Under the pieces are notes generated by a model. That model saw nothing but the letters and a program-made list of their open reading frames with translations, searched no databases and had not been told where the DNA came from. A stretch of DNA of 64,000 nucleotides from Tipula vernalis (Eukaryota; Arthropoda; Insecta; Diptera; Tipulidae), in contig OY282558.1 in assembly GCA_958295665.1 (NCBI GenBank), positions 133,538,701-133,602,700 of the forward strand, in the 5' to 3' direction. Each line of letters begins with the position of its first letter. Position 1 is the first letter of the stretch. Shown here one piece after another: positions 1 to 64,000 of the stretch. The translations under genes were made by a program, and so were the position numbers.

Positions 1-967
1 GTTAATTTTGCCTTTAATGGTGCAACTTTGGTTTTTGCAATCACTATGATCACCTTGCTATCATAGGCCTTACCAGATTTGTAATAAACTACAGCTGCAT
101 ATGCATCTTCCGATACGTCATAGAAACGTGCAGTTTACCTAGCTCATCTTTGTAGCATTTGTAATTGGTTGACATATGAAATCTACTTTGTTTCGATTTC
201 ATTTGGTAATTGTGTATCCCAGTCTAAACCTAATGTCCATAGTTGTTGCATGGTAATCTTTGCTTTTACGATAACGGGGGCTAGCCATCCCATTGGATCA
301 GACAATTTGGATGTTTCGGATAACATTTTCCTCTTGGTAACAGATGATTTAGTAGCCAATGATTTGACTTTAAATTGGAATATGTCCTCTATAGGATTCT
401 AGATGATACCTAAAGTTTTGATTGTTTCGCCAATTTCTATCATATGGCTGCATGCGTCAATATGATCCTTTTGTATGGTTTTCAGTATTTCTTGGTTGTT
501 GCTAGTCCATTTCCTCCAAATCGCCTTGCTTTAATAGTATTGTTAATTGTTGTTGCATTAATACTACTATTCTAGCGTGTTCGCACCTGATAATACGTCA
601 TCCACGTAAAAATCTTCAGTGAGCGCTATTTTTGCTGCTGGGTATTGTTTACCGCCATCTTGTGCTAACTGATGAAGTACTCCAGTGGCTAAATGTGTGG
701 CTGCTGCTGATCCGTACGTTACCGTTTTCATCTTATAAGTGCTGATCTTGCCTTGTTGGTCTCTCCATAGTATTAATTGGTAGATTTGATCTCGATGTCG
801 GCTTTAAACATGAATTTATGTTTTCTGCATCTTAGTAAGATCTCTACTAGTTCTTGTTGTATTGTTGGATCAGTATACATTATATCGTTGAGTGAGACCC
901 CATTTGAAGTTTTTGTAGAAGCGTCAAAAACTTTTCTTAACTTGGTTGTTGAACTGTCTTGTTTCAT
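1..967 (-). pseudogene. BEL/Pao reverse transcriptase fragment (copy 1)
   Basis: Minus-strand frames carry the Pao-type reverse transcriptase start (KLRKVFDAS, then SLNDIMYTDPTIQQ) at 967-773. The frame is lost near 780 and resumes in another frame with TVTYGSAAATHLATG and the polymerase box YVDDVLSG around 600-720. Further down to the window edge only broken frames of the connection and RNase H region remain. The enzyme would have copied the element RNA to DNA. Several frameshifts and stops make this a pseudogene. Confidence 0.75.
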
Positions 968-1097
968 GACTGCAATGTTTTGGCAAAAACATAACCTTTG
1001 TCCACATCACCCTGATTGTTTATTACTTCCATATGGCCTAGCAGAATGTATTCTCGAATGAAACTTGTATATTCATTCTTCATTATTGAATTTTTGT

Positions 1098-1976
1098 TTA
1101 ATGAAATAGTCGTGCTGCCGCTTTCATCTTTGATTCGCCTAATGTGAAGTTATCTTCCTTGAATGGTAATGCAACTTGGTACGTTCCATCTATCTGCCTC
1201 TCGCATGTATTCTGAAAGTGCTGCTCACATTTTTCTTCATCAAAAGTAAATTCGCACTCTTGTCCAACTTCTTCAATTTCCCAAAACTTTTTTAATTGGT
1301 TTTCTAGATCGACATAAGATACCATTGATTGTATTCTGTGTCTCTGGGTGATGTAGTTCTTGCACTTTCCGAATATAATCCATCTTAATTCGGTCTTCTG
1401 TGCCATTGGTTGATCTGGGCCCCCTTTTATAATATTGTTCAATATGATTTTTGGGTAATAATCGGCCCCAAGTAGAATATCTATTGAACCTGGTTTATTA
1501 TAATTAGGATCTGCAAAGGCAATGTTGCTGAGATGTTGCCAGTTTCCCGTTTCCACCTCTTGATCTGGTAGTAGTTTTGTCAGCTTTTGAAATACCAAGG
1601 CGTCGAGGCGTAGCTCAAATTTGGAAGCTATAATTGGTTGGATTTTGAGGCTGACTATCTTTCGTACTTCTCCAATGTCATGATTACCAACTCCCGCTAT
1701 TTTCGCATGTATTTTATTACCTTTTAGCTTCAATCTTTGTACTGCTTCTTCGGTTAGAAAAGTTGCCTGGGAGCCTGGATCTATCAAGACTCTTAATGTT
1801 GTTTGGTTTCCATCATGTTTGACTGCGTTGACTAAAGCTGTTGCTAATAAGACACTCTCGGGCTGACTGTTTATTTTTGCTTCGAGTTTAAAACTTTTTA
1901 TCTCTTGGCCATCTAATTTTTGTTGATGAGAGTTTGACGAATGAAGAATGGTATAGTGTAGACCATTGCGCATCAA
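1098..1976 (-). pseudogene. BEL/Pao protease and linker (copy 1)
   Basis: A 292-codon open stretch. Residues about 80-110 hold the retropepsin-like site, here LIDPGSQATFLTEEAVQRL. BEL proteases normally read D-S/T-G-S at the catalytic turn, so DPGS is an active-site change that should weaken or kill the enzyme. The rest follows the usual BEL pattern: a DUF1758-type body, then KKFWEIEEVGQ and CEQHFQNT, which precede the reverse transcriptase. Part of the decayed polyprotein between gag and RT. Confidence 0.75.
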
Positions 1977-2098
1977 TTGAGCATCTTATATAACTTTTAC
2001 ATTGTTGTATTTGATGTGTTGTAGCAAGGCACCTTCTACATACATTATGTAATAATATAATTTGACTCCTGTTGGACGATGACAGCTTTTTGAATTTT

Positions 2099-2701
2099 TC
2101 ACAGGTCTCTATTGAATGATTTTTCTGACAATAGATGCAAATGCTTTGTACCGTTCGTTGTGGCGAATATTTGTTTCACTGGTTGATTTTTAGGTGGTTG
2201 TGTATAACTCTTGTTACAGTACGATATTTCTATAGTCTTGAATCTTTGTTCAAGGAACTTCAGGAATTCGGTTGTTTCTTCAAATTCACGTGGGTTTTTA
2301 AGTGAACTTTCGTACAGTCGTCGCGTTTCATTGTCTAACTTTTTCAATAAAATGAAAATTAGAAATGAATTCCAGAACTCGACGTTTATTCGACGTTTAG
2401 GCACTCGATAGTGGTTGTCATGCATATTTCTAATTGCAGATGATGACTCAGTAGCAATGGTTGATTGGTTCAGCAATGTATTTAGGTAAGCTGAGACGAG
2501 CAGTCTTTTGTTGTTGTATCGGTTGTTTAATATACTCCAAGCTTTTGCATAATTATCTGCGGTCGATTGTAGATGACAAATTAGCTTAGCCGCTGCTCCA
2601 GTTAAATGTGTTTTCAGATAGTTGATTTTGAGGGTATTGGATAGCTGCTGAGTTTGATCTATCAGTTTGTTAAAGATTTCTGAGAAGCTACCCCATTTCA
2701 T
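2099..2701 (-). pseudogene. BEL/Pao gag core (DUF1759-like, copy 1)
   Basis: Frame of about 200 codons with the gag-core signature of BEL elements: F-NKLIDQ, then LKTHLTGAAAKLI and the segment YAKAWSILNNRYNNKRLLVSAYL. In intact elements this domain packs the RNA into particles. The C-terminal zinc-knuckle region, between this frame and the protease frame, is scrambled. The visible start is set by the preceding stop rather than by a clear initiator, since the true start of gag is about 0.8 kb upstream. Confidence 0.7.
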
Positions 2702-2846
2702 ATAATCTCCATAGAATACGGGTATTTCTATAGGTTTCAGCTTTATTTACATCTCTGTATCATCCTTTGTTGTATTCTCTTCTATCACAGTTGTCATTCT
2801 TATTGCCATCTTGGTGTACTCTCTTCTTAAGGTTTCATAATATTCC

Positions 2847-3547
2847 TTAATACTCCAACTCGTCTTGGTCATCGTCTGATGCTTCGACACATATTTCTTC
2901 GTGTTTGTCAATGATCTGTTTCATTGCGCGTTTCATATATTGTAGAGAGAATTGCATTGCTTGTTTACCTTGCTGCTCTATAAGAATTTCCTTTGAATTG
3001 TCAATTTCTCTGTACATTTCTCGCATTTTGAAGTCCTGTCTTCTAAGTATTTGCTTCAATGAGTTGTTGTTAGTTTGCCAAGATTCCTTTGATGGTGCAT
3101 CTGAGACTTCGGTTGTCTGATGAACATCGATTTTTCCTATTAATGGAATGGCGAACTCAAGACTGGATTGTGGTGTTGGCGTATATGGTGGACCGCTGTT
3201 GAGCCGAAGTCGCATATCTTCGATACATTTTTGGTAAGTATTTGAAATCACTGTTCTTGCAACGTTATATGCATGATCTTTATCTAGTGGTGGATCATTT
3301 TTTTGAATTTGCTCATATGCTTTTACGTATTCAACGTAAAGTGCTTTTAGCTGTTCGGTTTTGGTTTTTCTGCTCTCCCCATCTTTGTTGTAGTTTGTTT
3401 GTACAGTGGTGATTTTTGCTCCAATTTGTTCTTCATTTTGAAGAAGCTCTTCCATTGCTTAATTTCCGATAGAATCTGGTGGTTTTTCTGGATATTGATA
3501 AAATTCGCTGGATTTTTATCTGCTGGTTGTTGTTTAGCTGTATCCAC
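2847..3547 (-). pseudogene. BEL/Pao gag N-terminal part (copy 1)
   Basis: Two overlapping minus-strand frames (3547-3347 and 3455-2847) give a charged, glutamine- and lysine-rich, probably helical protein ending in acidic SDDDQDELEY. This fits the N-terminal coiled part of BEL gag by position, directly upstream of the DUF1759-like core. The overlap of two frames implies at least one frameshift. Sequence identity alone would not name it; the assignment rests mainly on context. Confidence 0.5.
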
Positions 3548-3679
3548 AGTTGAATGTATAATTGCGTGTTTATTTTAAAATTTGTTTATTATAAAGAAAA
3601 CAAATTGTTACGTAAATTTGTCATATGATTCTGTTGTACGGTTATTCCATGTTACCTAATGAATTGGTAACACATTACG

Positions 3680-4260
3680 TATTAATTGTTGTAAGAATTT
3701 ATTTTATATAATTTATAGAATTGATAGAATTTATGAAATTCATAAAAATTTTGAGTATTAGAGTTTATACATTCACTTACTGAATTTTTAAGCTTTATGG
3801 AATTTATTAAATTCATAGAATTTATAGAATTGTTAAAGGTTATAGAATTTATCGAAATTTTTGTATATATAAAACAAATCAAATTTGAGTTTCTGGAAAC
3901 AGACATACTTGAAAAAATTAATAGATCTCAAAGAACCTGAAAAATTTAGAAAATTTATAAATTTTGTAAAATTTACAGTATTGATATAATTTATAAAATA
4001 CAGAATATTTAAAAATGTACAGAGTTTGTAGGAATTATAGAATTTACAGAATTTAATTAATTTAAGAAGCTTATTGGATTTTTAGACTTTACATAATTTG
4101 CAGAATTGAGTGAATTTACAGGATTGCTTGAATTTAGAGCGTTTAAATAATTTTGAAATATAAAGAATTTATATAAATACTACAAATTCCATAAACTTTA
4201 TAAATTCTATAAATTTTTTAAACTCTAATAATAATGTTAGTCCTTTAATTTTAGAAATTA
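3680..4260. repeat. Degenerate AT-rich tandem array (TAGAATTTAT-like)
   Basis: About 580 bp in which short phrases such as TAGAATTTAT, AGAATTTA and AAATTCATAGAA recur every 10-20 bases with many point changes. It looks like an old, decayed simple-sequence array. A weak frame across part of it has no protein-like composition and is not treated as a gene. Confidence 0.6.
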
Positions 4261-5640
4261 TGTATACCTTCATCGTAACTGCGATTTAGCATCGTTCATA
4301 CATAAGCATTTTAAACGAAATTGATTTTTAATTTTTAATGAAAGATTATTTAAAAAAAAAAAAAAAAATTCCGGAATTCCGGAATCGAGAACATTCAATT
4401 CGGAAATTCCGGAATTACTTTTTGGCAAAAAATTGAATGCCCTATTGAAGATTTAGCTTTAAATAGAAGACAACATTTGAAAGTAAAGAAATTCAAATTT
4501 TGGTTCAAATCTAAATTAATGTAAAATCAATATAGAACTTTTACCTCGCAGGCATCACTTTATACGATTTTTATAAATTTTCCTTAAACAAAAATATGAT
4601 AGAGAACCCAACAAAAAAAAATCATAAAACTTTCACCAATAACCGTTATAAAGCATAGAATCCGTAAAAAAGGAAACTTTTTGTTTTGTTTTCTACCAAA
4701 AATATTTTTTAAACAATTTCCATTCGTGGAAATATTTTTTACTCGGCACACACATAATAAAATTTAAATACAGTACACATATACATAAATGTGCAAAATA
4801 CATAAATATACATAAATTTGATCATTTTTATACATCATAACACAGAGAAGTAAATATTTTTTTTTTTTTTTTAACTTTCCAGCTTTTCATTTTATTTTTG
4901 TTTTTCTGTTCCACGCTTTTACAGTTGTTTTATTTTTATTTTAAGTTTTTATCTAATTACAATTAACATATAAAGTTAATGAATTTTGTACCGAAATTAT
5001 ATACGGAAAAACAAAATGTATTTTGATTTATAATTTTAAACCTTTTGTCGAGCATATACACATATGTATACATATGGTATGTATATTTGTGTGTATGAGT
5101 TTTATGCTTTTTGGGTGCTCATAACAATTAAAATGAGCTTTTTTTTGTGCTACTTATATTTATTAACAAAACTCGACTGTTCACATATTATGTGTACCTA
5201 CCTACCTACAAAAAAGTTATTTTTGTAATTTTAATTTTATATTTTCGTACAAACAAATTAAAAACATAAAAAAAACAAAGGAAATAGAAAATTAATTAAA
5301 TGCAAATAACTTAAAGCGATTATTTGATATGGTGGTAATTTTATTCAGCACAACCGATATATTAGCTATTATTGTACAAGAATATTACTTCATAAATATT
5401 CGTTTATTAATTCATGCAATGGAATTTTATTTTGTAAAAGCGGGTTAGTGTTGTGTGTTTTAACAATGGAAGAAAAATGCGAAGTATATTAAAATATAAT
5501 TTTGGGTATTATAGTGTATTTAAAATTAGTTGGGATATTCGATTTGGCCCTGAAAAATTTTGATAGGTTAGCACTTTAATTACTTTGGAAATTATCGAAA
5601 TTTATTAATTTAGGCAGTTAACAGAATGCTACCAAGGGAC
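4261..5640. other. AT-rich non-coding stretch
   Basis: No coding or transposon signature seen. It contains a poly-A run near 4350, a small palindromic CCGGAATTCCGG block at 4370-4425, and an alternating CATATACA/CATATG patch near 5050-5095. Interpreted as intron or intergenic filler. Confidence 0.5.
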
Positions 5641-5752
5641 AGATGGTTTAAGTCTTGAAGGGCACAATTGGGCATATTTGTGTAAAAAGCCGTTTTTCAC
5701 ATTTTATTTATTTGATATTTACAGTGATTACAATCGGTAGTAACAATTACAG

Positions 5753-6025
5753 CTAACTACAATTAATTAGAATTTCAAAAAAAAAAAAAAACTTAACTAA
5801 AACAAGTTTTAATGAATCTCTCGACAAGTTAAAATCAAAAATGTTAAATACTGAATTGAACACCCGTGATGATGTTAGGGTGGGTTTCGAAAGACTATAG
5901 TTTGTTGGCACCTGATCAATGAATACAAACCCAGCATGTTGACACATCCGACGTTCGAGAGCATAGATCTTTAGACGTGCGAATAACTCGGTACAATCGA
6001 TATGGGACTTATTGATATCGCGCAA
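5753..6025 (-). pseudogene. C-terminal tail of a jockey-type LINE ORF2
   Basis: The minus-strand frame (AERRMCQHAGFVFIDQVPTN fragment, then SRVFNSVFNIFDFNLSRDSLK) resembles the extreme C-terminus of jockey/CR1-like LINE proteins. In those a conserved arginine-tyrosine stretch is followed by a phenylalanine-asparagine/aspartate-phenylalanine box just before the stop. A poly-A/poly-T run lies at its end (about 5777-5790). No reverse transcriptase motif remains next to it. The assignment is by pattern only; it could be an unrelated chance frame. Confidence 0.35.
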
Positions 6026-6404
6026 GAACCGCAGTTTTCAAAGATTACATCGATCTGTTAAGGTGGAAGGACATTGTTCGCTGGCAGTTCTATTGAGGTG
6101 TGGCGAAAAGAAACTTATTATGCAAATTTCTTGCAAACTTAAGATTTATTTATTTTTTTTTGTTTTGGTTCACGGAACACAGACATACTGACAGAAATTT
6201 TAAAAATTAAAAATAAAATAAAATATACAAAATAATAAATTTGTAAGAAGTTTGTGTAACAAGTTTCTCAAAATTCCCTGTTCGCAGAAGAAAATGTGTT
6301 GGGCACTCCTTAATTTTATTTATTTTTTTAAATTTTTTTTGGAAACATTTTGTATTATGTAGTTCAATTGTAAACCTTATACTTTTTAAGATATTTGCAA
6401 AATA

Positions 6405-6597
6405 AATTTCCTAGACCAAGGGAGTGAGCGGCCACTTCCGGTTGGCCGATTTGGAGTAAAATTCATTGGCACCTCCAAATTTATCAAAAAAGCATAAATC
6501 TGAGGTTTCAGTTCAATTGGTTAAACCATCCGGACTATAGGGAGGACACAGACTGACAGACTGTCAGCCTGACAGAGTGACAGACGGACAGACTGTA
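6405..6597 (+). repeat. Dispersed repeat, copy A (CTGACAGACTG tract)
   Basis: Contains, in order, GCGGCCACTTCC, a block with ATTTATCAAAAAAGC, ATAAATCTGAGGTT, CTATAGGGA, then a tract of ACAGACTGACAGACTG units. The same blocks occur in the same order on the opposite strand at 44720-45005. Its right edge is where BEL copy 2 begins, so the last residues of that RT frame are read out of this repeat. No coding capacity. Confidence 0.7.
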
Positions 6598-6965
6598 GGT
6601 ACATCGACAAGTAGCTCCCTATTGTTTGCTTTCCATTTTCTTAAACGGAAACAATGTGACCCAAGTGTTTGCGTTAATTCGTCTTTCAACTTTAGAGCAT
6701 CATATATGTTGTCGGCTCCTGTCATTATTTCGTCAACGTATATATCTTCAGAAATTGCGCGTGCACACTCGGGATGCTTCCTCTGGATTGAATTTGCGAT
6801 TTCTTGCATTGTCCTAATCGCCAAGAATGGTGATGAAGCTAGCCCATACGTCACCGTTTCAAGTTTATAATGTTGTATTTGTTCTGAAGGATTCTCTCGC
6901 CATAAAATCTGTTGATACTGTGTATCAACATCAGACACTAAGACCTGGCGGTACATTTTCTCCAC
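6564..6965 (-). pseudogene. BEL/Pao reverse transcriptase palm (copy 2)
   Basis: Starts at MYRQVLV, continues with TYGLASSPFLAIRTMQEIAN and contains the catalytic box as YVDEI instead of the expected YVDDI, so the second metal-binding aspartate is lost. The last residues (PTVCPSVTLSG) come from the flanking CAGACTG repeat, which places the true end near 6597. A frame break around 6970-7010 separates it from the upstream protease-RT frame. Confidence 0.8.
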
Positions 6966-7001
6966 GTCTGTGCAAAATACAAAACAATGTTCTCTAAATC
7001 T

Positions 7002-8321
7002 CTATACAACGGTGAACAACGATGATTGGATAGTTGGTCCGATTGCTAGGCATTGATTTAGTGACAATCCCGATGTTGTTTTTGCGGATCCATCGAAAAC
7101 AACTCGTAATTTGGAGCCAGACTCAGATTGACGAAAAACTCCGTGGTGCGGCAAATAATAAGCATGCTTTGACAATTGTTCTTCAGGCACCGGAAACATA
7201 TGATGTAATGACAAGTATTCTATCATGAAATCGTTGTATGCAGCATGGAATTGTTTATCTCGTGCAAATCGGTTTTCTATATATCGAAAACGTCTTTTTG
7301 CCATTTGCAAAGAATCGCCTAATTGAAATGGTGATTTCTTGAAGGGTAAACTGACATTAAATCGCCCTTCTGCATTGACAGCCGTATGCTCGCAAAATTC
7401 TTCTTCAGGAGAACGAAGTGGCGCATTTGATTGAATCGACTCAGTCTCCCAAAATCGGGTCAAAAATTTAGTCAATTTCAAATCTTCTTCGGTATCTACC
7501 GAAGTCATCGTTGATAAGCAATCAGATGAGCAAACTGGTGCTTGTTTGTCAGCGACAATATATTCAAACACCGTATCGTGTAGAATCAGTTGAGAATTAT
7601 TAATCTCTATCTGATCACACCGTAAAATCGAAAAAAAAAAATAACCTGCTCCCAACAAGTTATCAATTTTACTTAGTTTGTAAAATGTTGGGTCCGCCAG
7701 TTTGATCGACTTTGAGGATTCCAATTGTGGTAGATGCAGTGTGTAATTAGGTAGTTTTGAAGTAATTTGCTCCAATATATGAGCTTCCACATAATGCATC
7801 TTTGAATTTCCACTTCTAATCCTCAGTGACATAACGCCCTTTGTTGATTGGCCTTGTGAGTGCCCCAAACCGCTTATTTGTATATCGGATGTTTTTCTTG
7901 AAAGCCCAAGATTATCTGCACAGGCCTCGGTAATACAATTTAACTGTGATCCAGAGTCCAGCAGTAAACGACATTTTTTGTAATCTCCTCGCTTCGTTAT
8001 ACCCTTTGCAATCGCGGTGGGCAAAAAGGCACTTGTAGATACTAACTTTGAATAACAATGTGCATTAACTGGTTGGTCTTTAACCGCAGTATCTGAACTG
8101 GCTTCAGCGAGAACGGCATCTGGTGTTTTGGCTTCTTGAGTTCCAGTCTCTAAGTGTAGTAATGTGTGGTGTTTCCTCCTACACATTTTACAGCGGGCTA
8201 ATACTGGGCAAATAGATACTGCATGGTTTTGACTTAAGCAATTGTAACAGCGTCGATTCTCCTTAACATATTCTAAGCGCTTTGCAACATCCATCGACAC
8301 AAACATTTCGCAATTAAGCAA
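7002..8321 (-). pseudogene. BEL/Pao zinc knuckles, protease and RT start (copy 2)
   Basis: A 439-codon open frame. Residues about 24-52 hold two knuckle-like clusters (CYNCLSQNHAVSICP, CKMCRRKHHTLLH); a further one (CILCSSKGHWLLNC) lies just upstream in broken sequence. Residues about 118-135 carry an intact protease turn LLDSGSQLNCIT. The BEL linker follows (FWETESI, then CEHTAVNAEGRFNVSLPF), then the RT entry LRVVFDGSAKTTSGLSLNQC. It is the best-preserved frame of this copy, but it is cut from the RT palm by a frame break. Confidence 0.85.
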
Positions 8322-8504
8322 CCAATGACCTTTACTGGAACATAATATACAATGTAATGTATTAGGTTTATTACAAGTACCAGCAGCATTCGTAAGATTG
8401 GGGTCGGTTCAATGAATTGCTAAATGGCCTTTAGCTTCCGTATTAGTTGATTTACGTACCGCAACTATGGTTACAGACTCCAATGTATTGATGTATTGGT
8501 TCTT

Positions 8505-9205
8505 CTATATCAATTGGGTACTCTGCCCAAGCTGATTTTGATTTATCATCCATCTTCTGCGATAGCAAGTATATAAGCAAGGGGTCTCGTGTTTCACTGT
8601 TTCTCCCAATGCTTTAAGACCTCGTATAACATCATCTGATGTATCCATGAATCTCTTCAAGGCCACTACGGATCCATGACTAAAACTTGGCTGATCAACG
8701 AATGTCTTAATAAATGAGTTTATGGTATGACGTTTCCGCTCATATCGCACCGTTAATTTGTTTAAGGCACCAATGTAATTGTTTTCCGTCACGGCCACCA
8801 ATAAGAATGCAGCTTCATTCTCCAGCGCCAGTTTTAAATGTTGAAATTTCTCCACAGGTGAAAGTCTGATTGAGTTATGAATGGTTGACATGAACATGTC
8901 ATAGAATGTTTGCCATTCTGTGATATCACCCTTGAATTTTGGTATCCTGAGTTTTCACCTATTGCCGAATAGTATTCTTCCTCGTAATCATCATCAGGTT
9001 GTTCAGTGTCGCTTAATTAAAAAATGCGAGCTTCAGTGGTAGTGAACTCAGACATTAATTGTTCCACACGAGCTAATCTTACCTTAAAACTTTCTACAGG
9101 TGTACTCATATCTACCTCTTCTCTCAAATACTGGTTGATACTAACTAATTTTTTCTTGTTGCATTCTCGCTGTTTCTTCAAAGGCTTGAGTTCAGCTTCA
9201 GCCAT
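8505..9205 (-). pseudogene. BEL/Pao gag (copy 2)
   Basis: The N-terminal frame 9205-9017 (MAEAELKPLKKQRECNKKKL) is followed after a stop by 8897-8505, with the gag-core pattern MFMSTIHNSIRLSPVEKFQHL and LNKLTVRYERKRHTINSF. The intervening bases still encode gag-like residues in shifted frames. Position directly downstream of the primer-binding site supports the start at 9205. Stops and frameshifts make it non-functional. Confidence 0.7.
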
Positions 9206-9616
9206 TTTGTAGCACGTTTTAATTTAATAGTAAGGTTATAAAACAGCACCATTTAATATGCTCAGCGAGTTCCAATGAGTAAAATGACAACAAATGTCCA
9301 CGAACCGCTTTGCACCATCAACTTGTTAGTTAATATTTGTTTGTCGCTCAACAACATTCATTAATAACTTTCACTATAACGATTTATATTTTAAGCCACT
9401 ACACTACAGTTATTTTTTGTTTTACTTCTGTTTAATTAATAAATGAATTTTAACACTCCAATATGGACGCACAATTACTCAATCACTGTTAAAACAGCTG
9501 CACAAAATGGCCGAATTACACGTACAGTACGTGTTTTGTCTAACACGGACGATGATTTCAGCAAGCGATTTGGCTTCAATTAGTGGCTATAATGCAGATT
9601 TACCGGTCAACGCGTG

Positions 9617-9633
9617 ACCGGCTCGAAGGACCA
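9617..9633 (-). other. tRNA primer-binding site of BEL copy 2
   Basis: On the minus strand TGGTCCTTCGAGCCGGT directly follows the CA that ends the LTR. The leading TGG pairs with the universal CCA end of a tRNA, as in other LTR elements. The first 16 bases are identical to the site in BEL copy 4 at 39547, so both families probably use the same tRNA primer. Confidence 0.75.
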
Positions 9634-10060
9634 TGAACACAAAGGAATTAAGCAAGCTTTCGATCCGCACAAAATATTATAGGCAATGAAAAATAATCCA
9701 GCCATTCACGAAAACTAGATATAGTTTTAACAATTTATTTATTATTAATTAAATTTCGTACATTGTTTAATTTTTACACGAGCGTATGATTTTATTGTAT
9801 TGAAAATTAGTTGTTCACAAGTCGATGGTTGGCGCAAGAGAGAGACTTTAGTTTTTAATATCTAATAATTACAATTTTCTGTTTTTCGTAACTGACGCAA
9901 GGTGTTCAATAATGTATAGAATTGAACGTACTCATTAAATTGCGTTCTGTGATTTATACATGATGGCCAATACATAAACAAAAATTAGACTCATCGATTA
10001 AATATACTATGCTATGTTTTCCTATTGACTGTCAAAATGTCAAATGGAAGAATGTAAACA
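9634..10060 (-). repeat. 5' LTR of BEL copy 2
   Basis: On the minus strand this 427-bp segment begins TGTTTACATTC and ends GTGTTCA, so it has the TG..CA ends expected of an LTR, and the primer-binding site follows at once. The downstream end is well supported by that site. The upstream end is inferred from the TG and from the change to unrelated sequence, because there is no second LTR to compare. Confidence 0.55.
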
Positions 10061-10207
10061 ATACAATTGGTAAGAAAATATTGATAATTAGATCTAAATA
10101 TTATGTTAATTCTAAGTTAAATATTTGAGATTAATTCTAATTATGATATTTATTTGCAGGTGTGTGTTGTAACTGGCTTCAAGGTGTCCCATTCAATTCA
10201 TAATTGT

Positions 10208-11683
10208 TCAAATAGTTTCTGGAAAGTATTCTTTTACATGTGGATCTTGCATACCAGATACATACGAACTTATGTCTATATTATTCCATTGTTTTTTAAA
10301 GCGATCGGATATGGAAATTAAAGGCCCTATTGTTGATGGTTCTATCGTCTTTTCAAATGCTTTGCTTAGCAAACGCTCCGCTGTATGGTGTCGACAAGCA
10401 AAAAACATAATTGAGTTTGAAAATTTGTTTGCTATTAAAAACGCTGCTCCATTTTCAATTCCAGTGTTCGATGCTGTGGTATCAAAGCACATACCTTTAA
10501 CATTATCAACAATTTTCCAGTCATTTTGAGTCTCGAGAATAGCTTCTGTTTGCTTGGGACCAGAACCATTTTCCAATTTCGGAATGATAAGTAATTTAGA
10601 GTTCCCACCACCAGACACAACAATAGCTAAACGTTCAATATCCATATTTGTTATAGTATTGTAAGTTGATGTACTACTCGTTAAATCTTTCATTTTTTTC
10701 CATCCCAGTTAACAGTCAGAAATGTGTCAGGCTTAAAATTTTCTCGAATACCGGTGAAAATCATTTCTCGATATTTGCGCCTGCTGTTTATAACAGTTGA
10801 TGGAGCCAGCTTTAAATCATTCAAGGAATGTCCTAAAGCAATTGATACTAAGGATAATATGATAAATGCTGATCTATTACTTAATCCCAGTCTATCTAAA
10901 GTTTCAGCAATTTCTTTTGTAACAATATTCTTGCTTTCTTTTCATACTTTGTAAATTTGCTCTTTCAAAAGATTTCTTAGATTTTTCGGGTGGTTCATAT
11001 TCTGATAAATATGTATAATCGGTTTCAGTAGTTTCTTCTAATGATTCATACATTTTTCCTAAGCCAGTAGGAGCTGCTACCGGTTTTACAATGCTAGAAT
11101 CCAAGTCACTATTTTCAATTTCTTCTGAGGATTGAAATCCAATTTTTTTACCAATTGCAATCATTTTTCTTTTATTAGAAATGTCATTTCTATTGCATAA
11201 TAAGAAATCTTTTGTTGCTTCGCCAATCAAATCGTGCATTTGCTCGAGCAACATCAAACAGTTTATTGGAATCGAGTTTGAAAACTTCTTCGTTTTTTTT
11301 TGAGCACACCAATCTCTCAATCTATTTTTCTTAAACTTAATGTACTGTTCATACAATTTTTTAAATTTCAGTACAATTTTGTGATCGTCCATAGTCGGAA
11401 TATTTGCTTCTTTCCATAATGCAATAATTTCTTTCGTGATATCTTTTACACTTGTTTTTCTATCTACTTTGTCGATCAAATGAATATAATGGAATCGGCA
11501 AACAACTTGAGCTTTTGATGGTATATTATAACGGTTGAATTTTGGTAAGGTGTGATCTGTAATGCAAAAAATATTCAACTTGGACTTCAAGATATATTTT
11601 TTTTTTATTGATTCATAAAAAACACACAAAATTACTAACACTCTTATGATGAGTATAGACGTGTTTTGACCAAAATATTTCAC
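10208..11683 (-). pseudogene. Decayed transposase-like gene of unnamed type
   Basis: Three minus-strand segments (11683-10904, about 10955-10700, 10693-10208) join into one protein through two frameshifts; the second lies in a run of A near 10690. Features in order: an N-terminal segment with ITKEIIALWKEANIP, a middle with NRSAFIILSLVSIALGHSL, then LTVNWDGK, LAIVVSGGG, KGMCFDTTASNTG and ACRHHTAE. I recall this CFDTT-S-NTG / CRHH pattern from multi-copy hypothetical proteins of insects and cnidarians that behave like DDE transposases, but I cannot name the superfamily. BEL copy 2 ends 150 bp from its stop. Confidence 0.6.
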
Positions 11684-13173
11684 TTCTTTTAAAATAAGTC
11701 AAAAACAAAATTTTAGAGTAAACCCAATTTTTTTTTACTTTTATTGCAAATAATTACACTTTTAAAACAATAATTTAAATTTTCTTTCTTTAGGCCTATA
11801 AAAAATTTAATTTTCCGTATTTTAAGTTAAAGAATGCAGAAAGTGGTGTTGTTTTGACCGAAAAATTTAATTTTTTCCAAATTTTTTTTGTAAACTAGTG
11901 TATTATTTTATAATTATTTATCAACTAAAAAAATATTTAATATTTACTGAACAAATAAATATCTCTCGAAACTTTTAAATTTAGCATTTTTTATAATTAT
12001 CACAAACACTTTTAACAATGTTTACTTTTAATAAGTTAAAATTTCACAATAAATATTTTTATCCTGTGACAATTTGAATTAAGTCGCACAAAAGTTACCG
12101 TTGAACTGAAGCAAAAACATAATAATTTTGAATGGCAACGATCATTTCTCCCCTAAATTACAAAAATATACTCTCACCCTCGCACACACACACTGGGACT
12201 GGGATAGTACAATAAAACAGTGTCATTCGAAAAAAATATTCCATTAAAAAATAAAGAATTTTTTTTTTTTGGTTTTTTATCCTCGCCCTTTAAATTTTAT
12301 TACTAATAAATTTTCCACTCCTCATATAAAAACATTGTAAACAGAACTGTTGCCCGTAGTCAATAAAAGTATTTGTAATAGCAAGATGTCCTTAACCAGA
12401 CAAAAATACCTAAATTTTAGTTCAAAATAGGTTAAACTCAAAATTTTTCCTTACGAAATACAAAATATTTACATTTGTTTATACTGCCCATAATATGTAT
12501 AAAAATTTACTGCTGTGTAGTATCGTTTAAAAGGTTATTTAATGCATCAAAAATATATTAATTGTAAACCTTATCAAAAAATAAATACACCAACTTCAGA
12601 CTCCATTTACAAATGTTACGAAAAACTGCTTTCAATCGAAAATTCTTGTTTTAGAAAATGATTAATATTTTTTGATCCATGTAAGATATCAAAGAGTATA
12701 TGTAATATCACGTTTGAAAGGTTATTAAGTGCTTTAAAATAACGTATATTTTCCGTATTTAAAAAAGCAAGTTGTATCCACGACTTGCAAAGCTTTTTAC
12801 AGAAAATGCGAAAAAAGTCATAAAATTTTACAAAAAAGTGCTCGAAACTACCTTTAATGATAACAAAAAACCAATTTTTGTGGTTTTAATCGATAGTTCA
12901 TACAATTTTACTTCAACAAATGGTATAATCAATTTTTTTTGAAAACGTTTGTGAGATTTATATTTTATTGGCAAGAATCCGGCAATTTTTTTTTTGCATG
13001 TTTTTGCGTTGAAAACCATCTAATTTTTAACTTTTCTAATTTTTTTTTCACCTAAATTTATTATTTTGAACCTACTTTGAAATTTTGCCTGGCGAATATC
13101 AAAAAGAAATACTTTAAAATTCACCATACATTTTTTGTGCACTCGAAGATACTCGGCTATGTATATAGGTATA
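11684..13173. other. AT-rich stretch without a recognisable gene
   Basis: No motif or domain seen on either strand. Two similar phrases (TTTAAAAGGTTATTTAATGC near 12527 and TTTGAAAGGTTATTAAGTGC near 12713) suggest remnants of an older dispersed repeat. The few short frames are low-complexity. Confidence 0.5.
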
Positions 13174-13175
13174 TA

Positions 13176-14512
13176 CCACCTTGATCAAAAAGTTCCCGAA
13201 ATTTATTCAGAAAATTAAAATACAAGTTTATTAATCTAAATCTATTTTGTCCCCTTCAAAGTAATCCCCATCGACTACAACACACTTATGCCAGCGCTTG
13301 ATCCAATCCTTGAAACATTTTTTATATTCGGTTTTCGGTATGTCCATCAGTGCTTCCTGCGATTTTTCCATTATTTCCTCTCGGCTGCTGAAATGCGTTC
13401 CCCGTAATGGTTTTTTAACTCGATTGAACAGAAAGAAGTCACAGGGAGCCAAATCAGGTGAATTCGGTGGCTGTTGGATGGTATTTGTTGCATTTTTCGT
13501 CAAAAAATTACGAATAATGATGGCACTGTGCGACGGTGCGTTATCATGGTGCAAAATCCACGAGTTTTCTGCCCACAATTCTGGTCTCTTTCGGCGAACT
13601 GCTTCACGCAAATGTGCCATAACGCCCAAATAATACTCTTTATTTACGGTCTGGCCTTCTGGCAAAAATTCATGATGCACTACACCGTTGTAATCCATGA
13701 AAACCGTGAGCATTGCCTTCGTTTTTGACTGAAAACGATGTGGTTTTTTGGTCTCGGCTCATTTGGTGAACGCCATTCACATGCCTGACGTCTGGATTGC
13801 GTGTCGTACTCATAAACCCACGTCTCGTCTCCAGTAATGATCCTTTTGATGAATGTGGGATCGGATTCAGCCTCGCAAATCATGTCTTTTGCGACGTCAA
13901 CACGGTCTCTTTTTTGCATGAAATTGAGATCTTTTGGCACCAACTTTGCTGCTACACGACGGAAACCCAAATCATTAACCAAAATATCTTGGACGGATCC
14001 ATAGGCAATGTTCTAGTCCTCCGCTATCTCTCTGATGGTTAATTTGCGGTTATTGACCAACATTTCTTTTACTATATCAATGTTTTCGTCGGTTTTCGAT
14101 GTCGATGGTCTGCCACTGCGTTCATCATCTTCGATTGACTCACGACCACTTTTAAACCGCTCGTGCTACTGGTAAACGACCGTTTTCTTTAGAGAATCGT
14201 TGCCGAAACACTTTTCAAACATATCCAACGTTCGCGCACCATTAAATCCGTTTTTTACGCCGTTTATTTAATACAAGTTCGTTGTTGCAAATTTAAATCC
14301 ATTTCTAAAATTGTAAATAATCGCCAACACGCACAGAGATAGATGTACTCTTGACTACGTAACTTTTGCAAATGTCAAGCCATGACGCTAAGATTTAGAA
14401 GGAATATCAACAACAGATGTACCATATTAACAAAATAAACAGAACTCAAATCGGAACGATGGGAGCGCCACACGGTGGTTGTTCCCGGAACCCACCTTTT
14501 TGATCAAAGTGG
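13176..14512 (-). mobile_element. mariner DNA transposon, full length but dead
   Basis: The 1337-bp unit is bounded by inverted ends CCACCTTGATCAAAAAG (left) and, read inward from the right, CCACTTTGATCAAAAAG, each flanked by TA (13174-13175 and 14513-14514). That is the target duplication of the Tc1/mariner superfamily. The length and a single transposase gene fit mariner. The transposase is inactivated by stops and frameshifts, so the copy could move only if supplied in trans. Confidence 0.9.
13231..14302 (-). pseudogene. mariner transposase (DD34D), disabled
   Basis: The catalytic triad is all present: TGDETW, HHDNAPSH and SPDLAPCDFF, with exactly 34 residues between the last two aspartates. 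The helix-turn-helix part shows SGRPSTSKTDENI and NRKLTIREIAED. Lesions: a frameshift in the first ~15 codons, TAG at 14168-14166 in the position of the usual tryptophan of the YQWH motif, TAG at 14015-14013, and a one-base frameshift in an A run near 13740. The two largest open pieces are 13982-13680 and 13713-13231. Confidence 0.9.
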
Positions 14513-16809
14513 TATAACCATGTTTAGCAATAGAAACGTTTTACCCACTTTTAATATATAATAGCCCGATAACTATGCTATTTTCAAATAAAGAAAATGT
14601 AAAATACCACATTGGTATTGTAAAACCCATGCTGCGAGGGGCAACGTGAGTTATATTTTGTATAACAAAATGTTGAGTAGTCAATGTAAAACTATTTGTA
14701 GCCAAATTGAATGAAAAACTATATTCAATTATAAAAAGTAGTTAAATCAAAGTACACTATGGCAATTTAAAGAACGGTCACTATTATTTCAAAAATCACT
14801 GCTACAGTGTGAAAACTGAAAAAATGGAACTATTTCTTATTAATTTACGAAATTTATTTCAACAAAAGTGGATAAAACGTTGTATGCCACTGGTGAGCAA
14901 AGAGATATTATTTACTTGGGATAATGTCCCACTCGGCTATCGCCTCGTGAGACAAACTTATCCCTCATGGATAATATCTCGTTTTGCTCATTAGTACCAT
15001 AAATAACTATAATTTTCAATAAATGATTGTAATCCTTCTGTTCCATTATACACTACCAATTTTTTGATGGCCATTCATAATTTGTATTTGATATTTACTT
15101 GGTTGGAATATAAAGCTACAAGTATAAATCTACTCCCTCGCCGAATGCGTACAATCATACCAAACACAATTAACATCATAATGGGATTAAATAATAATAA
15201 TACAATAATATAAAAAAAATCATTTTGTGCTTTTTTACGAGCTTATTTGTTTTAATAATAAATACATTTTATATTAATCCTATTAATAAATTGGGTAAAA
15301 TAAAAATAAAAATAAAATGAAATTGAAAAAGTAATTTTTTCCATGTACTCATAGTTAAAGAGTAGGTGTTTGGGTGGAGGTGGGTCTTTACGAGCCGAAT
15401 ATGCTAACGCAATAATGGCTATGTTATATCCCACTTAAAATGTCGCATGTCGAACACATAAAGATTTAAATTGATTTTTCTCACCTAGTTATGATTGTTA
15501 TGATAAAAATCTAGTCTAGAAAATAACGAAATATATTTCCAGAATCCAACTTATTTCTATTCTTAGATTTTAATTTGTGAAAAGTTTATTTCTTTGGATC
15601 ACACATTTGAAAAGCATAAAATTCATACCTATACAGATGAAAAAAGAAAAAGCTTTCAAATTGAACTATTTTGCTTAATGTTTCTTTTAATGAGTTTTGG
15701 GACTATGAAGCTTTTCCATTTAAATTTTGATTGAAACAATCTTATGACAGTTCTATCATTTTATAGCTTTTGAATGTTTGTTTTTTATATATTTTTTTCA
15801 CCTTTTTAAAGCCGGATTGAAAAGATTTGAAAGTTTAAATTACCGAACATAAGGTTTAACGTCGAAATAAATAGATAAACGAATTTTAATATTTTTTGAG
15901 ATTGGGCTTTGAATTATGCTTATAAGAACAAAAAATGTAAATCATTGTAACGAATTGTTTTTTTTTACAGATATAGAAATATCCATTTTGACAGTGTGTG
16001 TACCACTGCGTTTTTTTTACTTTAAAATATTACGAAAACTAGAACTTTTTTTTAGTTTTTAACATTTTCTAAATAATGAAGTTTTGTACAATAAAGCTTG
16101 ATTGGCTTTTGCAGTCTCAAAGCAATAACCTTCATCCAAAAGTTTAATTGCTTGTTACGTAATTTACGTACGAAAGTTATTATTGAAAAGGATTAAACTA
16201 ATTTTATAATAGAAACATTATGCATTTAATGATAAAGTGGTAATATGATTCCCTTTTAGTTTGAAAACCCAATCCAATATTTGAACAAAAAGTTTAAAAT
16301 CTTATTTGGTTAGTATCGCATTTTATTTTAAGCTTGAGCTTTTAAAAAAATTAGCTAAACTTTTGAATTGTTTAAAGGTTTTGGTAAATTTCCGCAGTTT
16401 AGTGTTGAAGATTTAAGTGAGCCTCACTATTTAGTTTGAATATATAGGGTGGCACTTCAAAAGGCCAACTCATACAATAATTTACATTCATACATAATTT
16501 CTTATACATAATTTAAAATAATAATTAAAACAGACTTAATTAAAATTTAAAATTTTAGAGGGGTTCATAATCCAAGAGATTTTAATCCATGTTACTTTTG
16601 CCAATGTAATCACTACAATTTGAAGTTTTATTCCGTTGAATTGATTATTTTTGAGTTTTTAATCTTCAGTTACCTTCCTCTTGAAGTTTTTAGTACTTTT
16701 GTTTAGTGGTGTGGATGGATAACTAAATTACGTAACAAACATAACAACTTAACATATCGGCCCCTTGAAAGGATTGGCTTTCAAAATTATAGAATATGAT
16801 TTTCAAGTA
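14513..16809. other. AT-rich stretch without a recognisable gene
   Basis: Apart from the imperfect hairpin at 14891-14996 I see no gene or element. Composition is strongly AT-rich with many T and A runs. Short frames such as 14809-14994 and 15252-15434 have no recognisable motif. Confidence 0.45.
14891..14996. repeat. Imperfect inverted repeat (hairpin)
   Basis: Left arm TGAGCAAAGAGATATTAT...GGGATAA and right arm (read inward) TGAGCAAAACGAGATATTAT...GGGATAA face each other around a short core containing TCGGCTATCGCCTCG. Arms are about 40-50 nt with small indels. Possibly the core of a MITE; no TA or other duplication could be assigned. Confidence 0.5.
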
Positions 16810-16824
16810 CACTCAAAAAAAATT
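16810..16824 (+). repeat. Left terminal inverted repeat of the CACTA element
   Basis: CACTCAAAAAAAATT, identical over 15 bases to the inverted right end. It is preceded by TA at 16808-16809. Confidence 0.85.
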
Positions 16825-17137
16825 TTAGTAAAAACTAAAAATTTCGTTTTATAATCAACTAAAAATTGTTATAAAAATTAGTCAATAAATTAGTGTCATA
16901 ATTTTTATAATTTAAAATTTTTAAATTTAATCACATATATTAGTATTAATATACATCAGAAAAGTATTTAATTTTATTACCACGCATTTCGAATTTATAA
17001 CGTATAAAGTAGTTAATTTCATAGATTATTTTTACTTTTTATCCATAATCATAGTTGATTCAAACTATTGATTGTAATTAATTCAAAAACAGCACTTTTT
17101 GTTTAATCTAAGTCGCTTATTCTTTCTACAACGAGTG

Positions 17138-17264
17138 TGTTATACATTTTACTACGAAAAATATTATAGGAGTAGAATTTACGACCAAAACTGTTATGTA
17201 TTTTATGCCGAAAGCGCTTATACTGTTTACAACATAATATGTGTTATACATTTTACAACCGAAA
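17138..17264 (+). repeat. Subterminal direct repeats of the CACTA element
   Basis: Three copies of a ~22-bp phrase close to TGTTATACATTTTACNACGAAA start at 17138, 17192 and 17242, roughly 50 bp apart, with a partial copy (TTTACGACCAAAA) at 17179. CACTA elements commonly carry subterminal repeats bound by their accessory protein, so these may be binding sites. That role is inferred. Confidence 0.55.
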
Positions 17265-17445
17265 TTGTGATGAATTTAATATTTAATTTGGATCATCAAA
17301 ATTTGTGAGGTAGGTTCGATTATTTTCATTAAATTTTTCTTAAATAAATAAAAATAATACAAAAATTTCAACTCAAAACTTAAACATAAATTCCATTTTA
17401 TTTCGTATCCCTAATTACAAATTATGTCTTAATGTACATAAATTT

Positions 17446-19590
17446 TTAACTTTGTTTCTGAAATTCAAAAATTACACCTGATAAACTGGATGCCTTTGTA
17501 TCAGTTGGCAAATAGATGTCGTACAAATACTGCTGAATGAAAGTCCAAATGAGCTCAGATTCATGAGGGTATTTTAAATTAAAAATTTGATATATTTTAA
17601 AAATTACGTCTACAGCTTTCGGAATTGTGGGCAGTTTAAATTTGATGAAATCAAAAAATACGTAAATGTCCTGTAAATTGTTTAGGTTATCTCCAACTGC
17701 CACAATTACTGGCTGCATCGTCATATTTAGATTCAAATATTTCTCTCTCATTTTACATAAGGTTCCATGAATTTCATTTTGGGTTGTTACGTGTATAATT
17801 ACACTTAGTTGGGCATCGGTGATGGATGGCTGCCAAATATTTTTTTTTATGGATATTTTTTTTGGTTTTAGAAGCCCGGCTAGAAGGATGATTGATAAGT
17901 AATCCTGGTTTCCTAAGAAAACAAAAAGCATTATTTTACGAATCCCTCTTTAAAAAATTAATAATTATAATTACCCTCAATTTCATCGTCCCACTTATCA
18001 AACTCTTTCTTAACCGCTTTATTTTTTATAGTTTTGAATATTGTTTTAGCTTTACGCTTATACTTATTCCAGTTATTAAGGAAATTGTTTTTCTTGCCAG
18101 GAAACAGTAGGTAAAAATCTATTTCCATTAAATTATGGCCTAAAGAATTGCAGTATAATGGCCACATTTGTATTATTTCTCCTGTATTTGATTTCAAAAT
18201 GTCTTTTCTTCGGTAATTAAAAGTCAACCGCCAACGCTCTGTTATGTCGGCCCAAGGTTCGATGTTGTGCTTTAACCACATTCTGTTCGTTTCTACATTT
18301 GTAATTCAAATCGCACGTTAATGATATATTTTCATTTTTTACTGTAATGTTAATACATACCATTGTCAGCATTATTTATGCTACTTCCTTCACAACTTGA
18401 ATTAATTAAGTTTTCAAAATTGGAATTTGTTGCGCTTTGAGGCGGGTTTGTTTTTGGGCTCGCACAATTTAAGATGCTGAGTTTCCTTAATTTAGATGTT
18501 TCGTTGACATTTTTGCCGTATAAGAGCCCACGAGCGTTTTTCTTTCCATTTCTTGGGATGTACCAAAGCTCCTTTGAAATAAACAGATACTTCAACAATC
18601 ATAAAAAAAACTTGTGTACATAATATCTCTACTTACAATATTCTCATTAGGAAATTTACTTTTTATTAATTTAGAAGTTTCCTCGATTTCTTTATTTGTC
18701 ATCCTTCGTTGATATTTGGTAATAAATAGTTTAATGAAGTTATCCACAAAGGGTTTTCTGTGATACTCATCAAAATTGTTTTTATTGTTATTGTAGAATT
18801 CTACAAGAGAGCGCCCAATAATTGTACTTGTTGTAAAATTTTCCAAAAAATCGTTAACTGATTGTCAATCAGATGTATTTCCGCTCCAGCCACTTGTTGT
18901 AGATGACCAGTTGGAACAGTTAGAAATGGTGTCCGTAGAACCACTACAAGCCTTTTGAACTGAAGTGTTTTGTAAATTATCACAATCTAATCCCTAATTA
19001 GATATCAATTTATAAACGTTCAGAAAAAAGATTTCATACGCCTAAAAAGATCGATCAAAATGCACGCACGAAAAAATGCAGAACCAAACTGAGAATGGAG
19101 GTGTCTTTTGGTAGAATAGAACTATATAACTTTTATATAAATATAGTAGTTACCATTGTAGTTCTCCATTCAGTTAGATTAATGATGAAATCGATGCGAT
19201 ACCCGATTTCCTCGCCTGGAAATATTATTTTTACATCTTCATAATTCATTACTTTTAAAGTGTGTAGCGAACATCTTTTAACTGAAATAAGTTTAAAAAA
19301 ATATTTTACACAAATTAAGTTAATCAGTAAATACTTAAGAACAAGATTTACTTACGTAAAAGTTTCTGAAACACTTCTTCTTCCATATTCCATTTCTCAA
19401 CTATCAATTCTTTTAAATTGATAACGGTGCTCTACTTAATATTAATTTGTTGAATCACATTATTATCTAAACTACACATCCAATTTCTTCCTACATGTGC
19501 ATTATTTGATCCATCCAAATGATCTACCGCGTGGTCTATACTACTTTCTCCATTATCCTGTTCCAATGATTCAGTTGTATTTGTTGACAT
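17446..19590 (-). pseudogene. CACTA accessory gene, six exons, two nonsense codons
   Basis: Exons 19590-19356, 19281-19154, 18993-18637, 18571-18361, 18292-17975 and 17912-17446 join in phase through GT..AG introns of 74, 160, 65, 68 and 62 bp. They give 571 codons plus a stop. The N-terminal part (LLKRCSLHTL...FPGEEIGYRIDF) resembles the SAM-like domain of proteins paired with insect CACTA-type transposases. Later come YIPRNGKKNARG, MWPLYCNSLGHNLMEIDF, SVIIHVTTQNEI and KAVDVIFKIYQIFN, which I recall from the same family. Exon 1 has TAG at 19434-19432 and exon 3 has TGA at 18867-18865, both in frame, so this copy is probably inactive unless start or splicing differs. Confidence 0.7.
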
Positions 19591-20046
19591 CTTAATAATC
19601 AGTTATGGCTTTGCCTTAAATAATCACTTATTCTTTAAATTTTAGTAAAATTAAATATTTTTTTATGTATATGCATAAAAACTGAAAATTCACGCTGAAC
19701 GATGATCTTTTCCTTGAATTTTATTTCGACTTTATTGTTTACAGATCCACACGTTAATGAAAAATATAATGAATTATGATGCATGTATTATTTTCTCTTT
19801 GTAACGGATATATAGAGAGAAAACATCATATTTTATTTAGTAGAGTTTATAACACTGTTATTATTTACACTAAAAAAGTTTTGTTTTTATTTAAGATGTT
19901 ATAATTTATAAAACCGGACTGTTTTTACTTTCACAACAACAATATTGCAATTCATAAATTTATATGAAAATATGTTTAACACAAATTTTTATATTTTTTG
20001 TGGTTATGTATTTTTAACATAATCTTTGGTTGAAAATGATAGAAAA
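19591..20046. other. Spacer between the two CACTA genes
   Basis: The 456 bp between the accessory gene start and the original transposase stop is AT-rich, with no open frame of note. It should hold the accessory gene promoter on the minus strand, but no clear element can be picked out. Confidence 0.4.
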
Positions 20047-20154
20047 TTAGAAGAAATGCTTTAATCGAATGACCTTATCACCGTTCGGCGTATAGTATAA
20101 ATGTATTGGATTTACATTAAAATCTGTAATAAGTTTTAGGACCTTTTCATTGGT
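20047..20154 (-). CDS. Severed C-terminal tail of the CACTA transposase
   Basis: This continues the transposase reading frame. Directly after the left copy of the 8-bp duplication GTTGGACG, the minus strand stays open for 35 residues (including NPIHLYYTPNGDKVIRLKHF) and ends with TAA at 20049-20047. The phase matches exactly if the foldback-like element and one duplication copy are removed. The intact protein would have been 813 residues rather than 780. Today the tail has no start of its own and is separated by 2.7 kb from the rest. The similarity of the tail to the usual ends of this family is from memory. Confidence 0.8.
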   Translation of the reverse strand, partial: TNEKVLKLITDFNVNPIHLYYTPNGDKVIRLKHFF

Positions 20155-20171
20155 TGGACGGGAATGGGTAC

Positions 20172-20391
20172 GAAGAGCCGAATTTCAAAGGGCCGAATGT
20201 CGAAGGGCCGAATGTCAAAGGGCCGAATGGGTCGAAGGGCCGAATGTGTCGAAGGGCCGAATGTCGAAGGGCCGAATGTCGAAGGGCCGAATGTGTCGAA
20301 GGGCCGAAAGTGTCAAAGGGCCGAATATCGAAGGGCCGAATAGGTCGAAGGGCCGAATGGGTCGAAGGGCCGAATGGGTCGAAGGGCCGAA
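20172..20391 (+). repeat. GGGCCGAAT minisatellite, left arm
   Basis: About 14 head-to-tail units of 15-17 bp built on GGGCCGAATGTCGAA with GGGTC, GTGTC and GTC variants. The unit has no stop codon in several frames, which creates spurious open frames on both strands. It forms the outer end of the left foldback arm and is followed by a T run at 20392-20404. Confidence 0.95.
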
Positions 20392-21137
20392 TTTTTTTTT
20401 TTTTGTTTTGTTTTTAGAAATATAATTTTTAAAATTCGTTGTTTTAAGGAATATTTGGTAATTTTTTTTTTTCAAATATAAATTACTTTCTTATGAATTT
20501 ATGTATTTTATTATATTTGATCTTTGGATATTCTATCGACACAAATATTGCATTAATTGAGGTTGTTTATATTTTGCGTTCCTTTTGGAATTATCAAGTG
20601 AAAAAATATTTGTACATAATAGGTATTTTACCAAAACCAAGGCTTATTATATCAATATAAATGGAATATATATGTAGGTATATACATATGTATTACTTTT
20701 GTAGTATAACCCGCTCGTATATAATAACAAAAGGCGAAGGTTATTTTATTCTAATATGCGTACCAAATGTAAATAGATTTTAAATAAGAAAACGGAATTT
20801 TGTCATAAAATGTCATAAAAATTCAATTTACTTCTGTTCTTTAAACTGATGATAATATTCATTCTGTTCGAACGATGATATTTTCTAGACCATTATATAG
20901 TTTATTGCTATTGTTTTAGAAAAAAAAAAAAAGTAAGTGGTGGAATTTGTCTTTTGGAACAAAGAATCCTAATTATCGGTCGGCTTTCTTTCAACCTCAC
21001 TATACGAAAATGCATTATTTTGCTCTACACGATAAATACATAAAAAAAAGGGATGGAAAGATTTTTCAAGTGTGGATCTACAAAAAAGAATTTTATTGAT
21101 GTGTCCATGAACATAATCATAAATAAATAATGTTGTA

Positions 21138-21352
21138 CACCAATACCTCGCTTTACGATATTATTATTTTCCGAAAAATTGGGCGTAAATCGAAATTTCT
21201 TGTCGTTTTATTGGAAAATTTCGAAAATAGAGGGATTGGTGACATGTACACTAATCCCTCGATTTAGGAAATTTTCCAATAAAACGACAAGAAATTTCGA
21301 TTTAAGCCCAATTTTTCGGAAAATAATAATATCGTAAAGCGGGGTATTGGTG
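21138..21352. repeat. Hairpin MITE flanked by TA
   Basis: This 215-bp near-perfect palindrome begins CACCAATACCTCGCTTTACG and ends in its inverse, with TA at 21136-21137 and 21353-21354. The TA duplication and the end sequence suggest a non-autonomous Tc1/mariner or pogo relative. Its centre (GAGGGATTGGTG / CACTAATCCCTC) carries a second facing pair of the same end motif, so each half looks like a ~100-bp unit with its own ends. Confidence 0.8.
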
Positions 21353-21783
21353 TATTATGTGTTTTGGTTATTCTATACATATACCTATTTGCATCATGGA
21401 CAAATATATCTAGAAAAAGAAAAGACAAGAGAAAGATAAAAAAAATATCTAGAAAAAGAAGAAAAGCTCAAGAGAAACTAACTTCCGGAATTATAATTTT
21501 AAATAAAATTTGTGTAATTATAACAATTTGTTTTTTATTAATTGAATCTGAACCATCTTGATGTAAGTAGATAAATGCCTACTCATAAAAAATCAACTTA
21601 AAATAAGGGACATAGGAAAACTGACTTTGGTATGTAAATTTTGCATTACAACATATTGCAATTACAAAACGTTGAAATTTTAAAATATTGCAATATAAAA
21701 TCTTGCTTAACAATTTCCCTTACTATTTTTTCTATATTCTGAGGAAAATAAATTGAAGAAAAATTACATCGACTAATTTAACT

Positions 21784-21910
21784 TGGAATTGTAGAGGCTA
21801 ACGGCTTCGGTCGCTGCGCTCCCCCCCGCTTAGCCCTCCGAGGGGCTTTAGATTTGTGCTTTGGGGGACGCAGGAGCCGGGATCAGCAAACATGTCGCAC
21901 TGCGTGCCGC
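21784..21910. other. GC-rich island of unknown origin
   Basis: Roughly 125 bp, clearly richer in G and C than the AT-rich surroundings, with CGGCTTCGGTCGCTGCG, a C run, CCCTCCGAGGGG and CACTGCGTGCCGCACG, in the unpaired centre of the foldback element. No open frame or RNA gene motif that I can name. The abrupt change of composition suggests captured or unrelated DNA. Confidence 0.5.
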
Positions 21911-22643
21911 ACGTAGGAGCAGATTATATAGAATAAAAGGATTACCCAAATACATAATGTTGTAATTTATGACTGGATGAATGGAAAACATCAATAAAAC
22001 TCTTTTTTGTAGATCCACCCTTTAAAAATCTTTCCATCCCTTTGTTTGTTATGTGTTCGCCGTGTAGAGAAAAAAAATACATCGTATAGTGAGATTGAAA
22101 GAAAGCCGACCGATAATTAGGATTCATTATTTACTTCTTTTTTTTCTAAAACAATAGTAATAAACTATATAATGTTCTCGAAAATAACATCGTTGGTAAA
22201 TGAAAGAATTTTTATGACATTTTATGACAAAATTCCTTTTTCTTATTTAAAATCTATTTACATTTGGTACGCATATTAGAAAAAAATAACCTTCGCCTTT
22301 TGTTATTATATACGAGCGGGTTATAGTACAAAAGTAATACATATGTGTATACCTACATATATATTCCATTTATATTGATATAATAAGACTTGGTTTTGGT
22401 AAAATACCTATTATGTACAAATATTTTTTCACTTGATAATACCAAAAGGAACGCAAAATATAAACAACCTCAATTAATGCAATATTTGTGTCGATAGAAT
22501 ATCCAAAGATCAAATATAATAAAATACATAAACTCATAAAAAATTAATTTATATTTGACAAAAAAAAAATTACCAAATATTCCTTAAAACAACAAATTTT
22601 AAAAATTATATTTCTAAAAACAAAACAAAACAAAAAAAAAAAC

Positions 22644-22897
22644 TCGGCCCTTCGACCCATTCGGCCCTTCGACCCATTCGGCCCTTCGACCCATTCGGCC
22701 CTTCGACCCATTCGGCCCTTCGACCCATTCGGCCCTTCGACATTCGGCCCTTCGACATTCGGCCCTTCGACACATTCGGCCCTTCGACAAATTCGGCCCT
22801 TCGACATTCGGCCCTTCGACATTCGGCCCTTCGACACATTCGGCCCTTTGAAATTCGGCCCTTCGACATTCGGCCCTTCGACATTTGGCCCTTTGAT
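22644..22897 (-). repeat. GGGCCGAAT minisatellite, right arm
   Basis: About 16 units of the same 15-17 bp repeat as the left arm, in inverted orientation, preceded by a run of A at 22621-22641. Five adjacent units share the GGGTC variant, which points to local expansion after the arms diverged. Confidence 0.95.
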
Positions 22898-22898
22898 A

Positions 22899-25241
22899 TC
22901 ATTCCGTTGGACGCACTAGATAGCTTTGAATTTCATCATCAAAATTAATAATTTCCCATTTGTTACATAGTAGGACTATGTTTAGATTATTTTGCTTAGC
23001 TATACAATCAATTTCAAATAAATTTAGAATTTCTGATAAGATAGTCAAAAAATATCCTTTTTTATACAGGATGCCATTCCAAGAACACGACCTTAATAAT
23101 TGCATGTCCGCCGAAATTACAATAAATTCTGATGGTATTGAATCTGTATGTAATATTTCGTAAGCCAATGGGTCTTCAAAAAAACTTTGGTTAATGAGCA
23201 TATAAGAAAACTGCAAACTCATTTTAATTCCAATAGATAGAGCGATATTCCTTCTTGACATTGTGGCATAAGCATACGATTTTAAAATCTTGTGTTTTGC
23301 TTCAAAACGCATACACCATAGTGGTTTTATAGGCCCATTACACCGTATTGCGTTAGGGTAATGAATCAAAAAATGAAATTTCGGTTTAAGAGTCTCACCG
23401 AATAAACTTGTGTACTGTGAGTTATGTTCAAATATTATTTTTTCAAGAATTTGAATTTCAGTTTCTTTAAATGAGGGTTTCAATATCATATCTACAAGTT
23501 TTACTAAAGTAATTAGAAACTTTCCCACTTGGTCATTATGAGGAATCATATCCATTAACATTAGTGGTAAGAAATGAATGAAAGTCATCATCTCTCTAGC
23601 AGTCATTTTTATGGTATTGCTTTTTAGATGTGCTAAAGAAATTTCTTGTGATATGTTGCCTATTTCAGTAGGGCCGTAGTTAAACATTTGCTTTCTATAA
23701 TTTAACATAGCAATTGTAAAACATTTTTTTTCAATAATGAAGTACGATAATATTTTGCAGACATCATATTTAGCAACTCCCTTAAAAACATCATGCATAA
23801 TGTCAAACACAACATTGTCACAAACATGAAAGTTATTTAAAGTGTTAAAAACACAAGTTTCTACAATGCCTGTTCTCGATGAATCATTTAATAGTAAGTC
23901 GATTTCATAGTTTTCAAAATTTCGTAAGTAAGATGAATATTCAACTAAATCAGTTTGTATGTGATCTTTACGTCGTTTACACCTTCTACAGCAGTAATTG
24001 GCTGAAAATGAGCTGGTAAACCCTAAAATTTTGTTTAGTCCCAAATTATCTCCAGTAATTGCCGCGAGTACAATATATACTTTAATGTTATTTTCTCCTT
24101 GACGTATTTCGATACCTTGTGTTTCTAATTCTTTCATTTGTCTTACAAGATCAACCAAGGCCACAGCGTTACCACAACTGTCAACATCACAACTTTTAAA
24201 AAGAGCAGCTAAAAATATATTGTTCAATCTCGATTTTTCGTGATCAGGGATAACTGGAAAATTGTAATAACATCCTAATATTTTGTGTGTACCAGCATGT
24301 GATCCAAGGGGATTATTCACCTCAAAGTCGTTAAAATATAACACATAAGGTAGAACAACTTTGTTTCGATAGTTTTTTATCTTATTTTTCCAAATTTGTC
24401 CATTTATTATGTTGCCGTAATAATCTAATTTCAATAGATTTTGGTAATTTTTCATAGTTAAATCAAAAATATTTTCTGTCTCAAAATATTTTTTTATTTG
24501 AAATGTTATCGGAAAAATCACTGCTTTATAATTTTTTTCATCTAGCTTAGGAACACCATTTGATATAGTTTCAGAAACTTCGTTATTTATTGTTATACAT
24601 TTCGGAGGTCTATAAACATCAAGTTCATACAAGGTTTTGAAAAGTTTATGTTCCGTGTCAAACTTTTTAAATGGGTTTTCGGTCAAGGTGGCACCTTTCA
24701 TTACTCCACTGTACGTAAAGCCATCATCCACATCCAAATCGCGAAGATACTCTTTTAAATTAAGAAAAATAGGTGAAACGATAAATTCTTGTACCTTAGT
24801 TTGGATATATAACACATTTTTTCGGGTAAAATTGATATTATTATGTAGGCTTAACGTAAACTTCAAACAACTCTGAGTCAAATCGATTTTTTCAGGGATT
24901 TGCACTATTTTCTGAACATTTGGCTCACATTCACTTCTATCAGCACTCAACTCACAATTAACCATTTTTAAATTTTCCGCCAAATTTGTTTGAAATGGAA
25001 CTGTGTCTTCTGCAATATTTCCAAGGTTTAACGTATAGTTCAAATTAGTTGTTCCTGATATAGCATGTTTTCTTTTCATATGACGCGTGAATACATATAC
25101 AGAATTAAATGATTGAACACAATTATTTAAAGTACAATAATAAAGACTATTTTCAGTTAAACCGTGAGCCAACTTTAAATGTTTAATATAGTTGTCTAAA
25201 CCGAAAAACCGAACACTGCACTTAAAACAATTTAACACCAT
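22899..25241 (-). CDS. CACTA (tnp2-like) transposase with C2H2 fingers, 780 codons
   Basis: ATG at 25241, one open frame of 780 codons. Residues 5-26 and 36-59 form two C2H2-type zinc fingers (CFKC...HLKLAH; CTLNNC...HMKRKH). The tnp2-like body shows LYFNDFEVNNPLGSHAG (about 302-318), ITGDNLGLN (395-403), the cysteine cluster CCRRCKRRKDH (417-427), NVVFDIMHDVFKG (476-488) and FHFLIHYP...LWCMRFEAKH (622-650). These acidic residues (D305, D398, D480/D484, E647) are candidates for catalysis. The enzyme would cut at the CACTC ends. Its last two residues and TGA stop come from the inserted foldback-like element; the original tail lies at 20154-20047. Loss of 35 residues may or may not abolish activity. 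Confidence 0.85.
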   Translation of the reverse strand: MVLNCFKCSVRFFGLDNYIKHLKLAHGLTENSLYYCTLNNCVQSFNSVYVFTRHMKRKHAISGTTNLNYTLNLGNIAEDTVPFQTNLAENLKMVNCELSADRSECEPNVQKIVQIPEKIDLTQSCLKFTLSLHNNINFTRKNVLYIQTKVQEFIVSPIFLNLKEYLRDLDVDDGFTYSGVMKGATLTENPFKKFDTEHKLFKTLYELDVYRPPKCITINNEVSETISNGVPKLDEKNYKAVIFPITFQIKKYFETENIFDLTMKNYQNLLKLDYYGNIINGQIWKNKIKNYRNKVVLPYVLYFNDFEVNNPLGSHAGTHKILGCYYNFPVIPDHEKSRLNNIFLAALFKSCDVDSCGNAVALVDLVRQMKELETQGIEIRQGENNIKVYIVLAAITGDNLGLNKILGFTSSFSANYCCRRCKRRKDHIQTDLVEYSSYLRNFENYEIDLLLNDSSRTGIVETCVFNTLNNFHVCDNVVFDIMHDVFKGVAKYDVCKILSYFIIEKKCFTIAMLNYRKQMFNYGPTEIGNISQEISLAHLKSNTIKMTAREMMTFIHFLPLMLMDMIPHNDQVGKFLITLVKLVDMILKPSFKETEIQILEKIIFEHNSQYTSLFGETLKPKFHFLIHYPNAIRCNGPIKPLWCMRFEAKHKILKSYAYATMSRRNIALSIGIKMSLQFSYMLINQSFFEDPLAYEILHTDSIPSEFIVISADMQLLRSCSWNGILYKKGYFLTILSEILNLFEIDCIAKQNNLNIVLLCNKWEIINFDDEIQSYLVRPTE

Positions 25242-25612
25242 TTTAGTGAACTGTTTGTTAAACGTACATGCAAAATCTATTTTGACGTTTAGCTGACAAA
25301 CGGAATTGATAATAATGTAGAATTAAAACGAAGAATTTTGGTTTTCATAGCAATTGTTTCTATTTTTACAACACTGTTTTGAATTTGATTATATTGAGAA
25401 TCGTAGTTATAAAATTAAAAACTTCTTTTGTTGAATGTACCAAATACAGTATTAAAGTTTTATACTTAAAATCTACTAAATCGATGTGGTTAAATTGAAA
25501 TATAGTTTTTGGGATTCCTTTATCAATTCAACTTCAAAAAGTTTTTATTCAATTTTATTAGTAGATTTTCTTTATAAAATTCATCACACTGTTATTAAAA
25601 ATTTATAACAAT

Positions 25613-25627
25613 AATTTTTTTTGAGTG
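25613..25627 (-). repeat. Right terminal inverted repeat of the CACTA element
   Basis: Reads CACTCAAAAAAAATT inward on the minus strand, 15/15 identical to the left end, followed by TA at 25628-25629. Confidence 0.85.
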
Positions 25628-25874
25628 TAATTCACTTAATTCCAAACTCTATAATCTACATACTTATTTACATATTTCCTTAATATTAAGATTTTATAAA
25701 ATTCTGATCTTAATAAATTATATTCATCTATTTATTTATTTAATTATGTAATGACATTTGTTTTATTTATTTATTTTTTTTTTAATTTTACTCATTAAAA
25801 TTCATTCTTGCTTCTGTGCGTATAAAAAAAAAATATTCAAGTACATATTAACGTGACAGTATTAATCCAAAGGT

Positions 25875-26743
25875 AGCTTAAAAATCTTAGATATACTTCG
25901 CTTTAAATTGCCTGACTTTGTCTGAACAATAACAATTCGAATTTTATTATCAGATCCAGAGAAAGTTTCTACAATTCCCTTACCCATTAACCACTTATTG
26001 GTTGGCAAATTTTTATATTAACTACCATAACAATATCGTCAACCTTAATATTGGATTGTTCCGATTTCCACTTATTCCTTTGTTGTAAATTATGAAGATA
26101 TTCCCTTGATAATCTCTTTCAAAATGACTGTGTAAGTTTTGGAAGGCTTTTAAAGTAATCTAACCGGTTATCCGGGATTTCTAGGTATGAAGGTTCAACA
26201 TTTGATGGCGGATTTCCATAAGCCACCAAAGTTGGGAGACCTTGGCGGGATGAATTTTTATTCTATTTCGACGACATCGCAGTAATTTTTAATATCAGCG
26301 AAAGTTAATTCATTATGAAACAAGTCATGTAACATTTTTAATTCGTTACTGCAACCAACAAAATTAGTAGCATTATCTGACCAAATTGTTTTACATTTCC
26401 CGCGTCGAAAAATAAAACGATTTAAACATGCTAAAAACGATTGTGATGTAAGATCTGACACTATTTTTGAATAAATTGCTTTCGTAATAAAGCACACAAA
26501 GCATGTAACATATGCCTTATAAGTAGGAGGTCCACACAAATCCACTCCTAAAACATTAAACGGTGGAGCAGGAGTTGTTCTTTCTGCGGGCAACGATCCC
26601 ATAAGTTGGGTTTGCATTTTTGGATTAGCCTTTGGATTTTTTCTATAAATTGGCCAATATTTTTGACGAACTAGTGACAAAAGTAATTGAGGAGGAACAT
26701 GGATATTTCTCACATGTTCCTTTCGAAATATCATTTCTGTCAA
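25875..26743 (-). pseudogene. BEL/Pao integrase and C-terminal tail (copy 3)
   Basis: The frame 26743-26258 carries the end of the zinc-binding part (LVRQKYWPIYRK) and the catalytic core with FNVLGVDLCGP and WSDNATNFVG, two of the three DDE-type acidic residues. A stop at 26258 cuts the core. Further down, broken frames still encode MGKGIVETFSGSDNKIRIV and KSGNLKRSISKIFKLPL, the ending found in BEL polyproteins (DUF5641-like). The zinc-binding histidines lie just upstream in shifted frames (about 26744-26830). Confidence 0.8.
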
Positions 26744-27202
26744 ATGATGTTTAGCTGGTAGTCAAATTTGATGTTTGGTGTTGTAACTAACAGATGTATT
26801 TTTTAATCTACCCCCTACTCGAAGAATATTATTATTATCTAGAAATGGATTCAAGCTTAATAATTTACTATTCGGCCTTAATTGATTTTTATGAAGTAAT
26901 TGTTTTATGTCCGCAGAAAATACCTGCTGAACACTTTTTATTATGATAGTTAAAGATTCAGTAAGTTCTACCGACGATAGTTCTACACTGCGATATAAGT
27001 TTTCTTTAGATCGTGTTTTATAAATTCATCTACAGTATGCTATTACGCGAACAAGTGTATTGAAGCTGGAATATTTTTCAATAACTTGACTAAAATCGTG
27101 TGCAATCAAGGATACCATATACATTTTTTCTAATTTTAGTTCAGAAACGTCAATATCAAATTCTTGAATAGATGTAATCTTCTTCCGATCAGTATCATCC
27201 TC

Positions 27203-28126
27203 CTATAATAAAAATGGTGGTTTCCACCATGCATCTAAATTGTTTAAATCTGATGATAATACGCCTCTTGATACAAGATCCGCGGAATTATTTAATGAAT
27301 TTACATGGTTCCAAACATAATTATTAGTGAGTTCTTGAATTTCATTCACCCTGTTAGCGATAAATGTTTTTAGTTTATGAGGCAAATTCTCTATCCACGC
27401 TAATGTAAACCTTTTGAATGTCAGTTTCAAGTGCTACACCTTAATAATTAATCGCGCCAAAAGTAATGCTGCATAGAGTTCTAGCCGAGGAAGAGATAAT
27501 GTTTTCAAAGCGGCAACTCGAGACTTACTACATAATAATTGCACTGAAATATTACCAGTGGGATTGATACTTTTCATATAGACGCATACACTATATGCGA
27601 CTTTGCATGCATCTGCAAATCCATGAAGTTCCAATTTTAAATTAGTTTGTGCTATACCTACAACGATTGTATTTAATTTTCTTAATTTCCCCTAAAGTTG
27701 ATCTGAATAGTTCCTATTTCGATGACAATTGTAAAGGTAAGGATTCGTCCCATCCTAACCTTTCTTACCATATGTCACCGTTGTTAAGTGATATGTTTCT
27801 ATTTTATCGTTTGGATTAAATCTCCAGAGAATGGATTGCAATGGTACTTGGTCTGAAGCTATATTGATTTGTCTATACATTTTGCAAATGTCAGCAGTAA
27901 TTATTTAAGTATATTTCCTAAATCGCAAAATAATATCAAATATATTTTGTTGGATTGTAGGCCCGATTCGAAGAGCATCATTTAATGAGATGTTGGTTGA
28001 AGACTTGGCTGACGCGTCAAATATGACGTGCAATTTTGTAGTGGAACTCGAGGGTTTTATAATTGCATGATGTTGCAAGAAATATGAACAATATTTGGTT
28101 TCATTCCATTCGAAAGCTAATCTCAT
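27203..28126 (-). pseudogene. BEL/Pao reverse transcriptase and RNase H pieces (copy 3)
   Basis: Three open pieces: 28126-27905, RT entry (HHAIIKPSSSTTKLHVIFDAS, GPTIQQNIFDI); 27634-27434, the RNase H start (ELHGFADACKVAYSVCVY, LPRLELYAALLLARL); and 27430-27203, its end (NNSADLVSRGVLSSDL, WWKPPFLL). Much of the RT palm between 27904 and 27640 is missing or unreadable, so an internal deletion is likely. The pieces stay in correct order and strand. Confidence 0.8.
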
Positions 28127-28249
28127 ATGTCCTAATTCAATATATTATTTAATGAAATTCGAATATTCTTCTTTAAACGAAGGATTAGCCAAAAACTTAT
28201 TTTCGAGGTATTTGAATCGTTTCAGAGGGATTTTATCTTTTCATTACCA

Positions 28250-29164
28250 TTATATTACCGTATACCTCCCTTTCGAATCTCGACTAACAGTATCTTTAAA
28301 ATGTATCTCACATAATTGCTCTTCATTCGAAAGAAACTGGCGAGGAGAATATGATTCTAATTCCCAAAAATGTTGAATTAGTTCTTCTAATGGAGGTGTC
28401 GATGAACAAAAATTATATCTAGAGCAATTATTTTGTTGGCATTGGCCACTAACGATGTACCGGAATACGGTTTCTTGGAACGTTGGAGAATTATCATCGA
28501 ATTTATGCTTATTTTTTAAAAAGATATCTAAAAATAATTCAACTCCAATTATCATGTCGGGCTACTTTCATTGAATTTAGAATCTGCGAGAATTATATCT
28601 TTGGGTATATGCCAATTTTCCAAAGTGAATGATTGAGAAGGGAGAGAATTACTAATTTTAGGAACTACTAAAAATTCTAATTCTACCTCAAAATTACTGT
28701 GACATGACTTAATTTTTGTATGAAGTCTTTCACATACATTCGTTGAATTTGAATTTAAATCAAATACATATCTGTATGCCTTTCATTTTTTGCACATCGA
28801 AATTATATTTTTCTATATAATCCTTAGAAATAAGGTTAGCATGGCTACCGGAATCTAACAAGCATCGGATTTCGTGGTATCCGTTATTATTTTTGATAAG
28901 AGCGACGGCTGTAGACAGAATAATCGACTTTGAATTGTTTATAAAATATTCATTAGATTCTGTAGGAAATGTTGTGAACTTATTAATCGGCGCGACATCT
29001 GAACTTGTCGATGGAGAATGATTAATGGCCGACGACTTTGAACTATTTGGCGTTTCATATGACGTAGTTTGGTTTTTGGTATAATGTAATAGTGTGTGAT
29101 GTTTTAAATTACAAAATCCACACCCATTATGATGACAATCTTTAACATTATGAGAGTAATTCAA
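28250..29164 (-). pseudogene. BEL/Pao protease and linker (copy 3)
   Basis: The frame 29164-28760 contains a knuckle-like CGFCNLKHHTLLH, a serine/asparagine-rich spacer and an intact protease turn CLLDSGSHANLIS. The frame then breaks. 28555-28250 continues with the linker (EELIQHFWELESYSP, EEQLCEIHFKDTV) that precedes RT in BEL polyproteins. Confidence 0.75.
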
Positions 29165-29700
29165 ACAGTTGGTGCATATTTAAATTTTTTAATACTGAGA
29201 ATCTATCCGAAATTGAACGTTTTAAAAATTGAGGGCAGATAGTTAGTGAAAAATGTGGACCTTTACATAAAGGACAACTACGTTGTTAATTAGAGTGTCT
29301 GACAATCAGATAATATCTGATTGTTATCAGTACTAACAAATGTGTTTGAAGTTGATGATTTCAATCGTTCGTTATATGGTGCTTTAACTGGTTTCTGAGA
29401 ACCTAATGACTCTAAGACTCTGCACCGGATTTCTAAATAATTTAATTGAGAATTCTATTTAGGCAGTTCATTGGCTTTTAACTGTTCTTCCCAATCCTTG
29501 CGTAAGGAATAATCTAATTTTTTCCATACCAAGTTAATTAGCATTTGTTCTGCTAACCCATCAACTTTTGATCACACGCTTCTAATGAAGAAGTATATGA
29601 GACCGCTTGATTTATGATTTCCCTAAAATTTTTTGCGTTATTATTGGATACTGTTTTTAAGTTAAAGAGATTTATAATTTGGTTTTCCAAATTTTAATTA
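29165..29700 (-). pseudogene. BEL/Pao gag remnant (copy 3)
   Basis: Short broken minus-strand frames preserve the zinc-knuckle part (CPLCKGPHFSLTICPQF) and a gag-like segment (KNFREIINQAVSYTSSLEAC). No long frame survives. Identification rests on its position ahead of the protease and on the cysteine/histidine spacing. Confidence 0.55.
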
Positions 29701-29800
29701 ATTTAATGATTTTAATGAAATCTTATTTAATCCAAAAATGTATATTTTAAAAAATGTGCATTTAAATTCGCATTTCGGACGCACCCATAGCTTATAAAAA

Positions 29801-30839
29801 GAAGTTCTAAAGTGCATTTAATTTTTATTTGAATCTATAGGCTCTTTTCAACTTGAAGAATTTGTGGCAGAACTATCAACAGAAGCGATAAGAGCGATAC
29901 AATTGGTTTGATCTGTAGCTACAAGGTTGGCAAAACCATTTTTCAATTTAACACAAATTCGCAAAATGCGACAATGCATTCGACAATGCTATACTAACCC
30001 AACGAATTAATCTAACCAAAACATAACTTAAAACATTTACGGTGAAAGGGGAACTATCAGTATGAGCGATACGATTAATATAATTCCGTTCATCTAAAAA
30101 CAAATTTTACCTTTACTTCAAAATTTAACTCACTCTTGTCGCATAAAAATAAACTTTAAAAGATGAGAGTCTTTACAGAAATAAAAATGAATGAGCAAGA
30201 ATGAGAGAGCGAGCAAAGTTAAACACGTAAACATTTTTTTTTCAATTTGTAATTTCTTCTGTGAGCTAACTTTTAAAGTAGCCCCAAATCACCTCTAACC
30301 TTATTTTGAAAATAATTCGATAAACAATCGCAAAATAATTCTTTCTATGTTAAATAACTTAGAGCTTTCAAAGGTGAGGCATTAGTTGGAAAAGTGGAAA
30401 TTAACCAAAGCTTTCTAACTTTCTCAGGTCATCAGAGGTCATCTATTGCCTATTATTCATCTATTCCCTTGTGTAACTTGTGTAATTTGTGACATGAAGC
30501 ATTTAAGTTTGCGACATCACAAAATTACGATTTTTAGTTTTTCATATGGATAATTAGGAGCTTTTGAGTTTTAATCAAGAAAACAATTTTGGCAAGATTA
30601 GAATGAGCTTTTTGGTACGGTCTTTAATTTAACGGAAGGCTGGTTTGTGTGGCCTTTCTTGCACTTATTCACAAATGTTTAGTCACGAGCAAATAACACA
30701 TTTTACGATTTTTCAAATTTTTCTCTGAAATTCTGAATTTTGTATGAATTATAGTTAATGTTAAACAGGTTTTAGAAGGCTCCGGGAATTCTAGTTAAAA
30801 CCATATGGAAAATCAAAATTTAACTGAGTTAAAATAGTT
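29801..30839. other. AT-rich stretch, nothing recognised
   Basis: No coding motif. GCGATACAATTGG and GAGCGATACGATT recur near 29890 and 30064, possibly an old local duplication. Confidence 0.4.
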
Positions 30840-33800
30840 TTAGAATGAAACGCCTTTTCAGAAGAAAGTTCAATCAAAAACTATAAAAGCATTCAAGTCT
30901 AAACTTTTTCCACGGGTATTCTTTTTCGATTTGTGACTGAAATGCCTTCGTAGAACTGTACATTGGTTCTGAGACACCAGTCAATAGCAGGTCGGTACAG
31001 AAAAAATTAGTTTCTGTCAAAACTCACACATTCAAAACATTTTTAGTCCAAAATGCCTTTTCAAAATGTAGTTTAATTAAAAAACTAAAAAGGGATTGAA
31101 GTCAAAATTTTTATGACTGAAATTCTTTTGGATTTTTCATAGAAATTCTTTTTGAAAAGTAGATTCAATCAAACAATTAAAAAGAAATCCAGGTAAAATG
31201 GTTGTAAAAGGCAAAAGCAATGTTATGGTTCGTCCAGATTATGGTTACGTCCGAAATGGCTTACACATATTCTGAAAAATGCAGATTTCCAGTCTAGTAA
31301 TAAAAATAATTCTCAATTCTCCAGAATATTTCAAAATTGAATCTTCCTTTTCCATAATTTCTGGAAAAGAAGGTAAGTAAACCTACCAAAAGATATTCCA
31401 GTCCAAAAATTTGTGACTGAAGTAACTTTCAAGAAGGTTATTCAGAGCCAATACACAAAAAGCATTGCAGCCAAACTGTTTTCTGACCGAAACACCTTTT
31501 TTTTGGACTGAAGTTAATACGGAGTTTTAGTCATAATTAGTCTTAGGATTTTTAGGTTCTAAAAAAACAAAAATATGTTCCTAAAATATGTAACTAAAAT
31601 TGCAAAATATGTTATTAAAATGAAAAATATGTGGTCAAATTTGAATTTTAAAAAGAAAACCAAAACTAGACCTTATATTAAGAGGATTTCAATTAACTTA
31701 TTAAGAAACAAGTATCAAGTTTTTGGATATAAAGTTAGATAAGCTAACATTCCCGAGTTACAAAGTGCTCGAGAAGTAGCCAAAAATAATTACACATCCA
31801 TACACTTAAAAATTAGGACTGGTCAGCGATACTTATTTACTTCAAAAGAACACCGTAACGGTTGAGACTAAAATATTCACGCTAATTAAGCAAGTTTTAA
31901 ATTAAGAAAAACTAAATAACGCTCATATTTTTGCTCAAACAAGATTATATTCAATTACAGTTAAGAATTCATATTCTTTTATAATCGTCCTCATACTAAA
32001 TACTTTTGTTGTTTTATTGAAATCATGTTTCGATAAAACCGATTGAAATCATGTTTCAAAATAATTTTATTGAAATCATGTTTCGAAATGCAATTTTTAC
32101 TAAGTTCAATTAAAATTTAGTTTGGAATATCAAACTTACACTTGTCGTATCATTTTAAAATGAAAACTGAAATTTAACTGTAAATTTTGTATTTTAAATT
32201 ATCACTCAATTGCTTCTTCAATTTTGTCAAATCGACTTTTGAACTAAGCATATAGGCTACAAATAGTTGTATTTAAAATATCATAAAATTCCAAAGTTGT
32301 GGAATTCAAAAACCACTTTTTCTCAGAATTTGGCCCTCACTAAACACCACATTTGGCTATAAATCTATTTTATAACTGTAACTTAATCTTTAATTTTTCT
32401 CTTGCCAGTCCAATTCGAAAAACAAACTCAACTTTTAAACTAAAAACTACATTACAGTTATGAAACACATTAAATACACAACTAAAGCTGAAGTTATATT
32501 CCAAATTTCTAATCAAGCACATTTAGACAAATCTAGGTTGGAATTTTTACTGAATTTGTAAACAAAATATCATAAAATTTCTAGGTTAATTGCAACAAAA
32601 TTTTGTATTAATTAAATTTTGAATTCAAACTCAATTTTTAAATAGTTTTTAATTAAATTGCATCCAAATTTTTGTTCAAACTCTCGATTGGATTTATATT
32701 GAATTTTTAGTCTAAAGCTCATGTATTTTTTTATATCAAATTGTAGGTAATTTTAACTTTATTGCTAATGTAAATTCCTACTAACGATTTTATTCAATTA
32801 TGGTTTAAAATTGATTTCTGATTTTCTAGTTGAACTGAAACATTTGTTGAAATCGTGTTTAGAATTTAAGCTGAGTCACATAAAGTGCATTAAATATTTT
32901 GCTAAAATTGTTTGCAAAATGTGTTTGTGAAATGCAATATCAAGAAGACAATTTGTACTATAAATTTCACTCAAACTCATTATATCGAGTTTAGAATTCA
33001 AGCTAATTTTCTCTTTTTAAAATTTGACCAATTTAGACTACATTTATGTTCAAAATTCCATTTATCATTTTGTTCAACTTCGAAAACAGTTTGGAACTAA
33101 ATTTCTGACTAAAAATCTTAATTTTTTTAAATTCATTTTGATTTTAAACTAACTTACTGATCTGAATATCACTTGCATATTAAAAGGGAAATTACAATCA
33201 TCAATTAGTAGAATACCTAAATATTTGTTTAAACTTTAAATTTCACTCAAGTTTTTACTGCAATTTAATTCAATGAGCGTGATCAAAATTACAATCAACA
33301 TTCAAGTACAGTTTGGAAGTTTAACTTAATTTCGGATTAAAATGTCACTCAAAGTTGTATTGAAATCCAGATGGCATTGTAATCTAATTTTGTTCTGGAT
33401 AGATCCAAGGATTTATTTGAATCCATTAAAATTATTTTCTTTTCCAGTCTAATTTTTTGATCCAATTCAAATTGGTTTCAAAATATATTGACTTATATAT
33501 CTATTCTTTGCTCCACCTAATTTGCTCTCATTTTTTTTGTTTTCTAATTGAAAACCCACTCAGTACCCACACATCTATTGTGCATTATAACTTAATTCTT
33601 ATATATAATTTATACCAAAGATTTTATTTGGTTTGGAATGCCAAAACCATTTTTTTAAATTTAAATTCCTAACTAAAATTTCCAAATAAATTTTTAACCC
33701 TTGTAACACAGTACAAGAATTTGTACTATGTATTTAAATTCCATGCAAAATGTAGTTTTATCTAACTTTCTATTTTAAATTTCACTCAAAATGTTGTTGG

Positions 33801-34400
33801 CGTCTTAGTTCGAAATGTAACTCAATCGAAATTGTATCTGTTTACTTTCAAACTGAAAATTTATAGTTTTAAAAACGGAGTTGTTTTTTTAAATTCACTC
33901 AATATTTAGTCAAGTCCTGGGTTGGAATTTTTATTCAATGATTGGAATTCAATCTCTATTTATAACTAAATTTCTGCTGAAACTACGATAAGCTCTTGAT
34001 TCAAATTAAACACAAGATGTTGTTCAACTCTATTCAATAACATTTGGGAATTCAAATTCTCTTTCCGATTTTGGCTCGAAATTCTGATTTTATATACGAT
34101 ATGTTGAAATTCACAAACGTACGTTGACTTTTCTCACGAAAATTGCACTAATTATTCTGCTTAAAATTTCATTTAGAATCATTATGTCCAATTCAGAATT
34201 GAAGCTAATTTTGTTACCCTTAGATTTCCCTCTAATTTTGGTCCAATTCATCTTGTTTTAACTGTAATTTGAAATCGATTTATAATCTACCAGTTTGGTC
34301 AAATAATGCAGATAGTAATTCACACTTAATATAATCAAATTTACATTCGACATTTCCCTTAATCATTAAATTAGATTTCAATTTTCATTAAATTAAACTC
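30840..34400. repeat. Long cryptic repeat tract (ACTCAA / AATTTCACTCAA phrases)
   Basis: About 3.5 kb of low-complexity DNA in which phrases such as AATTTCACTCAA (near 32957, 33237, 33776), AAATTCACTCAA (33892) and AATTCAA-AC recur without a fixed period. It has the look of a very old, strongly diverged tandem array, like the AACTCAACCC arrays in the later intron but more AT-rich. Short frames inside are not gene-like. Confidence 0.45.
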
Positions 34401-35690
34401 CATAGCATTAAAGCTGTTGCTCAAGTGCCTAAGTAGGGTAGAATTGCATTTACTACGTTTTTATAGTTTAGGAATTTTAACGCTTGTTCCTTTTACATGC
34501 ATTTCCATATTTTGCCCTAATCAGATGAATGTCGCAACGTGGATTATTTCATTTTTGACAAAGGCACATACGTTAACGAATAAAAACAATAATCACAAAA
34601 TTTGCTTTCTATAAGAACACCGGATCATCAAATAATGTGCGATAAGCTATTGAGACATTTTAATTTGACGTTTATTTTGTTCTTAAATTTACTGATCCAA
34701 CTAAGCGGAGTTTAGGCCAAAGTATAACTTTTTTAACTTCTAAAAAAATATTTGTTGGCCTAAATTTAAAATTTGGCTTATAAAATAATTTTGATGTATT
34801 TTAAGCTATGAAAGTCGAATTACGTTATTTTTGAAGAAAAATTAAAAATATTTGGAATAAATCATAAAATTTGTGGTAAAACGTAAAATAAGTGAAAATA
34901 TTTAAAAATATGTGGTAACATACATAATGTAGCTCATTCGCTTTTATTTGTTCTAAAAAGAATAACTATCCAACAAATTTTTGGTTTGGATTTCCCAAAA
35001 AGAATATTTTTCAACCTAAGAATCCTAAGCCGAGAGAAATTTTGTGCCTGAAACTCCCTTCGGTTTTTGACTGAATTGTTTTTGATTGTATTCGTTAAGG
35101 ATTTTTGGAAGTTTTGGGTGATTTTAATTTTTGCAAGCTTTTCTGGTGAAATATTTTTTATTTTGTGATTTTGTTTTCCTAACAAAAATTTTTGTGATCC
35201 TGATCATAGTTGCAAACTCTTTTGATGTTTTCCTTGTAATATTCTCATCAAAGCTTTTATTTTATTTTTTTCTATCGAGCTTCTATTTGTTTCCAATTAA
35301 AATATTTGCTTTAAGCTTGAAATTTTTAGTTTGTTTGTATAACAGAGACCAATATACTTTAAAATTATCTGGTTTTATTTAATTTTATGAAAGCTTAATT
35401 CCTCAGAAAGTTTTAAATATTTTCAATATTCTAAAAGACCGAAAATTTTACTTCATTTAGAAAAATTTGAAGTTTGACCTGAATCAGATTCCATTAGTAT
35501 AGAAAATTAGAAACCTTAAATTTAGTAAAAATTGCAAATAATATTTCATTAGTTATGAACGCTTTCTAATTTTCTTCATGAAACACTCCATGATTTTTTT
35601 GTACGTAAGTACAATTATTGGCACATGCCAATTATTGTATATTTAAAAAGTGCCAATAGCTATATTCTTGTTTAACCCTATTCTAGAATT
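34401..35690. other. AT-rich stretch, nothing recognised
   Basis: No motif on either strand. Frames at 34417-34614, 34934-35185 and 35131-35382 are low-complexity and unrecognised. A small imperfect palindrome ATTGGCACATGCCAAT lies at 35618-35633, just before the pogo-like relic. Confidence 0.4.
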
Positions 35691-35696
35691 TCAAAA

Positions 35697-37235
35697 TGCC
35701 TAAGAAACGCAACACATATGAAGAACCATAGTTACAAAAGGCTTTACAACATATAAAAAATGGAAATATATCTAATAAGGCGGCTTCTAAGCTATATAAT
35801 ATAGCTAGATCGACATTCGGCCATAGGACTTAATTTTTCAAAAACACGACAAGGTTCAGGTACAGTTTTGACGGAAGAAGAAGAAGAACGGTTAGTTGAT
35901 TGGATTAAAGTTTCTAAAAAAAAACGGTTTTCCGATGCGAAAGAATGTTACTAGCACAGTGAAATACTTTCTAGAACAAACCGACAAATCTCATCCCTTT
36001 AGAGAGGCCAATATACCGGGAAAAAGCGTTTAAAGCGTCAGCCCTTTTTTTTGTTAAGATTAATTGATCCTCTTTCTTCAGCAAGCGCTACTGTAGCAAT
36101 TTCCGATTTCGTACCCGAATTTTCAATTGCGATGAGATAAATTTTTTACTTTGTCCAAAAACCAAAAATGTTCTAGCTGAAAAGGAAGCAAAAAATGTAT
36201 ATGAAGTGGACAGAGGGCTAGCCAAATCCAATTTGACGGTTATGTTCACATTTTCGGCCGCTGGAATAATACCACATCCTATGGTTATATACCCATATAA
36301 AAGAGTTCCGGATAGGAAATTCGGATATCATTACCAAAACAATGTGGCTTGGGCGTTAGTGAAAATGGTTGGATGACTAAAGGGATTTTCTATGAATATA
36401 TCTCTAAAGTTCTCTATCCATATATCGTGCAGCTGGAACTACATTCCCAGTAATATATTATGTCGCTTCATTTAAGCCACTTAAGTCGTCTTGGAATGAA
36501 AAGGTATTAGAATGGCGTAGAAATAATCATATGAAATCGCTCACTAAAGAGTAGTTTGCATCTTTTTTATTTGAAGCGATACACATTCTGTCGAAACTAT
36601 TCAAAAAGGGTTTTAGCCTGTTATCTTTATCCATTTGATAAATATTCAATAAATTCATCAAAGTGTTTGAGGAGATCGTCTATAAATTCTACCAATAGTC
36701 GTGAACAAAATAAGACCACCACACAAGATGATGCATTTAAAATGCTTTGCACATATTTTGGTCAAAATAAAGTCTAAATTTTTGAAAAACTCGATAAAGA
36801 AGAACTTGAAATTGATAGTAATAGCGAATACTTTCTTCTTTTGTATGATGTGTTTAAACAACTAAGGCTTGGAGTAAAACCGAAACGAATAATTGGTTAA
36901 AACCCAGATTCCCAGAAATTCGTCTATAGACATATAATTCAATTAATGAGTTTATATTGATAAACAACCCACTAAGCACACAGGTTCAAACCGTTAATAT
37001 CGATACTACTTTTTCAGTAAACAGCAATGTATTGAAGGACACCGAACTGACCACCCCATTTAAAAATATTTCTTGTATAACTTTGCCGTCATATATAACT
37101 GGAGGGATAGATGATTATTTAAACTGGCCGAAAACACCCGTTAGAAAAAGATTTAAACTAAATCATAACAAAAAACCTTACGTTGTTACGTCGCCTCTAT
37201 GGATTCAACAGGAAAAACTAAAGAAAGAAACTTAG
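35697..37235 (+). pseudogene. pogo/Tigger-like transposase relic
   Basis: Starts with a psq-type DNA-binding domain at 35697 (MPKKRNTYEEP, a stop, then LQKALQHIKNGNISNKAASK). Frames then shift repeatedly. LTEEEEERLVDWIK (about 35870), the DDE core with AKSNLTVMFTFSAAGIIPHP and MVIYPYKRVPD (36220-36310) and a C-terminal piece with YLNWPKTPVRKRF (36957-37235) follow in the order of pogo-superfamily transposases. At least five frame breaks or stops. Terminal inverted repeats were not found; the hairpin at 37367 may mark the 3' side. Confidence 0.75.
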
Positions 37236-37366
37236 CAAAAAATTGAAAGTGATAGTGAGAACCGAAAAGCTGAAAGAACAAACCTAAGCGTACCATAAAG
37301 GTTAATCCAAAATTTCAATCATCGACAAATCTTCAAACCACTAACTTTATGTCTTTTGTAAATTAT

Positions 37367-37478
37367 GTCTAATTTCTTGTGCAACATAATTTTCTATTGA
37401 CACCAAGGTCTTGTTGGGTGTTATTATCCAACAAGGCCTTGGTGCTAATAGAAAATTATGTTGCACAAGAAATTAGAC
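37367..37478. repeat. Near-perfect hairpin, 51-nt arms
   Basis: Arms 37367-37417 and 37428-37478 are complementary except for three positions, around a 10-nt loop GTGTTATTAT. The arm starts GTCTAATTTCTTGTGCAACA. It could be a small foldback MITE, a transposon end rearranged into a palindrome, or a hairpin precursor if transcribed. It lies 130 bp after the pogo-like relic. Confidence 0.85.
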
Positions 37479-38763
37479 CTTTTCTTCTAATAAATGACTT
37501 AACTGGGAATTTCTGATGGGATAAAAACAAGAGAATCAGCGAACATAACGTAGATTTCGGGTGTAACCAACCGACTAGTAACTTGGAATTTAGAAATGAT
37601 AAGAAGTCTCCCACAAACAGTGAGAAATGTTTGGTGAGAATTTCTCTCCCGAACCTAATGACGTAAGGATTTGTGATCCACCCACTGATCAGCAGCACCA
37701 CGTACGAAATGGGGCCGATTATTATGGAACTATGTCAATAATTATATTGTAGTTTTTGGAAGATTTGCGGATTCTTCAACGTTTAGAATATTTTAATATT
37801 TTATTTCAAAGCTGTAGTGGTTTAAATTGAAAGCCAACTAATTAATCTAATTGAAAACCATAAATAAGCTCTGATAAAAGTTCTCAAAATAAAAGAACTA
37901 GCTGTAGTCGTTACGCTACTTGTTTTTCAAATTTTCTTTTTAAGCTTTTATTTAAAGTTTAAAAATTTTTCCGAGCTTTTATTTAAAGTTTATTTATTTC
38001 ATTAATTACTTTTGTATTTTGTATTTGTTGCGACAGTTTGTTTTGTTGCTTTCCAAAATTACCCTTAATGTTTTAAAAAATTGTATGCGAGCTTTTGTCG
38101 CCCTATTTCACATTACTACCTAAGAAAATAATAGCATACAGAACAGTTTGAATATTAATGTGCTTCAGAAATATTAGTCGTTTATCATTAGTTTCATGGT
38201 CTTTATATTCATTTTAACTTTCGTAAAGCATTTTCAGTAGACAAGGAATTGAGTAATTCCTATTTGAATTATTTTTTGGTGAAAGCTACAAAATTTGACA
38301 GAAATCCAAATTTCAATATGCTGGGTTCAATCAAATATGTTCATGTATCAAAGAGGCAGATGAAAAAGCTTTATAATATTAAAAAATACTTTCTAAATAT
38401 TATAGACTGAATAATTAAAATATAACTTTAATAATTTCAGAGCTTTTCTCAAATTTGCCATAGAACATAATTGATCAGAAAATTACCAGTTTAACTGAAA
38501 TATTTTCGATTATTAATGTGGTGCACTACATTGTTCCAAAGCAACACAACGCAATACTAACCATCATCACAAAACTATTTAATTTGAATTAAAACAATTT
38601 CATTTCATTTACAATTAGTAATTAATTAATTTTTATTGTATGTCTTACATTTTTTTGGAACACTAACACATTTATATTATAAGTTAAATTGTTGTATTTC
38701 TTGATATCAGCTGGTCCAAATTAGCTAAAATAGAAAAGACCATTAATAGTATTTAAGTTAAGT
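37479..38763. other. AT-rich stretch, nothing recognised
   Basis: No coding motif. A slightly GC-richer part at 37490-37720 has a weak minus-strand frame without recognisable domains. The rest is A/T-rich filler up to the LINE insertion. Confidence 0.4.
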
Positions 38764-38780
38764 TAATTTATAAATTGTAC

Positions 38781-39458
38781 CCTTTTGTACCCATCTCTAA
38801 ATGAGATGGGTGAGCATTTCAACATCCAGGTGGTCTGGGTCCCAGGTCACTCGGGCGTCATGGGGAACTGCAGGGCAGATGAACTTGCTAGGCATGGTAC
38901 GACTCTCCAGCGGCAACCGGAAAGGGCAAGTCTGGGGAGGCCTATCACAGCGCTGAGACAAGCACTTGGGAAGCAGGCGCTATCCTCAGCGGGGGAAAGG
39001 TGCTCTAACGCCCTCACCTGTAGAGTTGCAAGACAAGTTTGGCCAAAGCTGGACTTGGGGCGCACTAGGGCATTAATATCCTTACGAAGACGTGAATTAA
39101 GAACGGTCGTAGGAATTCTCACGGGACACTGCCTTTTTGGAGAACATGCAAGAAGGCTGGGTCTGGAGGCTTATGACTTCTGCAGAAGCTGCTTGGACGA
39201 AGAAGAGGAAGAGACGTTGGTCCACTTCCTTTGCTCGTGTCCAGCATTGGCTCTCAGAAGGCACAAACACTTAGGTAAGTTCAGGATGGACTGCCTCTCG
39301 GATCTCGAAAACATTAAAGTGCGGGGCGTCTTACGCTACATAAGTAGCTCGAAATGGTTCCAATAGGGGTAAAAGGGGATACATCCCGTGGTATCACAAT
39401 GGACCGTCACCGGTCTAAGTGTGCGTAAGCAGCCACTCCAACCTAACCTAACCTAACC
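38781..39458 (+). mobile_element. 5'-truncated LOA-like LINE with target duplication
   Basis: The 678-bp insertion is flanked by TAATTTATAAATTGTAC (38764-38780) and TAATTTATAAATTATAC (39459-39475), a 17-bp direct repeat with one mismatch. It ends in a CCTAA tail of about four units rather than poly-A. The GC-rich body encodes RNase H and a C-terminal cysteine-rich part. Strong 5' truncation is typical of LINE insertion by target-primed reverse transcription. Confidence 0.85.
38785..39366 (+). pseudogene. LINE RNase H and C-terminal zinc motif (partial ORF2)
   Basis: The open frame starts inside RNase H: the motif WVPGHSGVMGNCRADELAR at residues about 18-36 is the last catalytic segment of the LOA/I-type RNase H. 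At residues about 135-152 CRSCLDEEEEETLVHFLCSC forms a CCHC-like cluster found near the C-terminus of such LINE proteins. It ends with TAG at 39364-39366. The frame is undamaged and far more GC-rich than its surroundings, suggesting a recent insertion. Endonuclease and RT are absent through truncation. Confidence 0.85.
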
Positions 39459-39500
39459 TAATTTATAAATTATACGATATTGTACAACCGGAATTCTGCG

Positions 39501-39546
39501 GTACGATATTGAACAACCACAAGTTAGGCTTAAAGAAATAAAAACA
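39501..39546 (+). repeat. Residual 5' LTR end of BEL copy 4
   Basis: The segment from GTACGATATTG to AAATAAAAACA matches 44526-44571 with only small differences and ends in CA directly before the primer-binding site. It marks the 3' end of the 5' LTR. The LTR start is not identifiable, and a LINE is inserted just upstream. Confidence 0.7.
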
Positions 39547-39563
39547 TGGTCCTTCGAGCCGGA
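39547..39563 (+). other. tRNA primer-binding site of BEL copy 4
   Basis: TGGTCCTTCGAGCCGGA directly after the LTR CA. Its first 16 bases are identical to the site of BEL copy 2 (minus strand, 9633-9617), which supports both calls. Confidence 0.8.
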
Positions 39564-39719
39564 TGCAACGAGTACAGGATATCGAATTAGCATTTTCTTC
39601 TCTTCAGTTAATAAATTCATTCTGAACGAGCGAGAAATTTTCTTCATATCCCGGAACACGCTTTCATCTTAACATCAATTATTACTTCAACAACCTAAAT
39701 AAACCTTAAGTTATAGTTC

Positions 39720-40830
39720 ATTTAACAAAACGGCTACATTTGTTGAGAATATCGATAATGAAACATTATTGGAAGAGATTGAAGCTAGGCTTCGCAAATT
39801 AGATTCATTGTGGGAAGAATTTTCTGATATATAAGACGAATTGCTGTTATTGCCACAACAGACTTCAAAATCTGAAGAATTTGAGTCAAAATTATTAAAT
39901 AAGCGAAACCCAACTAGAATTAATAATACAATCAATAATGATTTAAACGCAACAATCAATAACATATATTCTCAACAAAGAGCTTATTTTAAGTCATTAC
40001 AAGATAGATCAACAACCCAAGATAAATCACTGAAATTGCCAAGAATTATCATTCCGCCTTTCAGCGGTGAATACACTCAATGGCCTTCTTTCAAGGATTT
40101 ATGTGAAGCTACAGTACACAAAAACGAGTCCATATCACGTGTGCACAGATTTCAATTACTGAAAGGCCTACTTCAAGGAAGTGCAGCGAAAGTAATAACA
40201 CATGTCTTGATTACTGATGCAAATTACGACGAAGTATATGTGATAAATTGCAAAAACGGTATGATAACAAGCGATCTATTGTTAGCATGATAATTCAAAC
40301 ATTTTTAGATCAGCCCAAAATCCAACATACGTCATTCAGCTAACTGAGAACATTAGCTGAAACATCAGTCGAATTACTTAAGGGACTGAAAGCAGGAGGT
40401 CCAGATTGTGAGTCTCGTGATCCATGGCTCTTGCATCTGTTGGCTAATAAATTGGATGACGCAACAAAACAACAATGGGCATTACATTCAGTCACTTTAG
40501 AACCACCGAATGTCAATGATTTTTTTAATTTCCTACATCGAAGGTGCGATGCTTTAGAAAGCTTCAATGTAAACGTTAAATCATCCAAACATTTGCCGAG
40601 AGTATCGTATGCCGCTACCACAAAACCCGAATGCTTATGCTATCACAAGTCCCATCCATTACATAAGTGTTATAAATTCCAAGGATTTGACAGAGAGCAC
40701 CGTAGGAATTTCGTTGACAACCATAATTTATGCATTAATTGTTTCAACGAGGGACAATCACCGGACAACTGTCCATCACAAAACACATGCTTTAGGTGCA
40801 AATCAAGGCATCACACGTTTTTACATGTAT
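39720..40830 (+). pseudogene. BEL/Pao gag with zinc knuckles (copy 4)
   Basis: Open pieces 39841-40290 and 40431 onward. The first has the gag-core pattern LPRIIIPPFSGEYTQW, FKDLCEATVHKNESIS, LLKGLLQGSAAKVI. The second holds the linker LHLLANKLDDATKQQW (about 40430-40480) and cysteine clusters CINCFNEGQSPDNCP and CFRCKSRHHTFLH (40733-40830). Stops at about 40288 and 40337-40430 break the frame. Sequence ahead of 39841 still reads as gag-like after one stop. Confidence 0.8.
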
Positions 40831-41757
40831 TAAACAACACCGATGAAACAAGACAACTAAATTCTAACACAGTCAACACTTCTAATCATTCAGATTCTAC
40901 AGAGACCATTGAATCAGGAAACTCTCCTAAGAACCTGTTGTCGATAACAAGAGTTTCGGTTAGTGACAGCAGACAAACTGTATTATCGACCGTTGTGATG
41001 ACCACGACGGGCATTCGTGGCAAGATACATAACATCCGTGCTCTCCTGGATTCAGTTTCTAAATGTACCTTTATTACCGCAGATCTTACAAAAAAATTAG
41101 GATTAAAGCGGAGTCATGCGTGCTTTTCAGTAAATGGTTTATCTGCTATTTCGGCAGGTCGAACAAAGGGGAAGCTCAATATAAAACTTTCCTCGAACTT
41201 TCTTCGTGGTACCATCCTCAAAACTTTGTTGTAGTTGACGCTCTGATTCTAAATAATTTAACAACTTCTCTTCCGCCTCGAGCAATATTGCTAAACACGC
41301 ATGATACAGAAAAATTTGATGAATATCGTCTTGCTGACCCCAAATTTGATAACCAAAGCCAATTGAAATGATACTAGGCATTGATATATTCTACGATATT
41401 GTGAAAGAAAAACGGATTCTATTCAAGCCAAACCTTTATTTGTTAGACAGCATATTTGGTTGGGTCGTTGCAGGAATTGTAGATAAATAATGTAATATCG
41501 AGCTTCAGTGTCACACAATACGTATAAGCTCTGAAAACATACACTAACTATTGCAACGATTTTGGGAAGTAGAGGAAAATTCATTTGAATCGCCTGTCAA
41601 AGATGATGCTTGTGAGGAACATTTTTTGAAAACCCACAATTTCGTTAATGTTCGATATGAAGTAGAATTATCATTAAAAGACAATTGTGAATATGCAGGA
41701 AGTACTTTAAAACAAGCAAGGTCTAGAATGATGTCAATGGAGAGGAAGTCAAACTAA
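40831..41757 (+). pseudogene. BEL/Pao protease and linker (copy 4)
   Basis: The protease turn reads ALLDSVSKCTFIT, where BEL enzymes normally have D-S-G; the glycine to valine change should inactivate it. A frameshift moves the rest to the frame 41063-41371 (VDALILNNLTTSLPP, RLADPKF). The linker with LLQRFWEVEENSFESP and CEEHFLKTH is in 41551-41757. Confidence 0.8.
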
Positions 41758-41789
41758 TGCGCGAATGTGAAGCTTTAGGACATACGGAA

Positions 41790-42579
41790 TGTATCTCTGA
41801 TCGTGAGATCTTGGACGAAGACAAATCAATTCACTACCTACCACATCATGCCGTAATTAAACCAAGCAGCACTAGCAGTTAATTACGCGTCGTATTTGAC
41901 GGCTCATGTAAATCGAACACAGGTCTATCTTTAAATGATATCCTACGAACAGGACCAACCATCCAAGACAATCTATTTTCCATATTATCCAGATTCTGCA
42001 AGCATTAAATAGCGTTCGTTTCCGATATTGAGAAGATGTATCGCCAGATAAGAATTGGCCGATGCAACATTTCCAGTTAAAAACTGTTATTTATACGGTT
42101 TGACGTGTTCAGCATTTCTTGCAATTAGATCATTACATCAAACAGCCAAAGATTATAAAGAAATTACCCCAATGTTATTAAATATTGTTAAATCTGATTT
42201 TTATGTAGATGACATATTGACTGGATGTGATTCGATAAATGAGGCTGTCGCAATATATAACGATATATCAAAAACATTATTGAACGGCGGGTTTTCATTA
42301 CGACAGTGGAGTTCAAACGATCAGGAATTTCTAAGCAACATACCAATAGGAAATCGAGGTAAAGATGCCATTTCAATCGAAGATGCGGAATCATACATTA
42401 AAACGCTGGGAATTTGCTGGTTAACAAAGGAGGACAACTTTGCATTCAATGTACCAGATTTGAACTCTTATCAAATCATGAAGCGAGGACTTTTATCGGA
42501 ATGTGGGAAATTATTCAATCCTCTTAGTTGGTTGTCGCCAGTGACAATCACATTTAAAATTTTGCTCCAAACTCTCTAG
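41790..42579 (+). pseudogene. BEL/Pao reverse transcriptase (copy 4)
   Basis: RT begins with HYLPHHAVIKPSS, a stop at 41879-41881, then LRVVFDGSCKSNTGLSLNDI and GPTIQDNLFSIL, another stop at 42006-42008, then VSDIEKMYRQI. After a frame change at about 42055 the palm continues openly with YLYGLTCSAFLAIRSLHQ and the intact catalytic box FYVDDILTG (about 42199-42225), to FSLRQWSSN and the connection domain. The catalytic aspartates are all present; the frame is not. Confidence 0.85.
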
Positions 42580-43410
42580 TTGACAAAATTAGAATGGGAT
42601 GATCCGCTACCAGAAGAGATCAACCGCAATTGGTGTACCATCAGACATGAATTGGCATACCTTACAGCCATACGTATACCACGATCACTGCAGATTTGTG
42701 AGGGTCAAATAGTTCAATACCATGGATTTTTTGACGCCTCTGGAAAGGCGTATTCTGCTGTCGTATACTCCAGAACTGTTCACCGCAATGGAAATACATA
42801 CATTCGTCTAATAGCTGCTAAGACAAAGGTTGCTCCATTGAAACAGCTTTCCATTCCTCGTTTCGAGCTATACGGAGCGGTACTTCTGACTAAATTATTA
42901 AAGAAAATAGCTGAAATTTTTAAAACATCTGCGGAGACATTACACGCCTGGACGGATTCTACAATTGTTTTAGCATGGCTGTCAGATGTACCGAAAAAAT
43001 GGAACTGTTTTGTAGCAAATCGAACCAGTTTCATTATAGAAAGACTACCAAGTAATCCTTGGCAACATATTTCAACAAATATAAATCCAGCTGATTGTGC
43101 TAGCCGCGGTTTAACACCCGCGGAATTACTTAAGCAACAGGCATGGTGGATTGGACCCGAATATTTGCAGAAACCAGAGACAGATTGGCCAAATCATAAA
43201 TACATATCCATTGATTCCACCACCACAGAAAAAAAAAACTGTTTTATTGACAACGAGCAATACTCCAGATCCATCATCACCTGTAAAACAAGTTATAGAG
43301 AAGTATTCTTCATATATGATGATAATTCGAGTTCTAGGCCATTGCATAAGATTTGCAGAATGTGCCGTAAGAATAAACTACCTTATATCACCAGCCATCA
43401 TCTGAATTAA
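42580..43410 (+). pseudogene. BEL/Pao RNase H region (copy 4)
   Basis: An open frame of 276 codons beginning right after the stop that ends the RT frame. It shows GFFDASGKAYSAVVYSR, VAPLKQLSIPRFELYGAVLL, TLHAWTDSTIVLAWL and ADCASRGLTPAELL with WWIGPEYL, the RNase H signature of BEL elements with candidate acidic residues D, E and D. One stop separates it from the RT, so a single lesion there breaks the polyprotein. Confidence 0.85.
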
Positions 43411-43419
43411 AGCAAAAAT

Positions 43420-44520
43420 ATTATAATTAAATGGGTACAGAATAAGGCTTTCTACGAAGATATTCACCAGCTTAAAACTCAACAGGCCATTAAAAGAAGC
43501 AGCAAACTAATATCACTATCTCCATTTATTGACGAAAATAGAATATTGCGTGTTGGCGGGCGATTACAGAACTCAACTTTGATGTATTCAATGAAACATC
43601 TAGTAATTCTTCCGAAAGAGCACGTATTGATCGACAAATTAGTTAGACATCTACATATCAAATACCTTCATCCAAATCCATCCGCATTGCTTTTCATAAC
43701 AAAGAAAATCATACTAGATACTTGGGGCTAAACGGGTAATAAAAAGAATATCTAATAGCTCCACTGTGTCAGGACTAGCCCAAGGTCACCCGAACAAATA
43801 ATGGGAAATTTGCCTAGGTCAAGAGTAAATTTTGTACGATCATTTACTAATGTTGGAGTTGATTACGCAGGTCCATTTATAATAAGTTCCAAAAGGGGCA
43901 GAGGATCCAAGAGTCTCAAAACATACATCTGTCTGTTTATCTGCATAGCAACTAAGGCTATGCACATGGAACTTGTTGGAGATTTATCGGCAGATGCCTT
44001 CATAGCGGCATTAAGACGATTCACGGGAAGAAGAGGACTACCAATGGCCATTTACAGTGACAATGGTAACTTTGTCGGTGCCAGAAGAAAATTTTACGAT
44101 TTCTTTGCGGCAATTACATCGAACAAAACACAACGAGAAAGTTTCTGCATATCTGGACACATACCAAATAGAATGGCACACTATACCACCATCAGTCAAA
44201 ACTCATAGTTGACGAGTTTTGGGTGAGTCAGAACCAACAACTGAAGAATTACAAACACTTCTAGTCCAAACAAAAGCAATCGTGAATTCGAGACCGTTAA
44301 CACCACTCAATGAAGACATCGATGACTTAAACATTTTGAAACCTGGAAATTTTTTGATTGGTTCTCCTTATTAGAAGTACCGGATGCAGATACCACAGGC
44401 ATTACCGTAAAGTTAAGCGAAAGATGGAAGCTCCTACAAAATAAGAGGAGAGGATTCTGGAAACGATGGCATTCAGAGTATCTCACAACATTGCAAAGAA
44501 GATCAAAATGGCAGCATCAA
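43420..44520 (+). pseudogene. BEL/Pao integrase and C-terminal tail (copy 4)
   Basis: 43546-43731 carries the region before and into the zinc-binding domain (RVGGRLQNSTLMYSMKH, LVRHLHIKYLHPN). 43801-44208 has the core with NVGVDYAGPF and YSDNGNFVGA, the first two DDE acids, then runs out of frame. Residues such as RPLTPLNEDIDDL and RRGFWKRWHSEYLTTLQRR in other frames at 44295-44510 are the C-terminal tail typical of BEL polyproteins. Confidence 0.8.
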
Positions 44521-44525
44521 CAACA

Positions 44526-44571
44526 TGGCGATATTGTACAACCACAAGTTAGGCTTAAAGAAATAAAAACA
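44526..44571 (+). repeat. Residual 3' LTR of BEL copy 4
   Basis: Begins TGGCGATATTG and ends AAATAAAAACA, repeating the end of the 5' LTR (39501-39546). At 46 bp it is far shorter than a normal BEL LTR, so it is a deletion product. Confidence 0.6.
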
Positions 44572-44719
44572 CTACATACTGTCACTTTTTTGTTTTAACA
44601 GATCCGATATTGTGAATTTTTCACTGTTAATTTATAACAGCTACTAGAGCCTTCTTGAATATAGAGCCAACATCATACGTCATAATTTTTTAGAAGCTTC
44701 TATTTTCTTTTACGTAAGT

Positions 44720-45005
44720 AAAATAAAGTATAGTAATCATGAAAATTTTGGACCTTGAGATTTTTAGAGATTTATCTGTTTTGAGGTCCCCCGAGTCCGG
44801 AAAAGTTGGTTTCGAAATGGTATCTGTCTGCCAGTCTGCCAGTCTGTCAGTCTGTGTATTCCCTATAGCCCAGATGGTTTTTTAATCAACCGAACTGGAA
44901 CTTCAGATTTAAGCTTTTTTGATAAATTGAGAGGTCCCAGTGAATGTTACTTCAAATCGGTTAATCGGAAGTGGCCACTTCCTGGTCCAGAAAACTTGAA
45001 ATTAC
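44720..45005 (-). repeat. Dispersed repeat, copy B (CTGACAGACTG tract)
   Basis: On the minus strand it repeats the blocks of copy A: GGAAGTGGCCACTTCC, ATTTATCAAAAAAGC, TTAAATCTGAAGTT, CTATAGGGAATACACAG, then ACAGACTGACAGACTGGC units. It extends further (to TTCCGGACTCGGGGGACC) than copy A. The two copies lie 38 kb apart in opposite orientation. No open frame. Confidence 0.75.
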
Positions 45006-45723
45006 CCCAGGTGGTAATTTTTGGTTCGATTTTACTAAATGTATGCTACCATCACTGCCATCTATGTAATATTTATTGACTTAGTGACCACACGATTCGT
45101 AGTAAGCTTTTATTTCAATTTGACCAGAATATTGTTGTTAAGCAAATTTTATTAAATTTTGGTTTAAATAAATTACTGATTACAACATGATGAAATTCAA
45201 ACATTTATGAAAATATCCCAGGGGTCATAACTATGAATTAGTAGCGTTTTCATTTAAAAATTTGTTTTAGGAAAAAAAGTGATTTCTCTGGCAAGCTTGG
45301 ATTTTCCTCCCCTTATAAAAGTTTCGTTTTTAATACTAAGGCTTTTTATTATCTAGGTTGCTTTGATCTAGGAACTTTTGACTTAAATAGTTTCTATGAG
45401 GCTAAATTTTCCTCGATTTTTTCTGAAAGCTTTCAAAATATTCCTCCAGCAACACATGTTTGCAATTTAGTAGAACACTTTTTTTTTACTTAACAATTAG
45501 TGTGGGATTGTTGTGGGTACAAAAATAATAATTTTTTCGACGAGCTTTTATTTAAAACTTACATTTTTTATTTCTCTTTCCTTAGATTATAATAAATATT
45601 TATTTTACTGAGTTCACAAATTTATATATTTACAATTAATCATAAAAAAAATATTTGGGTACTAAGTTTATCTATCATTTGTGCAATAAATTAAGACAAA
45701 TCTTGTTTATCTTTTATTTTCAG
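45006..45723. other. Intron end upstream of the first visible Sur exon
   Basis: AT-rich sequence with no element recognised. It ends with a pyrimidine-rich tract and acceptor TTTTATTTTCAG at 45712-45723, directly before the coding frame of the ABC transporter exon. Confidence 0.6.
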
Positions 45724-46398
45724 AACAAAAAAATCCCCTTATGGCTTTGCTACTTTAAAATATGCTGGAAATTATTCATTGTGGGTGGTATTTTTAAGCT
45801 GCTGGGTGATATATCCGCTCTAATTGGACCCCTATCGATATCTAAAATTGTTGAATACATTGAGAATATGAATCAAACTGATACTAATTACACCACAACA
45901 CCTACTACGCTACTAATCGGTGACAACAATCTAAATATGACGAATACCAATGAAACACTAGCTGAACAAATCTATTATCCAACATGGAATAATTTTTTGT
46001 CAAACGGTTGGATCATAAGTATTCTTGTATTGCTTTCATCATTGGCACAGGGGACATTATCTCAGGGATCAACTCATATCGTAAATATGATTGGTATACG
46101 TTTAAAGACAGCAATTCAAGGACTTGTTTATCGCAAGTCACTATTAATAAGCTCTAGTTGTTTTTATGAACAACAAAACAACGATAACGACATTAACAGC
46201 CATCAAAATAATAATGGCGATAAAATCAATGTATCGAGTGAAAAAAATGGTATAAATAATAATGATGGTAACAAAAATATTGCAACGACTACATCAACAA
46301 TAGATGCTGGTGTTATTACAAATTTAATGTCAGAGGATGCCTTTAACGTGATGTCATTCTTTTGGATTGCTCATTATGTCTGGGCAATACCATTAAAG
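45724..46398 (+). CDS. Sur: ABCC-type transporter exon (Sur-like), TMD1 part 1
   Basis: Internal exon of 225 codons between acceptor TTTTCAG (45722-45723) and donor GTAATA (46399), both in phase 0. It encodes the start of the first core transmembrane domain of a full ABCC transporter: LFIVGGIFKLLGDISALIGP (helix), an outer loop rich in T and N with glycosylation sequons, WIISILVLLSSLAQGTLSQ (helix), then GIRLKTAIQGLVYRKSLLIS and ITNLMSEDAFNVMSFFW. The last motif and IAHYVWAIPLK are what I recall of insect Sur, the regulatory subunit paired with inward-rectifier K channels; another ABCC member is possible. Between YRKSLLISS and the SEDAFN motif sits an asparagine-rich insert of about 50 residues. 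Confidence 0.8.
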
Positions 46399-46888
46399 GT
46401 AATATTCAGAATTTTGATTTTGTTTTGATATATAATACGAATAAATTAAAAATGAAGCCGGGCAAGGTATTTTTTTATGTCGCAGTTACGGTAAAAAAAC
46501 CGTCATTGGTCGTATAATCCATAAATTAAATTTAAGATTTATTCAAAAGTTCATCAGACCATAAACAAAAAAAAAAAACGAGCCAAACAATAATCGTAAT
46601 TAAATTTCATGCAGTCGTAAACCTTTCAAGAAAAATAATAAAAATAAACGAAAAAAAAGCTTTTTGTGTACGATGCTTATTTATTTAATTAATAAATTAA
46701 TTTTAGTTCGGTTTTTTTTAGTTCGTAAAAGTTTTTAAATATTTTATTCATGTACCAAAAAAAAGAAAAACAAAAAAAACTACTTTACATTAGCAACTAT
46801 AAAATTTTAATAAGTTTACTTTACTTTTTGGTTTCGTCTGTTTAGGGTGTGGGGGGGCGTTATTTATTTATATTTTATTTTTTCACAG
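46399..46888 (+). other. Sur-like gene intron, 490 bp
   Basis: Donor GTAATA at 46399, acceptor TTTTTTCACAG ending at 46888. AT-rich with A runs; no transposon recognised. A G run (GGGGGGG) sits at 46850-46857, shortly before the pyrimidine tract. Confidence 0.75.
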
Positions 46889-47026
46889 ATTGCTGTTGTT
46901 ATGTATTTGCTGTATCAAAAATTAGGAGTTAGTGCAATAATTGGATCATTATTTTGTATTATCATAATGACTCCATTACAATTTCTAATTGGTAAAATGA
47001 TGTCTTCCAATGGTAAATTGGCCTCG
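46889..47026 (+). CDS. Sur: ABCC-type transporter exon (Sur-like), TMD1 part 2
   Basis: 46 codons between acceptor TTCACAG and donor GTAAGT (47027), phase 0 at both ends. It encodes IAVVMYLLYQKLGVSAIIGS and LFCIIIMTPLQFLIGKMM, two transmembrane helices that follow directly on WAIPLK of the previous exon. It ends in SSNGKLAS, which joins in frame to KYTDKRLK of the exon at 63878. The MTPLQF..GK pattern is typical of the fourth-fifth helix region of ABCC TMD1. Confidence 0.8.
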
Positions 47027-47699
47027 GTAAGTACCTTATATGTTCTAGTTAGATGTTAAGATATGAATATTTTATTTTTTATGGTCTTCCTTCCGGTTGG
47101 GGTTTCTAAACTGAAATAAACAAATTGTTTTTATTTATAAAACACATAATACACAATTTTAATCCCACATAATTTTGAGGTGTACAAAAATACATAACAA
47201 AATTGAGTAGGATACACAATGCTTTATTCAAGTATTGCTCTTCTGAGATTTTTTGAACTTTTTTGCTTCGATTAACACTTTTTATAAATGTTTAAATATG
47301 AATACTTTTACACAAATACTCTGAATAGATGTGCAGCATTAAATCATTTTTCTTGGAATCTAAAAGCTTTTAATATTTTATAAAACGCTTTAAACTTTAC
47401 AGAATATTTTTTCGTAGAACTGTATCCAGTTTCGTAGAATTTATAACGTGTTTACATAGGAACCTTGTGTGAAAAATATATTTTCAAGGTTGAGTGAGAT
47501 ATTTGCGTTTGTTCTTTTGAGATCTCCTTAAATTTAACAGAACTAAATTTTTTTAGTTCCATCTATAATAAAATTATGTTCAATTGATGTGGGTTTTATT
47601 GAAATTTTATAACCAACAACACAAAATATGGATTAAATTAGGCACCTAGCATATTCAGAATCGGTGTCTCCTGATAAATCGCCTCAAAAAAAAAACAAA

Positions 47700-48005
47700 T
47701 AAAGGCCTCACGAGATAATCAGCAACGTTCCCCACAACTAACGTTCTAAATCAATCCCCAAATAACCCATTAATCCCTTACTCAACCCCAACTCAATGCC
47801 AAACAAAAACTCGACTTCTAACTCAACCCCACCGATATCCTCCACGCCAAATCCTCACTTAACTAACAATTTAATCCTAAATCAATCAAATCCAACTCGA
47901 CATCCAAATAAACCCTTAACTGAACGTGTATAACTCATACCCCAAATTAACCCGCCCTGAAACACTAGATGCGTAAATGAACTCAAATCAATTTATCCTG
48001 TAATT
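47700..48005. repeat. Cryptic AACTCAACCC array, segment 1
   Basis: Pyrimidine-poor strand with phrases AACTCAACCCC, TCAACCCCAACTCAATGCC and AAATCAATCCCC repeated without strict period. The same phrase set resumes at 50090 after a LINE and again at 52840. Confidence 0.6.
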
Positions 48006-50080
48006 AAGCTGCCAAAAGTTCTCGAAGCAGTTTTTTACGCTGGAACAGATAAGCTGGGCAGTCAAATCATTTGGTCCTTTCAAATCACCGGGAGGGAAAT
48101 GCGTATACCCCGCCTTTTTACAACAAGGCCTGTAGACTTTGCTGCCTTATCTTACTATACTCTTCAGAGCCAGCTACAGCTTGGAATATGTTCCAAAATG
48201 CTAAAGGGAGGTTCGGGTGATTTTTATCCCAAAAGTGGGAAAAAGATCTCCAGAGGAGATTTGGTCTTATAGACCTATTAGCCTCACATCATTTTTACTG
48301 AAAACTATGGAGAAAATTCTGGGACTTTGTATCAGATCGAACACTCTCTAATGATACCCTCTGGACTCTAGGCAGCACGCCTACTAAGCAGGAAAATCAA
48401 CAGAAACGTCTCTACACGAGCTGACATCGGAAATTGAAGATACGCTCCGGAATAAAGAATTATTACTATGGTCCTTTATTGATATTCAGGGAGCTTTTGA
48501 CGCCCTCAGGGAGGTGTTCTCTCTTTCTTATTGTGGCTGATCGTGATGGATCAATTACTTACCAGACTGAGAAATTTAGACTTCTCGAATATTTTTGATG
48601 GATAGGGGCAGATTCGCAAATGCAGTAGGGGAAAGAATGCAACAAGCCATAGAGGTAGTAAATGATTGGTGCAGGGAGGTGAGCCTTACAGTAAATCCTA
48701 ACAAGGTCAACTGCACTTTCTTTATTAACCGGGGGAAAACTGTCCTCCCGCCGATAGCCCTGGGGGAGAGGGGTTACTCTCCAACTGTCGACGGAGGTTA
48801 AATATCTGGGTGTCGTACTTGATCAGAAACTAAAATGGAATCCCCACTTAAATTATATCACAAACTAGGGCGAATAAGGGTTATCACCAGCCAAAGAATT
48901 ATTAGCAAAACGTGGGAATTGAGCTCACAAATATTGGTTTGGCTCTACCGGATCGTCATATGACCTATGATTTCTAACGCAGCGTTTGTATGGTGGCCAA
49001 AGACGGAGCAGACTGGTGCACGGAGAATACTGGACAAGATCCAGAGGTTAATCTGTGTGGGTGCAACTGGACCAATGAGGACTTGTCCAACAGCTGCCCT
49101 TGAGAGAATACTGGGGCTCTCACCACTGCACCTACATATTAAAAAAGTAGCCGGTTCAAGAGGTCTGAGCCTAAAAATTATAGCCAAAATTAAAACCATA
49201 AGACCAGGACACAACAGTATCTTACATAAATTAAATTTTAAGGAGGAATTGATCCATCTATCGGATTTGATGGTAAGGACAATCCCCTGTCGGAGGATTT
49301 TTAATATTAGTTTGCCAAATAGGACACCGGCAGAGAATATTATCTTCTCCCTCTCCCGCCATGATTCTGTATGGTACACAGATTGGTCAAAAACAGACGG
49401 GGCTACCGGTGCAGGGATAGTTGGGCCCGACCTAGAACTATGCATACCACTGGGTAGGACCCCCACAGTTTTTCAGGCAGAAACCCTTGCTATTGAGGCA
49501 TGTGTGCTTCAATGTCTGAAAAAGACATGTAAGAAGACCGAGATATATATAATCTCGGACAGCCAGGCAGCTCTGCTAGCCTTAGGAGCTTCAGTGTTCA
49601 ACTCGAAATTGATCTGAAGCTACTGCTGCAATTTATTAGAACTCGGTAAAGCAAATAAAGCCACCCTTTTGTGGTTTCCTGGCCAATCCACCATTAAAGG
49701 AAATGAGGCAGCAGACCGATGTGCAAAAATGGGAGCAACCCGAGATTTCCTGGGTCCCAGTCCTAGTAACGCTTTTTCCAAAACGCATTTGGCAGATGGT
49801 ATAAGGGACTGGGGGCAGAATTATAGGAAATTACTCTGAGAGTCCTCCATTGGAATGAGACAGGCCAAGAAAGTAACAGGGACGGCTCTTTTAACGGCCA
49901 TCTACATAAAATGGGAAGGTCCCTTACGGACCAGTGCAGATTCTGTGACTGCGGTAAGGAGACATCGGAACACCTACTCTTCACATGCGATGCTATCATC
50001 CTAAACAGATTCAAGTTCTTCAATGCGTACATAATCCAGTGGCCTAACGCCAACCCCTCACTCAATCTAAAATTCAACGC
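48006..50080 (+). pseudogene. LINE with RT and RNase H (LOA/I-like), decayed
   Basis: Plus-strand broken frames in LINE order: AVKSFGPFKSPGGKCVYPAF (48060-48120), RPISLTSFLLKTMEKILG (48270-48330), a GKSTETSLHEL segment and LLWSFIDIQGAFD (48390-48500), FANAVGERMQQAIEVVNDW (48610-48670), EVKYLGVVLDQKLKW, then 48967-49617 with GARRILDKIQRLICVGATG and RNase H (YTDWSKTDGATGAGIVGP, ISDSQAALLAL), FPGQSTIKGNEAADRCAK, and CRFCDCGKETSEHLLFTC at the end. In RNase H the usual glycine of TDGSK is tryptophan and GHS is GQS. No endonuclease domain is present. It interrupts the AACTCAACCC array. Confidence 0.8.
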
Positions 50081-50089
50081 CTAGCTTAT

Positions 50090-50960
50090 TCAAATCAGCA
50101 ATGTCTAAGAAACAAACTCAATTCAAACCCCACATAAAGCTCGAATCCCAACTTAGCCTAATTAAACCTTAACTATGTAGACCCAAATGTGTACTTTCGG
50201 GGTTAACCATGAACTCAACGCCAAAGTCGTTCCTAAAATCAATACGGTCCGAAATCTACGTAAGTAGATCAATTCAACTTGAATCAATTCAATCTGATCT
50301 TCAACTCAACTCCCAAATCAATCTCTAACTGAACCTCTTGATCCCTTCTTCAACCCCAACTCAATATTCAACTCAACCTCAAACTCAATTTCAGTAAAAC
50401 ACCCAACGTCCTAACCAAGTCAACTTTCAACCCAATATTCAACTCAATCCACAAGATAACCAGCAACTTAATCCTCAACCTGAAATAAAACTCCACTGAA
50501 CCCTAACTCAACCTGAAGTCAAACCTCAAATCGACATTAAGTTGAACCCTTATCTGAACGCGCCTAATTCAATTGGTGAACAAATGCATAACAAAACTTC
50601 TCATTCGAACCTAAATCAACCCCTCGCTCATTGTGAAACTAAGCGCCCAACTTAATCACCAAATCAGCATTGTCCGAAAACCACTTCAAACTCAACTAAA
50701 ATCAACTCGATATAATCTCCACAATCACTTAGTCACAACTCAACATTAACTCGATCCAAATCTAAACCCTCAACTCTACCCTCAACCCACTATCTCAATG
50801 CCCAAGCCATTTCTGAAATCTACACAGTTCGAAAACTTACGCGTAAAAATGCTTAACTAAAATCAACTCTACCTTCAACTCAACTCACATATATATATTC
50901 AAACTAGAACTTAACTTCCAACTCAATCCCATGTCAACTTCAACTCGACCTATACTCAAC
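50090..50960. repeat. Cryptic AACTCAACCC array, segment 2
   Basis: About 870 bp rich in AACTCAACC, CTCAACTCAACCT, AATCAACTC and similar phrases. It directly follows the LINE at 48006-50080 and matches segment 1 on the other side of that LINE, so the LINE probably split one array. Confidence 0.6.
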
Positions 50961-51009
50961 CCTAATAATTTTAATATAGAAATTAGGTGATGGAATACGC
51001 CAGCCTTCT

Positions 51010-51400
51010 GCATTGCAACCTAAAAATGTTTGGTGCACGCTGTTCCTTGAATTAAACGAACTTCCACCTCTTTAAGAAGTTTCAGGATTCCTTACCTGCT
51101 TATCAATCATTTTTGATTGCCAGTTTGGTTCAAATCTGCATCCCGTCCATTACTTTTCCGCTGTCAAAGCCACAGATCAGTGATTGTCCGATAAAATGTT
51201 TTGCCCCTCCTAGTTTTTCATGTAGATCCTTTTCCTAATTTTTCTCAATACCTTCATGTTGTTACATCCAGACAATATCGACTTTATTCTTGTCAACCAG
51301 CTCATCTAGGGCTATATGGTGCTCATAAAGCGTTTCAGATCTGAAGCAATTCTGTCTAAATGTTAGAAGTGCTGTTTGACTATCATAGAGTATACAGATT
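51010..51400 (-). pseudogene. LINE RNase H relic
   Basis: On the minus strand 51400-51260 reads ILYDSQTALLTFRQNCFRSE, then YEHHIALDELVDKNKVDIVW without a stop. This is the RNase H pattern with the aspartate of DSQTAL. Downstream, in broken frames, come GIE-N, an EKD...KLGGAKHFIG segment and further C-terminal residues. It belongs to a minus-strand LINE different from the one at 48006. No reverse transcriptase could be recognised in 51400-52840. Confidence 0.6.
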
Positions 51401-52839
51401 TTTTGGTTACTTTTGTTTCTCTTTTGTAGAACTTGCCTGGAAGGTGATCACGTCGTTCACGAGTGGCTTGTGTTTGTTACACGGCGGACCAACGGAGCCC
51501 TCTCATACTCTCCCTCTTTCATTTTTGACCCAACAGAGAACTATTTTTGTGCATCATCCCTAAGCAATATGGTTTTGTTATTCCATAGTCCTCCCTTGCT
51601 CATATGAGTTTTATATTTATGAATAAAGTCCATCATGGGCAACATTCAGTCACTGAAACTGGTCATCTTCTCTAGATAACCAGCCCCTTTTTGGAACTCC
51701 AAATGTTACTTTAGATCAGCTTTCTTTAGACTGAATCTGTTTAGTTGTTATGTTGACTTGTTTATTGTTATCGTAAGACGTGACTTCCATGTCAGCATTT
51801 GATCTTGGGTGACTCTCACATGAGAAGTGTTTAGCTTACTTCAACTGGTAAATGATATGCGTCAGTTCTTCCACAATGAGATCGCAGAGGCCCGCAGATG
51901 GTTTTCTGTGCCTTCCGTAACTCGTTTGATGAAATGATGATGTTTCTACACACCAGTTTTTTTTTTTTTTTTGGTTTCGATGAATTTCATCCTTGCATCC
52001 TTCCTAAGTGTTCCCGATTGCACAAAGGCACCTTTTTATTGGTGACGTTCTGTTTCAACGGTTAGTTGTGTGCATATGAGGATATTATTGTCCTAATTCT
52101 CTGATCAACCGCGTTAAGACTGTTAATATAACCTCCCAATAGGGGCACTGGCTGAGGTATTTGCATCACATTCGATAATAAGGTTTCTTGCAAGATAGCT
52201 TATGAGATTATTTATTATATTGGTAGAAATATTCTAAGTGTCACCAGGGTTCTAGGCTGAGGCTATTAATAAATCCTTCCTTCCTTGATTTGTATCCAGC
52301 TTTAAAAGGGCTCACAAGCACTAACGGAATTCAGTAGTGATTAAATGTTTTATGGTATTGTTTTTTTGCTATTATAATTGCCCTTGTATTTTTGCTTTCT
52401 TATCACAAAGGAACTTGAAATATGCTAACTGTGGAGGTAGATACGGCGTTTGTATAATATAGGTTTATTTGGACTCACTCTATTTTATTCTTAAATTTTA
52501 GCGTCACAGGACAGCGCTTCATCCTTTGAGGTATCATCACCCGCCAGCATTTACTGTTTAGGCCGATGTTCTGACTCTTTACACTTTGAAGGACTACGCT
52601 CATCATCTAACTAGTAGAAATCAAGAACCCAATAATGTTTTTCCAAAAGTAACGTTTTTTCTCTTTGTTGTTCACAGCACAGCACTTTACCTAATTTTTC
52701 CTGTTTCAATTTGCCTTATCCTTACGTAGAAACGATTTGTATCCTGCCTAGTAGGAGAAATTTAGTAACTTAGGCTTGAATGCCTTCACTTTGTTTCTCG
52801 ATTTTTTAAACGAACGCAAATTATTGTTGGTACTCAACC
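51401..52839. other. Moderately GC-balanced stretch, probably old LINE
   Basis: Composition is less AT-rich than the neighbouring intron DNA and it lies where the body of the minus-strand LINE (RNase H at 51010-51400) should be. I could not read any RT motif. Short plus-strand frames at 51360-51607 are antisense to the RNase H part. Confidence 0.35.
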
Positions 52840-53370
52840 CTTACCTACCCTCAACTCTAACTCAGCTCCCAAATAAACCCTCAACCCAACGCTAAACTCA
52901 ATCCCAACTCAACCTCTAAACAAACCTTCAACTCAAACCTAAACAAATAACTAAATCACTAAACTCAACTCAGTTCTGACCTAAAACACGACCTTAATTC
53001 AACATTTAACATAACCACAACTCAACGTCCACAAGCATACATGAACTGAATTCAAACCACTTCAGCTTTCTTCCAACTTAGTTCTGAACAAAACCTTAAA
53101 TAAATCTCCAAGTGAACCGCTGACTCAGCCCTTATGCAACCCCAACTCAACCCTTACCAACTCAACCCAAACTCGACCTCCATTTCAGCACTTACCACCG
53201 AACTGAACGAACTACTCAACAAACTCAAGCTAACTATAACTCAACCCTGAATTCAATAACTCCTCACTCAAACCTAAACCAACCCAAAGTCAAGTTTAAC
53301 TCAACCGTAATTCAACCGGCCAATCGACTACTATCCCAATCCTTAACTCAATCCTCAAACCGGTATAAAA
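52840..53370. repeat. Cryptic AACTCAACCC array, segment 3
   Basis: Again AACCCTTACCTACC, CTCAACTCTAACTC, ACTCAACCTC and AACCCAAACTCGACC phrases over ~530 bp. Together with segments 1 and 2 it suggests one original array later split by two LINE insertions. Confidence 0.6.
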
Positions 53371-53589
53371 AAATAATTGGTCACCTTGGGGCGAAAACCA
53401 CATGATAATACCACTTGTTAACAACGAAATCGTCTTGGGTCAATTCGTATGGCAGGTACATGTTCCTCTTGACGTGCAGGTTCCAAAATCTGATCAATTC
53501 TCTACTCTAAACATATTGGTCAAAATTTGCAAATCGGACAAGCTATTTCGTTCAGCCGAGACATTCAGACAAACCAACGGACATTTTTT

Positions 53590-55720
53590 TTCATTTGCTT
53601 TTCAGGGCCCACCTGAAAAATGTCGAGAAAAGTCGATTTGGAAAAACAAATTTTTGGTAATTTTTAGGTCCATCTCTCATTCTGAAAAAATAACATGTCT
53701 GGATTTGCTTCTTATTTCAAGAATTACATGGTACTAACACATTTTCTTAGATATCTTTTGCTCTTAGTATTGGTTTATTAATGGTAGTTGCAAAAGCAGT
53801 ATGAAAAAAAAATCTCTTTCTGCAGCTTTGTGTTTCATGGAGTTATACTAGCAGAGCAACAATCAAGCTACCCAATATTGTTAGCAACAAGAGTAACGTG
53901 TTTCACGTACTAGTGTATTATTGGAATTTTGTGCAACAATATCGTTTTGGTTTTCTGTAAGACTATTGCCTATCCAATTCCTTTATGGTCAGTTCTGTCT
54001 TTATCTAGTCTTTGATTTCGTATGGAAATTAATTTTTTAGTCTGGAAACCTTGTTTTAGGGCATTAACAAATAAGTATCGCATCCTCTTTGAAGGCCATG
54101 TGATCTTAAATCACTTTCGACTCTCAGTTTTTTGGACCAAAAAAAATCTGGACTGATTAAAACATTAGGTCTCCAGTTCTTCAAAAAACGTTTTAGTTTC
54201 CAAGACTATCGAGACGTAAAATATATGGCCTCGAAATTAATTCCTAGATTCTCCTTTTGGGAAACGATTTTTTAGGTCTTGAGCATGTATATATAGTTCT
54301 GAGTGCGAGACTACGATTATTTTCTGATGAAAAATTTTCAGCAGATTGAGTGCGAGTTTTCTGAAGAAAAATTTTCAGCAGATTCAATATATTTTAAATG
54401 GAAAACAAAAGAATTATGTTCGGAAGGGGAAATTTGTTTACAAAATAGACTACGTCGATTGGTTGCCTGTTGAAAATTTTTCAGAAAATGGTCGTAAACT
54501 CGCACTAAACCTTGTGTTCTGGTTTATGGAAATAAAATTTAAATCATTGTTTTAGGTCCTGGAACCTGAATAAAAAAGTTTCAAAACTTATTCTTTAGGA
54601 CCGTTAAAAAGTCTGCAAACCATCAAACATTTTGTGTATGTTTGAAGGATTAAAAATGGCCTTCAGATCTCAAAATAAAGCCTCAATTCCTTAGTTTTAA
54701 GACTGAAGAAAACTTCTCGATACTTTAAAAATATGATCTCGAGACTAATTTCTGAGGACGCGCGTCCTTCTCTTTTATGTGGAAACAATGTTGTTTTGAG
54801 GTATTTAATTTTTAGGTTTCCAAACCTATTTATTAGGTCTCGTAATGTGTTATTTACGACTGCACAAGCAAAACCATTTTTATGGTCCTTACCCCTGTTA
54901 TGTTTGAAACTTTTTTAAACAAAGGTTACGAGAAATATTTTGTAGAACCTAAAAATCCTTCGAAGTACTCTAAAACAATAGGATTTAGATCTAAAAACTA
55001 GATTTGGGGACCTTTTCTTTAGGTCCCACAAAAAAGCTCTTTTTTGAGGCCCGATCTTAATTAAATTTTGATTATGAAAAAACGAAAAACGAAAAACCTA
55101 TTTGAACCTGAAAGGGTCTCAAAGTCTGTTTCTTTAGGACCGAAATAAAAATATCAAAAGCGGATCTAAACAATCTGCTGCAGACCTGAAAATTGGTCTC
55201 GAGACGATTAAAGAGATTAAATTTTATTCGGTTTTATCGACGCTGAGATCTAAATTAATATTGGAATTCAAAAAAACTATGTTAACGTTTTTTTTTTGTT
55301 CTAAAAAATTAGTAGGAGACCTTCTGCTAAACATAATTAGGTTTAGACATCAATTCTTAATATCATTTGAATCCTAAGACATACCATTACTAAATAGATT
55401 CCGAGACCTTTAATTAGTTACTAAATTTAGGTAACAAATTTCAGATCCATTTTGCATCCTTGTTTATAATATAGTATTAGTGTCATTTAGTATTTAAACT
55501 GGGTCTGCTTTTTAGAAATATGCCTCGAGACCTTTTTTAGAACTTAACAAAAAAAAAATTTCAGTTCTGTTTTTGAGGTTCTAAAAAAAGTAAGTCTTAT
55601 TTATAACTTTTTTCAGTTATAGGTATAATTTATAGGTCTCAGATCTACTTTTTATGTTTGTAGACCTAAAAAAATATTATCGAGTCCAATTTTCAGTCCA
55701 AACATAATTTAGGCAAAGTA
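53590..55720. repeat. Cryptic TAGGTCTCGAAACC-type tract
   Basis: About 2.1 kb in which TTTAGGTCTC, TTTAGGTCC, AGGTCTCGAGACC and GAAACCT phrases return every 30-80 bp amid AT-rich sequence (for example 54165, 54270, 54554, 54832, 55018, 55634). Unit length is not constant. A relic of a tandem array is the simplest reading. Frames inside (53402-53737, 54346-54555, 54733-54918) are not gene-like. Confidence 0.45.
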
Positions 55721-55918
55721 TTTAAAGCCAAGTTATAAAGATAGAAGCCTTAATCCGGTGGCCCCTCTATTTAATCTGTTGTTTGTAGGCTGGCACTAAC
55801 TGACACATGCCTTTTTCGAGTCTCAGTGAAATTGTGTGGGATCAACCGCGAATATTACTTTGTTATATCTAAATATTTGTATGGGATTATTTGTATTTGG
55901 CTCATGCCTGTGCAGAAC

Positions 55919-57226
55919 CTATCTATGGATCACATGCCTGTAACTTTGACAACTCAAGGAATGATTTCCACATCTCTCAAAATATACATTCATGACCTTG
56001 TAAACATAAAGATGTTTAAGTGGCAGAATATTACTTGTTTTAAATAACGGCCAAGATGAGCACAATTTATTCTTAAAAACATCAATGTGAGTATGAACTT
56101 TTGAGCAATAACCAAAGGCCGGACTGACTCGTAGTATGTACCGCACCAGCAGCAAATACCATAGCACAATCTGGACTCAATTAAGGCATGATAGTACAAC
56201 GACAGTTGTGATAAATTATGTCTCTATTGAAAGCACGCAACTCATTTAAATTAAACAACATTGCTTTAGTTTTCGGACTTAATACCAGTTTATGTACAGC
56301 GAACCACTGACTTAATAAACCTAAGTCAAAATTTATATCAAATGTAATGGTGGAATAATTAGAACTATTGTACACACAAGCCATATCGTCAGCAAAAACC
56401 ACCACTAAAGTCCTTAAATCTTTGGGTGAAAACCGAATTAATATAAATCAAAAATAAAATCGGGCCAAGTACTGAACCCTGTGGGACACTGGCCTCCAGA
56501 ACCAATGCTCCACTAACACAAACGCTACAACGAACACAGCCAATTATAAACACAACCGCGAAAACCGATATTCCACAATTTATCCAAAAGAACGTTGTGA
56601 TCCACCATATCAAATGCTTTTCTAATATCGACAAATAAAGCAGCTACCACTTTTGAATTATTAAGACCCTCATGAAGTGGATTTATCAGTTCGATCAGAG
56701 CATCTTCAGTCCCTAAATTACACCTAAAACCAAATTGACGCTTACTAAAAAAGTTCGATCCATCCAGAAAATTAGCTACCCTCGTTTTGAAAGCTTTTTC
56801 AAAGATTTTTGAGATCACAGAAAGTAAAGAAATTGGTCGATAGTTCACAATTTGCAAACGATCGCCCTTTTTAAATAGCGGGATTACTGCTGCAAATTTG
56901 AATGAATTAGGGAAAATGACTTCAGTGATACTTCGATTAAAGAGAATGCATACGATATCAACAATGTTAAAGCAAATTGTTTTAAATAACCAATTACTAA
57001 AACCAAACATGTCTGCAGTGTGTTTATCTTCAAGTGATTTTATAATGTGAAATATCTCTGTAGATGAACAATGACGGAAAAAGAAACTGCTGCTAGATAA
57101 TTCATCTAAACTTACAGTAACATCGGTTAGTCTCGAGCAGTCGGGAAGCTTCTTACGAGCCTTTGATACAATATTGCAAAAATATGAATTAAAACAATTA
57201 TGGTACGGCTGATGGTACAGCCCCAA
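55919..57226 (-). pseudogene. Jockey/CR1-like LINE reverse transcriptase, decayed
   Basis: 57226-56525 is an open RT half: AAVIPLFKKGDRLQIVNYRP, ISLLSVISKIFEKAF, FSKRQFGFRCNLGTEDALIE, ALFVDIRKAFDMVDHNVLLD. After a frameshift, 56634-56389 has ASVPQGSVLGPILFLIYIN. Another shift leads to 56405-56181 with the catalytic box FADDMACVY and FDLGLLSQWF...LVLSPKT. The end (about 56167-55919) reads HLYVYKVMNVYFERCGNHSL, the C-terminal part of this LINE group. Endonuclease is missing. It lies next to the 3'-truncated end of the gypsy element. Confidence 0.8.
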
Positions 57227-57351
57227 ACTTTAGAGCTCCAAGTAATCGTAGGTTATCCCCAAATAACGTTTAAGCTGGTGTCATTCCGGTTGTGTCATGT
57301 ATTGCTGATCGACTGATCGATAGGCCATAGAATCATCGGTATATGCCGATC

Positions 57352-58181
57352 TTAGTTGCGTTGGTTTTTCTCAACGACCTTTGCTAGATATTCCTCCAAT
57401 GTACCATTAAATCTTTCCACCATACCATCAAACTGTGGATGCAAAGGCGTTGTTCTCGTTTTATTTATACCGAGCATCTGGCATATTTCTTGAAATACCA
57501 CAGATTTAAAATTCCTTCCGTGATCGGTATGAATCTTCATCGGCACTTCAAATCTGCTAATCCAATTGTTGACCACGGCATCAGCTATTGTTGTCGTCTT
57601 CTGATTGGGAATGGGGTACACGTCCGGTCATTTGCTGAAATAATCAATTATTACTAGCACATATTTGTTGCCGCTCTCAGTGGTGGGAAATGGCCCCACT
57701 ACATCCATTGCAATTCTTTCGAATGGTGCTCCGACGTTATATTGTTTCATGATTCCACGACTTTTGCGTGCGGGTCCCTTCACCGCCGCACATTGGTCAC
57801 ATTTTTGGCACCATTCTATCACTGACTGCCTACATCCTGACCAGTATAATCGTTGACGTGTTTTATTAATTCCTAGGTGGCCCCACTTCCTCCTACATGA
57901 TATTCGTTCAGGATTTCTGCAATCCGGTACTTTGGTATCACCAGCAACAATTGCTTCACTTTGCCAGCCGTGCTTTCCCACAATCGTTTTTGAACAGCCT
58001 TTTTAAGACGGAGGCTATCCCGTTGAGCCCAATAAGCCTTGACAATGGGAGTTTTGTCCGCAATCTCGCTCCAAGTTGGCTGGTGTTCCTTTTCCTTCCA
58101 TTCCATTATAACTGATAAATTCGTATCACCCAATTGCTCTTTCCTTATCATTTCGTCGGTCCACTCCTCATCAGGCAGCAC
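57352..58181 (-). pseudogene. Gypsy integrase (partial)
   Basis: 58181-57873 is the spacer before integrase. 57981-57628 has the zinc-binding HLGINKTRQRLYW...WCQKCDQCAAVKGP and the core start AMDVVGPFPTT. 57621-57352 continues with KIHTDHGRNFKS and PLHPQFDGMVERFNGTL, completing the D, D, E triad. One stop or frame change lies at 57621-57628. The C-terminal domain is missing at the truncation. Confidence 0.85.
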
Positions 58182-58457
58182 TTGCGTAAGCCTAACGTTG
58201 ATGATGCCTTCCTTTGCTTCAACATGGCCACAATGTTTACATTCTACTGGACATGGCCGTCTTGATAATGCGTCAGCATTTCCGTGTGCACCTTCCTTCC
58301 GATGTTCGATTTGAAAATCATAGCTTTGAAGACGTTCGATCCAGCGTGCTACTTGTCCCTCTGGATTTTTTAATTGTAACAGCTACCGTAAAGCGCCGTG
58401 ATCTGTCCGTAAATGAAATTTTTGGCCATAAAGATACTTATGGAAATGCTTGACACA

Positions 58458-59586
58458 CTACACTATAGCCAACAATTTTTTCCGTGTCACGCAGTAATTA
58501 CGCTCCGGTTTCGATAATGTTTTGGAGTAGAACGCAATAACTTGTTCTTGGCCATTGGTTTCCTGTGATAATACACCTCCTATACCGTCATTACTTGCAT
58601 CGGCGTCCAAAATAAATTTCACGTTGGGTATACGGTACGCGAGAATTGGCGCGACACATAACCGTCTCCTTAGTTCCATGAATGCTTCCTCTTGGTCATC
58701 CTTCCATTCGAATGCCTTGTTCTTCCTGGTCGACTCATGTAAGCTCTTGGCAATGTTGGCGAATTCTGACAGGAAGCGTCTATAATAGGTGCACAATCCT
58801 AAAAAGCTTCGTAATTCGTGTAAATGTTTAGGTCTTGGCCAATCCTTTACCGCTGCGATCTTTTCTTCGTCGGTGTGAATTCCATTAGTCGTTACTAGAT
58901 GACCCAAATATTTTACTTCAGTTTTAAACAGCTTACACTTCTTTTGGGCTTAACTTCAATCCGACGGCCTGTATCCGATCTAAAACTTCCGCCAAGTTCC
59001 TTAGATGCTCGTCGAAATCCTTCCCCATGACGATGATGTCGTCCAGATATATTAGGCAATTCTTCCAATGTAATCCCTTTAACTCGCACTCCATTAATCG
59101 GTCAAAAGTCGCAGGGGCATTACATAATCCGAACGGCATAACATTAAATTACCAAAGTCCGTTACCCACACTGAAAGCCGTTTTCTCGCGATCTTCCTCA
59201 TGGACTTCCACCTGCCAATAGCCGCTTTGTAAATCTAATGTCGAAAATATTCGAGCACCCGATAATGTGTCTAATGTATCGTCGATCCTTGGCAATGGGT
59301 AGCTATCTTTTTTAGTTACAGCATTGAGTTTTTGGTAATCAACGCAGAATCTCATGCTACCGTCCTTCTTCTCGACCAATACTACCGGTGAGCTCCATGG
59401 GCTGTTAAATGGTTCGATTACTCTTGCCGTCTGCATTTCTATTACCATCTTGTCGACTTCTTGTTGTTTTGCCAATAGTAAACTCCTGGGTGGCTGACGA
59501 ATTGGCATCTCTGTTCCCGTTTCAATTCGGTGCTTTACTGTTGAGGTCCTTCCGTTACTATCCGACGTGCTACAGAATATGAACAT
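58458..59586 (-). pseudogene. Gypsy reverse transcriptase and RNase H
   Basis: 59586-59149: RT fingers with PFNSPWSSPVVLVEKKDGSM, RFCVDYQKLNAVTKKDSYPL and IFSTLDLQSGYWQ. 59139-58933: MPFGLCNAPATFDRLME and the catalytic box YLDDIIV. 58907-58458: GHLVTTNGI, HELRSFLGLCTYYRRF and the RNase H start FILDADASNDGIGGVLSQ. The pieces are separated by a few stops or frameshifts only, so this copy is much younger than the BEL copies. Confidence 0.9.
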
Positions 59587-59625
59587 GTACCGTTTGAGTA
59601 TTTCACGTGCAGAATTTTTCTGTGC

Positions 59626-60420
59626 CTAGGTAAGATCTTCGGTCCATTTCTGAATAAGTTGTACTACCATTTCTTGCTGGCCTTGTATGTCGGCTTTTTC
59701 AATCGGGCTTTTCTGTTCACACTTTACTATAGTTGAAACCTCGTTACATTTGCCGATTATTGTCCCTTTCTTGATGGTTTTCGTCTTATTCGAGAGATTT
59801 AGAGTCCTAATTGGTACTCTATGGTCATTATCTGGTTTAACTAGGGCTTTTCCGATTATAATTTCCTTGGCTCCGTTCTCTTTTTCGTTGGCTTCCACAA
59901 CCCGCAACCTGGGTGACCCAGAACCTCCCTCCAATCTTCCCCATACGATCGTCTCTGAGTTCGGTGGCAGCTTCTCCCGATGATCAATAATAATTCGCCT
60001 GGTAGTTGTTCGGGCACTGCTATATTGAAGTGGCAACTCGATGTTATCGTAAATTGAAACCCCTCGTCCAACATCCACCATGAAGCCATTTGCCCTCATG
60101 AAATCCATTCCCATAATGACTTCATCCACAATATCAGCAATCAGCCCTTCATGTTGGAAACTAGTTCTCCCGATCTTTATTTTCACGACCTTTTGCCTTT
60201 TATTATTGAACTATCTCCAGTTGCTGTTTGTAACTACAATCCATTAGCTGGTTGTACACCTCCATCGATCAGATCTTTACGGACAATCGTGTGATTTGCT
60301 CCCATATCCAGGGTGATGATGCAGTCCGTGCCATCAATGTCGTCTTTGATTGTTAAGCTGTCACCGCCTCTTGCTACATTCAAAACGCGGATGGAGGTTA
60401 TGTCAGCTTCTGCCCCTTTA
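59626..60420 (-). pseudogene. Gypsy protease
   Basis: The protease turn at 60350-60270 reads IITLDMGANHTIVRKDLI; the expected D-T/S-G is D-M-G, an active-site change. After a stop at about 60240 the frame 60186-59626 holds the flap and end (DIVDEVIMGMDFMRANGF). The remainder is the spacer leading into RT. Confidence 0.75.
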
Positions 60421-60449
60421 AGCTGACTCGTTCAAGTTTAACGAATATG

Positions 60450-61560
60450 TCGTCATTTGGCCCTCTTGCTTGGCCACTGTCTGTGCTCCGCTTGGTCGTC
60501 GCTGTACTAATCGCTCGATTGCCGATGAAAATTCCTGAAGTGATTCTCCTCCCTTTTGGTAGCGGCTTTTCAATTTTATTCGATAGATTTCCCGCTTATG
60601 GTCACTGCCATACTTCTATCCAGTTCCTTCATAATTTCGAGATAGCTGCTGCGCTCTTATTCCGGGATGGTTTGTAAAGCCTCTGCTGCTTCGCCTTTGA
60701 GGGCCACTATTAATGCCGCTACTCGATGTTCGTCGTTCCAATGATTTTGATTGGCTGCCGTCTCAAATTGAAATTTGAAAATAACGAAAGATGTTGTTCC
60801 GTCGAATGTTGGTGGCTTTAACTTGATTGATTGGACGGTTTGTACCACTTGTGTTGTTGTTTTACTTGCCTTGATATCAGTTAGCTCTTTCTTGAGGTGT
60901 TGAAACTCTGTTTGAAATTCAGCTTGTAATTTATGTTCCATCTGTTCAACCTCCGTTTTGCCAATTTGAACTTCCGTTTCTAATTTTTGTTCAACCTGTT
61001 GCATCTCCCTCTTAAAATTCGTTTGCAGTTTCTCTATTTCGCCTTGTACATTTGTAGCCAATTCCAGAAATTTCTCGTCCATTCTCTGTTGGCCTTCGGC
61101 AATTTCCCCCCATCTGACGCTCTATAATTTGGATTGGTTCTATTTTCTCTATTTGTTATTTCGTTGCTTGGTTTGACTGATTTTGTTGTTTCAACTGTCG
61201 TTTTATTTCTTCGTTAGACTGGTTTTTAGTCTCCAACTGCCGCACATTTTGTTGTTCCATTTCATTTTTAATTTCTTGGTTAGACTGATTTTGTTGCTCC
61301 ATCTGTCGTTCATTTTGTTGTCTCATTACACTGATTTGTCCCGTCATCTGGTTCATAGCAGCGATTAACTGCGACAAATCGAAAATTCCATTATTATATC
61401 CTTCTTTCTGCTCTACGGTTGCCGCATCCGTTACTTTCTTTCCTAAATGGCGTTACGTAGTCGTGCTTGTAAAGCTGTTTTACTACCATCAGTAGCCAAA
61501 CCCCGTTTCTCAAGTTCCCTCTTTAATTCTAGAACTTTTAATTCGTTGAGAATCATTTTC
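60450..61560 (-). pseudogene. Gypsy gag
   Basis: 61377-61156 encodes a glutamine/asparagine-rich repeated segment (QQNQSNQEIKNEMEQQN) and 61082-60657 a coiled-coil part followed by IKLKPPTFDGTTSFVIFKFQ and RVAALIVALKGEAAEALQTI, the gag-core pattern of insect gypsy elements. Sequence at 60650-60450 continues in broken frames. No zinc knuckle recognised. Confidence 0.75.
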
Positions 61561-61598
61561 TTTATCTTATCATTCACAATCCGACCGCTGTCACCAAT

Positions 61599-62400
61599 TG
61601 TTACGTTTTTGCTTTGTCACTGAAGGTTCGTATCACTGGATTGTGAATAATACAAAATCAATTTAATTTATCACCAACGAATTTATTTATTTCTCAAAAT
61701 GTATTACAACACAGTTTATCAATCAAAATTCACAAAATCACTTTATATAAATTATTCTCAAATTTTACTGATCACTTTTACTTTTTATTTCGAACAAAAA
61801 CACTTTTTAAATCACTTTTTAATTCCTTTTTAATCTTTATACAATCGCTTACCAAATATTACTAATCCAATTCGACTGTTTATTTAGAAACTAGTGCGCC
61901 TACCGTGGGTCGGAGCTAGTCCACTAATTCTAAATAAATAGTTTAATTGAATGAGAAGCGATATGTTTACTGATTTTATAACTTCTGTCTTTATTATTAA
62001 ACATTTCCAGTTTATATATTATAATTTACTTCACTAAATGGAACGGAAGTATCAGATTTAACGTTATATACGTTTAATTTATATGGTTAATTACAAAATA
62101 TAAGTATGTGCTGTATCGGCACATTTATATGTTTGTGTTTTACTCAACAAACAAAATTTAAGTAAATGCTATTTCAGCTTTTTGTCGCAATCGTTTCCTG
62201 TTACCAGCTGAATTGGAAACATCGACTTCGTTTGCCTTTTTGTATACACAAACCAAACTTCTAGAAAGCTCATGATTTTTCTAGTTAGAATAGTGTAGAA
62301 CAATTTTATCATGGAAAATTTCATTTTAGTACAGCTAAACATTGAGCTATTCATTTAACTTCTTCTATTACACACTAGGTGTCACCGTCATAATATAACA
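61599..62400 (-). repeat. 5' LTR of the gypsy element, 802 bp
   Basis: On the minus strand it begins TGTTATATTATGACGG and ends AAAACGTAACA, so the ends are TGTTA..TAACA, and gag leader sequence (ATTGGTGACAGCGGTCGG) follows. It aligns in inverted orientation with 62444-62900, which confirms both ends. Confidence 0.85.
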
Positions 62401-62443
62401 CTTTTGTATGGTTTGAATATAAGCTAAATAAAAAACAGCACAA

Positions 62444-62900
62444 TGTGACGTGACACCTAACGTGTAATAGAATATGTTAAATTAATAGCTCAATATTTAA
62501 CTGTACTAAAATGGAATTTTCCATGATAAAATTGTTCTAAATGTTTCTACGCTATTCTAACTAGAAAAATCATGAGCTTTCTAGAAGTTTGGTTTGTGTT
62601 TATAAAAAGGCGAACGAAGTCGAATTGGATTAGTAGTATTTGGAAAACGACAGTGTGAAGATTAAAAAGTCAAAATTCACAAAGTGATTTAAAAAGTGTT
62701 GTAGTGCGAAATAAAAATTATAAGTGATAAGCAAAATTTGAGAATAATTTATATAAAGTGATTTTGTGAATTTTGATTGATAAACTGTGTTGTAATAAAT
62801 TTTGAGAAATAAATAAATTCGTTGGAGATAAATTAAATTGATTTTGTATTATTCACAATCCAGTGATACGAACCTTCAGTGACAAAGCAAAAACGTAACA
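62444..62900 (+). repeat. Opposing gypsy LTR (solo, internally deleted), 457 bp
   Basis: Begins TGTGACGTGACACC and ends AAAACGTAACA; it is the same LTR family as 61599-62400 in opposite orientation. It lacks about 345 bp of the longer copy; the gap falls between two GTCGA copies present in the longer LTR, pointing to deletion between short repeats. No element body follows it, so it is a solo or truncated LTR. A 43-bp spacer separates the two LTRs. Confidence 0.85.
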
Positions 62901-63877
62901 AAACATTTGTAAAATTTTAAAAACTTAACAAATACTAGAAACAAATAAAAAATCAAAAGATTGTGAACTATACATAACTGAGAATTTAACTTAACATAAT
63001 AATTAAACATCGTAGAAACCTTAAGCGTTGAAAGAGCTGCAATCATCACGAAAAAATAGATTCAAATGGCTGATGTCATTGAGCGAACGTATGTAGAACA
63101 TTTTACTGTTCAAATCATCTGATTGCTTTAGTAAAATGACGTTGTCCTTGACCCATAAAAACTTGAAATTCATTTTTTATTTAGCAATTTCGAGGCAGTA
63201 TAGAGTTTAGTTTGTAATATGGTGAGATGATGCATAATCAAAATTTCCTGATCCGAAAAGCCATTCGGCAGAGCTGAGTTGTACGTTCAGTTGATTTGTT
63301 TAAACGAAATTTTCTTAACGTAACTTCTTTTACATGAATATTTTTAAATTTCCCAACGATCATTGTCCTCTGCTCCTTATTTCTGGTTGGAATGGCCCGT
63401 TTAATATACCGAATTTTGATTATATCATCTTCAGTAATAACCATATCAATGTGCTTGAGTAAACAACCAATTGAAGTAGTTTTAACAAAATCTAATTCTT
63501 TGGTTATGTCAACGCGAACGGTCGGTCAGCAAAATTTCATGAATATATACTAAGCCGATTAAATGCTAAAACTTTCAATGTCCCTTAAAAATTAGACCAC
63601 GATTAATGGGTAATTTGCTAAGCCTTTAGCTTAAGCCTTTTATGAGGGTCTTAGCGATCGAGGTCTATTTATGACAATACATTTTAATTATTAATTATTT
63701 GTTTGTACAAAGCAAATCAATAAAAGTCCCTTAAGCAAATATCATTGATTAAATGTCTGATGTACTCGTACATAGCTTGAAAAGATATCATCAAACAATT
63801 TTTTATCTTTTTTTTTTAAATAATCTTATTAATTTTTCTTTCATTCATCTTTCATTTTTTTCTTCTCATTTTTACAG
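62901..63877. other. Intron end before the third visible Sur exon
   Basis: AT-rich, with no element recognised. A minus-strand frame at 63238-63444 (basic, 68 codons) has no motif I know. The stretch closes with a long pyrimidine tract and TTTTTACAG at 63869-63877. Confidence 0.55.
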
Positions 63878-64000
63878 AAATACACAGATAAGAGATTAAA
63901 AAAATTAAGTGAAATTCTATTGGGAATTAAAATAATTAAATTAAATGCATGGGAAAAAGTATTTAAAGAGAAGATTTTTGATATTCGTAAAATGGAATTA
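63878..64000 (+). CDS. Sur: ABCC-type transporter exon (Sur-like), TMD1 part 3 (cut by window end)
   Basis: Starts in phase 0 after TTTTTACAG and stays open to the window end (41 codons): KYTDKRLKKLSEILLGIKII, KLNAWEKVFKEKIFDIRKME. The pattern D-R-L-K--E-L-GIK--KL-AWE is the long cytoplasmic coupling segment of ABCC TMD1 (present in SUR and MRP proteins). It joins in frame with SSNGKLAS of the exon at 46889-47026. Nucleotide-binding domains should follow beyond the window. Confidence 0.85.

Follow-up and report, generated by a model that had tools for sequence, protein, structure and literature searches.

A non-autonomous foldback family with 8-bp target duplications, probably moved by a Mutator-like transposase, interrupts a CACTA-like transposase gene in Tipula vernalis

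The stretch of Tipula vernalis DNA analyzed here (the window; 64,000 nucleotides) carries a transposase frame that ends inside a long palindrome, raising the questions of what this palindrome is, how it came to lie there, and which enzyme moved it. We propose that it belongs to a recently spread non-autonomous foldback family, probably moved in trans and most likely by a Mutator-like (MULE) transposase. The copy in the window inserted close to the 3' end of a transposase gene of CACTA-like type and removed a conserved 34-residue C-terminal tail.

Insertion into a transposase gene

Direct copies of GTTGGACG stand on either side of a 2745-bp unit (Table 1). The duplication is exactly 8 bp long, because the adjoining bases differ on both sides, and the probability of an 8-letter match by chance at the local base composition is about 7e-5. 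The ends of the unit read GGAATGGGTACGAAG on the left and, read inward, GGAATGATATCAAAG on the right, with GGAATG at both; in coordinates and in sequence this agrees with the sequence-only reading, which had described an 8-bp direct repeat around a 2745-bp unit with inward GGAATG ends.

With the flanks joined, the host frame, measured between stops, grew from 807 residues to 840. Excision had earlier been claimed to regain 35 residues up to a TAA; the frame is indeed restored, but the count is 34, since the residue now in last place is foreign. As had been claimed, the stop codon now in use (22899-22901) falls inside the inserted unit. The regained tail is conserved, aligning with the tails of relatives such as P0002, and the relatives' proteins cross the site, which supports the further claim that the foldback element was inserted after the transposase gene existed.

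The interrupted gene is carried by a probable transposon with TA-flanked CACTCAAAAAAAATT inverted ends, in which 24 of 30 letters pair; none of 200 simulated pairs reached 24, the maximum being 21. CACTA (EnSpm) elements have inverted ends that begin CACT(A/G), a 2-3-bp duplication, and a transposase of the Transposase_21 / DUF4218 type. The fifth base of the ends here is C, and the host protein in the window matched DUF4218 at E=0.12 and no family at E<=0.01, while among 19 aligned host-protein members one matched Transposase_21 and one Plavaka (E<=0.01). That the host element is a CACTA transposon is plausible.

Table 1. Features of the foldback element and its host, in window coordinates
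Feature	Position	Strand	Basis
Probable host transposon, CACTCAAAAAAAATT inverted ends flanked by TA	16810..25627	-	end pairing
Displaced host transposase 3' end, TAA at 20047-20049	20047..20160	-	joined frame and relatives
Target-site duplication, left copy GTTGGACG	20153..20160		direct repeat in window sequence
Foldback element, 2745 bp, repeated-family member	20161..22905	+	ends, structure, family copies
Left terminal motif GGAATGGGTAC	20161..20171	+	family end, first 22 letters
Left array, 14 units of 15/17 bp (GGGCCGAATGTCGAA / GGGCCGAATGGGTCGAA)	20172..20392	+	12-16 units across 40 copies
Inner left arm, AT-rich	20393..21133	+	arm alignment
Nested palindromic MITE (CACCAATACC...GGTATTGGTG, TA both sides)	21138..21352		bounds by eye
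GC-rich loop block, 63% G+C, in family consensus	21796..21925		base composition and consensus
Inner right arm, AT-rich	21952..22643	-	arm alignment
Right array, left-array units inverted, about 15-17 units	22644..22894	-	8-20 units across 40 copies
Right terminal motif GGAATGATATC (read inward)	22895..22905	-	family end, first 22 letters
Host transposase frame, likely first Met to present stop in inserted DNA	22899..25241	-	frame reading
Target-site duplication, right copy GTTGGACG	22906..22913		direct repeat in window sequence

Structure of the foldback element

The inverted arms pair 20162-21133 with 21952-22871 (859 matches, 42 mismatches, and 23 gaps). In each of 40 genomic copies (described below), the first 22 letters of each end agree with the family end at 21 or all 22 positions. 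The arms had been described as made of a GGGCCGAAT minisatellite; arrays are present, with the correction that units of 15 bp and of 17 bp alternate. Translation of the GGGCCGAAT array gave one weak protein match among 71 candidates (P0078, E=7.5e-5), taken as merely a similar repeat, and translation in the opposite orientation gave none at E<=1 among 16 candidates. One DNA pattern search returned five viral contigs with one 16-mer match each, the remaining patterns returning none in viral or genome contigs, and pieces of the unit in literature text led, among the 30 of 383 papers listed, to titles on unrelated subjects, the match in a Drosophila satellite paper being a primer.

The GC-rich block between the arms had no plasmid, Pfam, or overlapping Rfam match, and Rfam searches of three other copies with their flanks gave six matches, none at gathering score. 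The nested MITE is younger than the foldback element: its end occurs in one of the 40 copies, that of the window, and 36 of the 40 have the exact empty site.

A repeated family with 8-bp duplications

Across the 1.27-Gb host genome, exact matches numbered 400 for the right end and 335 for the left, and reversed-pattern controls returned 0. End pairing covered the first 100 of the 400 right ends (contig C1, to 274.8 Mb) and, of the first 100 of the 335 left ends (also on C1), the 82 that fall in this range; 58 of these right ends face an exact left end within 20 kb and 42 do not, with one listed left end serving two right ends. Duplications were tabulated in the best-matching 40 copies, each read whole with both ends. 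Among these, 36 carry an exact 8-bp duplication, one matches at 7/8, one (L037) has 9 bp at fixed ends, and two (L033 and L039) have none, nor has L055, one of the longer spans. Shifting the right boundary by -3, -2, -1, +1, +2, or +3 left 0, 0, 0, 2, 2, and 0 of the 40 copies matching at 7/8 or better. Twelve of the 36 duplications run one or two bases into the ends of the element itself, with about one-third expected to do so by chance from base composition, and one of the 36 sites is an AT microsatellite. The search for GGAATG-ended repeats hence returned a repeated family with its own duplications, exactly 8 bp in 35 of the 39 copies outside the window, and the earlier proposal of an insertion with an 8-bp duplication withstood this test.

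The target is roughly palindromic, with 65 of 144 pairs matching over the 36 duplications (equalled in 10 of 5000 shuffles), and a purine first and a pyrimidine last account for 59 of 72 terminal positions (equalled in 0 of 5000). Identity of 39 copies to their own consensus is 98.1-99.3%, and that consensus has no transposase gene, its longest stop-to-stop frame, 119 codons, starting in array sequence. Hundreds of ends of this foldback family, many of them young, stand in the genome, and the family displays the structural hallmarks of the type, namely long inverted repeats, short tandem units in the arms, and a duplication of fixed length. Another copy, L054, lies in a Mutator-like transposase gene whose empty sister site has a single 8-bp AACAATAA; together with the window copy, this gives two cases in which the family has cut the transposase gene of another transposon.

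Relation to described elements

In FB and FB-NOF of Drosophila melanogaster, long inverted arms are built from short tandem units, and the duplications are 9 bp. By general description the present family is like them in its arms; its duplications are 8 bp rather than 9 bp, the latter length occurring in 1 of the 40 copies.

Further close parallels come from elements described in excerpted sources. In Muta1 of Aedes aegypti, a type 2 foldback element according to its authors, nine 12-bp units separated by 3-4-bp spacers follow a 10-bp terminal motif, and the duplications are 8-9 bp; Muta5 has nine 15-bp tandem units (PMC5225508, in excerpt). In both, as in our family, short tandem units follow a terminal motif and non-autonomous derivatives number in the hundreds, but their TIRs, compared by description, measure 145-151 bp against about 950 bp here, autonomous copies are known, and 8- and 9-bp duplications are mixed where ours are almost all 8 bp (PMC5225508). 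Tm1, a Mutator/foldback element of root-knot nematodes, has asymmetric 7-bp end motifs followed by 13-15-bp units in variable number, arms averaging 93.15% identity, some copies without coding capacity, and 8-10-bp duplications in 45 of 53, most commonly 9 bp (PMC3169594, in excerpt). It resembles our family in these end motifs, units, and noncoding copies, whereas its unit is CGATTCAGTATCCGC and the excerpt does not mention long AT-rich inner arms. Tetris and DAIBAM of Drosophila are likewise foldback elements, in which no transposase has been found, whose long TIRs contain tandem units and whose duplications measure 8-10 bp, but their units are of about 220 bp and an outer flanking domain is present (PMC4079207, in excerpt). 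Galileo, of the P superfamily, has similarly long and internally repetitive TIRs, whose repeats carry extra transposase-binding sites; unlike our family, it makes 7-bp duplications, a length not found here, and the tandem unit of its F subfamily is about 210 bp (PMC3573991 and PMC3688188, in excerpt).

As far as these excerpts go, duplication length varies within the range of 8 to 10 bp in Muta1, Tetris, and Tm1, whereas the present family keeps to 8 bp with a single 9-bp exception, which counts against a shared MULE mover. The sequence-only reading had taken 8 bp as a sign of an undescribed family; this argument is weak, because in the same sources duplications of this length are also made by Tetris (8-10 bp), Tm1 (8-10 bp), and the Muta elements of Aedes (8-9 bp). 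Searches of an open-access library gave no description of this family, and we rate it as a new addition to an already described type.

The mobilizing transposase

Inspection by eye found no cut-and-paste transposase of the family between matching ends in the long spans L055-L057, read whole, or L058-L061, probed over 0.9 kb each. The ten longest spans measure 3.5-15 kb; those of 3.5, 8.9, and 15 kb, and two of 3.0-3.2 kb, lay outside this inspection. In this inspection L055-L061 showed mariner-like or retroelement-like frames, unexplained DNA, or family sequence, and no MULE. In the genome, 150 MULE-domain matches were scored, and many of them lie in frames that stay open for 466-477 codons. 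In one MULE copy, L053, FLYWCH and MULE domains are encoded between inverted ends that, by eye, consist of unequal terminal motifs and then units of about 15-17 bp; a 9-bp duplication is one of four candidates listed for it. Counting against a MULE mover, the foldback unit differs in sequence from the one MULE end read; the 8-bp duplications of the family fall in the MULE range of 8-10 bp.

A transposase encoded at another locus, most likely a MULE, may bind the tandem units of both arms, pair the ends, and excise the element, which would then be joined to 8-bp-staggered cuts at AT-rich, roughly palindromic RAAWWTTY sites. The mover could instead come from a different superfamily with 8-bp duplications (Merlin, hAT, or P type), with the likeness to MULE-foldback elements convergent, which we regard as rather unlikely. 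Duplications of Merlin, hAT, and P elements are about 8 bp, and the near-constant length here (8 bp in 36 of 40, 9 bp in one only) speaks for such a mover; RAAWWTTY, however, fits neither the hAT pattern, nTnnnnAn, nor that of P, which is GC-rich. Galileo provides a case of the foldback shape arising in the P superfamily (excerpts of PMC3573991 and PMC3688188), but insect MULE ends commonly carry subterminal tandem repeats of 9-15 bp, as in ten of 12 long-TIR Muta families (excerpt of PMC5225508). A transposase outside both MULE and P, the superfamilies from which foldback elements have been described, is doubtful; its mark would be the near-invariant 8-bp duplication at palindromic RAAWWTTY sites, in a family that reached hundreds of copies with separate fixed differences maintained in its two arms.

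It is improbable that the GGGCCGAAT arrays are a minisatellite expanded in place with no role in movement. Unit number does vary on both sides (Table 1), but an array adjoins both ends in all 40 copies, and the TIR repeats of Galileo are bound by a Galileo transposase domain (excerpts of PMC3573991 and PMC3688188). With its fixed ends, empty site, and palindromic target, the family offers a clean set for probing tandem arrays in long TIRs. Assembly errors can produce long palindromes, but an assembly or replication artefact has practically no claim on arms that differ consistently over 40 copies (28 near-fixed substitutions between left and right) amid varying flanks, and the chance that the CACTA-like element normally contains the palindrome as part of its structure, with no insertion, is negligible. 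Nothing was found in favor of it, the relatives' proteins pass through the site, and the unit occurs at 39 other places between different flanks, in 35 cases with an exact duplication of that copy's own.

A genome with many similar 2.5-kb palindromes may hold as many possible substrates for rearrangement, as with Galileo in Drosophila. Within the window, a palindrome at 61598-62901, considered as a second foldback element, by eye resembles inverted LTR pieces.

The Foldback Element and Its Nested Insertion

The foldback unit begins with GGAATGGGTACGAAG on the left and reads GGAATGATATCAAAG inward from the opposite end. Just inside each end lies a tandem array of 15- and 17-bp units (GGGCCGAATGTCGAA and GGGCCGAATGGGTCGAA), 14 of them in the left array of the window's element, and next to each array, on the loop side, is an AT-rich inner arm. 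Aligned over ~970 and ~920 bp, the two arms gave 859 matches, 42 mismatches, and 23 gaps. The GC-rich block in the loop, for which no match was found, could be a captured fragment. The end of the palindromic MITE was absent from the 39 other copies analyzed and its exact empty site was found in 36 of 40. In the order of events, the CACTA-like element came first, the foldback insertion second, and the MITE last.

Features of the foldback insertion and its surroundings (window positions)
Feature	Position	Description
8-bp target-site duplication GTTGGACG	20153-20160 and 22906-22913	Around the 2745-bp unit
GC-rich block in foldback loop	21796-21925	63% G+C vs. 24% G+C in the loop; part of the family consensus
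Palindromic MITE	21138-21352	CAC...GTG ends flanked by TA; lies inside the foldback element, where the left inner arm ends
CACTA-like host transposon (probable)	16810-25627	Inverted ends paired at 24/30 letters, TA on both sides

Joining the flanks of the foldback element gave an open frame of 840 residues vs. 807 at present. A set of 77 homologous proteins, some of them short or truncated and without the tail, included relatives whose tails aligned with the 34 residues regained in this way, P0002 apparently being the closest in this part; therefore, the host gene is older than the foldback insertion. Among proteins related to the host transposase, the named ones came from insects. None of 200 simulated sequence pairs equaled the end pairing of the host, probably a CACTA-like transposon; since Pfam support for CACTA identity was weak, we name it CACTA-like only.

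A Foldback Family with 8-bp Target-Site Duplications

A genome search with the left arm returned 2143 first-look candidates, of which the best 40 were scored, giving 40 near full-length matches, including that of the window, and five short pieces. The 39 matches outside the window started at query position 9, the unit's first base, or within positions 19-21, and none started in the flank sequence carried by the query. In all 40 copies, an array stood at both ends and each of the two end motifs matched at 21 or 22 of its 22 letters. Exact 8-bp duplications were present at 36 of the 40, with a 7/8-letter match at L043, a 9-bp duplication (CAATTTTTC) at L037, and no duplication at the element ends of L033 and L039. 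When the right boundary was shifted by up to three bases, the duplication matched in just 0-2 of 40 copies. In 12 of the 36 exact duplications, the match could be extended by 1-2 of the element's own end bases; base composition predicts chance extension in about one-third, and these were therefore counted as 8 bp. Among four copies read later, by eye in the flanks, L054, L056, and L057 had 8-bp duplications and L055 had none.

The foldback family inserts with an 8-bp duplication, as proven directly at L054 (G000:C1:87202700-87208300) rather than at the window's site. At L054, two MULE transposase genes lie tail to tail in a ~2.8-kb palindrome whose halves are 99.9% identical, and a foldback copy sits within one gene. 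The sister half is uninterrupted, its gene open, and carries one AACAATAA vs. two in the filled half.

The 36 exact duplications had a G+C content of 17%, the window's own target site being a composition outlier. They were palindromic at 65 of 144 pairs (shuffled-letter mean 50.9, reached by 10 of 5000 shuffles), and a first purine and last pyrimidine occurred at 59 of 72 positions (mean 36.0, reached by 0 of 5000). The insertion site of L024 was an AT microsatellite.

Copy Number, Age, and Arm Evolution

Exact 22-base ends occurred 400 times (right) and 335 times (left) in the genome, and reversed-pattern controls 0 times. Of 100 right ends listed on contig C1, 58 faced an exact left end within 20 kb, 42 of them at spans of 2.25-2.9 kb. 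Partners of the other right ends may be altered or lost, and complete copies are fewer than ends. The 39 aligned copies were 98.1-99.3% identical to their consensus, a figure skewed toward the youngest copies as these were the best scoring; part of the spread was therefore recent. L055 and L056, located through their ends, matched the consensus at ~91-95%, hence older or divergent copies also exist. Left and right ends only 138 bp (G000:C1:109691535-109691672) and 566 bp (G000:C1:85143122-85143687) apart are probably internal-deletion, MITE-like forms.

Mean identity was 97.7% among left arms and 96.5% among right arms, vs. 91.9% between an arm and its own partner and 91.8% between an arm and partners in other copies. 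Left and right arms were distinguished by 28 near-fixed substitutions, and 28 of 40 left arms were slightly nearer their own right arm than the average of others. Arrays comprised 12-16 units on the left and 8-20 on the right. We infer that the palindrome arose once, in the family ancestor, and travels as a single unit, copy-by-copy evening-out of the arms having at most a slight effect.

Mobilization and a Proposed MULE Link

The survey of reading frames covered the family consensus together with the window's copy, L042, and L054-L057. No transposase was encoded by the consensus, in which the longest frame between stops ran for 119 codons and started in array sequence; the family is therefore most likely moved in trans. 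Nested insertions in L042 and L057 carried frames that we named, by eye, Tc1/mariner-like transposases.

MULE transposases were abundant: among the best 150 scored of 1401 candidates, many were open over 466-477 codons and a good number of the long open frames shared identical scores, which suggests that several MULE families were recently active. L053, a 467-residue FLYWCH and MULE protein, lies between inverted ends with, by eye, unequal terminal motifs and units of ~15-17 bp, and a probable 9-bp duplication. This layout has also been reported for the Muta elements of Aedes (PMC5225508) and for Tm1 of nematodes (PMC3169594). Duplications of 8-9 bp occur in 14 Muta families, and subterminal tandem repeats of 9-15 bp in 10 of 12 long-TIR families. 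The proposal of the sequence-only reading that the 8-bp duplication may mark a separate family was not borne out. By analogy with Galileo (PMC3688188), a transposase would bind the array units. Two points speak against a MULE as the mobilizing enzyme: in the genome spans examined, no element combining the family's ends with a transposase was found, and the 8-bp length is steadier here than in Muta and Tm1. The foldback structure is of an already known kind; among the matches listed from open-access literature, this unit was nowhere described.

Probes within long end-to-end spans held open frames that, by eye, resembled reverse transcriptase in L058 and gag in L059, those in L061 being uncertain. 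L039, a copy without a duplication, lies ~1.2 kb from a one-stop MULE domain (G000:C2:72452867-72453166). Elsewhere in the window (61598-62901), an inverted 221-bp pair, 96% complementary and with further nested inverted repeats, was read by eye as opposed LTR pieces adjoining a retroelement. The natural palindromic MULE at L054 is possibly a step toward foldback arms; an opposed MULE domain pair with a different score and the same ~1.7-kb spacing occurs at G000:C2:265081941-265083918.
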